The notes beneath the pieces were generated by a model. That model ran no database searches, was not told the DNA's origin, and saw only the letters and a list, made by a program, of their open reading frames with translations. Of a DNA stretch of 64,000 nt, positions 1-64,000 are shown piece by piece (within the stretch, counting starts at the first letter, position 1; each line of letters begins with the position of its first letter). The DNA is from Bacillus pumilus (lineage in GTDB: Bacteria; Bacillota; Bacilli; Bacillales; Bacillaceae). Location of the stretch: NCBI RefSeq assembly GCF_003431975.1, contig NZ_CP027116.1, positions 2,480,001 to 2,544,000 of the forward strand, written 5' to 3'. The position numbers and the translations under genes were made by a program.

Positions 1-181
1 TGATTTGATCCGCGCTGACAGCCAGCTCCTGAAGAATCACTGGGTAAGGAAGTAAACCACTCTCATTTAAGGCATCCGTCATCTTTTGTGCATCTGCTTT
101 TACTTTCTGCAGTGCTTCATCTCCATATAAATGCTGCGATCCGACAATAAACCAGCATTCTTTATGTTGACTCGTTAACAT
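1..181 (-). CDS. araA: L-arabinose isomerase, N-terminal part (cut by window edge)
   Basis: Only the first 60 codons are inside the window; the rest lies to the left of base 1. The peptide opens with MLTSQHKECWFIVGSQHLYG, where the FIVGSQHLYG stretch is the well known start of AraA, which converts L-arabinose to L-ribulose. It follows araD by 17 bp on the same strand, so it is the third gene of an araB-araD-araA operon. The ATG at 181 is preceded by AAGAGGGATTTCT, a plausible ribosome binding site. Identification is firm; length and integrity of the full gene cannot be judged. Confidence 0.9.
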   Translation of the reverse strand, partial: MLTSQHKECWFIVGSQHLYGDEALQKVKADAQKMTDALNESGLLPYPVILQELAVSADQI

Positions 182-198
182 AGAAATCCCTCTTTTCT

Positions 199-903
199 TT
201 ATCTTGAAGGTTTTTGACCGTAATACGCATGTTCTCCGTGTTTTCTTAAGTAATGTTTATCTAAAATCCGCTGCGGAAGAGGCTCCGCATATTCGTTTAA
301 TTGCTTTGCAAACAAATTCATTTTGGCAACTTCATCTAAAATGACACTGTTTGTGACCGCACTTTTTGCATCTTTCCCCCACGTAAATGGACCGTGACCT
401 TGTAGTAAAACACCCGGTACTGCCATCACATCTAGGTTTCTTTTTTCAAACGTTTCAATGATCAGCCGGCCTGTTTCTACTTCATAGCCGCGATTGACTT
501 CTTCTTCTGTCAGAAATCGAGCACACGGAACAGCGCCGTAAAATGTATCGGCATGCGTTGTGCCCATTGCCGGTAAATCTAGACCTGCCTGCGCCCAAAC
601 AGTTGCCCACATGGAATGACTATGTGAAATACCGCCAATTTCCTCAAAGTGTTTGTAAAGAACCGCATGTGTTGCTGTATCTGATGAAGGGCTGAATTCC
701 CCTTCTACCACCTCGCCGTCAAAGTTGACCACAACCATGTCTTTTGCTGATAATTGGTCGTACGCTATGCCGCTCGGCTTAATAACAAAATGGCCGCTGT
801 CACGATCACACGCACTGACATTACCCCATGTAAATTTTACAAGTCCGTATTTTGGCAGATCTAAATTCGCTTGATATACTTCTTCTTTTAAGCGCTCTAG
901 CAT
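199..903 (-). CDS. araD: L-ribulose-5-phosphate 4-epimerase
   Basis: A 234-residue class II aldolase/epimerase that converts L-ribulose 5-phosphate to D-xylulose 5-phosphate, the last step of arabinose entry into the pentose phosphate pathway. The zinc ligands expected for the family are visible: Asp75 (SSDTATH), His94 and His96 (SHSHS), and the later QGHGP histidine near residue 170. TWGNVSA near residue 25 and KPSG near 42 are the phosphate-binding segments. The length is standard. The start lies inside the 3' end of araB (7-bp overlap) with AAGGAGTGATGACC upstream, so the two are translationally coupled. Confidence 0.95.
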   Translation of the reverse strand: MLERLKEEVYQANLDLPKYGLVKFTWGNVSACDRDSGHFVIKPSGIAYDQLSAKDMVVVNFDGEVVEGEFSPSSDTATHAVLYKHFEEIGGISHSHSMWATVWAQAGLDLPAMGTTHADTFYGAVPCARFLTEEEVNRGYEVETGRLIIETFEKRNLDVMAVPGVLLQGHGPFTWGKDAKSAVTNSVILDEVAKMNLFAKQLNEYAEPLPQRILDKHYLRKHGEHAYYGQKPSR

Positions 904-2522
904 ACGGTCATCACTCCTTTCTTTGGCATCAGATGCGCTACTGCCGATTCTTCAATCTGAAGTCCCTCTTGATAGCGCTTTAAAAATTCATCAAAGCCTT
1001 TGACATCGAGCGGGTCGGGTTCCATAAGCTCTTCTGATGTATGGGCAAACACTTGATGAATAAGGAATTCAGCCAATGTTTGTTTTTGATGGTGAACCAT
1101 ATATGAAGCAAGGACAGCCATTCCAAACGCACCGCCTTCTCCCGCAGTGGAAACGACTGATACAGGTGTATTAAGCGCTGCTGCGACCATTTTTTGACCA
1201 ACGAGCGGCGTTTTAAATAACCCGCCATGTGCTAATAAACGATCAATCACAACCTGTTCTTGTTCTTTTAAGCGATCCATCCCTATTTTCATTGCACCAA
1301 AAGCAGAGAACAAGTGGGTACGCATGAAATTAGCCAGATTAAAGCGGCTTTCAGGAGATCTGACAAAAAGAGGCCTTCCTTCTGGCAGTCCTGTAATATT
1401 TTCACCAGAATAATATCCATAGCTTAAGAGCCCACCGCCATCTGGATCTGCTTCTAAAGCCTGCTGCAATAAGGCTTCGTAAACCCTTTCTGAAGCCACT
1501 TGCATACCTAGTGCTTCGAAGGCCTCTCTGAATATATTCATCCAAGCATTTAAGTCACTTGTACAGTTGTTCGCATGTACCATTGCGACTGGCAGGCCGT
1601 CCGGCGTTGTGACCATATCCACTTCTGGATACACACCTTTTAGGTCCTGCTCTAGCACAATCATGGCAAAAACAGAAGTTCCAACTGAAATGTTCCCTGT
1701 TCGTTTTTCTACACTGTTTGTTGCTACCATTCCCGTACCTGCGTCACCTTCCGGCGGGCAAAATGGGATGCCTGGCTTCAAGTGTTTGCCTTGGTCTAAA
1801 ATGGCTGCTCCTGCTGCCGTTAACACGCCTGCCTCCTCGCCTGCTAAGTAGACACGCGGCAAAAGATGACGGAGCTTAAACGGGTAACCCTTTTCTGCAA
1901 TCAATGCCTCAAATTGCTGGACCATCTCTTCACTGTAATCTTTCGTTTGTTCATCAATTGGAAACATCCCTGACGCATCACCAATGCCAATGGCCTGCTT
2001 TCCGGTTAACAGCCAGTGAATGTAGCCTGACAAGGTCGTCATATATTCTAAGCGGGAAAGATGTTTTTCCTCTTCTAATATGGCTTGATACAAATGGGCA
2101 ATGCTCCATCTTTCTGGAATATGAAATTGGAAGACATCCGTCAGTTTTTGACTCGCCTCAATCGTCGTTGCATTCCGCCATGTGCGAAACGGGACGAGAA
2201 CCTCTCCTGTATGATCACATGCCACATAGCCATGCATCATGGCTGAAACCCCAATTGAGCCAATGGTTTGAATAGTCACGCCGTACTTTTGCTCGACTTG
2301 CTCTTTCATCTCTCGGTACGCTACTTGAAGACCTGTAATGATATCAATTAAGTTGTACGTCCAAATTCCTTCTTGGAGAGAGCTTTCCCATTCGAATGCA
2401 CCTTGGGAAATTGGCTGAAACGCCTCATCTATTAGAATGGCTTTAATTCGTGTTGAACCAAATTCAATACCTAAAGATGTCCGTCCTTCTTTCAAGGCTT
2501 TAGTCGTCTCTTCATGATTCAA
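897..2522 (-). CDS. araB: Ribulokinase (FGGY family)
   Basis: A 541-residue FGGY carbohydrate kinase that phosphorylates L-ribulose. The N-terminal actin-like fold signature GIEFGSTRIKA is at residues 18-28 and the ATP-binding C-terminal lobe includes the glycine-rich stretch STAGEGGAFGMA. The operon position, with araD overlapping and araA following, supports ribulokinase over xylulokinase. The start is TTG at 2522, preceded by GGGGGTG eight to nine bases upstream; an ATG further inside has no comparable site. It is the first gene of the operon, whereas B. subtilis has araA first. It is larger and less like B. subtilis AraB than its neighbours are, so the exact subfamily is less certain than the role. 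Confidence 0.88.
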   Translation of the reverse strand: MNHEETTKALKEGRTSLGIEFGSTRIKAILIDEAFQPISQGAFEWESSLQEGIWTYNLIDIITGLQVAYREMKEQVEQKYGVTIQTIGSIGVSAMMHGYVACDHTGEVLVPFRTWRNATTIEASQKLTDVFQFHIPERWSIAHLYQAILEEEKHLSRLEYMTTLSGYIHWLLTGKQAIGIGDASGMFPIDEQTKDYSEEMVQQFEALIAEKGYPFKLRHLLPRVYLAGEEAGVLTAAGAAILDQGKHLKPGIPFCPPEGDAGTGMVATNSVEKRTGNISVGTSVFAMIVLEQDLKGVYPEVDMVTTPDGLPVAMVHANNCTSDLNAWMNIFREAFEALGMQVASERVYEALLQQALEADPDGGGLLSYGYYSGENITGLPEGRPLFVRSPESRFNLANFMRTHLFSAFGAMKIGMDRLKEQEQVVIDRLLAHGGLFKTPLVGQKMVAAALNTPVSVVSTAGEGGAFGMAVLASYMVHHQKQTLAEFLIHQVFAHTSEELMEPDPLDVKGFDEFLKRYQEGLQIEESAVAHLMPKKGVMTVC

Positions 2523-2542
2523 ACTGCGTTCACCCCCATGAT

Positions 2543-2557
2543 TGATAGCGGTTTCAA
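2543..2557 (-). promoter_or_regulatory. cre site (CcpA catabolite repression) in ara operon leader
   Basis: Read on the minus strand the 15 bases TTGAAACCGCTATCA fit the cre consensus WTGNAANCGNWNNCA at every constrained position. It lies 21 bp upstream of the araB start and downstream of the AraR boxes, where bound CcpA would block transcription. Function is inferred from the match. Confidence 0.75.
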
Positions 2558-2607
2558 ATCGTTTTTTCTAGATTCATTGATTCATATGTGCACATTCACA
2601 ATATAAT

Positions 2608-2654
2608 ATTTGTACGTACATATGTCAATAATAAATACAGTTGTACATACACAA
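2608..2654. promoter_or_regulatory. Tandem AraR operator boxes between araB and araR
   Basis: Two near-palindromes, ATTTGTACGTACATAT (2608-2623) and AGTTGTACATACACAA (2639-2654), match the known AraR operator core TTGTACGTACAA. Their centres are 31 bp apart, about three helical turns, the spacing expected for cooperative binding by AraR dimers. A weaker third palindrome, ATGTGCACAT, is centred at 2590.5. Position in the divergent araB/araR gap supports control of both transcripts. Confidence 0.8.
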
Positions 2655-2796
2655 TACGACAAAAACCTTCCCTTTTCTAAAACTAAGATGCCAGAAAGAG
2701 GAAGCGCCTGTTTTTGATTCGACAACCATGTTAAAATATGTCCATATAATTTCTTCTCAATCCGAGTAGATGATCAACTGAGAAAGAAGTGAAACG

Positions 2797-3897
2797 ATGA
2801 AAAAGAAGTACCAGATCATTATTGATGATATAAAAAGCAAAATACTTACAGGGGATTACCGGATCGGGGAGCGAATTCCAACTGAATCGAATCTGCAGGA
2901 GATCTATCAAGTGAGCAGGCATACAGTTCGAAAGGCGATCTTAGAATTGTCAAGCGAAGGTTTTTTACGAAGCGAAAAGGGTTCAGGCACATTTGTGACC
3001 AATCTATATCAAACAAAGCCTTCTGGACATGCGCATATGAAAACGATTGGGGTTATCACGACATACATATCCGATTACATTTTCCCTTCTATCATTCGTG
3101 GCATTGAAAGTCGATTAAACGAAGAGAACTATTCACTATTACTGGCAAGTACAAATAATGATGTGGAACAGGAGAAAAAAGCGCTGGAAATGATGCTGTC
3201 CTTTGGCGTGGACGGACTCATTGTCGAGCCGACGAAAAGCAATTTATATAACCCGAACATCTCGTACTACTTATCTTTTAAAGAACAGGATGTACCGCTC
3301 ATTATGATCAATGCCTATTATGAGCAGTTAGAGGTTCCCTTTCTCTGTTTAGATGATGTGAAGTCCAGCTATTTAGCCACAAAAGAGCTGATCACCGCTG
3401 GACATCAGCAAATTGGGCTCATTTCAAAAACAGATGATTTACAGGGAAAGTACCGAATGAAAGGCTATATTCAAGCACTCGGTGAAGCCAAGCTTAATTT
3501 CCTGCCTGAGCATGTGCTCTTTTTCGATACAGAATCGAAGCAGCATTTGGGGGATGATATTAAAACTTTCTTATTAAAGCATCAGCATGAGCTGACTGCC
3601 CTTGTTTGCTATAACGATGAGGTTGGATTAGAAGTTGCCAATGTATGCAGTGACATCGGGCTGTCCATTCCAGAGGATCTCTCCATTATTGGACAGGATA
3701 ATTCGTATATTGCCCAGAAAAATGCCCATGTGAAGCTGACAACACTGACCCATCCCCAGGAGCAAATGGGCCGGGATGCGGCAGACTGGATGATTAAAAA
3801 AGTGCAAGGGAAAAAGAATCTCCCTCATCAAACCTTTTATGAGCCAGAATTGGTTCCAGGTGATACGATCAAACAAATGAATGCAAGAAAAAAATGA
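2797..3897 (+). CDS. araR: Arabinose operon repressor (GntR-LacI chimera)
   Basis: A 366-residue repressor with an N-terminal GntR-type winged helix (residues 1-70, including RIPTESNLQEIYQVSRHTVR) fused to a LacI/GalR-type sugar-binding domain from about residue 80 (IGVITTYISDYIFPSIIRGIE). That domain combination is diagnostic of AraR, which leaves DNA when L-arabinose binds. Length is normal. It is transcribed away from araB across an intergenic region that holds two AraR boxes, so it probably also controls itself. The ATG at 2797 is preceded by AGAAAGAAGTGAAACG. Confidence 0.95.
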   Translation: MKKKYQIIIDDIKSKILTGDYRIGERIPTESNLQEIYQVSRHTVRKAILELSSEGFLRSEKGSGTFVTNLYQTKPSGHAHMKTIGVITTYISDYIFPSIIRGIESRLNEENYSLLLASTNNDVEQEKKALEMMLSFGVDGLIVEPTKSNLYNPNISYYLSFKEQDVPLIMINAYYEQLEVPFLCLDDVKSSYLATKELITAGHQQIGLISKTDDLQGKYRMKGYIQALGEAKLNFLPEHVLFFDTESKQHLGDDIKTFLLKHQHELTALVCYNDEVGLEVANVCSDIGLSIPEDLSIIGQDNSYIAQKNAHVKLTTLTHPQEQMGRDAADWMIKKVQGKKNLPHQTFYEPELVPGDTIKQMNARKK

Positions 3898-3923
3898 GCC
3901 TTACCGCAGGAGGCTCATTTTTT
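3888..3923. terminator. Bidirectional terminator after araR
   Basis: AAAATGAGCCT and AGGCTCATTTT form an 11-bp stem around a short loop with T runs on both sides. It serves araR on the plus strand and the FrnE-like gene on the minus strand. Confidence 0.85.
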
Positions 3924-3929
3924 ATATGG

Positions 3930-4655
3930 TTAGATCTCTTCTTTAGGAGTAGGCACTGCGCATACTCCATCAGCACATGCCGCTTCAAATGAATTAGAAG
4001 CCGCTTTATCAGCTTGAGCTGCTTCCTCTGTCCAAGCTGTTTCAAGTGCGCTCAGGAACGTATCGGCTGGCTGTGCACCTGCCACTGAATATTTGTCATT
4101 GATCAAGAAAAACGGAACAGCATTGATACCAAGCTGTCTCGCTTCTTGTTCGTCTTTTCGGACATGATCGGCAAACTCTTCGCCGCCTAAAATTTGCTGT
4201 ACTTCCTGCAAATCAAGACCTGCTTTTTCTGCAATATTTAAAAGGGTTTGACGATCACCAACATGTTTACCATCTGTGAAATACGCTTGAAACAGCTCTC
4301 CCATGACGAAATCGCCTTTTCCCATTTGACCAGCATATTGCGCTAATCGATGGGCATCAAAGGTGTTTGTTAACACGAGTGGATCAAATTGAAAATCGAT
4401 TCCTTTCTCTTTGCCAGCCTGCTTCACCTGCTCATTCATTGCCATGGCCTGGCTGCGGCTCATCCCATATTTTTTAACGAGCATGTCATGGACATCATGA
4501 TCGACCTCGACAGGTGCATGTGGATCAAGCTCAAAGCTTTTAAACTCGATTTCTACCTGTTCCTTTTGAGGGAATTGTTCAAGCGCTGTTTCTAGTTGTT
4601 TTTTTCCTATATAACAAAAAGGACAGGCGATATCTGACCAGATTTGTACTTTCAT
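3930..4655 (-). CDS. DsbA-family oxidoreductase, FrnE-like
   Basis: A thioredoxin-fold protein of the FrnE/DsbA branch (about 241 residues from the chosen start). The redox motif CPFC sits near residue 11 (WSDIACPFCYIGKKQ), the usual all-alpha insertion follows, and the cis-Pro segment is NAVPFF near residue 175. The extra C-terminal pair CADGVC is typical of FrnE proteins. No signal peptide, so it acts in the cytoplasm, probably on disulfides. I chose the ATG at 4655 because GGAAGG is nine bases upstream; the longer reading to 4691 lacks a site. B. subtilis YwbO is the likely counterpart. The promoter is unusually palindromic (see 4693-4731). Confidence 0.85.
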   Translation of the reverse strand: MKVQIWSDIACPFCYIGKKQLETALEQFPQKEQVEIEFKSFELDPHAPVEVDHDVHDMLVKKYGMSRSQAMAMNEQVKQAGKEKGIDFQFDPLVLTNTFDAHRLAQYAGQMGKGDFVMGELFQAYFTDGKHVGDRQTLLNIAEKAGLDLQEVQQILGGEEFADHVRKDEQEARQLGINAVPFFLINDKYSVAGAQPADTFLSALETAWTEEAAQADKAASNSFEAACADGVCAVPTPKEEI

Positions 4656-4692
4656 GTTCATCTTCCTTCCATGTTTACGTTTTTTCTTCAAC

Positions 4693-4731
4693 GATGTAAC
4701 AATTATAGTTACATCAAATCAGTTATGTCAA
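4693..4731 (-). promoter_or_regulatory. Promoter with palindromic operator for FrnE-like gene
   Basis: On the minus strand TTGACA (4726-4731) and TATAAT (4702-4707) are separated by 18 bp. The -10 box sits in the middle of a perfect inverted repeat, GATGTAAC-N7-GTTACATC (4693-4715). A repressor bound there would occlude RNA polymerase. The cognate regulator is unknown; MarR/HxlR-type proteins are common candidates for such redox genes. Confidence 0.65.
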
Positions 4732-4753
4732 GATTCTGATCTTGATTTAATTG

Positions 4754-4789
4754 AAAAAGCCTCTCCTTCTAAGAAAGGAAAGGCTTTGA
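4754..4789. terminator. Terminator after hxlB
   Basis: AAAGCCT and AGGCTTT arms with an additional TTCC/GGAG extension enclose a short loop, followed on the minus strand by a T run. Located directly downstream of the hxlB stop. Confidence 0.75.
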
Positions 4790-4795
4790 AAATGA

Positions 4796-5353
4796 CTATT
4801 CTAAGTTTGCATGGTGGCCGTACATTGTATGTGTGTCGAGCTCTTTCATTTCCATTAACCGCAAAATGACCGCATCGTATGTCAGAAGAAGCGACTGCTC
4901 AAATAGTGAGCCCATTGGCTGAATGGTACGATGGCTTCCTTCCTGTTGATCCTTCGGCGCACCTGACAATAAGATGACTTCATCTGATAGATCAGCTAGA
5001 GGTGACTCAGAAGAAAGCGTGAAAGCTGCCACTTTTCCGCCAATTGCTTTGGCCTTTTTTGCAAGGACAAGCAAGGTCTCTGTTCGGCCAGATCCACTTC
5101 CGACAATCAAGAGATCCTCTTCTGTAAAGGAAGGTGTATTGGTTTCACCGATCACATAAGCCTTGACGCCAATATGCGTAAGTCTCATCGCCAACGATTT
5201 TCCCATCAAACCAGACCTGCCAGCCCCTGCCACAAAGACCTTTCTTGCAGTTAAAATGCTTGAGACAAGCCGCTCTGCTTGTTCGTCTTGAATCGCGGGC
5301 GAGTGCTCAGAAAGCTCATTCAAAATGGCTTTCACATAGTCACTGGTCTTCAT
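4796..5353 (-). CDS. hxlB: 6-phospho-3-hexuloisomerase
   Basis: A 185-residue SIS-domain isomerase of the ribulose monophosphate pathway; it turns hexulose 6-phosphate into fructose 6-phosphate. The SIS signature is visible as VFVAGAGRSGLMGKSLAMRL (about residues 34-53) with the second phosphosugar loop GSGSGRTET near residue 88. Length fits the family. Its ATG overlaps the hxlA stop by four bases (ATGA), so it is coupled to hxlA. With HxlA it fixes formaldehyde, which here means detoxification rather than growth on C1 compounds. Confidence 0.95.
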   Translation of the reverse strand: MKTSDYVKAILNELSEHSPAIQDEQAERLVSSILTARKVFVAGAGRSGLMGKSLAMRLTHIGVKAYVIGETNTPSFTEEDLLIVGSGSGRTETLLVLAKKAKAIGGKVAAFTLSSESPLADLSDEVILLSGAPKDQQEGSHRTIQPMGSLFEQSLLLTYDAVILRLMEMKELDTHTMYGHHANLE

Positions 5354-5982
5354 GATTGTGCAATCAGCTGTTTCATTTGTGCAGCCACTTCTGCTTTATT
5401 GTCCTGGCTTGCGATACCGCCGCCGACAATAATCAAATCAGGGTTTAATTTGACGACTTCAGGTAACGTATCAAGCTTAATTCCGCCTGCAATGGCTGTT
5501 TTCGCTTGTTTGACAACTTGTTTAATGGTCATAAGATCAGCAAATGAGTTTTGTCCAACCGCTTGCAGATCATAGCCTGTGTGCACACAAATATAATCGA
5601 CTCCAAGCTCATCTAGCTCTTTCGCCCGGCCAGCAATATCTTTGATGCCAATCATATCAACTAAAATTTGTTTCCCTCTTGCTTTTGCTTCCTTCACAGC
5701 TCCTTGAATGGACATATCTTCTGCCGCCGCAAGAATGGTCACGATATCCGCTCCAGCTTCAGATGCCTGCTGCACTTCATAGCCGGCAGCATCCATAATT
5801 TTCAGATCAGCGAGTACACGTAAATTTGGAAAAGCCTGTTTGACTTCTTTTACAGCACGAAGCCCTTCGTTGATCACAACAGGTGTGCCAATTTCGACCA
5901 CATCAATAGATGCTTCTACTTCTTTAATCAGCTCAATCGCTTCTGGTATATTCACTAAATCTAATGCTAATTGTAATTTCAT
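5350..5982 (-). CDS. hxlA: 3-hexulose-6-phosphate synthase
   Basis: A 210-residue TIM-barrel enzyme of the orotidine-5-phosphate decarboxylase superfamily that condenses formaldehyde with ribulose 5-phosphate. The superfamily signature DLKIMDAAGY (about residues 60-69) and the phosphate loop IVGGGIAS near the C-terminus are present. It is the first gene of hxlAB. The ATG at 5982 has GGGAGTGAACGTTC upstream. A sigma-A-like promoter and tandem HxlR-type boxes lie about 70-130 bp upstream. Confidence 0.95.
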   Translation of the reverse strand: MKLQLALDLVNIPEAIELIKEVEASIDVVEIGTPVVINEGLRAVKEVKQAFPNLRVLADLKIMDAAGYEVQQASEAGADIVTILAAAEDMSIQGAVKEAKARGKQILVDMIGIKDIAGRAKELDELGVDYICVHTGYDLQAVGQNSFADLMTIKQVVKQAKTAIAGGIKLDTLPEVVKLNPDLIIVGGGIASQDNKAEVAAQMKQLIAQS

Positions 5983-6053
5983 GAACGTTCACTCCCATTT
6001 TTTCATCTCATCTTCAAGAGCTCCGTGGATGGGGCTTCTTGATCGATGAAATG

Positions 6054-6111
6054 AGTATAACAACAGGATGGACGCAATCCAAGTACGCACTTTTTTTTTA
6101 CATACTATACT
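6054..6111 (-). promoter_or_regulatory. hxlAB promoter with two candidate HxlR boxes
   Basis: On the minus strand TTGGAT (6077-6082) and TATACT (6054-6059) are 17 bp apart. Just upstream, two related motifs, GTGCGTACTTG and GTATAGTATGT (within 6080-6111), are spaced about 20 bp, two helical turns, with an A-run between. HxlR of B. subtilis is known to activate hxlAB through two repeats at this position. Assigning these two motifs to HxlR is inference. Confidence 0.6.
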
Positions 6112-6125
6112 TTTTCGCATATGGT

Positions 6126-6158
6126 TACAAAAAAGATACTGTCTTTTGACCAGTATCT
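6126..6158 (-). terminator. hxlR terminator hairpin adjoining a dispersed element
   Basis: On the minus strand AGATACTG pairs with CAGTATCT around a 9-base loop and is followed by TTTTTTTG, a textbook Rho-independent terminator. It is separated from the hxlR stop codon by the dispersed element at 6159-6285. A worn remnant resembling its arm (TTTGGTCGTATTTC, 6286-6299) lies on the other side of the element. Confidence 0.75.
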
Positions 6159-6285
6159 CAGCGCACGGACAAACCCTTGCATACGCCCGCAGATCTGCGT
6201 TCCGGTGCTCGTCTTTCACTGCAAAGGTTCTCAGGTCTCGCTGAAAAGAAGACAAAGGACTAAAATAAAGTTATTTAGCCCTTTG
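6159..6285 (+). mobile_element. Terminator-associated MITE, copy A (3' end worn)
   Basis: Aligns with the full copy at 35148: starts CAGCGCACGGACAAACCC (full copy CAGCGTGTAGACAAACCC), keeps GCTGAAAAGAAGACAAAGG and ends in TTTAGCCCTTTGT. The last roughly ten bases including the terminal CTG are missing. It lies directly beside the hxlR terminator hairpin. No coding capacity. Confidence 0.75.
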
Positions 6286-6299
6286 TTTTGGTCGTATTT

Positions 6300-6653
6300 C
6301 TATTTATCATCCTTTAAAAAATTGCTGTCGAGGTATTGTTTTCCCCAATCATACATCGCCTCTAAAATCGGCATTAAGCTTTCTCCTAGTTCTGTGAGGG
6401 AATACTCAACCTTTGGCGGAACGACAGGATAAACCTCCCGATGCACAATGTGATCTTCCTCTAATTCTCTTAGCTGATTGACAAGCATTCTTTGCGTAAT
6501 CCCTGGCATTAACGACTTTAGCTCACCAAACCGTTTCGTCCCTTCTCTGCCAAGGTGCCATAAAATCAGCATTTTCCACTTACCACCGATAATGTTCAGC
6601 GTCAGCTCTTTTTCGCAATTGAACACTTTATTTTCCATACGTGATGACAACAA
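6300..6653 (-). CDS. hxlR: HxlR-type transcriptional regulator of the hxlAB operon
   Basis: A winged-helix protein of the HxlR family, about 112-117 residues. Family hallmarks are the conserved Cys near the N-terminus ([18 protein letters not shown]), the helix-turn-helix [23 protein letters not shown] and the wing segment [13 protein letters not shown]. It lies immediately upstream of hxlAB, so its role as the formaldehyde-responsive activator of that operon is well supported. The first codons are two TTG triplets six to nine bases after AAGGAG; an ATG at 6638 is the alternative. It is on the same strand as hxlAB, separated by its own terminator and a mobile element. Confidence 0.88.
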
Positions 6654-6732
6654 TATACACTCCTTTTATTACAAACCATTTACCCTTTATCATATACTGC
6701 GGCAAAATGGATTGCCTAGCATATGGTCTTCG

Positions 6733-7593
6733 TTATTGATTTTGTTTTTTGACAAAAGCCATCACAGCCTTTGTCATATCTTGCGCTTCTTTTGGCGCTC
6801 TGTCTGATCCAAACCATTTATTCAAGTCACTGTGGCTCAGCGAATGAACCCGAAACACAAACCGAGCGCCTTTATTGTGATTCAGTTTTTCTGCAAATCG
6901 GTACACCTCTGGATTTTCCCAGCCTGTAACCAAATAAACAGGCGGTGCATTCGCTTGATTCATATAAGTGACAGGTGATGCCTTTGTCCAGCTCTTCTCC
7001 TGTTTGCCGAATACTTTTTTATACGATGGGATAGCTTGTATAAATTGATTGAGGTTTAACGGCCCATCTAAAATCACGATGGAATTGATCGCTTTTGGCG
7101 ACAGCCCCACACGCTTTAAGTAAGTCGAATCTGTGGCCACTAGTGCCGTCAAATGACCGCCAGCCGAGTGACCCATGACATTGATTTTTGATGAATCGAT
7201 TTGATACTCATCTGCATGATCCTTCACCCATTTAATGGCGTTTGCCGTATCATCTGCCATCTGCTCATAGTTGGCATCAGGGTGAAGCCTGTAATTCATT
7301 GAAACAAACACATACCCTTGACCGGTAAAATAATCAGCCTTTGAAGCGACTCTATTCTTATCGCCGCCCGTCCAGCCGCCGCCATGGAGATAGATCATGA
7401 CTGGATGCTTCTTCTTGTCTTCATCTTTGCCCTTCGGCATATACATATCGAGTGTTTGCTGTTTGTTTTGTGTGTCTGCATAATGGATATTCGTCGTCGG
7501 CTTAGGTTGGTTGAAACGGAACACAAAGAATGCGCACACCAATAAGCCAGCGATGACTGCCGCAAATAAAAGCCATTTCATGATTCGATTCAA
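6733..7593 (-). CDS. Membrane-anchored alpha/beta hydrolase (esterase)
   Basis: A hormone-sensitive-lipase-type esterase of about 286 residues. The oxyanion motif HGGGW and the nucleophile elbow GHSAGG are clear; the downstream HSDLNKW histidine is the likely catalytic base. A single hydrophobic segment (WLLFAAVIAGLLVCAFFVF) at the very N-terminus suggests a membrane anchor with the catalytic domain outside. I prefer the TTG at 7593, about ten bases after AAAGGTG; an ATG four codons later is possible, and the longest reading (to 7671) adds an implausible soluble leader before the anchor. Substrate unknown. Confidence 0.75.
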   Translation of the reverse strand: MNRIMKWLLFAAVIAGLLVCAFFVFRFNQPKPTTNIHYADTQNKQQTLDMYMPKGKDEDKKKHPVMIYLHGGGWTGGDKNRVASKADYFTGQGYVFVSMNYRLHPDANYEQMADDTANAIKWVKDHADEYQIDSSKINVMGHSAGGHLTALVATDSTYLKRVGLSPKAINSIVILDGPLNLNQFIQAIPSYKKVFGKQEKSWTKASPVTYMNQANAPPVYLVTGWENPEVYRFAEKLNHNKGARFVFRVHSLSHSDLNKWFGSDRAPKEAQDMTKAVMAFVKKQNQ

Positions 7594-7722
7594 TGTGTCA
7601 TTGCACCTTTCTATGTTGGGATGGGGAAGACGGAATGTCCAATAAAAACTAGAATCGTCTGTTAAGTACAAACCTTTGATTTGAACAGAAGAGACGTTGG
7701 TAAATTTCAGATGAATGTCTGC

Positions 7723-7887
7723 TTATAGATTCGGGGATTCATAAGAGATGTGCAGAACAATACAGTTGATCAAGTCGTAATGTTCATTATACTCTTTAAA
7801 GTAGTGAAATTCATTGATTTGCTTTAGATGGTTGATATCAAAATCAGGGATTTGTTTCTGGATTTTTTCATTTAAAAACCATGTCAT
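7723..7887 (-). CDS. Uncharacterised 54-residue protein
   Basis: Starts MTWFLNEKIQKQIPDFDINH and ends ISYESPNL. It begins at an ATG preceded by TTGGAGGCCAAACA, a strong ribosome binding site, and sits 18 bp downstream of the 115-residue gene on the same strand. It is acidic and aromatic with no signal or membrane segment. I do not recognise it. Its company with other small genes of immunity-like character suggests the same class, and it may be a shortened version of a longer protein. Confidence 0.55.
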   Translation of the reverse strand: MTWFLNEKIQKQIPDFDINHLKQINEFHYFKEYNEHYDLINCIVLHISYESPNL

Positions 7888-7905
7888 TGTTTGGCCTCCA
7901 AGAGG

Positions 7906-8253
7906 TTATTGTATAAGTGCAATGATTCGTTTTCTTGTTTCTTCATGGTATTGAACATAGGAATGCAATAAAGGATATGATTCAAGGATATATTGATACG
8001 ATTTGATTTGGGGATATTGCTCTTCAAATGACTGACGCAGCACGTTTAACTGTTTTTTTGGTATTCGTTTATGATCGATCACATAACTTAAGCTGCCTGC
8101 AACAAGTGAAAAAAATAAATAAAAGTCATCTGAAAATATACCAGTTTCTGCTTCAAAAGAGACGATTTCATCTGGATAAGATGAATCTAATAAGTATTGA
8201 TAACGTTGTTTTAAATCATCGAATAAACCTTGTTTATCTCGGCTGATTTTCAT
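7906..8253 (-). CDS. Small YxiJ-like protein
   Basis: A 115-residue soluble protein with the stretch DDFYLFFSLVAGSLSYVIDH followed by KRIPKKQLNVLRQSFEEQYPQ. This pattern resembles my recollection of the YxiJ-like family, which in B. subtilis lies next to the wapA toxin region, but I cannot verify it. RBS AAAGGGGAAAGG precedes the ATG at 8253. It begins a two-gene unit with the 54-residue gene. A toxin-immunity connection is only suggested by family and neighbours. Confidence 0.6.
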   Translation of the reverse strand: MKISRDKQGLFDDLKQRYQYLLDSSYPDEIVSFEAETGIFSDDFYLFFSLVAGSLSYVIDHKRIPKKQLNVLRQSFEEQYPQIKSYQYILESYPLLHSYVQYHEETRKRIIALIQ

Positions 8254-8334
8254 GGACCTTTCCCCTTTCTTTCAATGTTTATAATCAAACACTCTCCTAA
8301 CGTATTTTTCAGAATGAACTCTATCCTTAGAGTG

Positions 8335-8811
8335 TCACAGAGTTTTTAAATATTCTTCAAATGAAATAAAGTCCGCTTTTTTTCGAAATTCGCTTAAGAT
8401 TTTCTGATCTCCTGTAAAAATAACATCTGTCGAATCAAAAAATCCGATTTCAAACATAGCTTGAGGAATAACGGGTGTATAATTCACGTTCCAATATCGT
8501 TCATTATCTTCAATTTGAGGTATTGAACTAATATTCAAATGATCTACATGACGAGGCAACGCGGTCAAAACAGCGAAAATAAAAGAATAAGAATAGTCGT
8601 TTAGTAATTTTTTGAAATGTTCACCCTTCAGAAATAAAAAATCCATATAATCCGGCATGACTTCTGAATGAGATTGATTATTCCGATCATGAAGCATTGT
8701 GAGTGTCACATCACTTATGACCCAATGGTACTCTTCTACGTTTAAATTGATTTTCTTTATTAATTCATTTACTTCGAATAAATTTTTCTCTTTTGCTAAT
8801 ACGATTCTCAT
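8335..8811 (-). CDS. Uncharacterised protein, divergent third member of a local paralog set
   Basis: About 158 residues from the ATG at 8811, which follows GAGGTGGAACAAGTA; the longer start at 8823 overlaps that site. The segment EEYHWVISDVTLTML aligns with EEFHWLLSDDSWEML and QEFDWALSDDILPTI of the two upstream genes, suggesting a shared N-terminal fold, but the rest diverges. No signal peptide or membrane helix. Function unknown. Confidence 0.55.
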   Translation of the reverse strand: MRIVLAKEKNLFEVNELIKKINLNVEEYHWVISDVTLTMLHDRNNQSHSEVMPDYMDFLFLKGEHFKKLLNDYSYSFIFAVLTALPRHVDHLNISSIPQIEDNERYWNVNYTPVIPQAMFEIGFFDSTDVIFTGDQKILSEFRKKADFISFEEYLKTL

Positions 8812-8904
8812 TACTTGTTCCACCTCATCAATTTAAAACATCAGACGAAACTAAAAATATTCTACAGGATTAAAATCAGAACATGTAGATATATGTAAAA
8901 TTTA

Positions 8905-9510
8905 TTATTTAGTTTTATAATTCCGAATCAGTTCTTTTCTAAAATCATCAGGAAGTTTTTGATTCGGAAATACAACTGAAATCCAACCTAATACAATCTC
9001 ATCTAAAGTTCTCCACGTTCTTAACAATTGTTTATTCATCTGTTCTAATTGATCAATCGCTAATACTCCTATCTCATAACCTCTTTCGCCATAAATGGTC
9101 CATTTCGCAGAAGGGGAAACCCATATTACACGTGAAGCAATATCCATTATGCTATCATTTACACTCTCTATCGGATAATCCGTTAAGAGATCAAGGTAAT
9201 CACTTGATGTGAGGTTTATCGGGATTTTCACCCATGGATAATAACCAAAATCATGATAATAATCATCCATACTTTTCTGCTCATCTAAAACAGCCATGAG
9301 TATATAGTCATCATGATGATTCAAAGCTAAACCTTTTAACATTTCCCAGCTATCATCTGATAACAACCAATGGAATTCTTCGAATAAATAATGAGGTGTT
9401 TTCGTTTTCAACACTTGATCAGGGAATGTTTTTGTACTGTGAACGAGCGAATGAACAAACGATAGAACATGTTCAAATTCTTTTGGATCGGATATAAACA
9501 AATGTTTCAC
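8905..9510 (-). CDS. Uncharacterised protein, paralog of 9567-10196
   Basis: A 201-residue acidic soluble protein opening with MKHLFISDPKEFEH. It begins with GTG six bases after AAAGGAG. It is clearly related to the next gene upstream: both have a LFIxxxKEF start, a EFxWxLSDD block, FGYYxW(V/L)K, a DY segment, WVS/WLS followed by KWxI and a C-terminal LD..VL.W motif. Tandem duplication followed by divergence is the likely origin. Compact aspartate/tryptophan-rich proteins like this recall immunity proteins of the SMI1/KNR4 kind, but no toxin gene lies beside it. Confidence 0.6.
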   Translation of the reverse strand: MKHLFISDPKEFEHVLSFVHSLVHSTKTFPDQVLKTKTPHYLFEEFHWLLSDDSWEMLKGLALNHHDDYILMAVLDEQKSMDDYYHDFGYYPWVKIPINLTSSDYLDLLTDYPIESVNDSIMDIASRVIWVSPSAKWTIYGERGYEIGVLAIDQLEQMNKQLLRTWRTLDEIVLGWISVVFPNQKLPDDFRKELIRNYKTK

Positions 9511-9566
9511 TTTATGCTCCTTTCATATCTTCGAGTAAGTCTATCATTAGTCGTTGATACTCCATT

Positions 9567-10196
9567 TCACCGCTTGTAACATGACGCATAATGAGATAGC
9601 ATTTGAGTGATATAGTCATCGAATGTTTTTTGATCCTTCAATAATCCTTCAAACCAATTTGCTAAAACAGGATGATCCAGTGATTTCCATCCTTCTTTCA
9701 ATAACCTATTTTTCACAGAATCTTTTGTTGATACCATTCCTATGATACAAATTTCCATATCTCTATCTGCCCAAATCGCCCACTTCAAAGAATGCGATAA
9801 CCAGACCACTATGTATGAATTCGTGATGATATCATCTGCTATAGGCTCTTTTGGGTGCGTCCATAGTGCATTTACATAATCCTCACCTGTAATATCCACA
9901 CTCGCTTTCAGCCAATTATAATACCCAAATTCCTTCAAATAATATTCGGCTGGATCTGGTTGAAGGACTGCAGTTAAAAATTCTCTATCTTGTGTAACAG
10001 CTGATAACTCTTTTATGGTTGGTAAAATATCATCACTCAATGCCCAATCAAACTCTTGAAACAAAAAACAATCAAATGTCTTACGGAAGACTTGTTGTGG
10101 TAGCTCTTTTTTTATGTCAAACACATGGTCTACTAAATTCTGACAGAATTTGAATTCTTTTTCTGAACGAATAAATAATTTCTTCAGTTGGGTCAA
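9567..10196 (-). CDS. Uncharacterised protein, paralog of 8905-9510
   Basis: About 209 residues from a TTG at 10196 that lies eight bases after AAAGGAG; the upstream ATG at 10223 has no site and would add nine residues containing that very Shine-Dalgarno. From the TTG the start (MTQLKKLFIRSEKEFKF) lines up with that of the neighbouring paralog, which supports the choice. Shared blocks are EFDWALSDD, EFGYYNWLK and WLSHSLKWAIW. Function unknown; possible orphan immunity protein. Confidence 0.6.
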   Translation of the reverse strand: MTQLKKLFIRSEKEFKFCQNLVDHVFDIKKELPQQVFRKTFDCFLFQEFDWALSDDILPTIKELSAVTQDREFLTAVLQPDPAEYYLKEFGYYNWLKASVDITGEDYVNALWTHPKEPIADDIITNSYIVVWLSHSLKWAIWADRDMEICIIGMVSTKDSVKNRLLKEGWKSLDHPVLANWFEGLLKDQKTFDDYITQMLSHYASCYKR

Positions 10197-10295
10197 GCTA
10201 ATATCTCCTTTTTGACTTGTCATTTTGCCAATGTTTTTTATTTTCCATCTAAAACATATACCATCATTTTATCAAAATATACCTTTTTTCACATA

Positions 10296-10322
10296 TAAAA
10301 AAGCACCCTAAACGGATGCTTC
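10296..10322 (-). terminator. Terminator of the beta-lactamase gene
   Basis: On the minus strand GAAGCATC and GGTGCTT arms are followed by a T run. The hairpin overlaps the last codons and stop of the gene. Confidence 0.65.
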
Positions 10323-11096
10323 AATCAAATGATATTTCTTCAAAATACGATAGGTAATTTCTTTTGCTTCTATGCCGGTGCCTTCAATATTTGTGGCGAA
10401 AATGTAGGTTTTATTTTCATGTTTGATAAAGCCTACGTACCAGCCGATGCCTGATCCAGAGCCTGTTTTTCCGTATAGGGTGGCGTGTTTCTCTTCTTCT
10501 TGTACCATCATTCGTTTGACTGTTCTCATGTTCTTCAGGTCAAATGGTAGAGTCTCTTCATATAGCTGTTTGAGGAAACGAACTTGTTCGATAGGAGAAA
10601 TTCGCAGGGTACTGCTTAACCAAAATTGATCGATTCCGCCAGATATGTCTTTGTTCCCATAATGAATGGCTTTCACCCAATGATTCATTCGTTTTTCTCC
10701 AATGTCACGTGCCATGGCTTGATAGTACCAGACGACTGAATCTCTCATGCCAGAGCCCAGTGTATGATCCTTATTCCAGTTATCAATCTCTCTTTTCACT
10801 CCGTCCCAATATTTGATGTCGTATTCATCTTTCACTGCGCCTGTTTGGAGTCCGATTAATGCATTTGCTACTTTAAATGTTGATTGTGGTGCAAAGCGTT
10901 CTTCCGCTCTTTTTTTGTTATACACCCAAGGCGACTTTTCTTTTACTTCTTGAATCACAAACGTGCCTTCACGTTCTTTCATGAATTCATCTACTGACCA
11001 GTTTGGTGATGTACCCTCAATTGATGAAGGCTCGCTCATACAAAGTGCCATCAGTATGATGCCAGAAAACAGCCATTTTATATACTTTTTCTTCAA
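10308..11096 (-). CDS. Class D beta-lactamase (OXA-type, B. pumilus BPU-like)
   Basis: A 262-residue serine beta-lactamase. The three active-site motifs are intact: STFK at 72-75 (nucleophile Ser72, Lys75), SVV at 120-122 and KTG at 210-212, plus YGN at 146-148. The N-terminus KKKYIKWLFSGIILMALCM is a signal peptide. The start is TTG at 11096, eight bases after AAAAGGAG; the longer reading to 11201 is a shadow. B. pumilus strains are known to carry a chromosomal class D enzyme (BPU-1), and this fits in size and motifs. No regulator is adjacent and no mobile element touches it, so it is probably an intrinsic gene. Confidence 0.9.
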   Translation of the reverse strand: MKKKYIKWLFSGIILMALCMSEPSSIEGTSPNWSVDEFMKEREGTFVIQEVKEKSPWVYNKKRAEERFAPQSTFKVANALIGLQTGAVKDEYDIKYWDGVKREIDNWNKDHTLGSGMRDSVVWYYQAMARDIGEKRMNHWVKAIHYGNKDISGGIDQFWLSSTLRISPIEQVRFLKQLYEETLPFDLKNMRTVKRMMVQEEEKHATLYGKTGSGSGIGWYVGFIKHENKTYIFATNIEGTGIEAKEITYRILKKYHLIEASV

Positions 11097-11183
11097 AACA
11101 ATCGCTCCTTTTTCCATGATTTCCATGATTGTAGCATGTTGAGTGATGAGACATAAGGTACGCTTGTCCTCTTTTCTTTCAAA

Positions 11184-11209
11184 GAAAAAAAGCCGGTTCA
11201 CCCGACTTT
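11184..11209 (-). terminator. Terminator of the YdbM-like gene
   Basis: AGTCGGGTGAACCGGCT with a following run of T on the minus strand, ten bases downstream of the stop codon. Confidence 0.8.
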
Positions 11210-11219
11210 CTGCTCTATA

Positions 11220-12383
11220 TTAGCTGTCTTTATTTTCCTCAATAGCTTGTTTCGCGATTTTTGATATCGTCATATCGTCCATTGGCGGGTTATGGAGCCC
11301 TGCACGAATATCTCGATAGTAGCGCTGCAGTGGACAGTCAAGGCTTAAACTTTTTGCACCGACTAAACGCATCGCTTTATCAACAACTTGCAGGCTGTGA
11401 TTGACGACGGTATGCTTCACAGCACCAAATTCATTGGTTAACAGCTCCCTTTTCTCTGGCTTTTCATATAATGTGGTCGTTGAGTAGATGACGTGGCGTG
11501 CTTGCTTTAATAGTAAGTCAATTTCGCCAATAAGCGTTTGGACATTTGGCAGATCACTAATTGTTCCGCTGATGCTGTTCGGTGAATGGGTGATGGCATA
11601 TTGAACAGCATAATCTCTTGCCGCTTGCGCAATCCCTAAATAACAGGAAGGAATATGTGCAATCCAAGGATTTAGCGTACCACCCCGTGGCCCTTTTTGC
11701 ACCTCAACGAGCATGTCATTTGAAACCTTCACCTGATCTAAGATTAAATCATGGCTTTCTGTTCCTCGCATGCCGACAACATTCCACGTTTCTTCTATAG
11801 AAACACCTTCTGTCTCACGATGAATTAAGAAGAAGCCCATCGCCTCTTTTTCTTCGATCCATACGCCGACTAAAAAGTATGTGAGTGCTGGTGACATCGT
11901 TGTGAAAATTTTACGTCCATTGATAATCCACTCATCACCTGATTTAGTGGCTGTTGTCCCAGGCTTCCCGCCTCTTGTTGGACTGCCTGTTTGCGCCTCG
12001 CTCACGGCACGGTTCACAAGGGCACCCTTCTTCACTTCTTCCGCAAAGAATTGCAGTTGTTGCTCATTCCATTGTTTCTTTTCGTAAATTTCGCCTACAA
12101 CGCCTTGATGCCAGCCGATTGATAAGGCAGTCGCTCCGTCCATGCTGCCGAGCGTCTCTTGAAACAGAACCATATCCGTCACTGTTTGACCTCCGCCTCC
12201 ATATTCAGCAGGTAGAGACAGCGCTGTATAGCCCATGTCTACTAATGATTCGATATTTTTTTTAGGAAAATAAGCGCCTTCATCATGTTCTTTTGCCGTT
12301 TGTTCGATCGTTTCACGAAGAGATTCTAGTTGATTGAGCCATGTTTTTTGAAAATCGGTATCGACAAATAATGCTTTAGACAA
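11220..12383 (-). CDS. ydbM: Acyl-CoA dehydrogenase family protein, YdbM-like
   Basis: A 387-residue flavoprotein of the acyl-CoA dehydrogenase fold. N-terminal helical domain (to about 115), middle beta domain containing NRAVSEAQTGSPTRGG and WIINGRKIFTT, and a C-terminal helical domain from about 225. SEAQTGS occupies the FAD/substrate-binding loop position. The lineage closest to it, YdbM/SfnB-like, is often tied to sulfur compound use; the substrate here is unknown. Start is TTG at 12383 with AGAGGAG eleven bases upstream. The nearby manganese catalase corresponds to YdbD, so a ydb-like neighbourhood is conserved. Confidence 0.8.
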   Translation of the reverse strand: MSKALFVDTDFQKTWLNQLESLRETIEQTAKEHDEGAYFPKKNIESLVDMGYTALSLPAEYGGGGQTVTDMVLFQETLGSMDGATALSIGWHQGVVGEIYEKKQWNEQQLQFFAEEVKKGALVNRAVSEAQTGSPTRGGKPGTTATKSGDEWIINGRKIFTTMSPALTYFLVGVWIEEKEAMGFFLIHRETEGVSIEETWNVVGMRGTESHDLILDQVKVSNDMLVEVQKGPRGGTLNPWIAHIPSCYLGIAQAARDYAVQYAITHSPNSISGTISDLPNVQTLIGEIDLLLKQARHVIYSTTTLYEKPEKRELLTNEFGAVKHTVVNHSLQVVDKAMRLVGAKSLSLDCPLQRYYRDIRAGLHNPPMDDMTISKIAKQAIEENKDS

Positions 12384-12532
12384 AACGTATCCAACTCCTC
12401 TATTTCTCACAATCTATCATATCTGATTTTTCCAATTGTAATAAATAAAACACAGTTTGCTTATAGGAATTAATGTGTTAAATTTTATCAATATTATGTA
12501 CATCTGTCAAAGGAACGTGATGCTTTTATGAT

Positions 12533-12634
12533 TTCAAACTACATAAATCTTATGGGCAGACCCATGTGGTTGGTGAAGCTTTTGCCTTCTTAGAGAAGCG
12601 TGTCAGTGTGTATGGAAGATCTCTCGGACGTTAA
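12533..12634 (+). pseudogene. Possible C-terminal gene remnant
   Basis: An open stretch of 33 codons ending in a stop just before a terminator reads FKLHKSYGQTHVVGEAFAFL and continues to GRSLGR. Composition looks protein-like, but there is no start codon or ribosome binding site and an in-frame stop lies 15 bp upstream. I do not recognise the parent. It may be the tail of a deleted gene. Confidence 0.3.
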
Positions 12635-12669
12635 AAAAGCCAATCAGGGACAAATACCTGATCGGCTTT
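12632..12669. terminator. Terminator after manganese catalase
   Basis: AAAGCCGATCAGG and CCTGATTGGCTTT arms (one G-T pair) followed on the minus strand by a T run. Confidence 0.85.
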
Positions 12670-12671
12670 AC

Positions 12672-13502
12672 TTATTCACCTTTTTTCGGTGTGTTATACA
12701 GCTCCTTTGGTGCGGGCTTTAGTTTTGGTGCGGAACCAAACACGACTGGTGCGGAAATATATCTGAATTCCCCTTTTCCATCCATGCTTCGGCCATGTGC
12801 CCATCTACCTTCCTTGCTTTCTTCTCCTCTTGAGAAGTTAAACAAATCATAGGATACTTGCTGTTTTTCTAGTGAGCGTGGGAATGTGGTTGGAACGACG
12901 ACGTCCCCTTCTCGTTCTTCTAATTCTTTAATAGCCGCAAGCCACATATTTTGATGATATGTATCACGAGCAATAAGAAAGGAGAGCATATCCTTCACGC
13001 CACGATCATCCGTCATTTCGTAGAGCCTTGTGACTTGAAGCCTCCCTTGTGATTCTGCATTTAAATTAGCTCTAAAATCAGCCATTAAATTCCCGCTAGC
13101 AATGATATATTTGGCATTCCACGGATACCCTTGACTATCCGCTGCCATAGCTCCTAAACCAGCAACAATTGCATGCTGAGGATTCATTCCACCCATGACA
13201 GCTGCAAGTGCTGGATCACTTTGATACGCCTCTTCTTGTTCTTGAACCGGTGCTTTATCTAGTAAACGCGCGATCATCGTCGCCAGCATTTCCACATGAC
13301 CAATTTCCTCTGTCCCTATGTCAAACAATAAATCTCTATATTTTTGATCTGCCCGGCAATTAAAGCCTTGAAATAAATATTGCATCATGACACTAATTTC
13401 TCCATACTGTCCGCCTAATACTTCTTGCAGCTTTTTCGCATAAAGCGGATCAGGCTTTGAGGGCTTTGCTTCATATTGCAGTTCTTTGATGTGATAAAAC
13501 AT
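12672..13502 (-). CDS. ydbD: Manganese catalase (coat-associated type), YdbD-like
   Basis: A 276-residue ferritin-like dimanganese catalase. Ligand-bearing helices are visible: GGQYGEISVMMQYLFQG (Glu ligand), TEEIGHVEML (Glu and His ligands) and, further on, the second pair around NLNAESQGRLQ and RDTYHQNMW. These dispose of hydrogen peroxide without haem. The C-terminal tail is long and Lys/Pro-rich, typical of the Bacillus proteins, several of which sit in spore coats. Start ATG at 13502 follows AAGGGAGATGACATC. It stands alone between two terminators. Confidence 0.92.
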   Translation of the reverse strand: MFYHIKELQYEAKPSKPDPLYAKKLQEVLGGQYGEISVMMQYLFQGFNCRADQKYRDLLFDIGTEEIGHVEMLATMIARLLDKAPVQEQEEAYQSDPALAAVMGGMNPQHAIVAGLGAMAADSQGYPWNAKYIIASGNLMADFRANLNAESQGRLQVTRLYEMTDDRGVKDMLSFLIARDTYHQNMWLAAIKELEEREGDVVVPTTFPRSLEKQQVSYDLFNFSRGEESKEGRWAHGRSMDGKGEFRYISAPVVFGSAPKLKPAPKELYNTPKKGE

Positions 13503-13590
13503 GATGTCATCTCCCTTATCAAAAACATCTTTTCATTTATCACTATTCAACCACAGGCCTCTTTATGAAAATGAGCCATCATGTGCACAC

Positions 13591-13620
13591 AAAAAAAAGA
13601 GAATGGCCTTTGCCATTCCC
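13591..13620. terminator. Terminator after bdhA
   Basis: GGGAATGGC and GCCATTC arms around a short loop, then a run of eight T on the minus strand. Confidence 0.9.
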
Positions 13621-13633
13621 TTTGTCATCCTAC

Positions 13634-14674
13634 TTATTCGGCACTAACTAAAATTTTCACTTGATCTTTTTCATTGATTAATGCTTGGAAACCATCTTCG
13701 ATCACATCGTCCAGCTTGATTTTTTTGGTGACGAGCTTATCTGCAGAGAAATAGCCTTTTCTCATTAAGTTTAATACAGAAGGGAATACGTCTCTGTAGC
13801 CGATAATTCCTTTGACTGTACGTTCTTTAATGACAATGTCATTTGGCATAATTTCTGCGCCTTTTTCCCAAATACTCACAATGACTGTTTCACCTGAAAT
13901 TCTAGTTGATTGGATTGCCTGTTTCAATACAACAGGTACACCTGTCACTTCAAAAGATACATCGACGCCACCGTTTGTGCGGTTAGCAATTTCTTGAACA
14001 ACATCTTCATATTGAGAAGGATCAACAATGATCGCTCCAAGCTCTTTTGCTTTTTGTTGGCGTTCTTTTGATAACTCTACTGCGTAAATATCAGTAGCAC
14101 CAGCTGCTTTTAATGCTTCAATGACAAGTAAGCCAATTGGTCCGCAGCCAAACACAGCTGCTGTATCCCCAGCTTGTACTTTACTAGAACGAACAGCATA
14201 TAAAGCAACGGCAGAAGGCTCTACAAGTGCGCCTTGCTCATATGAAATTTCGTCTGGTAATAAATGAAGTAATTCTTCATCAACTGATACATATTCAGAG
14301 AATCCACCGCCGCCTCCGGCAAGTCCTAAAAAGCCCATGTTTTCATCTAAGTTATAAGCACCTTGGTGTCCATGAGTCGCAAAAATAGGCTCTACAACCA
14401 CTCGATCGCCTACCTTGTAATTGCTTACGCCTTCTCCTACCTCAACAACCTCACCAGAAAATTCATGTCCCAGTGTAATAGGTGCCTTTTCTTTTGTCAG
14501 TGGATGAGGTTCATTCACTGGAATGAAGATAGGTCCTCCTAAATATTCATGTAAATCACTACCACAAATGCCGCACCATTTTACTTTTAGTTTCACTTTT
14601 CCTGGAGCAACTGTTGGTTCATCAATTTCCTCTAGTCGAATGTCCTTTTGATCGTGCCAGCGTAGTGCTTTCAT
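13634..14674 (-). CDS. bdhA: (R,R)-butanediol dehydrogenase
   Basis: A 346-residue zinc medium-chain dehydrogenase. The catalytic zinc site is marked by CGICGSDLHEY (Cys37 region) and GHEFSGEV; the Rossmann motif GCGPIGLL is near residue 178. The structural-zinc cysteine cluster is replaced by a shorter loop, as in BdhA/YdjL, which interconverts acetoin and 2,3-butanediol. The start ATG at 14674 follows AAAAGGAGTCTTACAC; an upstream ATG at 14698 is inside the leader. Monocistronic. Confidence 0.9.
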   Translation of the reverse strand: MKALRWHDQKDIRLEEIDEPTVAPGKVKLKVKWCGICGSDLHEYLGGPIFIPVNEPHPLTKEKAPITLGHEFSGEVVEVGEGVSNYKVGDRVVVEPIFATHGHQGAYNLDENMGFLGLAGGGGGFSEYVSVDEELLHLLPDEISYEQGALVEPSAVALYAVRSSKVQAGDTAAVFGCGPIGLLVIEALKAAGATDIYAVELSKERQQKAKELGAIIVDPSQYEDVVQEIANRTNGGVDVSFEVTGVPVVLKQAIQSTRISGETVIVSIWEKGAEIMPNDIVIKERTVKGIIGYRDVFPSVLNLMRKGYFSADKLVTKKIKLDDVIEDGFQALINEKDQVKILVSAE

Positions 14675-14744
14675 GTGTAAGACTCCTTTTCTCATCAATT
14701 TAATTAACTTACTTAAATAATGATAACATAATTTTTTTAATTTT

Positions 14745-15965
14745 CTAAGTAGGATGCACTACTTTTTTGCCAGTCAATGGACGGAAGATGACAAAACATA
14801 GCAATAAACAGATAAGAAGCATACATACACACCCGATGACAACGGAGGTTCGGATTGATAAAACATGTGCAAGTCCACCAGAGACCCCTGTCATCATCAT
14901 CATCAGAATGGCTTCAACCAAAGCATAAAAGCTGGCTACCCTCCCCATTACCTCTACCGGGATATTCGTTTGATAGAAAGTCATAAAACCTGTGTTTGCA
15001 AATGCTAAAAAGAACGCTAGTATAAAAAATCCAACAGCTGCTGCAAACAATGTGCTGGAAAAAGCATAAAAGAGATAGCCTATCGCAACAAACAAACTGC
15101 CGATCCCTAGCATGATCGAAACAGGAAGCCTCTCCACAATGATGGAGTTGAGACTTGCGCCTGCGATGATGCCTGCCCCAGCTATACTCACAAGAAGACC
15201 ATATTCTGTATCAGTCAGCAGCAGTACGTCTTTTGCAAAGGCTGTTTCAAGTGAGTCAATGGCGGTAGGAAGTACCGTAATCGCTGCACTAAATAACAAA
15301 TACACCCCCATCACCTGACGTGACGTCAAACTAAATCGAAGAACAAGCCTCGCATCCTCTTTTAACATTGAAAGAGAAAAGCCATTTTGATCAGCATCTT
15401 GTTTGATCAAATTAGGTAAACACGTCGTCAAAAGAGCAGAGATGAAAAGACAAATTGCATTCACATAAATTGAAAAAACAGGTGTACCGATCAGAAAAAG
15501 CAGACCTGCGGCTGCGGGTCCAAGTAAAAATCCACCTGATTGTAGTAAAGACCTTATGGCATTAAACCTTTTTCGGTTATCCGCTGGGATCAGCCCTGTT
15601 ATATACACCATTGATGCTGGATGAAACATCGCTTGTGCCATCTGAATGAGAAACACCATGACATACAGGAGCAGCAGGTGTCCTGAAAATAAGGCAAAGG
15701 GGATACATGCGATTAAAATAGCGCGGCTCATATCTAAACTGATCATCACTTTCCGCTGATTCAGCCGGTCAATCAAACTGCCAGACCAGCTATTTGTCAA
15801 AAGAGCAGCAGCCGGTCTCAGCATATAGACGGCTGTTACAGCAAGCACAGAGCCCGTTTCCTGAAAAATGAGCAGATGGAGGGCAATCATATAAATCCAC
15901 TCTCCTATATTCGCGATTCCAATGGCTCCAAGCATCAAACTCATATCCCGCCAAAGTTTTGTCAT
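14745..15965 (-). CDS. MFS transporter under T-box control
   Basis: A 406-residue major facilitator protein with about 12 hydrophobic segments, of the drug/siderophore exporter type (the region after helix 2 reads SWSGSLIDRLNQRKVM, a motif A variant). The gene starts at ATG 15965 after GGGGGGACAACA. It lies 20-30 bp downstream of a T-box leader terminator, so expression should rise when a specific tRNA is uncharged. That makes an amino acid, a peptide or an amino-acid-mimicking antibiotic the likely cargo. Substrate cannot be read from the sequence. Confidence 0.85.
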   Translation of the reverse strand: MTKLWRDMSLMLGAIGIANIGEWIYMIALHLLIFQETGSVLAVTAVYMLRPAAALLTNSWSGSLIDRLNQRKVMISLDMSRAILIACIPFALFSGHLLLLYVMVFLIQMAQAMFHPASMVYITGLIPADNRKRFNAIRSLLQSGGFLLGPAAAGLLFLIGTPVFSIYVNAICLFISALLTTCLPNLIKQDADQNGFSLSMLKEDARLVLRFSLTSRQVMGVYLLFSAAITVLPTAIDSLETAFAKDVLLLTDTEYGLLVSIAGAGIIAGASLNSIIVERLPVSIMLGIGSLFVAIGYLFYAFSSTLFAAAVGFFILAFFLAFANTGFMTFYQTNIPVEVMGRVASFYALVEAILMMMMTGVSGGLAHVLSIRTSVVIGCVCMLLICLLLCFVIFRPLTGKKVVHPT

Positions 15966-15987
15966 TGTTGTCCCCCCTATTTGTCAT

Positions 15988-16255
15988 CAAAAAATCCCGC
16001 CCCCAAGACATTTCTGTCTTGAGGACGGGATTTATTCCGCGTTGCCACCTCAGTTTATTCATCTGTTGCCAGATGAACCTTAGCAGGTCATCATGAACCC
16101 TTCTCTGTAACGGGAGAATGTCGCCGCACCACCATCTGAAGGAATCCGGTGCAGAGCTAAGAGGCTTGTTTCCACCATACTTCCCAGCTCCTTCTCAGCT
16201 TCACGGAGTTCTCTGTACGAGTCAGTGATGATGTACTCTTCTCTATTTGCGCAGT
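15988..16255 (-). promoter_or_regulatory. T-box riboswitch upstream of the MFS transporter
   Basis: Minus strand. The T-box AGGTGGCAACGCGG is at 16037-16050. Stem I has the AGTA motif (5' side, GAGAAGAGTACATCAT) and the specifier loop GGAAACAAG (16165-16173). Aligned with the alaS leader in this window, where GCT follows GGAA, the specifier reads ACA (threonine, 16167-16169). One base earlier it reads AAC (asparagine), and the UGGC bulge, which would pair with G73, fits tRNA-Asn better. The terminator is the strong hairpin at 15993-16032 (AATCCCGCCC...), followed by T. Presence of a T-box is certain; amino-acid identity is not. Confidence 0.9.
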
Positions 16256-16334
16256 GTCTTTATTTATCACGATCTTCAGCTGAATTGTTACATATTGTAC
16301 TGCGCCTCGATCAAAGCGTCAATGTTTTTTCATG

Positions 16335-17084
16335 TTAATCGGCATAGATCATCTTTCTGGTCATGCCGCCATCAACAACTAAATCTGTGCCTGTCACAAA
16401 TTGATTGTCTTCATCTGTTAAATAAAAGCAAGCTTTCACAATATCCTTTGGCGTACCCACTCGATTGGAAAGATGCTGCTTATGGTCGATCTCTCGAAGA
16501 TTCTCCTCATCCTTCGTTTCAATCCACCCTGGGGAAATGCTATTCACCGTGATGTGATCAGGGCTAAAAGAAGCAGCCAAGGCATGAGTTAATGCGGATA
16601 TTCCGCCTTTTGATGCAGCATATGCTTCCGTATGAGGCTCTGACATGGTTGCGCGGGTAGACGAGATGTTCACAATGGAACCTCCTTTTGGATTCTCTTT
16701 TATATAACGTGCTGCTTCTCTCGCACATAAAAAAGTTCCTCTTACATTTGTCTGTAACACCCGATCCCACTCATCAACCGTTAACTCATAAGGCGATGCG
16801 GTGCACATGATGCCCGCATTATTGATGAGGATATCAATCGTTTTACATCGTTCCGCTACAAACGACATTAAGTGTTGAATATCCTTCTCTTGTGTCACGT
16901 CCGTTTTTTTAAAGTAAGCTTCTAAGGATTCTTTTTTCAGCTCTTCTTCCAAGCGCTTCCCCTTCTCTTCATCTATATCTGCAAGCACCACTCGCGCTCC
17001 TGCTTTTGCATAGCCGCATGCGATTGATTCACCAATTCCATTGGCTGCGCCTGTGACGATGACGGTTTTATTGTGAAAGTTCAT
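16335..17084 (-). CDS. Short-chain dehydrogenase/reductase
   Basis: A 249-residue classical SDR. Cofactor motif TGAANGIGES at 11-20, an acidic residue at the end of beta-2 (LADIDEEKG) favouring NAD, NNAG near 88, catalytic Ser in VNISSTRA and YAASK near 155. The C-terminal VTGTDLVVDGGMTRKM is standard. ATG at 17084 follows GAAAGGGTTGGATAAACG. Substrate unknown; glucose/ribitol-type dehydrogenases are the nearest family. The T-box transcript begins just downstream, so it is a separate unit. Confidence 0.85.
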   Translation of the reverse strand: MNFHNKTVIVTGAANGIGESIACGYAKAGARVVLADIDEEKGKRLEEELKKESLEAYFKKTDVTQEKDIQHLMSFVAERCKTIDILINNAGIMCTASPYELTVDEWDRVLQTNVRGTFLCAREAARYIKENPKGGSIVNISSTRATMSEPHTEAYAASKGGISALTHALAASFSPDHITVNSISPGWIETKDEENLREIDHKQHLSNRVGTPKDIVKACFYLTDEDNQFVTGTDLVVDGGMTRKMIYAD

Positions 17085-17167
17085 CGTTTATCCAACCCTT
17101 TCTACATGAGATGTTGTCGTCTATCATACCACTCATATATAGAGGATACCTAGCCATAAACGGCATA

Positions 17168-17211
17168 AAAGAACACCCTCCAAAGAATCGTGTTCTTTAG
17201 AAGGGTGTTTA
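17168..17211. terminator. Bidirectional terminator between adh and SDR
   Basis: AACACCCTTCTAAAGAA and TTCTTTGGAGGGTGTT arms form a long stem with a four-base loop and T-rich flanks both ways. Confidence 0.9.
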
Positions 17212-17279
17212 TTTAGGTCTCTTAATGTGCTCTCTATGAATCAAACTGTTTCATCATTCTTTTCTTCTATTTGGTTATT

Positions 17280-18437
17280 TTAAAAAGCAGCCTTTAAAAT
17301 GTCTAAGTAGTCGGCTTTCGTAACGGCACGAACATTGCTTGATGTAGAATTGTTTTGCTCTGCTAATTCAGCCATTTTTTCAAAATCCTCTTCTTTTACA
17401 TAAGGTAATTCTTTTAGTGCTGGAATACCTAAATTCTTTGTGAATGTATAGATTCCATCAATTAATTTTTGAATCGCCACATCTTCTGAATCTGTTTTAT
17501 CTGCAAAGCTCATTATTTTCGCAAGCTCTGCGTGTAATAACTTGTTTTCAACTGCATTAAATTGCATGACATAAGGTAAAAATACAGCATTTGCGATACC
17601 ATGAGGTGTATCATAAAGACTACCAAGTGCTTCTGCTAAGCAATGAACAGCTGCTACATCAGCTGAACCGAAGCATAAGCCAGCTAGTAAACTACCTTCC
17701 TGCATTTTGTATCTTGCTTCTATATTAGAGCCATTTTCATATGCTACCGGTAAATATTTCACAATTGTCTCCATTGCACTTGCACCCATTGCTTTTGAAA
17801 TAGGGTTAGTTATTTTACATGAATAGCCTTCAATAGCATGCACCAATGCATCAACGCCTGTTGCGGCTGTTATGCTTTTTGGCACCGTCATTGTAAGAGC
17901 TGGATCTAAAATCGCAATGGTTGGCCGAAGCAAAGCATGTTTCAATGTGATTTTTTTATGTGAAGCAGCTAACGTAATGACAGATGAACGTGTCACTTCG
18001 GAGCCAGTCCCTGCCGTTGTCGGAATACAAATTAATGGAGATAGATTAATATACCCCTTCTTCCCTGATATGTACTCTTCAGGATGACCACCATTTGGAC
18101 CTAACAAAGCAATCGCTTTCGCCGTATCCATTGGACTTCCTCCACCAATCGCTATGACGGCTGATGCTTGTTCTTTTCTAAAAAACTCTGCACCAGCTAG
18201 ACATTCATTGTCTCTAGGGTTTGGAGATACTTGATCAAATACAACAACAGAATAACCGGCTTCCTGCAAATACGCTTCAATAGGTTGAACCAGCCCTGCA
18301 TTTTTCACTCCAGCGTCCGTTACCAGCATAACTGTGGCACCCGGGAAGACAAGATCCTCTATTATAGATCCGATTTCTTTTGATTTACCAGTCCCCATTA
18401 TGATGTTTGTTTGGCAATGATATTCAAAATTCGTCAT
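17280..18437 (-). CDS. Iron-containing alcohol dehydrogenase
   Basis: A 385-residue group III dehydrogenase. NAD-binding GGGSPMDTAKAIAL is near residue 95; iron ligands are in GVDALVHAIEGY (Asp and His) and AVHCLAEALG...DTPHG (two His). Its ATG overlaps the stop of the upstream symporter by four bases, so the two are coupled and likely act on related compounds. The family includes threonine, 1,2-propanediol and choline dehydrogenases; the partnership with an amino-acid symporter makes a hydroxy amino acid or its breakdown product a reasonable guess, no more. Confidence 0.85.
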   Translation of the reverse strand: MTNFEYHCQTNIIMGTGKSKEIGSIIEDLVFPGATVMLVTDAGVKNAGLVQPIEAYLQEAGYSVVVFDQVSPNPRDNECLAGAEFFRKEQASAVIAIGGGSPMDTAKAIALLGPNGGHPEEYISGKKGYINLSPLICIPTTAGTGSEVTRSSVITLAASHKKITLKHALLRPTIAILDPALTMTVPKSITAATGVDALVHAIEGYSCKITNPISKAMGASAMETIVKYLPVAYENGSNIEARYKMQEGSLLAGLCFGSADVAAVHCLAEALGSLYDTPHGIANAVFLPYVMQFNAVENKLLHAELAKIMSFADKTDSEDVAIQKLIDGIYTFTKNLGIPALKELPYVKEEDFEKMAELAEQNNSTSSNVRAVTKADYLDILKAAF

Positions 18438-19885
18438 GATTTTTCTACTCCTTCATTTAAATTTGCTGAGTGAGCCGTTTGCTTTTCCGCTCCCCACCAC
18501 TCTATTTCTTTTAAACCTGGTATGCTAGACGCATAAAAAACAGGATTTTTGCCTAACAGCCTTTGTTGCATGTAATCATCCAAAGCGGCAAAAGCATATT
18601 TTCCTAAGATAGCAATTGCAACCAAATTGACGATCGCCATGATGGCCATTGACAAATCGGCCAAAGTCCAAACGATTTGTAAGTTGGCAACAGCACCAAA
18701 CATCATCATCATTAAAACCATGATTCGATACACCAATAACGCTGTTACACTGTTATGAATAAAGCCGATATTGGCTTCACCATAATAGTAACCACCTACA
18801 ATGGAACTAAAGGCAAAAGTAAATATGGCAAATGCTAAGAAAATACTCGCCCAAGAACCGAAATGCTGTACCATCGCAGCTTGTGTAATTTCGATACCAG
18901 ATAATTCGCCTGTTGTTTCTACTGAGGATAGCATAATAATAAATGCTGTACAGCTACAAACCACTAATGTGTCAAAAAATACACCTAACAATTGAACAAA
19001 TCCCTGTTTTACTGGGTGCGAAACATTAGCAGCAGCAGCGGCGTTTGGGGCACTTCCCATTCCTGCTTCATTGGAAAAGAGCCCACGTTTTACACCGTTC
19101 ATAATGGCAGCACCGATGCCGCCCCCAACGATTTGCTCTAATCCAAACGCACTTTTCATGATACTTGCTAATGCTGCGGGTACATCAGCGATATTTGTGA
19201 CAATGACATAAAATGCTAAGATAATATAAAACACTGACATCACTGGAACAACGATTTGAGTGACGTTAGCAATTCGTTTGACCCCACCAAAAGTAATGAA
19301 AGCAGTTAAAATGGTAACAAATAGACCCATGCCAACCGGACTGATACCAAATGAATAATGAAAGGCATTTGTAATTGTATTCGTTTGTACTGCATTAAAA
19401 ATTAAGCCAAAACTAAGAATGACAGAAAAAGCAAAAATCCTACTTGGCCATTTCAACCCGAATTGCTTTTGAATATAGTAACCGGGACCTCCTTTAAATC
19501 CATCCCTTGTTCTCACCTTATAAATTTGAGCAAGTGTACTTTCGACAAATGCAGAAGCTCCTCCTAAAACTGCTGCAAACCACATCCAGAAAATAGCTCC
19601 AGGACCACCGACTGTGATAGCAATAGCAACGCCCGCCATATTTCCAGTACCGATCCTTGTGGCGGCTCCGATAAAAAAAGCTTGCATAGAAGAAATTTCA
19701 TGCCTATTCTTGTTTGTTGTGGGAGCTTTTTCAAAAATAGAACGAAAGACCTCTTTTAGCAAAACAATTTGCATAAATTTCATTCTCACTGTAAAGTAAA
19801 TTCCTATGCCTAATAACATGACTACTAAAATATATGTCCATAAAAAGTCATTCACTGAATTGACAATCATTTCAAACAAAGCCAT
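18434..19885 (-). CDS. Amino acid:cation symporter (AGCS family, AlsT-like)
   Basis: A 483-residue sodium-coupled carrier for alanine or glycine-like amino acids. The family hallmark GxGNMAGVAIAI (here GTGNMAGVAIAITVGGPGAI, about 78-97) is present and some ten membrane spans follow, including SNEAGMGSAPNAAAAA. The ATG at 19885 is only two bases after AAGGGGG; a TTG two codons later (19879) has better spacing, so the true start may be either. First gene of a two-gene operon facing a divergent LysR regulator. Confidence 0.88.
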   Translation of the reverse strand: MALFEMIVNSVNDFLWTYILVVMLLGIGIYFTVRMKFMQIVLLKEVFRSIFEKAPTTNKNRHEISSMQAFFIGAATRIGTGNMAGVAIAITVGGPGAIFWMWFAAVLGGASAFVESTLAQIYKVRTRDGFKGGPGYYIQKQFGLKWPSRIFAFSVILSFGLIFNAVQTNTITNAFHYSFGISPVGMGLFVTILTAFITFGGVKRIANVTQIVVPVMSVFYIILAFYVIVTNIADVPAALASIMKSAFGLEQIVGGGIGAAIMNGVKRGLFSNEAGMGSAPNAAAAANVSHPVKQGFVQLLGVFFDTLVVCSCTAFIIMLSSVETTGELSGIEITQAAMVQHFGSWASIFLAFAIFTFAFSSIVGGYYYGEANIGFIHNSVTALLVYRIMVLMMMMFGAVANLQIVWTLADLSMAIMAIVNLVAIAILGKYAFAALDDYMQQRLLGKNPVFYASSIPGLKEIEWWGAEKQTAHSANLNEGVEKS

Positions 19886-19922
19886 TCCCCCTTGTGAATC
19901 TGAATATATGAAATAATATAAA

Positions 19923-19937
19923 TTGCAAGCGCTTACT
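19923..19937 (+). promoter_or_regulatory. cre-like site upstream of the symporter operon
   Basis: TTGCAAGCGCTTACT matches WTGNAANCGNWNNCW. It lies 38 bp upstream of the symporter start and 86 bp upstream of lysR, placing CcpA repression over the operon or both genes. Confidence 0.6.
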
Positions 19938-20022
19938 TTTATGATAGTAAAAATGTTATGATCAATCTATAGAGTTTTTCTGATGATATCAATCGGCTCA
20001 TCCGATTTAGGGAGGATTGAAG

Positions 20023-20916
20023 TTGGAGATCAAGCAACTGATGATGTTCCAAACAGCATCAAAAGTATTGAACTTTACAAAAACTGCACAAATTCTTGGT
20101 TATGCTCAATCTAGTATCACAGCAAATATTGTCGCATTAGAAGAAGAGCTAGGAACCCCTCTATTTGAGAGGCTTGGAAAAAGGGTGATCTTAACAGAAG
20201 CTGGCATTCAATTTCAACATTATACGGATAAAATATTAGGTTTAACAGGGGAAGCATTAGAGGCTGTTGGAGGGATGAATGAGCCAAGCGGTATTTTGAG
20301 AATATGTGCATCTGAAACACAATGCACCTACCGGCTCCCTCATATTTTAACGGACTTTCAAACAAAGTATCCCAAAGTCGAACTGATCTTCCGCCCAGGA
20401 ATAGCGGAAAAGGATGTTTTAAATCTCTTACTAGAAGGACAAATTGATGTCGCCTTATTATCGATGAATCCTGTCGTATCCTCACATTTAATTGTAAAAG
20501 AATTAAAAGATGAACCAATGGCCATTGTATGTTGTCCAATGAATCACCTAAGCAAAAAACAAAAAGTATATCCAATTGATTTAAACGAGCAAAGATTGTT
20601 GTTAACCGAAGACTGCGATTATCGTTATGCCTTCGAACACTCATTGACACAGGCGGGAGCAAAACCGAGAAGTAAACTAGAATTAGCAGATGTAGAAGCC
20701 ATCAAAAAATGTGTAATGGCTGGTTTAGGAATCGCCGTACTTCCTGAAATTTCTGTGAAAAGAGAAATAGCAGAAGGGCATATTATGAAAATCAACTGGA
20801 TGGAACCCTGTTTCACAACGAAAATCCAACTATTTTGGCATAAAAACAAATGGATGTCCCCTGCTTTAAAGGCATTTGTGGATTTAACAGAGGATTATAT
20901 CCTTCTAAATGGGTAA
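20023..20916 (+). CDS. LysR-family regulator of the symporter/dehydrogenase operon
   Basis: About 297 residues: N-terminal winged helix (residues 1-60, NFTKTAQILGYAQSSITANI) and a periplasmic-binding-like effector domain from about 90. Divergent orientation next to alsT-adh, 137 bp between starts, is the classic LysR layout. Two TTG codons compete: 20017 directly abuts AGGGAGGA and is too close, while 20023 has seven bases of spacing, so I chose it. The effector is unknown; probably the amino acid carried by the symporter or a product of the dehydrogenase. Confidence 0.85.
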   Translation: MEIKQLMMFQTASKVLNFTKTAQILGYAQSSITANIVALEEELGTPLFERLGKRVILTEAGIQFQHYTDKILGLTGEALEAVGGMNEPSGILRICASETQCTYRLPHILTDFQTKYPKVELIFRPGIAEKDVLNLLLEGQIDVALLSMNPVVSSHLIVKELKDEPMAIVCCPMNHLSKKQKVYPIDLNEQRLLLTEDCDYRYAFEHSLTQAGAKPRSKLELADVEAIKKCVMAGLGIAVLPEISVKREIAEGHIMKINWMEPCFTTKIQLFWHKNKWMSPALKAFVDLTEDYILLNG

Positions 20917-20978
20917 TATGAGCAGTTTTCTAATTCTTTCATCGCCCCGCCTCTAGAAAATACTGAAGAGTTATTGTA

Positions 20979-21013
20979 TAAAAAAAGCCCTCTATAGCTA
21001 TATAGAGGGGCTT
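20979..21013. terminator. Convergent terminator between lysR and the ABC operon
   Basis: AGCCCTCTATA and TATAGAGGGGCT arms with a T run on the minus strand and A run on the other side. Confidence 0.85.
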
Positions 21014-21052
21014 AGGCTTTCTAAAAGGTAAAAGTAATTTCATGCAGAGAGA

Positions 21053-22174
21053 TTAATAGGATCGGATATTTTTCAAACCAATCACCATAAAAACAATCGT
21101 AAAAGCAGCTAAAACTGTTATGTCTAATAATAAGATTGAGTGATTGACAGTACCGCTCATCATCTCACCAAAACCAGACATCATCCAAGTTTGCGGTATA
21201 GCCAAAGAGATCTTCTTCATAATGTCTGGAACGATATCTAATGGCCAATAAATACCGCCTAGCATGCAAGTTCCTACAATGATAATTGCACTAAATACTT
21301 CAGCTTGCTTTTTTGTATGAGATAAGGTTGCAATCATAAAACCTAAACTCACAACAAGCCCTATAACAAATGAACCAAATACTAAAATAAGCATAAAGTT
21401 TCCTAAGTATACATTGAAGAATATTGATAAGATGGTCAGAAGGACACCCAATTGTATCCATCCAAGAAGAAAATAAGCTATGAAATACCCCAATAACACA
21501 GATATTTTATGGATTGGACTCGAAAGCAATCTTTGCCATGTATAATCTTTATACTCTAAATGAATGGATGACACAGAGCTTGAAATCGCAAACATCATAA
21601 ACATAATAGTAAAGCCAAGCGGTATTAAATTTGGTTGCTGGCTTGTCTTACCCTCTTGATTTTTTTCAACCAATGAAATGGTGCCAGATTCTTTTAACTT
21701 GTTCAAAGCATTGGTGAGAGAAACACTTTTCTGCTCTTTCACACCCTGATTGATTTGATAAATGATGGCCGCTGTCTCTTTTAAATAGGGAGATAAGACT
21801 GCATATTCCTCAGTTTTCTTATATACTGTCACATTAAAAATCTCTCTATTTTCTTTTAGATGGGGCTTTAATGGCTTTGCGACTTTCACAGACGCAATGA
21901 CCTTTTCTTCTGATACTAAATCTTTTGCGTCGGTTTCAGTTGCCTTTACCCAGAGAAATTTGGTGTTTTTTTCGAGAATTTGAAAAATTTCTTGATCAAG
22001 TTTACCTTGGCTGGGCTCTTGAATAAAAGCAACTGTAGGTTTCTTTGTATCAGATGTGGTACTTCCAAAGATAAAACTAAATACGATTGGCATAACAAAT
22101 AAAAAAATAAGGGTCAATGGGGACTTTAATGTTTCTTTTAGCTTTAAAGCAATAATGGCTAATATTTTATGCAT
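21053..22174 (-). CDS. ABC-2 type permease, LnrN-like
   Basis: About 373 residues with one N-terminal membrane span, a long extracytoplasmic segment (to about residue 165) and five further spans ending ILLLDITVLAAFTIVFM. This is the topology of ABC-2 exporters such as LnrN (YfiN) of the linearmycin resistance system. I chose the ATG at 22174: it overlaps the stop of the previous permease in the sequence ATGCATAA. Last gene of the operon. Confidence 0.8.
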   Translation of the reverse strand: MHKILAIIALKLKETLKSPLTLIFLFVMPIVFSFIFGSTTSDTKKPTVAFIQEPSQGKLDQEIFQILEKNTKFLWVKATETDAKDLVSEEKVIASVKVAKPLKPHLKENREIFNVTVYKKTEEYAVLSPYLKETAAIIYQINQGVKEQKSVSLTNALNKLKESGTISLVEKNQEGKTSQQPNLIPLGFTIMFMMFAISSSVSSIHLEYKDYTWQRLLSSPIHKISVLLGYFIAYFLLGWIQLGVLLTILSIFFNVYLGNFMLILVFGSFVIGLVVSLGFMIATLSHTKKQAEVFSAIIIVGTCMLGGIYWPLDIVPDIMKKISLAIPQTWMMSGFGEMMSGTVNHSILLLDITVLAAFTIVFMVIGLKNIRSY

Positions 22175-23333
22175 AACGATGCTTCCTTTCAAAAGACATT
22201 CTTAATAAAGCAATGATGAAGAAAGCTAGTCCCATCCCACAACTAAGTAATAATCCACTTTGAATTTCACTAAAATCAGCACCTGTCATACTTTTCAAAA
22301 ACATTTGAAGTGCAAGAGAATTAGGTAAAAAATAGCTGATATCAATCACCCATTGTGGGAATAAGTATAAGGGCACCATACTCCCACCTAAAGCAGCTAA
22401 CACTTGAGTTCCTAAAATCCCCACACTGTTAAACGTTTTTTCTCTATTGATAAAAGAACCAATCAGTACTCCGAAACCCGCAGCATTTAATATAAAACTA
22501 CATCCGATCATAACAACTGTAAAAGGCTCTCCCCAGTTCACCTTAAAGACAAAGCTAGTAAATAAAATAATGACCGCAAGTTGAACCATACTCATCAAAA
22601 CAATACCCAATAACTTCCCGACGATGTAACTAGTATTACTTAATTTTGATACAATCAGCCTTTTATAAACATCTTCCTCTTTTTCCTCTATCATACTTCC
22701 AACTAGAAAAACAACAGTCATTAATAAAAAAAGCACACCCATCCCGCCTGCATAGTATTGGAAGGATGTAATCGGCTGGCTGTTGTTATGAATATTCCTC
22801 TCGATCACTAGCTCTTTTTTCAGTTGATCAGACACGATTTCCACTTGTTTACCTTGATTCAACGGCACCAGAATACGATTCATATGGTAATTTTGAAAGA
22901 ACTGCAAAACCACATTTTGTAGAACCATTTCCTGTAGATTTGAATTAGGTCCTTTCAAAATATTCAATTGCACATGATCAAGATTTAATAGGCTTTTTTC
23001 AAAATTCGGCTTGATGATTATGCCCATTGTAATGTCTCTACTATTTAAATCTTTCTCTAATTGATTTTTCGAGGTGACCTTCACCTCAAATATGTCACTG
23101 AGTTCACTCTTAGACAATGTTGAAAGAAACATTTTACTTGTAGCGGACTTATCTTGATCTGTTATTCCTACTCGAAATGAATTGATCCTGACTTCACTAT
23201 CTTTCTTCATGTTATCTCCAAATGCTGCACCTAAAATAGCAATTAATATGATAGGCATAAAAAAAAGTGTAAAAAAGCTTTTCTTATCTCTAAAAAACAA
23301 TAATAGATCTTTTAGTACAACCCAGATGCTCAT
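22167..23333 (-). CDS. ABC-2 type permease, LnrM-like
   Basis: A 388-residue partner of the previous protein with the same topology: span at 15-35 (FFTLFFMPIILIAILGAAFG), large outer domain, then five spans from about residue 195. The two permeases presumably form a heterodimer driven by the ATPase at 23353. It starts 19 bp after that gene. Lipid-like or polyene antibiotics are the likely cargo by analogy with LnrLMN of B. subtilis. Confidence 0.8.
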   Translation of the reverse strand: MSIWVVLKDLLLFFRDKKSFFTLFFMPIILIAILGAAFGDNMKKDSEVRINSFRVGITDQDKSATSKMFLSTLSKSELSDIFEVKVTSKNQLEKDLNSRDITMGIIIKPNFEKSLLNLDHVQLNILKGPNSNLQEMVLQNVVLQFFQNYHMNRILVPLNQGKQVEIVSDQLKKELVIERNIHNNSQPITSFQYYAGGMGVLFLLMTVVFLVGSMIEEKEEDVYKRLIVSKLSNTSYIVGKLLGIVLMSMVQLAVIILFTSFVFKVNWGEPFTVVMIGCSFILNAAGFGVLIGSFINREKTFNSVGILGTQVLAALGGSMVPLYLFPQWVIDISYFLPNSLALQMFLKSMTGADFSEIQSGLLLSCGMGLAFFIIALLRMSFERKHRYA

Positions 23334-23352
23334 GTGTTCACCTCTAAACTGA

Positions 23353-24297
23353 CTAATCCCTCAAATTTTTACTAGTTAAATATAAAAAGACATTTTCTAA
23401 ATTTGGTTCTACAATCTTTGCTGAAATAATTTGAATATTTAATGCCGTTACACCTTGAATAAGATGAGATAATAATTGCTGAGGATGTTGATCAAATATT
23501 TTCATCTGATTTCCTTGAACCACGATTTCCTTCAAAGGGTCGACTTCATGGATGAATTGACGCACTCGATCTATATCATTTTGTCCATGTTCATATTTTA
23601 TGGTCAAAACAATTTCTCTTTGATTTCCGATAAGCTCACTTAATTCATGCTGATCACCTAAAGCAATGATAGACCCGTGATCCATGATGGCGATTCTTTC
23701 ACATAAAAATTCGACTTCTTCCATGTAATGACTAGTATATATAATGGTCATTCCTTCTCCATTTAATGTCTTAACTGTTTCTAATATATGATTTCTAGAT
23801 TGGGGATCTATGCCTACAGTAGGCTCATCCATGATTAATAGTTTTGGTTGATGCAATATCGCGCAACCAATATTTACTCTTCTTTTCATTCCTCCAGAGA
23901 ATACTTTCACTTGATCATTTGCTCTATCTTTAAGACCAATTAGCTCAAGTGTTTCTTGTACTCTGCTTTTCAACTCTTTTCCTTTGAGTCCATACATTCT
24001 CCCCCAAAACATTAAATTTTCTTTTGCTGTCAAATGTAAATATAAAGCGATCTCTTGCGGAACAATTCCTATCATTTGCTGCGCTTTTTTTGTTTCTTTT
24101 TTTAAATCTATACCTTCAATCGTTATGGTGCCGCTTGTGGCATGAATCAGCCCTGTCAAGATGCCAATCAATGTGGATTTCCCCGCACCATTCGGACCTA
24201 ATAGTCCAAAAGATTCTCCTTTTTTTAAGTGAAAGGTTATCCCTTTCAATACCTGTTTATCTTCATAATATTTTTTGATGTCGTGTACGTTTAGCAA
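23353..24297 (-). CDS. ABC transporter ATPase, LnrL-like
   Basis: A 314-residue ATPase with Walker A GPNGAGKST (about 34-42), Q-loop PQEIALY, signature FSGGMKRR, Walker B KLLIMDEP and H-loop TSHYMEE. The C-terminal extension past residue 220 is typical of DrrA/LnrL-type drug exporters. It begins with TTG at 24297 after GGGAGAGG. First gene of the three-gene operon. In B. subtilis a two-component pair (lnrJK) precedes lnrLMN; here the region upstream holds an IS3-family insertion and no such pair is visible. Confidence 0.88.
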   Translation of the reverse strand: MLNVHDIKKYYEDKQVLKGITFHLKKGESFGLLGPNGAGKSTLIGILTGLIHATSGTITIEGIDLKKETKKAQQMIGIVPQEIALYLHLTAKENLMFWGRMYGLKGKELKSRVQETLELIGLKDRANDQVKVFSGGMKRRVNIGCAILHQPKLLIMDEPTVGIDPQSRNHILETVKTLNGEGMTIIYTSHYMEEVEFLCERIAIMDHGSIIALGDQHELSELIGNQREIVLTIKYEHGQNDIDRVRQFIHEVDPLKEIVVQGNQMKIFDQHPQQLLSHLIQGVTALNIQIISAKIVEPNLENVFLYLTSKNLRD

Positions 24298-24325
24298 TCA
24301 ATACCTCTCCCCTATTCTCTTCTTA

Positions 24326-24356
24326 TTGATATCTCTTCCTAGTCATTTAATATCAA
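24326..24356. promoter_or_regulatory. Inverted repeat upstream of the ABC operon
   Basis: TTGATATC and AATATCAA face each other across 15 bases, 29 bp upstream of the ABC operon start. It could be a regulator site for the efflux operon. The palindrome is visible; function is a guess. Confidence 0.35.
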
Positions 24357-24464
24357 TCAAGCATCTGGTATGGACTTCAATTATAGAATAAATTTACCAA
24401 TTTATATATTTTAACATGAGATGCATTGCAGGAAAATAGTACAGGTCATTTTAAAATAGAACAT

Positions 24465-24481
24465 AAAAAAACTTACAGGAT
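24465..24481. terminator. Left half of a terminator split by the IS3-family element
   Basis: AAAAAAACTTACAGGAT. Its partner CTCCCGTAAGTTTTTT lies at 25775-25790. Rejoined after removing the IS and one 3-bp duplicate (GAT), they form a stem ACTTAC-GG/CC-GTAAGT with T-rich tail. Confidence 0.6.
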
Positions 24482-24521
24482 GGGACTGACCCCCGTTTTT
24501 GAGACAGGGATCAAAACACCT

Positions 24522-25322
24522 TTATACAGCCAATTGCCGATAGTTTATCGGTGATTGGTTGTTTAGTTTCGTTTGAATACGAATGTTGTTATAATAATAA
24601 ATGTATTCTTTGACAGTGCGTTCTACGATGGTGGTCGTAGTTCGATCAATCCTGTTAAGATAGAACGTTTCAGACTTTAGTGAGGAATGAAACGATTCGA
24701 TGGAGGCATTATCAGCGGGTGTCCCTTTACGGGACATACTCATGGTAATGCCTTTTATATGAACAGCTTTCTGATACTCGTAAGATGTATACACAGAACC
24801 TTGATCGCTATGTAACACGCAGTTCTTAGGCAATGCTGGTAGCTGATCAAGTGTGTTTAAGATAAAGTCTGTATCCTGCTTATCACCAATATTAAAAGCA
24901 ATCACTTCTCCATTATACAAATCCAATATACTGGAAAGGTACAATGGTTTCTGTCCATAAGGCAAATACGTGATGTCCGTTACTAGTTTTTCAAGAGGGC
25001 GATCAGACTGAAAGTTCCGATCCAGTATGTTTCCGGCCACGGCATAGGGCTGCCCATTCTTCTTACGCTTTTTCATTTTAACACGGCATTGCCACTGGTT
25101 TTTCTGCATGATACGTTGAACAGTTTTATGGTTAATACGCATTCTCATTTTTAGTATGGCTGTGATTTTTCGATATCCATATCGATACTTGTGCTTTCGG
25201 CACAACGTGCCGACCTGTTTCTCTAGTTGTCTTTTAGATTGATTCTGATTCAGCTCCTTTTTCCATCTATAATACGAAGTGCGTAAGATGCCTAAATGGA
25301 CACAAACGTCCTGTACCGTCAT
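24522..25322 (-). CDS. IS3-family transposase OrfB (DDE integrase domain)
   Basis: 266 residues as an independent reading; in vivo it is probably made as an OrfAB fusion. An N-terminal HTH_21-like stretch (YRYGYRKITAIL) is followed by the rve catalytic core: first Asp in LVTDITYLPYG, second in VLHSDQGSVYTS, Glu in DNASIESFHSSLKSE. All three DDE residues are present and the C-terminus YYNNIRIQTKLNNQSPINYR is typical. Open reading in the -1 frame continues back without a stop into orfA. Confidence 0.9.
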   Translation of the reverse strand: MTVQDVCVHLGILRTSYYRWKKELNQNQSKRQLEKQVGTLCRKHKYRYGYRKITAILKMRMRINHKTVQRIMQKNQWQCRVKMKKRKKNGQPYAVAGNILDRNFQSDRPLEKLVTDITYLPYGQKPLYLSSILDLYNGEVIAFNIGDKQDTDFILNTLDQLPALPKNCVLHSDQGSVYTSYEYQKAVHIKGITMSMSRKGTPADNASIESFHSSLKSETFYLNRIDRTTTTIVERTVKEYIYYYNNIRIQTKLNNQSPINYRQLAV

Positions 25323-25339
25323 CGTTTTGCGAAATTCTT

Positions 25340-25672
25340 CTACCAGTTTGATTGACGTTTCCTTATCAACTTCCTTTCCAATTCGTTGTACTTTTTTAAA
25401 ATTTCATTCTGTTGGCTCAGATAACGATTTTCCGCCTGCAGTCTCTCTAATTCGGAAGAGTACTCGGGACCCTTTCCATAGGTATATTGTTTTCCAACAG
25501 GCTGTTCGAACCGGTGTGTATCCCCAGCCTTATGCCACCTCATCCAGGTCTGAACCTGCGTCTTATTCTTGATATTCAATTCCTGCAAGATTTCTTTCAT
25601 AGGTACGCCTGCCAATCTCATTTCTACAGCCTTCTGTTTGACTTCAACCGGATAACTCACTCTTGTCCCCAT
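25340..25672 (-). CDS. IS3-family transposase OrfA (helix-turn-helix protein)
   Basis: 110 residues with a Hin/Tnp-type helix-turn-helix (YPVEVKQKAVEMRLAGVPMK, then NIKNKTQVQTWMRWHKAG) and a C-terminal leucine-zipper-like helix (LERLQAENRYLSQQNEILKK). It provides DNA-end recognition. Near its 3' end it holds the slippery heptamer A-AAA-AAG in frame. ATG at 25672 follows AAAACATGGAGGTG within the IS left border. Confidence 0.88.
   Translation of the reverse strand: MGTRVSYPVEVKQKAVEMRLAGVPMKEILQELNIKNKTQVQTWMRWHKAGDTHRFEQPVGKQYTYGKGPEYSSELERLQAENRYLSQQNEILKKYNELERKLIRKRQSNW
25391..25397 (-). other. Programmed -1 frameshift site of the IS3-family element
   Basis: The heptamer AAAAAAG on the minus strand is read A-AAA-AAG in the orfA frame. 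After a -1 slip the next codons (GTA CAA CGA ATT ...) stay open through the orfA stop and join the orfB frame before MTVQDV. This is the standard way IS3 elements make OrfAB transposase. Confidence 0.75.
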
Positions 25673-25774
25673 AGAAAAAACACCTCCATGTTTTATTTCG
25701 GATCACAACGATCCGTTTTGAAACTTGAAGGTGTTTTTTATTTGTCTCATTTTATGGGGTCAGTCCCGATATAC

Positions 25775-25790
25775 TCTCCCGTAAGTTTTT
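25775..25790. terminator. Right half of the terminator split by the IS3-family element
   Basis: CTCCCGTAAGTTTTTT, complementary to the arm at 24465-24481. On its own it cannot form the stem; it lies just downstream of the fdhA stop on the minus strand, so fdhA may have lost its native terminator. Confidence 0.6.
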
Positions 25791-25811
25791 TCGATTATTT
25801 AAATTGAATTA

Positions 25812-27026
25812 TTATTTAGAAATCATCCCATGTGGGTCAATGACAAATTTCTTCGCTACACCTGAATCAAAGTCACTGTATCCTTGAGGGGCTTGATCAA
25901 GGTTAATGACGGTTGCATTCACTGCTTTGGCGATTTGTGCTCGTCCGCTTAAAATCGATTTCATTAGACTGCGGTGATATTGCATAACAGGGGTTTGGCC
26001 TGTCACAAAGGTGTGGGCTTTTGCCCAGCCAAGTCCAATTCGCACTTTCAGAGATCCAACTTTTGCATCCGCATCCACTGCACCTGGGTCTTCTGTGACG
26101 TAAAGCCCTGGGATTCCGAGCTTACCGCCAACTTTTGTAATATCCATAATGGTATTTAAAACGGTTGCAGGTGCTTCTCCTTGATCTCCATGACCTGAAG
26201 CTTCAAAGCCGACACAATCGACGGCACAGTCTACTTCTGGCTCTCCTAAGATATTGGTGATTTGTTCGCCGATTCGATCATGTTTTCGTAAATTGATCGT
26301 CTCACAGCCAAAGCTTCTGGCTTGCTCCAGCCTTTGTTCATTCAAATCACCGACAATGACCGTGGAAGCGCCAAGGAGCTGAGCGGAATGCGCTGCGGCG
26401 AGACCTACTGGCCCTGCACCGGCAATATATACAGTTGAACCAGGCTTTACTCCAGCTGTATAAGCGCCGTGAAAACCTGTCGGGAAGATATCTGAAAGCA
26501 TCGTCAGATCAAGTATTTTCTCCATCGCTTGATCTTTGTCTGGAAATTTGAGCAGCTGGAAATCTGCATATGGCACCATGACGTACTCGGATTGACCGCC
26601 AACCCATCCGCCCATATCGACGTATCCATAGGCAGAGCCTGGACGGTCCGGGTTTACATTTAAGCACACATGGGTTTTTTGTTCCTTACACATGACGCAT
26701 CGTCCACAAGCAATATTAAACGGAACAGACACGAGGTCTCCTTTTTGAATAAACTCCACATCTCGTCCAACCTCAACGACTTCACCTGTAATTTCATGAC
26801 CAAGAACTAATCCCGCAGGGGCAGTCGTGCGACCTCTCACCATGTGCTGGTCACTTCCGCAAATGTTCGTCGTCACTACTTTTAAAATGACGCCATGTTC
26901 ACATTTGCGCCCCACATTGGCTTTAGGTACACCCGGGCCATCTCTTAAAATCAAATCAGGGTATCCAATATCCTCAACTGCTACATTTCCTGCTCCTTTA
27001 TAAACGACACCTTTGTTTCCCGACAT
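25812..27026 (-). CDS. fdhA: Glutathione-independent formaldehyde dehydrogenase
   Basis: A 404-residue zinc medium-chain dehydrogenase of the dismutating formaldehyde dehydrogenase class. Catalytic zinc Cys is in NICGSDQHMV, GHEITGEVVE follows, the structural zinc loop is CGRCVMCKEQKTHVC (four cysteines), and the Rossmann motif GAGPVGLA is near residue 180. The insertion around PATVLNTIMDITKVGGKLG is characteristic. Start ATG at 27026 after AGGGAGGAATGAAAAC; the reading to 27110 is upstream noise. It oxidises formaldehyde and complements hxlAB in the same window. Confidence 0.9.
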   Translation of the reverse strand: MSGNKGVVYKGAGNVAVEDIGYPDLILRDGPGVPKANVGRKCEHGVILKVVTTNICGSDQHMVRGRTTAPAGLVLGHEITGEVVEVGRDVEFIQKGDLVSVPFNIACGRCVMCKEQKTHVCLNVNPDRPGSAYGYVDMGGWVGGQSEYVMVPYADFQLLKFPDKDQAMEKILDLTMLSDIFPTGFHGAYTAGVKPGSTVYIAGAGPVGLAAAHSAQLLGASTVIVGDLNEQRLEQARSFGCETINLRKHDRIGEQITNILGEPEVDCAVDCVGFEASGHGDQGEAPATVLNTIMDITKVGGKLGIPGLYVTEDPGAVDADAKVGSLKVRIGLGWAKAHTFVTGQTPVMQYHRSLMKSILSGRAQIAKAVNATVINLDQAPQGYSDFDSGVAKKFVIDPHGMISK

Positions 27027-27324
27027 GTTTTCATTCCTCCCTTTTTGTTTAAAAATGAAGTCTCTACAATTTTCTCTATTTATTAAGTAATTTCCTGCTT
27101 CAAATGGCACAATTGATAAAAAAAAAGCGAAAAATGTCTATCACAGAGAGAAAAATGTATCTTCCAGTCAAATAAAAAAGAAAATATTGAAAAAAAAGCT
27201 AAACTTTTGAAGAACGGTGTCGATATAAGAAATAAGCCAGACAGGTATCCTTAATCGACAAACAAATTCCTTATATATACTATCATTCCTTACACACCTG
27301 GCTGGCGCCTACATCACATGCAAA
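27027..27324. other. fdhA upstream region, no gene seen
   Basis: Very A/T-rich on the fdhA side with a TTGACT -35-like motif on the minus strand but no convincing partner -10 box. No open reading frame with a ribosome binding site and no recognisable RNA. It probably holds the fdhA promoter and was shortened or separated from its old neighbour by the IS1182-family insertion. Confidence 0.4.
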
Positions 27325-27346
27325 AGACTCTTCATCAGAAGAGTCT
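27325..27346. repeat. Left target duplication of the IS1182-family element (a terminator hairpin)
   Basis: A 22-bp direct repeat whose sequence is itself a hairpin: AGACTCTTC, loop ATCA, GAAGAGTCT. The second copy is at 28897-28918. The uninterrupted site would read AAAAGACTCTTC-ATCA-GAAGAGTCTCTTTT, a bidirectional terminator. Confidence 0.8.
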
Positions 27347-28896
27347 CAGATTGTAGAGAAACTCATGTTTTTCTACAATCTTTTTTATTTTTAGCGTAAG
27401 TATGATGGATGAAAATTAATGAAAAAGGCTTCCCACACACCTAGCCTAGCTTCGCTAGGTGTGTGGCAATCTTTTTCATGTTCTGGCACGCAGCTGTGAG
27501 GAGAACTTGCTCACTCACGTTTTGTTTTCCCCTCAACCGGCAGTAGCGAAGCCCATGCAGTTGTTTTGAATCTGCAAAGCTTCGCTCTATTTTTTCTTTT
27601 CTTTTTTTATATAGCTCTTTTCCAGAGACAGTTAACCGATTCTGTCTGATCTTTTCTTTATGTTCTTCCCATATGTGTCTTGAGATGACCTTTTGATGAT
27701 TTTTCGACCTTGTGCATCTTTCAAGGAAAGGACACGATGCACATTTTTTAGGATCTGATTTGTAGAATCGATAACCTTTTCGATCAGTTGTCGTATATAA
27801 AAGCTTCTCACCCTGTGGGCATATGTAATGATCATGTTCAGAATCATACTGAAATTTCCACTTCTCAAATAACCCTCTTGTTGGATGAAAACGTCTATGG
27901 GCAATGACACCAAAAACATGTCGATCAGATAAACCTTTACAGATTGGTGTTGTCAAATAACCTGAATCAAGCGCAACAGCTTCTACTTGAAAACCAAATC
28001 GTGCGATTTGGTGATCTAATCGATCAAGATACGGGACAGAATCATGGACATTTCCAGGTGTGACATGAGCATCAGTGATGATATTGTACTTCATATCCGT
28101 TGTACGATGATCTAGATAGAAAAAGCCTTCTGGCTTGTTTTCGCGATATAGATAGCCACTTTCAGGATCAGTCATACTTTGACGAATGTCTTTTTCTGTT
28201 TTCACCTCCTCTTTTACCTTTAAGAGCTTTTTTCCATGTGCCACCCGATCTTCTTGGACTGCTTCTTCTAAATCATTGATATAGTTCTGGGTATCTTGTT
28301 CAATCGTTTTTCTCGTATATTTATGTTTATTAGCATTAGCTTTAAGGTGAGTTGAATCAGTAAAAAGAACGCGACCTCCTACCATATCATGATTGATAGC
28401 TTGAAGCACAATCTCATCGAAAATGTCTTGAAAAATCGTTGTATCTTTAAATCGAGTACGACGATTCCAGCTAATGGTCGAGTGATGAGGAACGGGGTCA
28501 TTGATGTTCAAACCTAAAAACCATCTATACGCCATGTTATAGTAAATTTCTTTTTCGAGTTGTCTTTCAGAACGGATACCGTACAGGTATCCGATAAACA
28601 TCATTTTGAACAAAATAAGCGGATCAAGAGAAGGACGGCCTTTATTCTCACTATAATAGGGTTTTACTTTATCTACGATAAATGAAAAATCAATGTACTG
28701 ATCAATTTTACGAAGCAGGTGATCCTCTTCGACCAGTTGATCTAGCAATACAAATTCGGCTTCATGCTGAGAAGAATTTCTAGTGTGGAACATGAGAAAA
28801 AACACCTTCCTTAAGTGGGTTTTTCTCTATTATAAAATGAGGAGATGGAAAGTTTAAGGGGAAAAATAAAGCTGTCGAGATTTTCTCGACAGCCTG
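27347..28896 (-). mobile_element. IS1182-family insertion sequence, complete (1550 bp)
   Basis: Terminal inverted repeats are CAGATTGTAGAGAAAC at the left and, read inward, CAGGCTGTCGAGAAAA at the right. Both ends continue into hairpins (AGATTGTAGA... and GCTGTCGAGA...). It encodes one intact transposase on the minus strand. Flanking 22-bp direct repeats contain a terminator hairpin. The same CAGNNTGTNGANAAA ends occur in the short dispersed elements of this window. Confidence 0.85.
27441..28793 (-). CDS. IS1182-family transposase
   Basis: 450 residues from the ATG at 28793, nine bases after GGAAGGTG. N-terminal DUF772-type domain (LVEEDHLLRKIDQYIDFSFI; GRPSLDPLILFKMMFIGYL), then the DDE core: Asp in LFTDSTHLKANANKHKY, Asp in AVALDSGYLTTP, and Glu in EKIERSFADSKQLHGLRYCR. 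A zinc-ribbon-like insert (CPQGEK...CASCPFLERC) sits before the last block, as usual. Full length and apparently intact. Its 3' end overlaps a hairpin (27433-27466). Confidence 0.93.
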   Translation of the reverse strand: MFHTRNSSQHEAEFVLLDQLVEEDHLLRKIDQYIDFSFIVDKVKPYYSENKGRPSLDPLILFKMMFIGYLYGIRSERQLEKEIYYNMAYRWFLGLNINDPVPHHSTISWNRRTRFKDTTIFQDIFDEIVLQAINHDMVGGRVLFTDSTHLKANANKHKYTRKTIEQDTQNYINDLEEAVQEDRVAHGKKLLKVKEEVKTEKDIRQSMTDPESGYLYRENKPEGFFYLDHRTTDMKYNIITDAHVTPGNVHDSVPYLDRLDHQIARFGFQVEAVALDSGYLTTPICKGLSDRHVFGVIAHRRFHPTRGLFEKWKFQYDSEHDHYICPQGEKLLYTTTDRKGYRFYKSDPKKCASCPFLERCTRSKNHQKVISRHIWEEHKEKIRQNRLTVSGKELYKKRKEKIERSFADSKQLHGLRYCRLRGKQNVSEQVLLTAACQNMKKIATHLAKLG

Positions 28897-28918
28897 AGAC
28901 TCTTCATCAGAAGAGTCT
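28897..28918. repeat. Right target duplication of the IS1182-family element (terminator hairpin)
   Basis: Identical to 27325-27346 and followed by CTTTTG, which completes the terminator tail. Confidence 0.8.
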
Positions 28919-28957
28919 CTTTTGATTCGTTCCATCAAATATGATTCAATTACACGT

Positions 28958-28990
28958 AAAAAGGCTCCTCTAACGAAGAGCCTCTTTTTT
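28958..28990. terminator. Terminator downstream of the methyltransferase gene
   Basis: AAAGGCTCcTC and GAaGAGCCT arms around TAACGA with T runs on both strands. Confidence 0.8.
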
Positions 28991-29023
28991 GAATGCTTGT
29001 TCATTACCTGGGAAATATTTTCA

Positions 29024-29626
29024 TCATTTTAAAGCTTTGATACAGATGTATGTATCATAGTGATAAACTGACACTTCTCTAAAGTGATACGCTGAAAACA
29101 GACGGCTGATCTCTTGTTCACTATACGATGAAAAGGATTTTGACCGCTTTTGTTCTTTCATTAGCTCCTGCTGTTGAAAAGATAAAAATACTTCTCCATC
29201 TACTTGAAGAACGCGGTACACTTCCTTCATGACTTGCTCGATATCCTTCAAATAGTAGATGGTCTGCACCGTAAATAATTTATTGAATGATCTGTCTTCA
29301 AAAGGTAAATGCTCAGCTTGACCAAGCGTAATGACGGCTTTGTCTTGTTCCACGAGCTTTTTATGTTTTCTTTTTGCATATTTGATCATATGACGAGAGG
29401 CATCCACTCCATATACTTTTCCACGGTCAAGTTTTTCTGCTACCTTCGATAATGTTATGCCTCTTCCGGTCCCAATTTCTAATATCCGGTCGTTTTCTTG
29501 TATATTTAAGAGTTGAATCGTCCATTCATTGATATTATGATGATTTTTTTCCATATAGCGGGCAACCCATTTTGAGAACAAGCCTTTTGGTTCCCTCATT
29601 TGTTTTCCAATCCAGCTTTGAATCAA
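29024..29626 (-). CDS. SAM-dependent methyltransferase, YdaC-like
   Basis: A class I methyltransferase of about 200 residues. Motif I is ILEIGTGRGITL (about 48-59), the acidic loop is VYGVDASRHMI, and motif IV/V lies around FNKLFTVQTIYYLKD. The nearest B. subtilis family I recall is YdaC. The substrate is unknown. A GTG at 29635 and a TTG at 29626 compete; the TTG has AGGTG at six bases, so I favour it. Confidence 0.75.
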   Translation of the reverse strand: MIQSWIGKQMREPKGLFSKWVARYMEKNHHNINEWTIQLLNIQENDRILEIGTGRGITLSKVAEKLDRGKVYGVDASRHMIKYAKRKHKKLVEQDKAVITLGQAEHLPFEDRSFNKLFTVQTIYYLKDIEQVMKEVYRVLQVDGEVFLSFQQQELMKEQKRSKSFSSYSEQEISRLFSAYHFREVSVYHYDTYICIKALK

Positions 29627-29838
29627 TGTTAACACCTGCTTTGCATCAGTAAATACGAATTTTCTTACTTTTCATATCGGCTCTCACCTAACAAATTTTA
29701 AGACCTAGTCCTAATTTATTTGTCTTTTATTAGACGGCACCTTTTCAGAAAATGTTTCGCAAAACATTAAAATATTTTGTCTTTAATAGGCGATTTCATT
29801 AATTGTGCTCAGATTGATTTCGTTTTCTGCATGAGCTG

Positions 29839-29847
29839 CATATTTTA
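29839..29847 (+). promoter_or_regulatory. Candidate sporulation (sigma-K/E) -10 element for the YjcZ-like gene
   Basis: CATATTTTA fits the CATANNNTA -10 box used by the mother-cell sigma factors, 37 bp upstream of the small gene start. The -35 is not distinctive. Supported mainly by the kind of gene downstream. Confidence 0.4.
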
Positions 29848-29884
29848 TGAATGTATCTTGATTAGATAAAGGTGGTGCTAGATT

Positions 29885-30007
29885 ATGGGCTTTGGCGGTT
29901 ACTCTGGAGGCTGCGGTGGTTACGGCGGTGGTTTTGCAGGCGGATTTGCATTGCTTGTTGTACTGTTCATTTTGTTGATCATCATCGGTGCAAGCTGGAT
30001 TTGCTAA
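29885..30007 (+). CDS. YjcZ-family small membrane protein
   Basis: A 40-residue protein: a Gly/Tyr-rich head (MGFGGYSGGCGGYGGG) followed by one membrane helix (FALLVVLFILLIIIGASW) and a C-terminal Ile-Cys. This is the layout of the YjcZ tiny transmembrane family made during Bacillus sporulation. AAAGGTGG is nine bases before the ATG. A strong terminator follows directly. Too short for routine gene calling but well supported. Confidence 0.85.
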   Translation: MGFGGYSGGCGGYGGGFAGGFALLVVLFILLIIIGASWIC

Positions 30008-30011
30008 TGTA

Positions 30012-30047
30012 AAAGGAGCAGGAAACAATGACGTTTCCTGCTCCTTT
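30012..30047. terminator. Convergent terminator between two tiny genes
   Basis: GGAGCAGGAAAC and GTTTCCTGCTCC pair perfectly around six bases, with T-rich tails in both directions. Confidence 0.92.
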
Positions 30048-30050
30048 TCT

Positions 30051-30212
30051 TTAATACCAATAAGTTCGGTACTGATACATATAACGTCTGAGCATTTCCT
30101 CTTGCTCTCTTTGCATTCGGTATGGATTCCCGTACCCGTGCTTTAAGGAATGCGGAATAGATGCATACCCGTGCCCCACAGACGGAAACCTCATATATGG
30201 TGACATCGACAT
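30051..30212 (-). CDS. Small Tyr/Arg/His-rich protein, probably sporulation-related
   Basis: A 53-residue protein beginning MSMSPYMRFPSVGHGY and ending YMYQYRTYWY. The ATG at 30212 lies seven bases after GTGAGGTGA. A different frame offers a 70-residue reading from 30216 but its start is only three bases from that site and its composition is unnatural. Tyr, Arg and Gly richness recalls small spore coat proteins. I do not recognise a named family. Confidence 0.6.
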   Translation of the reverse strand: MSMSPYMRFPSVGHGYASIPHSLKHGYGNPYRMQREQEEMLRRYMYQYRTYWY

Positions 30213-30278
30213 TCATTGATCACCTCACAATCTCCTTTTACGGATATCATATGTGCAGGTGATCAATGTGGAGCGTGT

Positions 30279-30335
30279 CTAAACCTGGTCCTTCTCCCTC
30301 GTATAACAATCCAGCATTGCATGCATCATAAACAT
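30279..30335 (-). CDS. Possible 18-residue peptide
   Basis: MFMMHAMLDCYTREKDQV, preceded at optimal spacing by AAAGGAGGAGATTGAC, one of the best ribosome binding sites in this stretch. It lies between two other tiny genes on the same strand. Whether the peptide is meaningful or a translated leader for the 53-residue gene is unknown. Confidence 0.35.
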   Translation of the reverse strand: MFMMHAMLDCYTREKDQV

Positions 30336-30372
30336 GTCAATCTCCTCCTTTTCCAATTTTTCTTTTCGTGTT

Positions 30373-30507
30373 TTAGTTCATATACTTTAGTTGTTTCTGC
30401 TTCATTTCTTCATAAAATGTTTCGACTTGTTGTTCATAAAGAACCGTTTCAATGTCTTTGTATTTTCGTCGGATCGTCAATGTGATAAAAAATAAATGGA
30501 TTGTCAT
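30373..30507 (-). CDS. YrzI-like small protein
   Basis: A 44-residue protein, MTIHLFFITLTIRRKYKDIE followed by a charged helix ending KQKQLKYMN. A short hydrophobic N-terminus plus an Arg-Arg-Lys border and a Glu-rich helix is the pattern of the Bac_small_YrzI family. ATG at 30507 follows GGGAGGTGAGCGTAT. It heads the group of tiny minus-strand genes. Confidence 0.75.
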   Translation of the reverse strand: MTIHLFFITLTIRRKYKDIETVLYEQQVETFYEEMKQKQLKYMN

Positions 30508-30952
30508 ATACGCTCACCTCCCTTCAGTTCGCAGCACGCGAAATAGCCCGCAGATCTTCTTTGTCAGTTGACCTGCGGGCACACAAAAATACAGATCAAA
30601 AGACAGTGTCTTCCAACCTGCAATGGATGATACGTAAAATCCTCGTTTACTTTAACAGTTTTGAAGCGTGTGCACCGTAAAAGGTAAAGGAAGGACACGA
30701 GCTCTTCCACAGGCTGATGACATAATGAAATTATTTGTTGATTTGATCAAAATAGAAACGAATAACATATTCTTCAGCCTCCTTTACGTTTTTAATTACT
30801 TTGTTAGTATATCCAGCAAGCACCAATTTGTAAACCTGTTTTTAGTCAAATAGATGTTTTTTGTATTTTTGACTAAATTTCTACAGTTATTCTTGTCCGA
30901 ATATCCAATACAAGAAAAAAGCCTCCTCAGACATATAAGGAGACTTTTCGAA
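30508..30952. other. 445-bp gap: hairpins, no convincing gene
   Basis: Holds a hairpin GCCCGCAG...CTGCGGGC (30547-30581) and a terminator for yrhC at 30916-30950 (GCCTCCT/AAGGAG arms, T run on the minus strand). The middle is A/T-rich. An open frame at 30668-30853 lacks a ribosome binding site and sensible composition. Confidence 0.5.
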
Positions 30953-31192
30953 TTAATCTTCATCTAGTTCTTGCAGTTTCTTTTGAAAAAAGATTGCGCG
31001 TTTAACACAAAGAAAAGCTGCTAATAAGAAAACACAATCTATTCCCATCATCAGCATTTTTGGAGATGCCTCGATATGCTGGTTCGGTAAAATTGTACCA
31101 ATATATAAAAAGGTGCTGACAGCAAGCAAAATAAAAGCGTACTGCTTGTAATCTGTCACTAAACCATTCCACTTTTTCTTCACTTGTTTCAC
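30953..31192 (-). CDS. yrhC: YrhC family small membrane protein
   Basis: 79 residues with two hydrophobic segments (YAFILLAVSTFLYIGTIL and MLMMGIDCVFLLAAFLCV) and charged ends. Position at the end of yrrT-mtnN-mccA-mccB matches yrhC of B. subtilis. Function unknown. It starts 63 bp after mccB. Confidence 0.85.
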   Translation of the reverse strand: MKQVKKKWNGLVTDYKQYAFILLAVSTFLYIGTILPNQHIEASPKMLMMGIDCVFLLAAFLCVKRAIFFQKKLQELDED

Positions 31193-31255
31193 CTTCCCGT
31201 GATCAATGTCTACTCATAGCTTAACATAGTGAGAGAAAGGGAGTGGCATGTAAAT

Positions 31256-33329
<2,074 letters not shown>

Positions 33330-33351
33330 ATGATTCCCTTCCTTTGTATGG

Positions 33352-33376
33352 AAAAGAAGGGGGAAACCCCTTCTTT
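33352..33376 (-). terminator. Hairpin between mtnN and mccA
   Basis: AAAAGAAGGGG and CCCCCTTCTTTT arms (minus strand) around a TTT loop, ending in T, immediately after the mtnN stop. It could lower transcription into mccAB or stabilise the mtnN message. Confidence 0.6.
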
Positions 33377-34071
33377 TATTGTATTTGCTTTATCATACGC
33401 AAGACAAGGTCGGTTGAGTGAATCGCCGCTTGCTCAAGAAATTGATCAAAGGAGACATTGGATTCTTTCCCTGCAATATCTGAAAGCGCTCGAACGACAA
33501 CAAATGGCGTTTCAAAAAGCTGGCAAACTTGTGCAACGGCTGCGGCTTCCATTTCTACCGCATATAGCTCTGGAAACTTCTCTCTCACAAATGCTACACG
33601 GTCTGGATCATTCATAAACGAATCTCCAGTTGCGATTGTTCCTTTTGCCACTTGAATATGATTGATCTCTAAAGCCGATTCCTCTGCTAGCTTCACAAGC
33701 TTGTCGTCAGAGACAAAAGCAGCTGGCAACCCCGGTACTTGTCCGTATTCGTAATTAAAAACCGTCACATCCACATCATGATGTCTAACATCAGTAGAAA
33801 TGACAATATCTCCTACATTTAATGAGTGATGGAAACCACCAGCAGATCCTGTATTGATCACATAATCTGGCTGAAAGCGATCAAGCAGAAGTGTTGTGCT
33901 GACCGCTGCATTCACTTTTCCGATCCCTGATTTTAATAAAATCACTTCTTTATCTTCATAAACACCTGTGGTGAATTCACACCCAGCGATGCTTTCTTGT
34001 GTAGCATTCTTTAGTTGGTCTCTTAATATCGTCACTTCTTCTTCCATTGCACCTATGACTGCGATTTTCAA
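33376..34071 (-). CDS. mtnN: 5'-methylthioadenosine/S-adenosylhomocysteine nucleosidase
   Basis: 231 residues of the nucleoside phosphorylase fold: [12 protein letters not shown] start with catalytic Glu12, NTGSAGG phosphate-like loop, [11 protein letters not shown] recognition of ribose and catalytic Asp in ALSDIAG. It hydrolyses S-adenosylhomocysteine and methylthioadenosine, feeding homocysteine and methylthioribose recycling. Second gene of the yrrT operon. Confidence 0.95.
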
Positions 34072-34086
34072 ATCAAAAACATCCTT

Positions 34087-34728
34087 TCATTCCCTTTTCT
34101 TCGCTTCTACGATCCAAACAAAATCATTCATTTGATGAAAGGACGTGCTAAATCCTTCTTCTTCAAAGATTTTCTTTAGCACATCAATGGATGGATAATA
34201 TTCCGTTTCTAAATCCTCTGCTAGCTGATCGAATCCTGCGGCTTTCGCTTTGTCAATTTCAGCTTGATGTGCTGCTTGATTTAGAAACATTGTATCAGCA
34301 AAGACTATTTTACCATCTGAGTGAAGGATGTTGCCATAGGTGTGAATGGCTTGTTTTTTTTCTTCGTCCGTTAAATGGTGGAAAGCATATGAGCTGACGA
34401 TCGTATCCGGCTCAAATGGCGGCGCTGGAAATGCTAAAAAATCCCCATCATGAAACACATCTGGTATTCCCTTTTGAAGAGCCGCTTTCTTCATGGCGTC
34501 TGATGGTTCAACGCCAAACACGTTTTTATCTGCTGCAAGCAGCGCTGCTGTTAGATTACCCGTGCCACTTCCAAACTCAAGGACATTTTGACCTGCACGG
34601 CGAGCAATTTCTTTTAAAATGGCCGGATACCGGCGAAACACTTCTTCATACTGCTCATCATGACCACTTACCGTGTCATCATATGAGTCAGCCCAATGAT
34701 CAAATAAAGAAAGAAACTCACGTCCCAT
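34087..34728 (-). CDS. yrrT: SAM-dependent methyltransferase YrrT
   Basis: A class I methyltransferase, about 213 residues: motif I VLEFGSGTGNLTAAL, then VFGVEPSDAM and VSSYAFHHLTDEEK. In B. subtilis yrrT leads the yrrT-mtnN-mccAB-yrhC operon repressed by CymR. Start ATG at 34728, after GGAGGGAAAGAAA. I looked for a CymR box upstream (34729-34914) and could not identify one with confidence. The methylated substrate is unknown. Confidence 0.88.
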   Translation of the reverse strand: MGREFLSLFDHWADSYDDTVSGHDEQYEEVFRRYPAILKEIARRAGQNVLEFGSGTGNLTAALLAADKNVFGVEPSDAMKKAALQKGIPDVFHDGDFLAFPAPPFEPDTIVSSYAFHHLTDEEKKQAIHTYGNILHSDGKIVFADTMFLNQAAHQAEIDKAKAAGFDQLAEDLETEYYPSIDVLKKIFEEEGFSTSFHQMNDFVWIVEAKKRE

Positions 34729-34914
34729 TTTCTTTCCCTCCACTTTATCATTTTATTCCTATGCGTATAGTATGTTTTGATTCGTCGAACAGTTCTTATC
34801 CTACCATATCTTCTGTTTCTTTCCTACTAATAAATACTGGGAGGGGTAGAAAAATAGTTGCCCTTTTAGAGGAGAGAGATTAAGATGAATGGAGAGTATG
34901 GAGGGGTGAATCGA

Positions 34915-35118
34915 ATGGATTTTCAATTGGATTTTTTAAAGGATAAAATTGAATTCTTTGAAGCATCGTCTTTAAAAGAACTTGAACAAAAGATTCAAAA
35001 ACAAATTGAACATAATCAGGCGATCCTGCTCACTGTTCATTCTGTTAGTCACCAAACGACTGTAATCGATGACCGAATGATATATACGGCAGTTGTTCAT
35101 TTTAAGGCGAATGTCTAA
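34915..35118 (+). CDS. yrzA: YrzA family protein (DUF2536)
   Basis: 67 residues starting MDFQLDFLKDKIEFFEASSL. The ATG at 34915 follows GGAGGGGTGAATCG, and the resulting length equals that of B. subtilis YrzA; the earlier ATG at 34885 adds ten unlikely residues. Soluble, acidic helix then beta strands. Function unknown. Its terminator has been duplicated around a mobile element. Confidence 0.85.
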   Translation: MDFQLDFLKDKIEFFEASSLKELEQKIQKQIEHNQAILLTVHSVSHQTTVIDDRMIYTAVVHFKANV

Positions 35119-35123
35119 ATAAA

Positions 35124-35147
35124 AAAGATAGCATGGCTGCTATCTTT
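35124..35147. terminator. yrzA terminator hairpin, left copy (direct repeat)
   Basis: AAAGATAGCA-TGGC-TGCTATCTTT, a 10-bp perfect stem. The identical 24 bases recur at 35328-35351 on the far side of the dispersed element. The left copy has lost its T tail because CAG of the element follows directly. Confidence 0.85.
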
Positions 35148-35327
35148 CAGCGTGTAGACAAACCCTCGCATTCGTTGTCAGTCCTGCGTACTGGTGCTCA
35201 CGAATGTCAAATTCGCTCCGCTCCAGTACTCGTCCTTCCTAGACTTCAAAGGTTTTCTATCACGCTGAGCTGAAAAGAAGACAAAGGGCTAAAATAAAGA
35301 TCATTTTAGCCCTTTGTCAACAATCTG
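35148..35327 (+). mobile_element. Terminator-targeting MITE, copy B (complete, 180 bp)
   Basis: Begins CAGCGTGTAGACAAACCC and ends GTCAACAATCTG. Read inward, its two ends are CAGCGTGTAGACAAAC and CAGATTGTTGACAAAG, which match the IS1182-family ends in this window (CAGNNTGTNGANAAA). The right part contains a near-perfect 16-bp inverted repeat, GACAAAGGGCTAAAAT facing ATTTTAGCCCTTTGTC. Flanking 24-bp direct repeats are the yrzA terminator hairpin. No open reading frame. Confidence 0.85.
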
Positions 35328-35351
35328 AAAGATAGCATGGCTGCTATCTTT
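35328..35351. terminator. yrzA/yrrS terminator hairpin, right copy with T tail
   Basis: Same 24 bases as 35124-35147, here followed by TTTTTTC. It terminates the plus-strand transcript and lies nine bases from the yrrS stop codon. Confidence 0.85.
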
Positions 35352-35360
35352 TTTTCATGT

Positions 35361-36026
35361 TTATTTTAATTTTTCAACCTTTACAGGTTTCCAGCCTTTT
35401 TCATCTACCCACGTAATTTCCACGCGATAGCGTTCGCCTGTTGATTTGTCACGGATGGTTCCTTTTGCATCTTGAGGGCCACCGTTATTTCCTAACCAAA
35501 GAACTGTTAGTTGATCTTCTGAAATTCCTGTCGCATAAGACATGGCTTTGATCATTTCTTTCCAGTCTTTTGAGTTAGAATCATAAGTCGCTGTATGTGA
35601 ACCAGATTGCTCTGTCCCTACAGGCTCCCAGTCATCACTCTCGTATGTTTTGTCTACGTCACTCGTTTTGCCGCCGTCTGTTTCTTTGGCATCTTTTAAC
35701 GCATCTTTATTAGTTTTTTCTTCATCATCTGTCTTCTTCGTATCGTCGTCTTGATCAGATGAATCGTCTTTTTTTGCATCCGCATCATCATCAGATGTGT
35801 CTTTCTTTGGATCTTTCACATCTTCTTCTGAGTTTTGTTTATTTTCACTTGTTGCAGGTGCCGTTTTTGATGGTTCGTTCGCTACATCTTTCGGTGGTCT
35901 ATTAAAAATTAATAAGCTCGATGCGACAACCAAAATAAGCACCACAACGATACCAATTAATATGTTAAGCACCATATTCGCCTTTCTGCGCTTATCACGA
36001 TGTTCAAATCGAGAATTTCTACTCAA
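35361..36026 (-). CDS. yrrS: YrrS, single-span membrane protein (DUF1510)
   Basis: 221 residues: basic cytoplasmic head (RFEHRDKRRKANM), one membrane helix (VLNILIGIVVVLILVVASSLLIF), a long Asp/Lys/Ser-rich linker (about 50-125) and a compact C-terminal domain (YATGISEDQLTVLWLGNNGG, residues 165-221). In B. subtilis it is co-transcribed with pbpI and made in sporulation. The low-complexity linker is normal for the family. Confidence 0.9.
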   Translation of the reverse strand: MSRNSRFEHRDKRRKANMVLNILIGIVVVLILVVASSLLIFNRPPKDVANEPSKTAPATSENKQNSEEDVKDPKKDTSDDDADAKKDDSSDQDDDTKKTDDEEKTNKDALKDAKETDGGKTSDVDKTYESDDWEPVGTEQSGSHTATYDSNSKDWKEMIKAMSYATGISEDQLTVLWLGNNGGPQDAKGTIRDKSTGERYRVEITWVDEKGWKPVKVEKLK

Positions 36027-36093
36027 AATCTCTGCACTCCTTTGCCTCTGTTCCCTAAGTCGTTACTATTCTAACATGACACGAAGGGATGTT

Positions 36094-37836
36094 CTATGTC
36101 TGTTTCTTTTCAATTTCGTTGACCTTTTTTACAATATCATAAAATGCATCATTTGTCTTAGCCCGGCCACTTGTCTCGTCAAGGTGAACAACGACCAGAG
36201 CGTATTTTGGTTTTTCCACCGGAAAGTATCCAGCAAACCATTTATGATACAGCGGATTCCCCTTTTTATCCTTGCTACCGGTTTGGGCAGTACCTGATTT
36301 TCCCGCTACATCAAATGGAAGATCTTGAAACCTTCTTCCTGTTCCCTTGTCAGACGTCACCACCTGCCTTAAGTACTTTTGCAGCTTTTGAGCTGTATAG
36401 CGGTCAACACTGTCTCCCTCCGGCTGTTTGTTTTGAAAGGAGCGCATCGTTGTTCCGTTTTGATACAGCACTTTTTCAGCGATTTTCACTTCTTTTCGTT
36501 CACCGCCTCTTGCAATTGAAGCCATCATATTAGCGATTTGCAAAGGAGTCGTTTTGACATTTTTTTGACCTATTGCGGTTTGGGCAATGGCTTTTTTGAC
36601 ATGCTTGTCTCTTTTATCTCCCCACACACTGCCGGTTTCTTCACGATCAAACTGTTTGAAATGCTTCTGATGATACACATCCCCTTCCCAGCCAGCTCGA
36701 TCAATCAGTCCAAGCTTTGAAGCCGTCTTTTCGATGATTTGATCATCTGTTTGTATCAGCTTTCCAGCAAGCGTTGCAAAGGTATAATTACAGCTTTGCG
36801 AGAAGCTCTCAGACAAATTCAGCACGTCCTGCTTTCCTTCTGGCTCTCCATATAAATTCTTTCGACAGTCATACGTGGTTTGTGGCTGGTCGAGGTTTTT
36901 TTCGATAGCTGCGGCAAGTATAGCCGTTTTAAAGATGGAACCTGGTGCCACGGCTGTCAGCATGTAATTTCTTGCCTCATGCCGGTTTTGGCTCGTGACA
37001 TTTGGCGTACTTGCCATCGCCAGCACACTACTATTTTGAATGTCGAGCAGAACGGCCCCGCCTTTTTCGACGCCTTGTTCTTTCAGGACTTCCTCCATTT
37101 CAATTTGCATGTCTTCATCAATTGTTGTTTGAATCTGAAGAGGATAAAATGAATGAGCCTCTGCTGTATATTTGACGTCCATTCCAAACAAAGGGTTTCC
37201 CCTTCCATCCACATGATATAACAATTTTGTGTCTTGCTCCGGTAAAAGAAATTCGTCAAAGGTACTTTCCAGCCCAAAAGTACCGATTTCTGTGCGGATG
37301 GAAAGCTCTTTTTTGTCAGGATAACGCTTTCTGAGCAATTCTGGATTTTCACTCGTGAAGCCTAATGTGTGGAGGGCAAGTCTTTTTTTGTCCTTCTCTT
37401 TCATATATACGCCATAAACGCCTGAATATTTCATATCATTGATGTCTTTCAGCTTTTTTTTCGTGATGTCATCTTTAAGAATGAGAGGTTTTTTCGTTTC
37501 TATCAGCTGTTTTTTAAGCTCATCTTCTTCCATCTCAAGTATAGAGGCAGTTTGTTTTAAATGAGGGAGATCATATTGCAGGAAAGGAAATAAGATCACC
37601 GCAGGCTGTTCTTGTGTAAGAAGCGCCTTGCCGTTTCGATCTAAAAATTCACCGCGGCCATCTGAAATAACTACTTCTTCTGTACGTTGTTTGACACTTT
37701 CTTGTATTAAATTGATATCAAGCTTTGAAAAAGATTCTGTGAAAAACAGTTGAATTTCTGCTAGTCTAATCAAAAGACCGAGCAGCAGCATAAAAATAAT
37801 AGCACCTGTCCATTGTATTCTACGTTTTTTGCGCAT
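36094..37836 (-). CDS. pbpI: Penicillin-binding protein 4b (class B)
   Basis: A 580-residue class B transpeptidase. Membrane anchor near 10-25 ([19 protein letters not shown]), a dimerisation domain, and the transpeptidase with SIFK (in [11 protein letters not shown]), SCN (SQSCNYTF) and KSGTAQTG. These catalyse peptide cross-linking outside the membrane. The B. subtilis counterpart is under sporulation control. It starts just after greA and its terminator. Confidence 0.92.
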
Positions 37837-37845
37837 AAAAACACC

Positions 37846-37874
37846 TCGTCTCTATTGTGGACGAGGTGTTTATC
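37846..37874 (-). terminator. Terminator after greA
   Basis: AAACACCTCGT and ACGAGGTGTTT arms with a T run on the minus strand, just before pbpI. Confidence 0.88.
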
Positions 37875-37886
37875 GTATAAACGTGA

Positions 37887-38360
37887 TTATGAAATTTTTA
37901 CAATTTGAACGAACATTTCTCCGCCTGGTGTTTGAACGGTTACTTTGTCGTCTACTTGTTTGCCTAGCAGGCTTTTAGCAATTGGTGAATCGTTTGAGAT
38001 TTTCCCTTCAAACGGATCAGCTTCTGCACTTCCAACGATTGTGTAAGACTCTTCTTCACCGTCTGGTAACTCAACGAATGTGACTGTTTTACCAAGTGAG
38101 ACAATATTTGAGTTTCCTTCATCTTCGATAATTTTGGCATTGCGAATCATATTATCAAGCGTTGTGATACGACCTTCTACAAACGCTTGCTCTTCTTTAG
38201 CAGAATCATATTCCGAGTTTTCAGAGAGGTCTCCAAAGCTTCTAGCAATTTTAATACGCTCTACAACCTCTTTACGTTTAACCGTTTTCAAATGTTCAAG
38301 CTCTTCTTCTAATTTACGTTTTCCTTCTTCTGTCATTGGAAATACTTTCTCTTGTGCCAT
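37887..38360 (-). CDS. greA: Transcription elongation factor GreA
   Basis: 157 residues. N-terminal coiled coil with the acidic tip (EDLEHL region; [25 protein letters not shown] is the canonical signature) and a C-terminal FKBP-like domain ending [15 protein letters not shown]. It enters the RNA polymerase secondary channel and restarts backtracked complexes. Normal length. Confidence 0.97.
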
Positions 38361-38969
38361 GAATCATTCACTCCTTCTATTAATCCTCATCATACAAACT
38401 TTCTGCACGTGAGTGACCACTGAAATATACAAGAATGAGGACATGTTTAGGCCCTCATTCCTTCTGTCCCATATTCGTAAAAGTCCATCTTACATGGCGT
38501 CCCTTTTAGATGCAACTATTATGCCTTTTATCAGATAGGACCACCGCAGCGGTCTAAAGTTGATCTATCTTATCGCACAAACTGTGGAAAGGCACAGGGA
38601 GCTCCTGTACCTCGTTCGGCCATTTCGATCATATGTAGAAGAATAGTTTACCCATTCTCCATCTTCCAATACATAATATGGTCAGTGTACGATATGTCTA
38701 TGCTATATTATTACAAAATTGCATTTTGATCAAGAATTGTTTGAAAATTTGTGATGATTTGTTTGTCGTTTTTTTAATATACTTTTACAAAATCGAAAAA
38801 ACTTCAACATACAGCTTGAAAACAGCATTTCTCTACATCTATTTCACATCATTGTTTTTCTATCATATCAAATCTTCCAATCAAAGTGTGACTGCTTCAA
38901 ATATTTAAGCTGCTTCTATTCTCTTCAGCATCATGATGAAGAGACCTTTACATTGTAAAGGTCTACCGT
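38361..38969. other. 609-bp gap between udk and greA: hairpins, no convincing gene
   Basis: Contains three structures: a GAATGAGG...CCTCATTC hairpin near 38433-38461, an imperfect palindrome GGCACAGGGAG/CTCCTGTACC near 38594-38614, and the udk-side hairpin at 38939-38962 (AGACCTTTAC/GTAAAGGTCT). The stretch 38480-38660 is richer in GC than its surroundings and could be a structured greA leader or a small RNA on the minus strand. A 17-codon frame there lacks a ribosome binding site. Confidence 0.45.
38939..38962 (-). terminator. Probable udk terminator
   Basis: Ten-base arms AGACCTTTAC and GTAAAGGTCT with a 3-4 base loop; the tail is only moderately T-rich. Confidence 0.6.
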
Positions 38970-39602
38970 TTACTCTGCTCGATTTTGAAGAATCGTTTGA
39001 ATTTTTGTCACCATGAGGTCAATCGCCACATGGTTTTGGCCGCCTTCTGGAATGATAATATCGGCATAACGTTTTGTCGGTTCAATGAATTGATTATGCA
39101 TTGGTCGGACAACAGATACATATTGTTCAATCACAGAATCGATTGAACGGCCTCTTTCCTTCGTATCGCGTAAAATGCGGCGAATGATGCGAAGGTCTGC
39201 ATCTGTATCGACATACAGTTTAATATCCATTAAGTCTCTCAAACGTTCGTCTTCTAGTGCAAAAATACCTTCAACGATGATGACATCCTTCGGTTCAACA
39301 TGGACAGTTTCTTCTGAACGTGTGTTGAGCTTGAAATCATATATTGGCTTTTCAATGGATTCGTACCTTAAGAGCTGTTCCAAATGCTCAAACATCAAGT
39401 CGTTGTCAAAGGCAAGCGGGTGATCATAGTTCGTGAGCAGTCGCTCTTCAAATGGCATGTGACTTTGATTTTTGTAATATAAATCTTGCTGAAGCATGAG
39501 GATGGAATGTCCTTTAAATTTTTCATAGATCGAATTGGTGACGCTCGTTTTACCTGAACCCGAGCCGCCAGCAATCCCAATGACAACTGGTTTACTCCTC
39601 AT
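38970..39602 (-). CDS. udk: Uridine kinase
   Basis: 210 residues; P-loop [12 protein letters not shown] at 9-20, substrate segment [25 protein letters not shown], and the lid [13 protein letters not shown]. It phosphorylates uridine and cytidine in pyrimidine salvage. Starts eight bases after trhP2 ends, so co-transcribed with it. Confidence 0.95.
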
Positions 39603-39609
39603 GTGACTG

Positions 39610-40878
39610 TTATTTCCCCTTTCTCATCATGTTGCTAGGGTATACTTTTTGATCGAGCTTGAATTTCACGATTTGCAGCGGATGACGAGCGGCATCCAGT
39701 TCATGTCCTTTTTCATCCCAGATCGTCTCAATTTTGCATGTGAAATTCTCAATTTCTGGTCCGAAGAACTCTACTTCGTCGCCAGCTTTAAAGAAGTTAC
39801 GCTGCTGCAATGTGACGATTTGTTCTTTTTCATCGTAATGAAGAACGAGACCAGCGAAATCAAATGTTGTTTTCTTTCCATGAATGCCAAACATTTGTTC
39901 ATCCGTTCCTGGTACACCTTCGAAAAAGGCTGGCGCTGTATCACGGTTTGCGCATTTATCTAATTCATCTAACCATTCTTGCTGAATGACAAAATGATCC
40001 GGATCAGCACAATAGGCGTCAATCACTTTGCGATACACACTCACGACAGTTGCCACATAATGAATTGATTTCATCCGCCCTTCGATTTTTAAGCTGTCGA
40101 TTCCCATTTCGATCATTTGAGGGATGGATTCGACAAGTTTTAAATCTTTGGGACTCATCGCAAACGCAGCATCTTCATCTGCAAATAATGGCGCTTCCTC
40201 AGAACCTTCTAGTTTATAAAGGTCATAATCCCAGCGGCAAGACTGACAGCAGCCACCACGGTTAGAATCTCTTGCCGTCATGTGGTTACTGAGTACGCAG
40301 CGGCCCGAATATGCAATACACATCGCACCGTGAATGAATGTTTCAATTTCAATATCAACCTTTTCTTTCATTTCTCTAATTTCCAGCGCACTTGTCTCAC
40401 GTGCAAGCACCACTCGCTCAAGTCCTTCTTCTTTCCAAAACTGAACAGCTTTCCAGTTCGAAAGAGATTGCTGTGTGCTTAAATGAACTTCAAGCTTCGG
40501 TGCGACACGTTTACATGTTTCAATGATGAGCGGATCAGCCACAATAATGCCCGCTACTCCAGCGCCTTCAATCCCTTGAAGATATTCCTCCAGCCCATCC
40601 ATGTTTTCGTTGTGGGCAAAGATATTTGTCGTTACATAAATTCGTGCACCGTATTTGCTTGCAAATGCGACGCCCTCAGCCATTTCTTCAATTGAAAAGT
40701 TATCGGCATTTGAGCGAAGCCCAAATTCTTTTCCACCAATAAAAACGGCGTCTGCTCCGTAATGTACAGCAATTTTCAGCTTTTCTAAGTTTCCTGCTGG
40801 TGCAAGCAATTCTGGTTTTTTTGTAATGACACGTTTCTCGTCAATCATTTCAGAAATACCATCTTTTAAAAGGGCCAT
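39610..40878 (-). CDS. trhP2: Peptidase U32-family tRNA hydroxylation protein
   Basis: 422 residues (YrrO). The U32 signature is intact ([20 protein letters not shown]) with the cysteine set of [13 protein letters not shown] for an iron-sulfur cluster and a C-terminal beta-barrel extension. In B. subtilis YrrN and YrrO are required for 5-hydroxyuridine at tRNA position 34. ATG at 40878 follows GAGGCAGGGGAA. Contiguous with trhP1 and trmR, which completes the modification. Confidence 0.92.
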
Positions 40879-40898
40879 TTCCCCTGCCTCCTCTTATA

Positions 40899-42571
<1,673 letters not shown>

Positions 42572-42647
42572 CTAAGTAAAAACAACCCGATATATTTTAC
42601 CACAAAGAGGTGGTAATTGCGAACCTATAAAATGGATATTCCAACGA

Positions 42648-42684
42648 AAAAAACTGCAGGCAATCTTGTATTGTCTACAGTCTT
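42648..42684 (-). terminator. Terminator after mltG
   Basis: GACTGTAGAC and GCCTGCAGT arms with a T run on the minus strand, downstream of the mltG stop. Confidence 0.75.
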
Positions 42685-42702
42685 TTCCGATTCACATGGA
42701 CG

Positions 42703-43785
42703 TTAATTGCTGCCTGTGATGTATTTCGCTTTCGCTTTGTTGTGTTCATTTAACGTTTTCGTAAAGACGACTTCTCCATTTTTCTTCGCAAGGAAATACA
42801 CATAATCCGTTTTCTCTGGATGCAGTGCCGCTTTCCATGAAGATTCACCAGCATTTGCAATAGGTCCAGGCGGCATTCCCTTGTTGTTATACGTATTATA
42901 TGGAGATTTCACCTTGAGGTCTTTGTAATAAACGCGGGATTTATGCTTACCTAGTGCATAAAGAACGGTTGGATCAGTTTGAAGCGGCATGTCCTTTTTC
43001 AACCGGTTATAAAATACACTTGAAATTTTTGCCCGATCCGTCTTTTCCGTTGCTTCCATTTCAATCAGTGATGCCATCGTTAACACATCATGTATGGACA
43101 TGTTTCTCTTTTTCATGTCTTTTTCATACGCTTTCACGTATTGATCTGTTTGTTTAATCATCGTTTCAATGATCGTTTCTAGTGATTCATCCTCGCGATA
43201 AAATGGGTATGTCGCAGGGAATAAATAACCTTCTAAAGGATGTTTCACCTGTTTGCTATTAACCTGTGATGTCACCGTTTTCGGATATTTTTTCATTAAC
43301 GTTTGAATAAAAGCAGGATCATCCAGCTTCGCTTCAACTTCCTTCGCTGAAAAATTCGTCTGGTTTGCAATAATGGCCGCAATATCAGACAGCTGTCTTC
43401 CCTCTGGAATCACAAGCTGAAAGGCGTAGTCTGTCCCTCCAGATGTCAGCTTTTGAATCAGCGTGTCTGCGTCCATCGTTTGTTTCAAATGAAAATATCC
43501 TGCTTTAAAGCCTGACGCATTTTTGTATTTTGCATAATAAGTGAAAACCTTGTCATTCGAAATGAGCCCATTTTCTTTTAGAATGCCCGCAATCTCGCGG
43601 ACAGATGTCCCATTAGGAATATGAATATTAATCGTTTGTTTGCTTTTTTGATCGACCGGTCCAAGTGCTGATTTTACATATAAAAAGCCTGATAATGCTG
43701 CAATGATGATCACAGCAAGGACAGATAACAGGACGATCCCCATTTTTCTTTTGAAGAATGGTCGTTTCTTTTGTTCTGAAAACAT
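42703..43785 (-). CDS. mltG: Endolytic murein transglycosylase MltG
   Basis: 360 residues (YrrL): N-terminal membrane span (MGIVLLSVLAVIIIAALSGFLYV), a LysM-like segment and the YceG catalytic domain with MASLIEMEA (catalytic Glu) and PLQTDPTVLYALG. It cuts nascent peptidoglycan strands. Conserved neighbour of trmR. Confidence 0.95.
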   Translation of the reverse strand: MFSEQKKRPFFKRKMGIVLLSVLAVIIIAALSGFLYVKSALGPVDQKSKQTINIHIPNGTSVREIAGILKENGLISNDKVFTYYAKYKNASGFKAGYFHLKQTMDADTLIQKLTSGGTDYAFQLVIPEGRQLSDIAAIIANQTNFSAKEVEAKLDDPAFIQTLMKKYPKTVTSQVNSKQVKHPLEGYLFPATYPFYREDESLETIIETMIKQTDQYVKAYEKDMKKRNMSIHDVLTMASLIEMEATEKTDRAKISSVFYNRLKKDMPLQTDPTVLYALGKHKSRVYYKDLKVKSPYNTYNNKGMPPGPIANAGESSWKAALHPEKTDYVYFLAKKNGEVVFTKTLNEHNKAKAKYITGSN

Positions 43786-43858
43786 GCATGGCCCTCCTCA
43801 CATCTAGCTTTTATAGTACATGATTCGACGGAGTTCGGCAATTACTTGCTCATGCATC

Positions 43859-44947
43859 TCATGACAGAACTTGACATAATACAGCTAAACCAATGCCGCC
43901 ACCGCTTCCAATAGCAGCCATGACATAGCTTCCATTCGGTAAAGCACGTGCTTCATAAAATAGTCTCACCATCATAGCAGCTCCTGATGCGCTATATGGA
44001 TGCCCAAGACAAAGTGCACCGCCTCTTCTATTCAATCGGTCATAAGGAATGCTAAACTTGCGGGCAATCAGCGCTATTTTCAGAGCAAAGGCTTCATTGA
44101 TTTCAAACAGCGCAACATCCTCTACCTTAATTTTCTCTTGATCTAGAAGTTTCTTGATGGCATCAATCGGTGCAGCAGCAGGAAAATGAGGATGCATCGC
44201 CGTCACAGCACTTCCGACATATCGTAGCACCGGCTGAAAACCATTCGCCTCCGCTAACGCTCTTTCCATCACAACGACCGCTGCTGCCCCGTCTGCTTCT
44301 TTGCAGCTATTGGCGGCAGTCACTGTTCCTTTTCCCGGTGAAAAGACAGGCTTTGCCCGCTGGATCAGCTTCGCCATCGGTCTTATTTTAGCGTACGCTT
44401 CATCTATGCTCAGTCCGTCAATGGAAACGATTTCTTCTGAATATGTCCCACGTTTCATGGCATCTATACTTCTTTCCCAGCTTAAAAGGGCATAGTCATC
44501 TTGTTCCTTTCTTGTGACTGAAAATCTCGACGCGGTCAGCTCCGCTGCTTCTCCCATAGATGGATCTCCAATCCACTCAGGTGAAAAACGGGCTCTTTCT
44601 TTCATTGGTGATCTGGAAATGCTCTCAGTCCCGCCAGCGATATACATCGATCCCCCTCCTGATTGAACCATCACGCAAGCAGTTCGGATCGCTTCAAGGC
44701 CAGAGGCACACTGCCTATCAATCGTCATACCGGGCACTTGTAAAGAAAGCCCTGCTTCTAATGAGGACAGACGAGCCATATTACCTCCGCCCCCAACGAC
44801 ATTCCCTAATATGACGTCATCAGGTGTCATCCCCTGCGACAATTGCTGAATAAGGGGCGCAGCCAATTGCTCTGGGAGATAATGTTTCAGTATCCCGTTT
44901 TTATCACCAAAGGGTGTTCGTTTTGCTTGTACAATCACTGCTTGCAT
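43859..44947 (-). CDS. yhfS: Thiolase (acetyl-CoA acetyltransferase family), YhfS-like
   Basis: About 362 residues. Active-site cysteine in DRQCASGLEAI, GGTESISRSP, the histidine block FEINEAFALK and C-terminal IGSGGGIGLAVLCQ. Shorter than the usual 390-residue thiolases, as YhfS is. ATG at 44947 lies inside the end of yhfT after GGAGGAACAATTGTC. In B. subtilis yhfU-yhfT-yhfS is controlled by BirA, which suggests a role linked to biotin or its pimelate precursor. Confidence 0.85.
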   Translation of the reverse strand: MQAVIVQAKRTPFGDKNGILKHYLPEQLAAPLIQQLSQGMTPDDVILGNVVGGGGNMARLSSLEAGLSLQVPGMTIDRQCASGLEAIRTACVMVQSGGGSMYIAGGTESISRSPMKERARFSPEWIGDPSMGEAAELTASRFSVTRKEQDDYALLSWERSIDAMKRGTYSEEIVSIDGLSIDEAYAKIRPMAKLIQRAKPVFSPGKGTVTAANSCKEADGAAAVVVMERALAEANGFQPVLRYVGSAVTAMHPHFPAAAPIDAIKKLLDQEKIKVEDVALFEINEAFALKIALIARKFSIPYDRLNRRGGALCLGHPYSASGAAMMVRLFYEARALPNGSYVMAAIGSGGGIGLAVLCQVLS

Positions 44948-46398
44948 GACAATTGTTCCTCCGCCCACTTTTTCATGCTGGCACGGGCTATTTTCCCGCC
45001 AGAGGTTTCAATCATTTGATCAACGACAAACCATTTTTTTGGTACCTTGTAAGCAGCCAGCTTTTCCTTGACAGCTTGCCGAATCGTCTTTGTCTGCTTC
45101 CCTTGTTCAATAATAGCAACTGGAATTTCACCCCAATATGGGTCAGGAAGTCCAATGACGATTGACCGTTTTACCTCAGGCTGTTCATTTAGCACACGCT
45201 CCACTTCCTCTGGAAAGATATTAAGCCCTCCATAGACGATCAAGCCATTCTCACGTCCGCTCATATACAAATAGCCGTCTTCATCCATCCAGCCCATATC
45301 ATAAACTGTCAGCCATTCCTCAGGTGCTTTCACATCATGTAAGTAGCCTGAAAAAGACATCGGACTCTTCACATAGATTCTTCCTGTTTCATTTGGCTGA
45401 CAGATCGATTGATCTGCCCGCCTCACTTCGACTTGAATGGACGAAAAGGGCCTTCCGACAGAAGAAGGTTTTTGCAGAAAGTCATTTGAAGACAAGTAAG
45501 ATACAAAGCTTAGCTCGGAAGTGCCGTAAAAATCAAAAAAAGTCACATGCGGATAATGGGTGACGAGTTGTTTCTTTGATGAGATGTTCCAATCTGCTCC
45601 GGAGGATAAGACAAGAAGCGGGTTTCTCCTTCCAAAAGCATCGATTTCTAGCAACGATTCTGTCATTGTCGGGACAGTATACATCACAGTGATGTCTTCT
45701 GTTTCTAATGCTTTCTTTGCTTTGACTGGCGCAAATTTTTCTAAAAGCGTCATTGTACCCCCAAAGTAAAGCGTACTAATGGCACCATATAAAAAGTGCG
45801 AGGATAAGAGTGTGCCTATTATCAGGACATGATCTTGATGAGTGATTCCAAACGCATCAGCTGTCGTTCGAAAGCTTTCGATCCATGACTGATGGCGCCT
45901 GATAAAAGCTTTAGGTGAACCCGTTGAACCGGATGTAAATCCCATATAAAAGACAGGGTTCTCCTCGCTGCCACTTTTGATACAAGGGCTATGTGTCATC
46001 AGGCTCAAGCTTTCCTCCCATTCAGATAAGGAAAGAACCGGTATGTCTACGCTGTGCTTTTCAAATCTTTTCATATATCGATCCTCTACTATGACGAGGT
46101 CTGATTTACTTAACAAAAGCTTTGCTACATATTCCTCATGGCTCCATCTCGGATCAAGGGGAATAGCTGTCCACCCTGCAGAAGCAGCGCCTGCAAATAT
46201 TTGCAAAAAAGAAGCACCATTTGATAATAAAAAAGCGACTCTTTTTTGTTCGTGAGGCGCTTGTTGTAACCATTGCGCCGATGTCTGGACACGCTCATAC
46301 CAATCTTGATAAGTGATTTTTTCTTGTCCATCAATGATAGCGATATGATCTGGGTTCATTTCTGCATGTAATGCATAGCTTTCCGTTATTCTGTTCAA
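44935..46398 (-). CDS. yhfT: Acyl-CoA ligase, YhfT-like
   Basis: A 487-residue AMP-forming ligase. P-loop-like motif MGFTSGSTGSPKAF, motif FFDFYGTSELSF, hinge MSGRENGLIVYGG, and the C-terminal catalytic lysine in ETSGGKIAR. It activates a fatty or pimelic-type acid with CoA. Its ATG overlaps the yhfU stop by four bases. Confidence 0.88.
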   Translation of the reverse strand: MNRITESYALHAEMNPDHIAIIDGQEKITYQDWYERVQTSAQWLQQAPHEQKRVAFLLSNGASFLQIFAGAASAGWTAIPLDPRWSHEEYVAKLLLSKSDLVIVEDRYMKRFEKHSVDIPVLSLSEWEESLSLMTHSPCIKSGSEENPVFYMGFTSGSTGSPKAFIRRHQSWIESFRTTADAFGITHQDHVLIIGTLLSSHFLYGAISTLYFGGTMTLLEKFAPVKAKKALETEDITVMYTVPTMTESLLEIDAFGRRNPLLVLSSGADWNISSKKQLVTHYPHVTFFDFYGTSELSFVSYLSSNDFLQKPSSVGRPFSSIQVEVRRADQSICQPNETGRIYVKSPMSFSGYLHDVKAPEEWLTVYDMGWMDEDGYLYMSGRENGLIVYGGLNIFPEEVERVLNEQPEVKRSIVIGLPDPYWGEIPVAIIEQGKQTKTIRQAVKEKLAAYKVPKKWFVVDQMIETSGGKIARASMKKWAEEQLSCKQ

Positions 46399-46961
46399 AC
46401 CGCGCGCCTCCCTTTATGTATGTCCCTTTTTTGATATGACATGGCCTCAATGATTTTCACTGTGAGAATCGAACATATGCCCGCTTTGATCAGATCACCT
46501 GGAATATAAATCAAACTAAGGAGAGCTGCTTGAGTGACCTTGATATCCATCATCATCGCTTGAAAAGGAATACCACATAGATACAAAATCCCGATACTGC
46601 ATATCGCAAAGATCATAAAAAGACGCAGAGCGGTCACTTTTTTCAGGCGATTCAGCCACAAACTAATCATCAGAGCAGCCACTGGATAAGCAAGTAAAAA
46701 ACCACCGCTTGGTCCAAAAAAGACCCCTATTCCGCCTCTACCACCTGACAAAAGAGGTGCACCTGCTGCCACGATTAAAAGAAACAGAATCAAACTGATC
46801 AGCGCCTGTTTCGGCTTTAATAGCCCCCCGGCTAGCAAAAGACCTGCCGTTTGCAATGTGATGGGTACAGGTGTAAACGTAAGTAAAATAGGCGGGATAA
46901 ATCCTAACATCCCCATAACCGCTGTCATTAACGCCATTTGCATCATATCTTGAAGTTTCAA
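46395..46961 (-). CDS. yhfU: BioY-family biotin transporter substrate-binding subunit
   Basis: 188 residues, about six membrane spans, the S-component of an ECF importer. The BioY signature is GRGGIGVFFGPSGGFLLAYP. Start is TTG at 46961 after GAGGGGGATAAAA. A BirA operator overlaps the upstream promoter region, so repression by biotin-loaded BirA is expected. First gene of yhfUTS. Confidence 0.92.
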   Translation of the reverse strand: MKLQDMMQMALMTAVMGMLGFIPPILLTFTPVPITLQTAGLLLAGGLLKPKQALISLILFLLIVAAGAPLLSGGRGGIGVFFGPSGGFLLAYPVAALMISLWLNRLKKVTALRLFMIFAICSIGILYLCGIPFQAMMMDIKVTQAALLSLIYIPGDLIKAGICSILTVKIIEAMSYQKRDIHKGRRAV

Positions 46962-47019
46962 TTTTTATCCCCCTCACTCAATTCATTGTTAAAATTAGAG
47001 TAAAAGGTACAGATTTATA

Positions 47020-47048
47020 TGTCAACTAAAATTAAATAAAAGTTAACA
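47020..47048. promoter_or_regulatory. BirA operator upstream of yhfUTS
   Basis: TGTCAAC-N15-GTTAACA fits the BirA box (TTGTTAAC-N14/15-GTTAACAA) with one mismatch in one arm. It overlaps a minus-strand TTGACA. It lies 59 bp upstream of the yhfU start. Confidence 0.85.
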
Positions 47049-47061
47049 TATATACCGTAAA

Positions 47062-47106
47062 AAAAAGACCTGCGAAGAAAGATCACTAAGATCTGCTCAC
47101 AGGCCT
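47062..47106. terminator. Terminator after yrzB
   Basis: AAAAAGGCCTGTGAGCAGATCT and its partner AGATC...GCAGGTCTTTTTTT form a long interrupted stem followed by T on the minus strand. Confidence 0.75.
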
Positions 47107-47116
47107 TTTATTCGTT

Positions 47117-47407
47117 CTATTCTTCGTCTTCTTGATCTAAGAACGTATTTAACGTTTCTTCAATCATGTCCCACTCTTCATCCGTTTCAATAGGCTCTAG
47201 CTCGCCATCTTCACCGTCTTCATTCGGCGTGAAGCTTGATGCATGAATTTCAATTTCTTCGTTATCTTGTTCAGAAATTGGGTAGTAAAGAACATATGAT
47301 TTGTTAAAATGGTCGCTTTCAAAAGTAAATAGTACTTCGCAAAGCTGTTCATTTCCATTATCATCAACGATTGTAATTTGCTTTTCTCCGTGTTCCATTT
47401 GATTCAC
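47117..47407 (-). CDS. yrzB: DUF1292 family protein YrzB
   Basis: 96 residues, strongly acidic, with the [20 protein letters not shown] start and YVLYYPI block of the DUF1292 family. Function unknown. It is always found with ruvX and yrzL, and here the three are nearly contiguous and precede nothing but yhfUTS. Confidence 0.93.
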
Positions 47408-47413
47408 CTCATT

Positions 47414-47830
47414 TTAATTTAAGCTGTCTAAGTACCCTTGCAGGATCATAACAGCCGCCATTTTATCAATGACTTTTTTACGCTTTTGTCTGCTCACATC
47501 TGCAGAGATGAGCATTTTTTCCGCTGCCATTGTTGACAGACGCTCGTCCCAAAGCACAACAGGAACATTGTACGTGTTTTCTAATACTTTCGCAAATGAT
47601 TGGCTGGCTTCGCCTCTAGGACCGACCGTACCGTTCATATTTTTTGGAAAGCCAAGTACGATTTTATCCGCTCCGTATTGTGCGATAATCTCAGACAGGC
47701 GGCTGAGACCGAAGTCTCCGCCTGCTTCATCAATTTTAATTGTTTCAATCCCCTGCGCTGTCCAGCCCATTTCATCACTGATCGCAACACCAAGGGTTTT
47801 CGTGCCTAAATCTAAGCCTAAAATTCTCAT
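47414..47830 (-). CDS. ruvX: Putative Holliday junction resolvase RuvX / pre-16S rRNA nuclease
   Basis: 138 residues (YrrK/YqgF). RNase H fold: [14 protein letters not shown] with first Asp, [21 protein letters not shown] with second acid and the C-terminal [14 protein letters not shown]. Length standard. It sits between yrzB and yrzL. Confidence 0.95.
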
Positions 47831-47832
47831 AT

Positions 47833-48111
47833 TTACGCCTCTTTATGTGTCTCTAAGTACGATTTAACCAATTCCTCAATTAATTCGTCTCGTTCTAGTT
47901 TACGAATTAGGTTGCGTGCATCCTGATGTCTTGGAATATAAGCAGGGTCGCCTGACAGCAAGTATCCGACAATTTGATTGATCGGGTTGTATCCTTTTTC
48001 TTGGAGTGCATCATGTACTGTAATGAGCACTTCATTCACATTGGTTTCAGCTGAATCATCAGAGAAGTTAAACTTCATTGTCTTATCAAATGAACTCACT
48101 GCTTCTTGCAC
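47833..48111 (-). CDS. yrzL: IreB family regulatory phosphoprotein YrzL
   Basis: 92 residues of the UPF0297/IreB family: [12 protein letters not shown] start, and [27 protein letters not shown] core. In Enterococcus this is a phosphorylated partner of the IreK kinase. Adjacent to ruvX with two bases between. Confidence 0.93.
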
Positions 48112-48188
48112 CTCTCTTCCAACATTCTACTAGCAAGCTTTTTTCTAACCGCTCATCTAATACCATTATTCTACACTACATCGCCTGA

Positions 48189-50825
48189 TTATAAAACGGA
48201 TTTGACAGATTCTTCGACAGTTGCTAGTGCTTCTTCTAGCTTTTCCGGTTGTTTTCCGCCTGCTTGTGCCATGTCTGGGCGTCCGCCTCCGCCTCCGCCG
48301 CAGATTTCAGCTGCTTGTTTTACAAGTTTTCCTGCATGCAGACCTTTTTCGATGACGTCTTTGGTCACTCCTGCTGAAATGTTTACTTTTCCGTTTTGAA
48401 CGGCTCCGAGTACGATAACAGCTGAGCCTAATTTGGCTTTTAAGTCATCAACCATTGTTCTTAAATGGTTCATGTCTTTCGCGTTTACTTTTTCAGTTAA
48501 CACTTTCACTCCGCCAATGTCTATGACTTTCTCTAAAATTGAGCCTGCTTCTGCCTGGCTTAATTTCGCCAGAAGAGATTCGTTTTCTCTTTGAACCTCT
48601 TTTAAATCCGCCTGTAATGACGCGATACGTTTTGGCACGTCTTTCGTATTTGACTTCAGCTCACTCGCTGCCTGCTCTAAAATCGCCAGCTGGTCATTTA
48701 ATTCTTCGTATGCACCTTTACCAGTCACAGCCTCAATCCGGCGTGTTCCAGCACCAATACCCGATTCCGATGCAATTTTAAACAAGCCGATTTCCGCAGT
48801 ATTTTGCACGTGACAGCCGCCGCATAGCTCGATGCTGTAATCGCCCACTTGAACCACGCGGACAATATCTCCATACTTCTCGCCAAATAGTGCCATTGCG
48901 CCCATCTCTTTTGCTTCAGCAATTGGCTTCAGATCAATGGCAACAGAAATGCCTTCCCAGATCTTTTCGTTCACGATTTTTTCAATCTGTGATAATTCTT
49001 CTTTTGTCACTTGTCCAAAGTGAGAGAAGTCAAAGCGAAGTCTGTTTTCATTCACCAATGATCCTGCTTGGTTCACGTGGCTACCCAATACATCTTTTAG
49101 CGCTTGATGTAAAAGGTGTGTCGCTGTATGGTTTTTCACAATGCCTTTTCGAAGAGCTGATGCCACTTCTGCAGTGACTTCAAGACCTTTTTTGGCCGTA
49201 CCGCTTACAACGACACCCTCATGAACATGCTGACCATTTGGCGCCTTTTTCACATCCTTGATGTCAATGATGACTTCTGCGCTTTTTAATGTCCCTTTAT
49301 CAGCTACTTGTCCGCCGCTTTCCGCATAGAAAGGAGTTTCATCTAATAAGATTTGCACCGTTTCTCCTTCATGTGCTTCTGTGACAATCTCACCATTTTG
49401 AAGCAATTCGACAATATGAGCATCCGCCGTTAGATTTTCGTAGCCAACAAAAGTGCTCTCTACTTTAATATCACCTAGAGCGCCGCCTTGAACTTGCATG
49501 CTGCCGACATCTTGTCTTGCATTTCTTGCACGCTCACGCTGCTTCTCCATCTCTGTTTGGAAACCTTCTCGGTCCACTGTCATGTTCTCATCTTCTGCGT
49601 ATTCTTCTGTGAGCTCGACAGGGAATCCATATGTGTCATAAAGTTTAAAGATATCTTCACCTGAAATCTGTGAGCTGCCTTTGTCTCTTTCTTTTTTGAT
49701 GACTTCTGACAAAATTGCTAAGCCTTCGTTCAGTGTTTCATGGAAACGTTCTTCTTCATTTTTGATGACTTTTGCAATAAATTCTTCTTTTGCTTGTACA
49801 TCTGGGTAGAAATCTTTCATGATTTCCGCGACAACTGGTACTAAGTCATACATAAACGGACGGTGGATGTGAATGGTTTTTGCATAACGCACCGCACGGC
49901 GAAGCAAACGTCTTAACACATATCCACGGCCTTCATTAGAAGGAAGCGCTCCGTCACTTACAGCGAAGGCAACAGTACGGATATGGTCAGCAATTACTTT
50001 AAATGCTGTGTCCTTTTCCTTCGCCAAACCATAGCTTTCTCCAGAGATGGTTTCGACTGCACGAATAATCGGCATGAATAGATCTGTATCAAAGTTCGTT
50101 GGCACATTTTGAATGACAGATACCATTCGTTCAAGTCCCATCCCTGTATCAATGTTTTTCTTCGGCAGCGGTGTGTATGACCCATCTGGATTATGGTTGA
50201 ATTCAGAGAACACAAGATTCCACACTTCTAGATAGCGCTCATTTTCCCCGCCAGGATATAATTCTGGATCGTTCATGTCGGCACCGTATGATTCACCACG
50301 GTCATAGAAAATTTCCGTATTTGGTCCACTTGGGCCCTCCCCAATATCCCAGAAGTTGCCTTCAAGACGAATAATACGTTCTTCAGGCACACCGATTTTA
50401 TCTCTCCATAGAACATACGCTTCTTCGTCCTCTGGATGGACAGTGACAGATAACAAATTCGGGTCAAAGCCAATCCACTCGTCACTTGTGAGGAATTCCC
50501 ATGCCCATTCGATCGCTTCTTCTTTAAAATAATCACCAATAGAGAAGTTGCCAAGCATTTCAAAGAACGTATGATGGCGTGCTGTTTTCCCTACATTTTC
50601 AATATCATTCGTACGAATCGATTTTTGTGCGTTGCAAATACGCGGGTTATCAGGCACGACGCGGCCATCAAAATATTTCTTTAATGTAGCCACACCACTG
50701 TTAATCCATAAAAGTGTCGGATCATCATGCGGTACGAGTGACGCACTCGGTTCTACAGCATGTCCTTTTTCTTTAAAAAAGTCTAAAAACATTTGACGCA
50801 CTTGAGCAGAAGTTAAAGTTTTCAT
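48189..50825 (-). CDS. alaS: Alanyl-tRNA synthetase
   Basis: 878 residues. Class II core ([39 protein letters not shown]), tRNA-binding helical part, editing domain with [12 protein letters not shown] and CGGCHV zinc ligands, and the C-terminal C-Ala domain ending in a Gly-rich stretch ([16 protein letters not shown]). Full length. Controlled by the T-box leader just upstream. Confidence 0.97.
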
Positions 50826-50865
50826 TCAAAAATCCTCCCTTATCATTCATCAATCTCCACACAAA

Positions 50866-51110
50866 CGAAAAAACATCCCGCCCTATGCAAGCACAAAACG
50901 ACTTACACAGGGACGAGATGTTCTCGCGGTACCACCCTGATTATAGACTTATTCGTCTATCACCTTCACATCCGATAACGCCGGAAGAGAGCGGCAGTGT
51001 TTATCTGCACTCGGGACTAGCTTCCGTTAAAGGTCTGATAAGGCTTTTCTCAGCAACATAAAGCCTCTCTCTGCAACAGCTTTTTAACGTACTCGGGTCC
51101 GTCATTGAAT
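50866..51110 (-). promoter_or_regulatory. T-box riboswitch (alanine) upstream of alaS
   Basis: On the minus strand: stem I with AGTA and specifier loop CGGAAGCTAG, giving GCT (Ala, 51019-51021), the T-box AGGGTGGTACCGCG (50925-50938), and a terminator with AACATC/GATGTT outer arms (50870-50922) followed by T. Uncharged tRNA-Ala should allow read-through into alaS. This leader calibrates the reading of the other T-box in the window. Confidence 0.95.
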
Positions 51111-51160
51111 TCAATATGTAGTATGAATCGAAATTATTATAGACAACTCGGCTCCTCTTG

Positions 51161-52234
51161 TCAATGAACGCTTCGTCTCATCAGAATATATTGTACAATG
51201 ATCACCCTAATAATAGCCGCAGTAGGTACGGCTAAAATCATGCCAATCAGGCCAAATAACTCTCCTCCTGCAAGCAAGACAAGCATAATGACGACAGGGT
51301 GCATATGAAGACTTCTCCCTACGATGATCGGGCTGAGGATATTACTCTCTAAAAATTGCAGCACCGCTACTGTAATCAGCACAATGATGACCGATTTAAC
51401 CGAAATGGTAAAGGCAATGAAAACAGCAGGAATCGCACCAATAATCGGTCCAAAGTACGGAATCACATTCGTTGCGCCAATCAGCATACCAAGGACAAGC
51501 GGATACGGGATATGAAACAGCCAGAGCACGACGGCTGCTGCACCCCCGATTAAGGAACAAACGAGCAATTGTCCTCTAATATAATTACCAAGCGATTCAT
51601 CCACTGCTTTTACAAAGGCATGTCCCCTCTTCCGATATGACGGCGGGGTTAAATACCATGCAGCCCGCTTCATCGTATTCATGTCTTTGACCATATAAAA
51701 AACGAGAAAAGGAATGAGTGCTGCAACTAATGCGTAATCAAGTAATGCTTTACAGCTCAGAATCATCCGCTCTGCGCCGTTAGCTGCATATGTCTCAGAT
51801 TGGACAATCATGCGGTCCAGCCTGTCGTGAAGTCCGTCGGGCCAATGACTAGTATGACGATGAATATGGGATAATGCGCCATTATACGTTTCAGCCAGCA
51901 CAGGAATTTGTTCTGAAAGCTCATTTAGCTGCTTGATCATGACAGGTGCTCCTTTATAGACTGCCAACCCAATCCCGCCAAAAAACAGCACATAAATCAA
52001 TAAAAGACTTATTGTCCTTGGCAAGCCCTCCGCGTGCAATCTTTCCACAATCGGATAAAGGAGATAAGAAATAAAAATGGCAATAAGAAGCGGAATCAAA
52101 ACCGCTTTTAATAACAAAAAAATAGGCATCCATAACTCGTCAAGCTGCAGCAAAATGAGCAAGGAAGCAAGGACAAGCAGGACCCCTGCAGCATATATTA
52201 GAAATTGGATCGGATGTTTCTTCACCTTTTTCAC
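51161..52234 (-). CDS. yrrI: AI-2E family transporter (PerM-like) YrrI
   Basis: 357 residues with about eight membrane spans; family signature NVIPYFGPIIGAIPA and the C-terminal LAVPTAAIIRVIIVQY. Members export small molecules or sodium ions; the substrate here is unknown. Stands alone, divergent from glnQ. Confidence 0.9.
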   Translation of the reverse strand: MKKVKKHPIQFLIYAAGVLLVLASLLILLQLDELWMPIFLLLKAVLIPLLIAIFISYLLYPIVERLHAEGLPRTISLLLIYVLFFGGIGLAVYKGAPVMIKQLNELSEQIPVLAETYNGALSHIHRHTSHWPDGLHDRLDRMIVQSETYAANGAERMILSCKALLDYALVAALIPFLVFYMVKDMNTMKRAAWYLTPPSYRKRGHAFVKAVDESLGNYIRGQLLVCSLIGGAAAVVLWLFHIPYPLVLGMLIGATNVIPYFGPIIGAIPAVFIAFTISVKSVIIVLITVAVLQFLESNILSPIIVGRSLHMHPVVIMLVLLAGGELFGLIGMILAVPTAAIIRVIIVQYILMRRSVH

Positions 52235-52390
52235 CTCTTTTCTTATTGTTTATCCATCTTCTGTAATTATCCACTTAAATAAAATTTGTCCTAACTTTGT
52301 TAAAAATGAATACACATAAAACATACAGCTCCATCCAAAGTCACTATCATGTCTCCACTGGATTCCATCATGTACAAGAGGAGGTTCTTC

Positions 52391-53119
52391 ATGATCACAT
52401 TCGAAGAAGTCAACAAGCATTATGGCCAGTTCCATGTACTGAAAGACATTAACCTACATATTCAAAAAGGCGAGGTTGTCGTGATCATCGGTCCTTCAGG
52501 ATCTGGTAAAAGCACGATGCTCAGATGCATCAATCGTCTCGAAAGCATTGATGAGGGAAAGGTACTCGTCAACGAAGTGCCTGTTCAGCATCCGAAAACC
52601 AACATCAATCTAATCAGGCAAAATATCGGGATGGTTTTTCAGCATTTTCACCTCTATCCTCATAAGACGGTGCTTGAAAACATTATGCTTGCGCCAATGA
52701 AGGTGAAAAAGGTGAGCAAGGAGGAAGCGAAGGAAACAGCTGAATTTTATTTAAATAAAGTCGGCATTCCTGATAAGGCTGATGCCTACCCTTCAAGACT
52801 CTCAGGTGGACAGCAGCAGCGTGTTGCAATTGCAAGAGGACTCGCGATGAAGCCAGAGGTCATGCTGTTCGACGAACCGACATCCGCACTTGACCCAGAA
52901 ATGATTGGCGAGGTACTTGATGTGATGAAGCAGCTTGCCCGTGAAGGAATGACCATGGTCGTTGTTACACATGAGATGGGATTTGCTCGGGAAGTGGCTG
53001 ACCGCATTGTCTTTATTGACGAAGGCAGAGTTCTTGAAGAGTCAACACCGGCTGCATTTTATGAGAAACCGCGTGAGAAACGCGCTCAGCTCTTTTTAAG
53101 CCGTATTTTAAATCACTAG
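52391..53119 (+). CDS. glnQ: Glutamine ABC transporter ATPase
   Basis: 242 residues. Walker [10 protein letters not shown], signature [17 protein letters not shown], Walker [18 protein letters not shown] polar amino-acid importer ATPase; with GlnH and two permeases it forms a glutamine importer. ATG at 52391 follows AGAGGAGGTTCTTC; an upstream ATG at 52349 is ignored. Confidence 0.95.
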
Positions 53120-53132
53120 GGGGAATGATTTG

Positions 53133-53942
53133 ATGAAAAAAATGAAACGATTTGGCCTGCTGCTCTTTATGACTTGCTGTATTGCCGCTTTAGCTGCTTG
53201 TGGGTCGACTGAAAAAGGCTCATCTGATACAAAGCAAGGAAGCTCTTTAGAAGCCATTAAGAAAGACAAAAAAATCATTTTCGGTGTTAAAAATGACACA
53301 CGCCTCTTCGGTTTGAAAAATCCTAGCAACGGAGATATCGAAGGATTTGATATTGATATTGCGAAAGCCATTGCAAAGGAAATGCTCGGGGATGATGGAA
53401 AAGTAGAATTTAAAGAAGTGACATCGAAAACGAGAATTCCTTTACTGCAAAAAGGTGATATTCATGCGATCGTTGCGACCATGACGATAACAGAAGAGCG
53501 CAAGAAAGAAGTCAATTTCTCAGATGTTTACTTTGAAGCAGGACAATCACTGCTTGTGAAAAAAGGAAGCGACATTCAATCGATTGATGATCTTAAAAAA
53601 GGGACGAAAGTGCTTGCAGTGAAAGGGTCTACTTCTTCTCAAAATATCCGTGAGAAAGCACCTGAAGCGTCTGTATTAGAATTTGAGAACTATCAGGAAG
53701 CTTTTACAGCCTTAAAATCAAACCAAGGGCAAGTGCTGACAACTGATAATGCGATCTTATTTGGTATGGCAGATGAGGATTCAAATTACGAAGTCGTTGG
53801 CGGCACCTTTACAGATGAGCCTTATGGCATTGCTGTAAAAAAAGGTGATCAGGAATTAACTGAAGCGATCAATCAAGCCTTAAAAACATTAAAAGACAAT
53901 GGAGAGTATGACAAGATTCATCAAAAATGGATCAAAGAATAA
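53133..53942 (+). CDS. glnH: Glutamine-binding lipoprotein
   Basis: 269 residues. Lipoprotein signal with lipobox ALAACG, so the protein is anchored outside the membrane. Solute-binding fold type II: FGVKNDTRLFGLKNPSNGDI, then IEGFDIDIAKAIA and KGSTSSQNIREKAPE. Starts 13 bp after glnQ with GGGGGAATGATTTG. Supplies glutamine to GlnQMP. Confidence 0.95.
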   Translation: MKKMKRFGLLLFMTCCIAALAACGSTEKGSSDTKQGSSLEAIKKDKKIIFGVKNDTRLFGLKNPSNGDIEGFDIDIAKAIAKEMLGDDGKVEFKEVTSKTRIPLLQKGDIHAIVATMTITEERKKEVNFSDVYFEAGQSLLVKKGSDIQSIDDLKKGTKVLAVKGSTSSQNIREKAPEASVLEFENYQEAFTALKSNQGQVLTTDNAILFGMADEDSNYEVVGGTFTDEPYGIAVKKGDQELTEAINQALKTLKDNGEYDKIHQKWIKE

Positions 53943-54021
53943 CGTTTGACTGGTGACGATCTATTCTCTCAAGGTGAGCCGCTTATTGGCTCACCTGTTG
54001 ATTAGGAAGGAAGTGAACTGA

Positions 54022-54674
54022 TTGCTGCGGTTTTCCATTCTTACTGAAAATTTTCATCTTTATGTAGAAGGCTTCAAATATACCGTTGGTGCAAGTGTCA
54101 TTGCTTTGATTGGAAGCTTTTTGATCGGTACACTCATTGCCATTATGAGAATTGCGCCATTCAGGCCACTCAACTGGTTAGGAACGGCTTACGTGGAATT
54201 TATTCGGAATATTCCGTTATTATTGATTACATTCGTTTTCTTCTTTGGTTTACCTGTGCTCGGTATTGTAGCTGACGGCTTCACTGCTGGCACGATTGCC
54301 CTTTCCATCTATACCTCTGCCTTTATTGCTGAAGCCATTCGTGCAGGCATACAAGCTGTACCGCTTGGTCAAATGGAAGCCGCACGCGCTTCAGGTCTTT
54401 CCTACGGCGGAACGATGCGGTATATCATCCTGCCTCAAGCGATTAAAATTGTCGTTCCCCCCTCGGAAATCAATTTATTAACCTTGTCAAAAACTCCTCT
54501 ATTTTAGGTGTCATTGCAGGGTTTGATTTGATGTACCAAGGAGATCTTATTGCGTCGAGGACGTTTGTGACGTTTGATGTCTACATCTTTGTTGCCATGT
54601 TCTATCTTCTATTGACCATTCCGCTGAGTCTAGGCGTTGGTTATTTAGAAAGAAGATTAGCAAGAAGCCACTAG
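54022..54674 (+). pseudogene. glnM: glnM, amino-acid ABC permease, frameshifted
   Basis: The first 150-odd codons (TTG start at 54022 after AAGGAAGTGAACTGA) encode a normal permease with EAIRAGIQAVPLGQMEAARA. At 54456-54461 there are six C where seven are needed: the frame should read VPPLGNQFINLVKNSS but instead runs VPPSEINLLTLSKTPLF and stops at 54507. In the +1 phase the correct sequence (LGNQFINLVKNSSILGVIAG...) continues to a stop at 54674, giving the usual length of about 216 residues. A one-base deletion in a C run, real or a sequencing error. Confidence 0.85.
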
Positions 54675-54689
54675 AAAGGAGGAAACACC

Positions 54690-55340
54690 ATGGATTTTTT
54701 AGGTGCCTATCAGCCTGATCATCTCGCCTTTTTACTTGAAGGATTTGCTGTCACCTTAAAAGTGGCTTTTATCTCGATCATCTTGAGCTTTCTCATTGGT
54801 TTAGTTGTCGGCACATTGCGGTTCGCTCAGATTCCGGTTTTATCCAAGATACTTGCGGTCATCGTAGAAACCATTCGAAATCTGCCGCTCTTATTAATTA
54901 TCTTTTTTACGTATTTTGCACTCCCTGAAATTGGCGTCAAGCTGAGCATTACAGCCTCGGCCATTGCAGCTTTAACCGTCTTTGAATCAGCGATGCTGTC
55001 AGAAATTATTCGAAGCGGTTTAAAATCAATTGATAAGGGTCAGATCGAAGCAGCCAGATCATCTGGTTTAACCTATATTCAAACGTTAAAAATGATTATT
55101 ATGCCGCAGGCTTTACGCCGAATGGTACCGCCAATCGTCAGTCAGTTCATCTCTCTTTTAAAAGATACGTCGCTTGCTGTTGTCATTGCACTTCCAGAAC
55201 TATTACATCACGCTCAAATATTAAACGGGCAAAGTCAGTCTTACTTACTGCCCATTTTCCTCTTAGCGGCGATGATGTATTTTGTCGTCAATTTCAGCTT
55301 ATCCTTACTGGCACGCCGATTAGAATACAGGCAGGCATAA
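54690..55340 (+). CDS. glnP: Glutamine ABC transporter permease
   Basis: 216 residues, about five membrane spans, with the inner-loop EAA motif SGLKSIDKGQIEAARSSGLT. Partner of GlnM in the glutamine importer; starts 15 bp after glnM. If glnM is truly broken, GlnP may function alone or the importer is lost. A mobile element and the displaced terminator follow. Confidence 0.93.
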   Translation: MDFLGAYQPDHLAFLLEGFAVTLKVAFISIILSFLIGLVVGTLRFAQIPVLSKILAVIVETIRNLPLLLIIFFTYFALPEIGVKLSITASAIAALTVFESAMLSEIIRSGLKSIDKGQIEAARSSGLTYIQTLKMIIMPQALRRMVPPIVSQFISLLKDTSLAVVIALPELLHHAQILNGQSQSYLLPIFLLAAMMYFVVNFSLSLLARRLEYRQA

Positions 55341-55345
55341 AAAAG

Positions 55346-55460
55346 GCATTCGGTGTCAGGTCTGCGCTCCGGCGCTCTCCCTTCCTAGACTTCAAAGATT
55401 TTTTTTCACGCTGAAAATGAAAACAAAGGGCTATCAATTTAGCCCTTTGTCAACAATCTG
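55346..55460 (+). mobile_element. Terminator-associated MITE, copy C (5' end lost)
   Basis: Aligns with copies B and D from GCATTCGGTGTCAGGTCTGCG to the terminal GTCAACAATCTG, including TTCCTAGACTTCAAAG and ACAAAGGGCTATCAAT facing ATTTAGCCCTTTGT. The CAGCGTGTAGACAAACC end is missing. It lies between the glnP stop and its terminator. Confidence 0.78.
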
Positions 55461-55462
55461 GG

Positions 55463-55490
55463 ACATCCGCTTTTGGCGGATGTTTGTTTT
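55463..55490 (+). terminator. glnP terminator displaced behind the MITE
   Basis: CATCCGC-TTTTG-GCGGATG followed by TTTGTTTT, directly after the CTG end of the element. Confidence 0.8.
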
Positions 55491-55621
55491 TACATCATTC
55501 TCATAACACGTTTTCTTAGCTTTTTCATATCCCGCTTTGATGGCATATCATATCGACTTGCAAAGTGATATGCGAGTGCACCTGCACCAAGCGTTAATAG
55601 TGAAGAAGTCATTTTGCCCAT
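55490..55621 (-). CDS. DUF3918-type small protein, YrzQ-like
   Basis: 43 residues, MGKMTSSLLTLGAGALAYHF then a basic helix ending RKRVMRMM. ATG at 55621 follows GGGGGAATTTCG. A Gly/Ala-rich hydrophobic N-terminus and an Arg/Lys/Met tail is the pattern of the short DUF3918 proteins. The location between glnP and yrrD matches yrzQ of B. subtilis as I recall it. Confidence 0.7.
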   Translation of the reverse strand: MGKMTSSLLTLGAGALAYHFASRYDMPSKRDMKKLRKRVMRMM

Positions 55622-55641
55622 TCGAAATTCCCCCTTAACAC

Positions 55642-55842
55642 TTATAATTGAATTGAACGTTCATCATCACTAAACAGATCATCTAAGCTGCTTAGTGTCC
55701 CGTCTTCCTCCACTTGGTGTGTAGATATTTTACCTTTTGACAGCGTCAATTCAATAAAACAGCCCCAGCAATAATATTGATTGACCCCAATTTTTCCGAT
55801 GTCTTTACATTTGCAATTTGGGCAAATGAGCATAATCAGCAC
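55642..55842 (-). CDS. Small zinc-ribbon-like protein, YrzR-like
   Basis: 66 residues. Four cysteines in CPNCKCKDIG...YYCWGC form a probable zinc ribbon at the N-terminus, followed by an acidic tail. It begins five bases from the yrrD end. Unknown function. Confidence 0.65.
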   Translation of the reverse strand: MLIMLICPNCKCKDIGKIGVNQYYCWGCFIELTLSKGKISTHQVEEDGTLSSLDDLFSDDERSIQL

Positions 55843-55846
55843 CTCT

Positions 55847-56365
55847 TTACGTTCGGTTTAGAACCAGTACTTCCTTTTCAACGTTTATCAAGGTTCCGGC
55901 AGCGTTCAGCTGTTTTCGAATCCCTGATAGCTCTGTAAAGAAGCCGTCCGAGAGTTCATATGCTACGATTGTGCCCGAATTTGTGCAAAAGTATACATCT
56001 TCCAATATGCCTAAATTTTCACCCTCAGGCGACTGCATCATTTTCTTTTTTAATTTCGAAAATAAGAAGGATGAGGCAGAGGAATCCATACCTACTCCCT
56101 CCTGGCAGCTCACATATAAACCTTTGTCTGTCAGCTGATCACCAGCAGAAAAGGGAATGAAAGCACAGTCTTTCTTTTTCCCATCTAACACATATCCTCC
56201 GCAGCTGCCTCCGGCTAAAAAACAAATATCTTTAATGGCACCAAGTGAATGAGACCGCTCACCTGCATAGATTGACATTCCTTCAAGCTCTCGACATGTT
56301 CTCAAAATGTGCTCAACCACCTTTTGCGGAACAGTCTTATCGTGTGCGTTTGCTTCAAGACTCAT
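55847..56365 (-). CDS. yrrD: PRC-barrel protein YrrD
   Basis: 172 residues with two PRC-barrel-like halves (SHSLGAIKDICFLAGGSCGG and NLGILEDVYFCTNSGTIVAYELSDG). Length matches B. subtilis YrrD. Function unknown; PRC barrels are binding modules. Confidence 0.85.
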   Translation of the reverse strand: MSLEANAHDKTVPQKVVEHILRTCRELEGMSIYAGERSHSLGAIKDICFLAGGSCGGYVLDGKKKDCAFIPFSAGDQLTDKGLYVSCQEGVGMDSSASSFLFSKLKKKMMQSPEGENLGILEDVYFCTNSGTIVAYELSDGFFTELSGIRKQLNAAGTLINVEKEVLVLNRT

Positions 56366-56410
56366 ACGAAGAAATGGCTTCCATGAACGGAATGCAAGGG
56401 ATTTTTTTCA

Positions 56411-56440
56411 TGCGAAAAAGGCTCCCAGTGGGAAGCCTTT
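56411..56440 (-). terminator. Terminator after recD2
   Basis: AAAAGGCTTCCC and GGGAGCCTTTTT arms with T on the minus strand, touching the recD2 stop. Confidence 0.85.
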
Positions 56441-58824
56441 TATTCATGCATAAAATCAAATGGAGTGATTCCTTCCATTCCAATATTTGCATCATGCACG
56501 CTAAACGGAAGCTCTTTTTGAAGGGCTGCAAGCTCCGCATCCATGACCTCCTCAGTTTGAACGAGCCGCATTGTTAAGGACGTTTGTCTGAGAGAATCCT
56601 CATTGTTTTTCACGCCCCACTCCAGTGCTGATTCCTCGCCGCACAGGATTAAAAACTTTTTACTTCGAGTAATGGCTGTGTACAGCAGATTTCGCCTAAG
56701 CATTCGATAATAGCTTCTCACGACTGGCAGCACAACGATGGGAAACTCACTTCCTTGTGATTTGTGGATGGAGCAACAATAAGCATGTGTAAATTGATGA
56801 AAATCCTTTTTTGTAAAGGTGATTTCATTCCCATCAAAGGAGATGACAGCCATATCTTCTTTTTCCGTGTTTTCTTTCGCATAAAAAATGGAGACAATTT
56901 CACCGATATCACCGTTAAAAATATTATTCTCCGGCTGATTCACAAGCTGAAGCACTTTATCCCCAGTTCTGAATACGACATCACCAAACGGGATTTCTCT
57001 GCCTTTTGGTTTTTTAGGATTCAAAATGTGCTGCAGCATTTTATTGAGCTCATTAATGCCCGCTTTCCCTTTATACATGGGTGCAAGCACTTGAATATCT
57101 TTTGCTGAATAGCCTTTTTGAGCAGCGTTGCTGACGACTTTCTCAATGACTTCTTTCATTTGATCCGCATTGCATCGAATGAAGGATCGATCCTTTGAAC
57201 GTGCAGTTATATCTCTTGGCAGGACGCCATTTTTCATCTCATGCGCAAGTTCAACAATACTGGAGCCGTCTGCCTGGCGGTAAATATCTGTCAGTGTAAC
57301 AGCTGGCACGGCTTGTGAGGCTAGCAGGTCTCTTAATACTTGGCCTGGTCCAACAGATGGAAGTTGATGTTCATCTCCCACCATAATTACTTGGATATGA
57401 TCAGGAATCGCTTTAAACAAATGATTGGCAAGCCAAATATCGAGCATACTTGATTCATCAATGATGACAAGCTTTCCTTCAATCGGCTGTTCCTCATCAT
57501 GCGAAAAGCCCTCTGACCCGTTCCAGCCCAGCAGCCTGTGAATGGTTACAGCTGGAAGCCCCGTTGATTCCGTCATCCGTTTAGCCGCCCGTCCAGTAGG
57601 CGCAGCAAGCACAAATGGAAAGGATTCATCTTTTTTATAATCACTCGGATCAAGGGATACACCGTGAAGATCACTGTAAAGCTCGACAATCCCTTTAATG
57701 ACTGTTGTCTTCCCTGTACCAGGTCCGCCTGTTAAAAGCAGCATCGGGGACATAAGTGCCTTTTGAATCGCTTCCTTTTGAGTTGGTGCATACTGAACGC
57801 CGAGCCGTTCCTCAAGGTTCCCGAGAGCAAGCAGGAATTCCGATTCAGGAAATTGTTCTGCATATTCCGTTTGGGAGACAATTTTTTGTATACGTTTGGC
57901 AACACTTTGTTCCGCATAAAATAAGGACGGATGATAGCAGCGCTCATCTTCAATGATCATCTCTTTCCCTTCTCCAAGTGCAATGATCTGATTGGCAACA
58001 TCCATTTCTGTCACTTTGTACTCATTGCCTGTCTGATTGAGGAGCTTACGGGTTTCGACGATCAAATCTTTCGTTTGTATGTACGTATGACCGTCCTGAA
58101 GACTGGCTGTCTCAACTGTATAAAGCAACGCTGCTCGGATTCGCTCTGGATCATTTCCTGAGATGCCGGTTCTCGCGCCCAGCTCATCCGCCTTAATAAA
58201 CCCGATTCCTTCAACATCCTTGACGAGCTGATACGGATTTTCCTCAATTTTTTGCAGCGTTTCACTCTCATACACTTGATATATCTTCATGCTGAGCTGC
58301 GGACCAAAGCCATATTGATTTAGACTAATCATGATTTGTTCCAATCCTTGATGCTCCTGGAGCGCTGCCGCCAGTTTATCTGCCTTCTTCTTTGATAAGC
58401 GCGGAACGTCATATAAAACCGCCGGATCACGCATGATTTTATGAAGCGTCTGATTGCCAAGCTTTCCCACGATTTCTTCCGCCGTCTTTTTTCCTATCCC
58501 CTCAAACAAATCACTTGAGAGATAGTGAATGATTCCTTGCTTTGTTGTCGGTACTTCCTTTTGAAAATGAGTGGCCTGAAACTGTTCACCAAATTTGGGG
58601 TGGCTTGTGACTTTGCCGTAGAAGGTGTAAGTTTCCTCCTCATGAAGTGCTGGGAAGTAGCCTGTGACAGATGCTGTTTTTTCCTCTAAGTTTTCCGATG
58701 TCTCAATGACTTTCACCTTTAACACCGAGTATAAATTACTTTCATTATGGAAAATAACGGCTTGAACTGTCCCCTTTAAAAACGGTTCGTCCTCAAGCTT
58801 CATTTGATCTGGATGTTCCTGCAC
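56440..58824 (-). CDS. recD2: ATP-dependent 5'-3' DNA helicase RecD2
   Basis: 794 residues (YrrC). N-terminal OB-like region and helix-hairpin-helix block (FEGIGKKTAEEIVGKLG, then VEGIGFIKADELG), SF1 helicase motifs: Walker A LTGGPGTGKTT, motif II IIDESSMLD, motif III MVGDEHQLPSVGPG, and the C-terminal SIHKSQGSEF and YTAITRSKKFLIL. RecBC-independent RecD involved in replication fork and repair work. Starts 19 bp after yrrB. Confidence 0.95.
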   Translation of the reverse strand: MQEHPDQMKLEDEPFLKGTVQAVIFHNESNLYSVLKVKVIETSENLEEKTASVTGYFPALHEEETYTFYGKVTSHPKFGEQFQATHFQKEVPTTKQGIIHYLSSDLFEGIGKKTAEEIVGKLGNQTLHKIMRDPAVLYDVPRLSKKKADKLAAALQEHQGLEQIMISLNQYGFGPQLSMKIYQVYESETLQKIEENPYQLVKDVEGIGFIKADELGARTGISGNDPERIRAALLYTVETASLQDGHTYIQTKDLIVETRKLLNQTGNEYKVTEMDVANQIIALGEGKEMIIEDERCYHPSLFYAEQSVAKRIQKIVSQTEYAEQFPESEFLLALGNLEERLGVQYAPTQKEAIQKALMSPMLLLTGGPGTGKTTVIKGIVELYSDLHGVSLDPSDYKKDESFPFVLAAPTGRAAKRMTESTGLPAVTIHRLLGWNGSEGFSHDEEQPIEGKLVIIDESSMLDIWLANHLFKAIPDHIQVIMVGDEHQLPSVGPGQVLRDLLASQAVPAVTLTDIYRQADGSSIVELAHEMKNGVLPRDITARSKDRSFIRCNADQMKEVIEKVVSNAAQKGYSAKDIQVLAPMYKGKAGINELNKMLQHILNPKKPKGREIPFGDVVFRTGDKVLQLVNQPENNIFNGDIGEIVSIFYAKENTEKEDMAVISFDGNEITFTKKDFHQFTHAYCCSIHKSQGSEFPIVVLPVVRSYYRMLRRNLLYTAITRSKKFLILCGEESALEWGVKNNEDSLRQTSLTMRLVQTEEVMDAELAALQKELPFSVHDANIGMEGITPFDFMHE

Positions 58825-58843
58825 AGGTCTTCCCTCCTTCCGT

Positions 58844-59497
58844 CTATTCTGCCTCTTGAATCAGCTTTTGCGCATGTAGTGCCAGCATATGGTCAGGCTG
58901 CACGTCTATGGCTTTGCCTAGCATTTCAAGTGCTTCGTCTTTTTTCTCTAAGTATGCATACGCAACCCCTAAATTATAAAAGGCATCTGCGTGCTGCGGA
59001 TCACGTGCGACAACTTCGGTAAAAGCAGTCACCGCTTCTTCCAGCATGTGTTCATTGGCTAAGCACATGCCAAATTGAAACCTTGCTTCATTATCTTCTT
59101 CATTCAGTTCAATAGCACGCTGAAGATAAGGCATTGCAAGCTTTGGCTGCTCTAATTTAATGAGCGTCTGCCCAAGCATGTAAAATAAATCACTATTTTC
59201 CATACCAGCTTTTAATGCTTGTTCAAAGTAATCTTTTGCTTTCATAAAGTCTTCTTTTAACGTGTATACATTTCCTGCCCCATAATAGGCTGCCGCTGCC
59301 ATTTGATCAAGTTCAATGGCTTTTTGAAAGAAGTTTAGCGCACGTTCAAATTCATTGATACTTGAAAGTAAGTTCGCAAAGTTAATGTATGGAACCGGGT
59401 CTTTTGGGCTTTCTTCAATGGCTTTCGTAAAAGCTTCCGCTGCTTTTTCGATATTCCCCTGATTTAAGGCTTCTATGCCGATTTCGTTATGGTTCAT
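58844..59497 (-). CDS. yrrB: TPR-repeat protein YrrB
   Basis: About 217 residues made of roughly six tetratricopeptide repeats (NIEKAAEAFTKAIEESPKDP; ALNFFQKAIELD; AKDYFEQALKAG; AMPYLQRAIELNEED; ADAFYNLGVAYAYLEKK). A protein-binding scaffold. ATG at 59497, ten bases after AAAGG, gives the normal length; upstream Met codons are possible. Lies between recD2 and mnmA as in B. subtilis. Confidence 0.9.
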   Translation of the reverse strand: MNHNEIGIEALNQGNIEKAAEAFTKAIEESPKDPVPYINFANLLSSINEFERALNFFQKAIELDQMAAAAYYGAGNVYTLKEDFMKAKDYFEQALKAGMENSDLFYMLGQTLIKLEQPKLAMPYLQRAIELNEEDNEARFQFGMCLANEHMLEEAVTAFTEVVARDPQHADAFYNLGVAYAYLEKKDEALEMLGKAIDVQPDHMLALHAQKLIQEAE

Positions 59498-59518
59498 TCG
59501 CTCTCTCATCCTTTCATT

Positions 59519-59548
59519 AAAAAACCTCAACAGCGACGTTGAGGTTTT
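59519..59548 (-). terminator. Terminator after mnmA
   Basis: AAAACCTCAAC and GTTGAGGTTTTTT arms around GTCGCT, minus strand. Confidence 0.9.
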
Positions 59549-59557
59549 GAAAACATG

Positions 59558-60739
<1,182 letters not shown>

Positions 60740-60771
60740 TCATTTTTCACACACGGACAAAAGAGAAGCAT

Positions 60772-61914
60772 TTATTTCGCTAAGCGTTTGACAACAGCTG
60801 CTATCTTGCGCGCCGCCTGCTTCACATGATCCTCTTCATTCCCTAAACCGAAGCTTATTCTGACTGAGGACGTCAGCTTGTCTGCTTCCTCGCCATACAT
60901 GGCGCTTAACACGTGCGAAGGAAGGACGGATCCAGCCGTACATGCAGATCCGCTTGAAACAGCAATCCCTTCCATATCTAAATTCACAAGTAACGATTCG
61001 ATGGAAACGCCCGCGAAGTGAACATTTAAAATGTGCGGCAATGACTCTTTCGGTTGCCCATTGATAGAGAAATCAAGTGATTCCTCTTCGAATACTTGCA
61101 GCATGATTTCTTTGAGCTTACCATAATGTATGGCTTTTTCTCTTCTATTTTGCTTTGTTAATTGAACAGCTTCTGCTAGTCCGACGATTCCTGCCACATT
61201 TTCAGTGCCAGCACGGCGCTTTCTTTCTTGTTCTCCTCCGAAAATTTGCGGAGAAAGTTTCACGCCTTCGTTTACATATAAAAAGCCTGTTCCCATCGGA
61301 CCATTTAGCTTATGGCCAGAAGCAGATAAGAGATCAATATGAAGGTCTGCTACATCGATAGGCATTGTTCCAAACGCCTGTACGGCGTCTGTATGAAAAT
61401 GAGCAATGTGATCGTGTAAAAGCTCGCCAATGTCTTTGATTGGCTGAATCACACCTGTTTCATTATTGCCGTACATGATGGTCACAAGAATCGTATCATC
61501 TCTTAGTGCTTGCTTGAATTGTTCAAGGTGAATCAATCCCGTTTCATCTACCTCTAAATATGTTACGTCAAATCCTAGCTTCTCTAGACGCTCACATGTG
61601 TGCAGTACCGCATGATGCTCTGTTTTGGCTGTGATAATATGTTTTCCTTCATGCTGTCTTGCCATGGCCACACCTGTAATCGCCAGATTGTCCGCCTCTG
61701 TTCCTCCACTTGTGAGGATGATCTCCTGTGGTTTACAGTGTAATTCTCCTGCAATCACTTCTCTTGCTTCATCGAGCCACTTTCTTGCCTCGCGCCCATA
61801 TGAATGAATACTAGAGGGATTACCAAATATCTCTGTAAAGTAAGGCATCATCTTGTCTACAATACGCTGATCCATCGGCGTTGTGGCCGCATGATCTAAA
61901 TAAATTCGTTCCAT
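60772..61914 (-). CDS. yrvO: Cysteine desulfurase YrvO (IscS-like)
   Basis: 380 residues, PLP-dependent. PLP lysine in SASGHKLNGPMGTG, cofactor histidine in TAKTEHHAVLHT and the active cysteine in SSGSACTAGSVLPS. It supplies sulfur from cysteine to MnmA. Starts 19 bp after cymR, so sulfur supply and its regulator are co-transcribed. Confidence 0.95.
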   Translation of the reverse strand: MERIYLDHAATTPMDQRIVDKMMPYFTEIFGNPSSIHSYGREARKWLDEAREVIAGELHCKPQEIILTSGGTEADNLAITGVAMARQHEGKHIITAKTEHHAVLHTCERLEKLGFDVTYLEVDETGLIHLEQFKQALRDDTILVTIMYGNNETGVIQPIKDIGELLHDHIAHFHTDAVQAFGTMPIDVADLHIDLLSASGHKLNGPMGTGFLYVNEGVKLSPQIFGGEQERKRRAGTENVAGIVGLAEAVQLTKQNRREKAIHYGKLKEIMLQVFEEESLDFSINGQPKESLPHILNVHFAGVSIESLLVNLDMEGIAVSSGSACTAGSVLPSHVLSAMYGEEADKLTSSVRISFGLGNEEDHVKQAARKIAAVVKRLAK

Positions 61915-61932
61915 TTCCGGTACACCTCTGAT

Positions 61933-62352
61933 CTAAATATAGAACATATACGCCTCTTGATCCTCGTCATCTTTATAGCTTGCCAAGTCTTCAAGAGTTG
62001 TATTGTCTAGTACGTCTTTTACTGCATCACGAATCCGAATCCAAAGTGCACGTTTTGCTGGTTCTTCGTTTTCGATAACTTCGACAGGACTAATCGGTCC
62101 TTCTAATACACGAATAATATCACCCGCTGTTATCTCGCTTGGCTCATGGGCAAGCACATAACCGCCATATGCTCCGCGGATACTTTTCACAAGACGGGCA
62201 TTACGGAGTGGTGATACAAGCTGCTCTAAATAATGCTCAGACAAATTATTGTTTTGAGCAATTGATTTTAATGATGTAGGGCCTTCGCCATGTTTTTTGG
62301 CTAATTCGATCATGATCGTCAGACCATATCTGCCTTTAGTAGAAATTTTCAA
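61933..62352 (-). CDS. cymR: Cysteine metabolism master repressor CymR
   Basis: 139 residues of the Rrf2 family starting (as M) KISTKGRYGLTIMIELAKKH. HTH in TSLKSIAQNNNLSEHYLEQL and wing RSIRGAYGGYVLAHEP. It lacks the three cysteines of iron-sulfur Rrf2 proteins, as CymR does; it works in complex with CysK. TTG at 62352, six bases after AGAGGTG; the longer reading to 62433 is ignored. Its targets include the yrrT-mccAB operon of this window. Confidence 0.93.
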   Translation of the reverse strand: MKISTKGRYGLTIMIELAKKHGEGPTSLKSIAQNNNLSEHYLEQLVSPLRNARLVKSIRGAYGGYVLAHEPSEITAGDIIRVLEGPISPVEVIENEEPAKRALWIRIRDAVKDVLDNTTLEDLASYKDDEDQEAYMFYI

Positions 62353-62559
62353 GTTAAACACCTCTGCGTTTTCTATTTCTATGTCATCAATTATTTTTCT
62401 GATTTCATATACGCTTATATAGACCAAAAGCAATTATATCATACTTTCAGCCAACTTTCATTTGCGGGTTCTGAGGGTTATAGGAGGACGCATCCCTTTT
62501 CTATTTGAAGAAATTTCGGTACTCTATACAAACAAGACATTGCTTTAGGAGAGATAATC

Positions 62560-63825
62560 ATGAAACCTTTAGCGTACCGGATGCGCCCAAGTCATATTGA
62601 AGACATCATTGGGCAGGAGCATCTCGTTGGAGAAGGTCAAATTATTAGACGAATGGTCGAGGCGAAACATTTATCCTCGATGATTTTATACGGACCACCG
62701 GGCATCGGCAAAACATCGATTGCAACCGCGATCGCTGGCAGTACAAGCATTGCGTTTCGTACATTGAATGCGGTCATTCATAACAAAAAAGATATGGAAG
62801 CTGTTGCCGCTGAAGCAAAAATGAGCGGTCAGGTGATCCTTATTTTAGACGAAGTTCACAGGCTCGATAAAGGAAAGCAGGATTTCCTTCTTCCTTATTT
62901 AGAGAACGGCATGATCATTTTAATTGGCGCAACGACGGCTAACCCCTATCATGCGATCAATCCTGCTATCCGAAGCCGGACACAAATATTTGAGCTAAAG
63001 CCGCTTGAAACAGAGCAAATCAAGGCTGCCTTAACAAGAGCGTTACAGGATGAGCATCGCGGACTTGGCAGTTATGAGGTGACAGTGGACGATGAAGCAA
63101 TGAATCATTTTGCCAATGGATGCGGAGGAGATGTACGCTCTGCTTTAAATGCATTAGAGCTAGCTGTCTTATCGACAAAAGCAGATGAAGCTGGGCATAT
63201 TAAGATCTCTCTTGCCGCAGCAGAAGAATGTTTACAAAAAAAGAGCTTCTCACATGATAAGAATGGTGATGCCCATTATGATGTCCTTTCGGCTTTTCAA
63301 AAATCCATTAGAGGATCTGACGCAGATGCGGCGCTCCATTATCTTGCCAGACTGATTGAAGCAGGAGATCTTGAAAGCATTTCAAGGAGACTACTCGTGA
63401 TGGCTTACGAAGATATTGGCTTAGCAAGTCCTCAGGCAGGTCCACGTGTGCTGAGCGCTGTTCAAACAGCAGAAAGAGTCGGCTTCCCAGAAGCACGAAT
63501 TCCACTGGCTAACGCCGTTATTGAACTGTGTCTTTCTCCTAAATCCAACTCGGCATATCAGGCGATTGATGCGGCGCTCGGTGACATTCGCTCAGGGAAA
63601 ATTGGTGAAATCCCTGTTCATTTAAAGGATGCTCACTACAAGGGAGCAACAGCACTCGGAAGAGGCGTCGATTATTTATACCCGCACGACTATGAAAATG
63701 GCTGGGTGAAGCAGCAATATTTACCTGATCCGCTCAAAAACAAGCAGTACTATAAACCGAAGCAAACAGGCAAATTTGAAGGCGCACTGAAGCAGGTTTA
63801 TGAGAATTTAAAACGCCAAAAATAA
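62560..63825 (+). CDS. rarA: Replication-associated recombination protein RarA (MgsA)
   Basis: 421 residues, AAA+ clamp-loader-like ATPase. Walker A GPPGIGKTS, Walker B LILDEVHR, sensor 1 GATTANP, arginine finger AIRSRTQIF, then the MgsA C-terminal tetramer domain (YEDIGLASPQAGPRVL). Acts at stalled forks. ATG at 62560 follows AGGAGAGATAATC. Transcribed away from cymR. Confidence 0.95.
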   Translation: MKPLAYRMRPSHIEDIIGQEHLVGEGQIIRRMVEAKHLSSMILYGPPGIGKTSIATAIAGSTSIAFRTLNAVIHNKKDMEAVAAEAKMSGQVILILDEVHRLDKGKQDFLLPYLENGMIILIGATTANPYHAINPAIRSRTQIFELKPLETEQIKAALTRALQDEHRGLGSYEVTVDDEAMNHFANGCGGDVRSALNALELAVLSTKADEAGHIKISLAAAEECLQKKSFSHDKNGDAHYDVLSAFQKSIRGSDADAALHYLARLIEAGDLESISRRLLVMAYEDIGLASPQAGPRVLSAVQTAERVGFPEARIPLANAVIELCLSPKSNSAYQAIDAALGDIRSGKIGEIPVHLKDAHYKGATALGRGVDYLYPHDYENGWVKQQYLPDPLKNKQYYKPKQTGKFEGALKQVYENLKRQK

Positions 63826-63826
63826 A

Positions 63827-63857
63827 AAAAGCCCCCTGCATGTGAGCAGACGGGCTA
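63827..63857. terminator. rarA terminator adjoining MITE copy D
   Basis: AGCCCCCTGC and GCAGACGGGCT arms (one bulge) around ATGTGA, with a T run on the minus-strand side. The element's CAG begins one base after the stem. Confidence 0.75.
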
Positions 63858-64000
63858 CAGATTGTTGACAAAGGGCTAAAATGATGTTTGTTTTAGCCCT
63901 TCGTCTTCTTTTCAGCGCAACATGAAAACCTTTGAAGTCTAAGGAAGGACGAGCAAAAGAGCGCAGACCTGACAAAGAATGCGATGGTTTGTCTACACGC
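63858..64000 (-). mobile_element. Terminator-associated MITE, copy D (cut by window edge)
   Basis: Opposite orientation to copy B. Reads CAGATTGTTGACAAAGGGCT at 63858 and ends at the window border in GTCTACACGC, two bases short of the expected terminal TG (CTG end). All shared blocks are present (CTTCTTTTCAGC, GAAGTCTAAGGAAGGACGAG, CGCAGACCTGACAAAGAATG). It would be about 145 bp long; copy B has 35 bp more in the middle. Confidence 0.82.

Follow-up and report, generated by a model that had tools for sequence, protein, structure and literature searches.

How an entire terminator hairpin came to stand on both sides of a short sequence without a transposase gene is the question raised by the region behind a yrzA-like gene of Bacillus pumilus. 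The whole stretch of DNA that was analysed, 64 kb in length, is called here the window, and positions are given in it. The name yrzA is the label of a preliminary description made from the sequence only, the profile basis being DUF2536, and the gene (77 codons) lies to the left of the element. The locus contains the following features:

34885-35118, forward strand: yrzA-like gene (DUF2536; PF10750, 109.9 bits), whose own terminator is the insertion target
35124-35147, no strand: left hairpin copy, the duplicated terminator, 24 bp, present as a single copy in five relatives
35148-35327, forward strand: MITE of 180 bp with IS1182-type ends CAGCGTGTAGACAAA...TTTGTCAACAATCTG, from sequence and end comparison
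35148-35162, forward strand: left terminal inverted repeat, from end comparison
35280-35318, forward strand: right-end hairpin with a 16-bp stem and compensatory changes among copies (alignment columns 137-176)
35313-35327, reverse strand: right terminal inverted repeat, from end comparison
35328-35351, no strand: right hairpin copy, in which transcripts arriving from the yrzA side still meet a full T-tract
35361-36026, reverse strand: convergent DUF1510 gene (PF07423, 132.1 bits)

The hairpin AAAGATAGCATGGCTGCTATCTTT is identical at 35124-35147 and 35328-35351, with the element between, and this 24-bp repeat folds over its whole length with a 10-bp stem. The ends of the yrzA copy, CAGCGTGTAGACAAA and TTTGTCAACAATCTG, are imperfect inverted repeats. 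The preliminary description had placed the element at 35148-35327 between perfect 24-bp hairpin repeats, coordinates that proved exact, and had considered it non-autonomous, which is borne out by its short length and by the lack of a transposase gene.

Four related copies had also been reported for the window, all of them beside terminators. Both statements hold, two of the four being truncated copies with a hairpin on one side. Besides the yrzA copy these are:

6159 to about 6285, forward strand: degraded relative with a hairpin on the left only (6135-6157)
55345-55460, forward strand: left-truncated relative with a hairpin on the right only (55462-55483)
63858-64000, reverse strand: two-ended relative, reversed, extending 2 bases beyond the window, with a hairpin at 63829-63857

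The last of these has both ends present and an imperfect 29-bp repeat in which 26 of the 29 positions match.

The window also harbours an IS3-family element (24482-25767; NF033516, 267.9 bits for the larger ORF), which sits in a terminator-like hairpin, inside the loop, and is bordered on either side by GAT. In genome G021 (locus L266) a hairpin loop likewise holds an element whose ends and ORFs are similar, and IS3 may be a second, unrelated transposon family using terminator loops. A described RNA family was considered as a candidate for the 180-bp element and rejected: at the gathering threshold of Rfam the window contains only a T-box leader (50906-51114, 97.8 bits) and a match to rli23 (24621-24718, 48.3 bits, on the opposite strand within the IS3-family transposase ORF), both of them elsewhere.

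When the own genome (3,937,399 bases, one contig) was searched at the DNA level, 75 stretches matched, and 40 of these were nearly full length with 88-100% identity. The end motif was matched within one mismatch 156 times, the first 100 of these being listed individually, against 18 times for the reversed control. The census comprises 45 distinct two-ended copies, not all copies, with 40 of 90 candidates scored. The element is mostly 174-180 bp long, has no transposase gene and carries the terminal inverted repeats CAGCGTGTAGACAAA and CAGATTGTTGACAAA. In 37 of the 45 copies the element is flanked by direct repeats at least 15 bp long, which measure 17-30 bp (median 24) and are identical in 27 cases. 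A hairpin of at least 7 bp spans 33 of the 37 repeats from end to end, compared with 829 of 14,800 random control words of equal length drawn from these loci (including the sequence of the element itself), and the association of hairpin and repeat is therefore far beyond chance. By a laxer measure a hairpin is present at both edges of 39 of the 45 copies and at 96 of 400 random edges. The hairpin sequence differs between sites and no shared stem motif was recognized by eye, so that hairpins appear to be targeted without a sequence consensus. Eight of the 45 copies have no clean repeat (L023, L027, L079, L081, L082, L083, L096 and L100), and most of these have a hairpin on at least one side. 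Copies lacking border hairpins throughout the genome would have contradicted the preliminary description; what was found is a minority, the same eight of 45, in which a clean hairpin repeat is absent.

Among 41 genomes (the own genome and 40 others) detection was confined to the genus, where 18 of 25 genomes have the element; it was absent from all 16 genomes of other genera searched; a genus-wide search found the MITE in 34 of 44 genomes. Of 28 MITE loci given for the relatives, among which L052 and L067 are probably one copy counted twice, 27 are two-ended; 20 of these have repeats of at least 15 bp, every one a hairpin (20/20), and seven have no clean repeat. Empty sites were then compared. 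Seven genomes were searched for the yrzA site, two of which (G004 and G010) were left out as too divergent there; in the other five (G003, G016, G017, G021 and G008) the site is empty and contains exactly one hairpin between the aligned flanks. For 18 further sites the flanks were joined around one hairpin, four genomes were searched and the sequences were then read. With yrzA in the same four genomes this makes 19 sites and 76 pairs of site and genome, of which 66 were readable, one of them being an alignment artefact. In 37 of the 66 the element is missing and the flanks are 19-35 bp apart. The strict hairpin test is passed by 31 of these short intervals; the other six, which failed it because the alignment anchors cut into the stem, are by eye one hairpin each. 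For 17 of the 19 sites the strict test finds at least one relative with the site empty. Two full hairpins at an empty site, an observation that would have spoken against the preliminary description, were seen in none of the 37, with one hairpin plus half of another at the L020 site in G003. The MITE thus has both a target-site duplication and empty sites in relatives, and the earlier interpretation of the repeats as a target-site duplication of the entire hairpin is supported by the single hairpin that these sites hold.

At the L020 site of G003 (locus L241) the half hairpin is followed directly by the full one, which looks like a deletion scar between duplicated hairpins. The longer intervals, 28 of the 66 pairs, contain copies or remains of the MITE or of the insertion sequences IS-A and IS-B described below, or other insertions; one of them, of 41 bp, has ambiguous content (L004 in G016). 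The element has the opposite orientation at L009 in G016 and at L018 in G021, and these terminators have therefore probably been hit more than once. Moreover, at sites occupied here by the MITE, IS-B is found between duplicated hairpins in G021 (L009 and L014) and IS-A in G016 (L010). In G017 (L061) a partial second MITE copy abuts a full copy with no hairpin between them. In G049 (L280) IS-B occupies a hairpin right at the border of a MITE copy and appears to have inserted there, so that insertions nest. Three records labelled as Stutzerimonas and Klebsiella plasmids (NZ_CP078511.1, NZ_CP078512.1 and CP063894.1) contain the Bacillus MITE with 79-94% identity, and are possibly mislabelled or derived from mixed cultures.

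The preliminary description could not name the element from known repeats. This has to be corrected, as there are IS1182-family relatives with similar ends which insert alike. PF13751 has 13 matches in the own genome, 11 of them long, and the boundaries of two kinds of full element could be defined, IS-A (1,505 bp) and IS-B (1,550 bp). Their transposases match NF033551 with 476.9 and 479.9 bits, above the curated cut-off of 270, as well as PF13751, PF05598 and PF01609, and by this measure IS-A and IS-B are members of the IS1182 family; the two proteins share 44% identity. The window itself contains one IS-B copy, with its transposase ORF at 27441-28805, between hairpins of 22 bp each:

27325-27346, no strand: duplicated hairpin left of IS-B
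27347-28896, reverse strand: full IS1182-family insertion sequence IS-B, 1,550 bp (NF033551, 479 bits at G000:2507462-2508778)
28897-28918, no strand: duplicated hairpin right of IS-B

The ends of IS-A are CAGCTTGTAGACAAAG and CAGACCGTAGACAAACCCC, those of IS-B CAGGCTGTCGAGAAAA and CAGATTGTAGAGAAACTC, and those of the MITE CAGCGTGTAGACAAACCC and CAGATTGTTGACAAAGGG, with a joint consensus of CAGnnYGTnGAnAAA. GACAAA is common to the ends of IS-A and of the MITE, which are similar, not identical, and no full insertion sequence with exactly the ends of the MITE was found. The MITE does not encode a transposase and is accordingly not itself counted in the IS1182 family; it is a dependent element rather than an IS because 180 bp are too short for transposases of 454-465 aa. 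It has similar ends and the same type of target as the members IS-A and IS-B, which also have hairpins at their ends. Duplicated hairpins flank eight of the 11 longer IS1182 elements of the genome, namely IS-A at L031, L033, L034 and L035 and IS-B at L036-L039. L032 and L040 are a joined, rearranged pair of IS-A and IS-B flanked by one outer hairpin type, and L102 is without a right end. In this pair (about 1480.9-1484 kb of the own genome) IS-A abuts a hairpin-shaped IS-B end, and the outer IS-B end carries IS-A end sequence. By eye, a palindromic direct repeat of 15-31 bp is present at all ten additional full-length IS1182 loci of the genus that were examined out of 30 named. A transposase above the family cut-off is encoded in 13 of the 44 congeners, and 37 of the 44 have any match.

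Beyond the genus, named genome contigs were scanned with both transposases and 80 loci, mostly of other genera with a few from Bacillus, were kept; 67 were examined after 13 short or cut loci had been dropped. A direct repeat of 17-42 bp flanks 45 of the 67, and 44 of these 45 repeats are hairpins (L156 and L158 represent one site from two strains, and L176 and L285, with the same repeat, may be the same site). The hosts include many Bacillota, Serratia and Marinobacter. By eye, the 22 loci without a clean repeat comprise six in which the hairpin at one end differs from that at the other (recombination between copies is a possible cause), four at a contig edge, ten with no convincing ends, one with half a hairpin on the right and one with a one-sided hairpin.

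On the mobilizable 8-kb Bacillus pumilus plasmid pBP-T2 a relative of IS-B is placed between duplicated hairpins of 28 bp (L312), a possible route between strains. Of other plasmid elements, that of S. simulans (L306) has two different hairpins, the ISEfa7 copy of E. faecium (L307) has no flanking repeat, and no ends were found for that of S. epidermidis (L311). Three distant plasmid members of the family (ISCfr1-like, Sphingomonas and Methylocystis) differ from the MITE in having other ends, near ATTCTGTTGAAAAA, and no hairpin; their repeats measure 4-6 bp in the best fit, or in the second-ranked one for Methylocystis. In the tree, which is rooted at the midpoint and has several uncertain long branches, these three group together and away from all others (100/99), and the hairpin duplicators need eight changes on it because the elements with two different hairpins are scattered.

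We consider it very probable that the yrzA element represents an IS1182-group MITE and that an IS1182-type transposase, acting in trans, moves it into terminator hairpins with duplication of the whole hairpin. Most DDE transposases are generally described as cutting their target with a fixed stagger. In the process that we propose, the DDE transposase of IS1182-type elements would act in trans on the CAG...CTG ends of the MITE, elements of the IS-A kind being its most likely source in view of the shared GACAAA. The MITE would be inserted at intrinsic-terminator hairpins, the two strands being joined at opposite (5') hairpin feet, in most cases 1-3 A/T bases beyond the G+C stem; with this joining the stagger would equal the hairpin, and gap repair would then duplicate the whole of it. 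The form recognized is presumably a DNA hairpin or cruciform. The length of the repeat follows the G+C-bounded span of the hairpin (r 0.82 for the 37 MITEs, 0.68 for 41 foreign IS and 0.71 for all 78), 41 of the 45 IS repeats being used and L116, L130, L158 and L189 left out. The repeat extends 1-3 A/T bases past the G+C stem on the left in 33 and on the right in 31 of the 37 MITE sites. Watson-Crick pairing could run 1-6 bp past the repeat in 24 of the 37, which means that the outermost foot is not strictly the place of the cut.

The nature of the target is where another explanation survives best. The same element and the same duplication are possible, at a clearly lower probability, with a paused termination complex, the single strands of a replication fork or the A-tract and T-tract flanking the palindrome as the target. 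This would suit the MITE repeats, which start with A in 32 and end with T in 32 of 37 cases. A link to termination would also suit the neighbouring genes: by crude ORF calls, the 28 copies with long flanks lie between convergent genes in 16 cases and tandem genes in nine, with one neighbour uncalled in three, at least one ORF 3' end faces the element in all 28, and a divergent arrangement was found in none of the 25 with both neighbours called. However, the repeat length tracks the stem and no common stem motif was seen by eye, both of which speak against this alternative, although neither these observations nor the sequence as such can separate extruded DNA from a termination complex as the target.

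That an IS1182-type transposase moves the MITE is suggested by the similar ends and the shared targets. A transposase of another family which happens to use the same target seems improbable as the mover. The lack of an IS with identical ends would agree with it, as would the presence of a transposase above the cut-off in 13 of 44 genomes against 34 of 44 for the MITE. Yet the ends CAGnnYGTnGAnAAA and the duplication of the whole hairpin are common to the IS1182 elements of the same genomes, and both kinds of element use the same individual terminators.

The preliminary description also held that insertion leaves termination intact, which is true of the far hairpin, which keeps its T-tract, but not of the gene-proximal one, which loses most of it. 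With a simple T-tract score, our own version of a published formula, the near hairpin of the left-hand gene has a median of 1.44 and the far one 4.30, the far being better in 36 of 37 copies; for the opposite strand the corresponding medians are 1.98 and 3.86, and the far hairpin is better in 33 of 37. With no good T-tract left at the near hairpin, transcripts are expected to run on into the element; it is the far hairpin that retains its tract. It is predicted that a bidirectional terminator tends to become two one-way terminators facing outward across the element, and that each convergent transcript should end beyond the element, at the far hairpin, about 200 bases further.

A recruited function of the element, as a structured RNA or a bidirectional 3' end module, we regard as unlikely. 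The yrzA copy with its hairpins folds strongly (z -9.2), and in an alignment of 22 copies from twelve genomes (87% mean column identity) a 48-pair structure is formed in 97.7% of cells, slid versions pairing in 30-44%. Changes on both sides occur at nine of the 48 pairs and the covariation score is above all 500 shuffles, but further pair types are not in excess (15 against 16.7 in the shuffles), which speaks against our reading; the clearest structural part is the 16-bp hairpin beside the right end. MITEs, however, usually fold strongly according to the available part of PMC3049150, the presence of the element varies among relatives, and the same signal is expected from DNA hairpins needed for transposition. 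We read the structure of the body as needed for the transposon ends, an RNA role being the alternative.

Much less probable is an untargeted insertion of which selection retains only the copies behind terminators. Insertions downstream of genes are the best tolerated, as argued for pneumococcal repeats (PMC3049150, in the part available), but harmless placement would match neither the duplicate to the hairpin nor its length to the stem. The notion that the element carries the hairpins with it, or that a local duplication produced them with no transposition involved, can be dismissed: most of the copies examined are flanked by them, but their sequence varies between sites, and relatives have a single one where the site is empty.

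Insertion by a transposase into terminators has to be compared with known systems. Class C group II introns also insert beside intrinsic terminators, as the MITE does, but by RNA-based retrotransposition and with no duplication of the hairpin. Direct repeats reaching about 60 bp appear in tables of the IS1182 family. For ISCaa15 and ISPse1 the tabulated repeats are 4 bp long (PMC3196728, PMC3281130; parts available), and some members target palindromes according to a 2015 review by Siguier and colleagues, as cited by others. IS1272 and TnSha1 of staphylococci resemble the MITE in belonging to or being related to the IS1182 family and in using inverted-repeat targets of unrelated sequence, several of them terminators (accessible parts of PMC5678879 and PMC4923244). 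They remove the hairpin wholly or partly and make no target duplication, IS1272 by deleting it, in what was called 'stem-loop replacing' transposition (PMC5678879), and TnSha1 by partial deletion (PMC4923244), whereas insertion of the MITE keeps and duplicates it: a hairpin is found on both sides of the MITE and a single one at its empty sites, which is not stem-loop replacement. RUP, BOX and SPRITE of Streptococcus pneumoniae are, like the MITE, short, interspersed, structured and enriched between convergent genes, but a terminator hairpin as duplicated target is not reported for them in the accessible part of PMC3049150.

The MITE, the IS1182 family and hairpin targeting are thus already known as kinds. 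In the literature covered (titles and abstract openings, with few subscription journals) we found no description of this element or of an IS1182-family MITE with hairpin duplication, and what is new, as far as that search reached, is whole-hairpin duplication as the usual outcome in the MITE and in a broad IS1182 group. Duplication of the whole hairpin had been drawn as a hypothetical pathway b in the legend of Fig 13 in the available part of PMC5678879, and the present copies provide many natural examples of it, against the published deletion by IS1272 of the same family.

We lean, with some reserve, towards a wider reading: that a widespread clade of IS1182-type transposases, together with the MITE, works without a fixed stagger, the target hairpin setting the cuts, so that the duplicate is whichever hairpin was hit (17-42 bp seen) and a bidirectional terminator would become two outward one-way terminators. 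The duplicated segment follows the hairpin hit, and not a fixed stagger, in the MITE and in related IS of many Bacillota and a few Proteobacteria. Since some terminators are used by different elements in different genomes, terminators may be hot spots of insertion. The element illustrates how hairpins can serve a transposon as sites of insertion, and for the genes whose ends are occupied in this way the transcript is predicted to stop about 200 bases further on.
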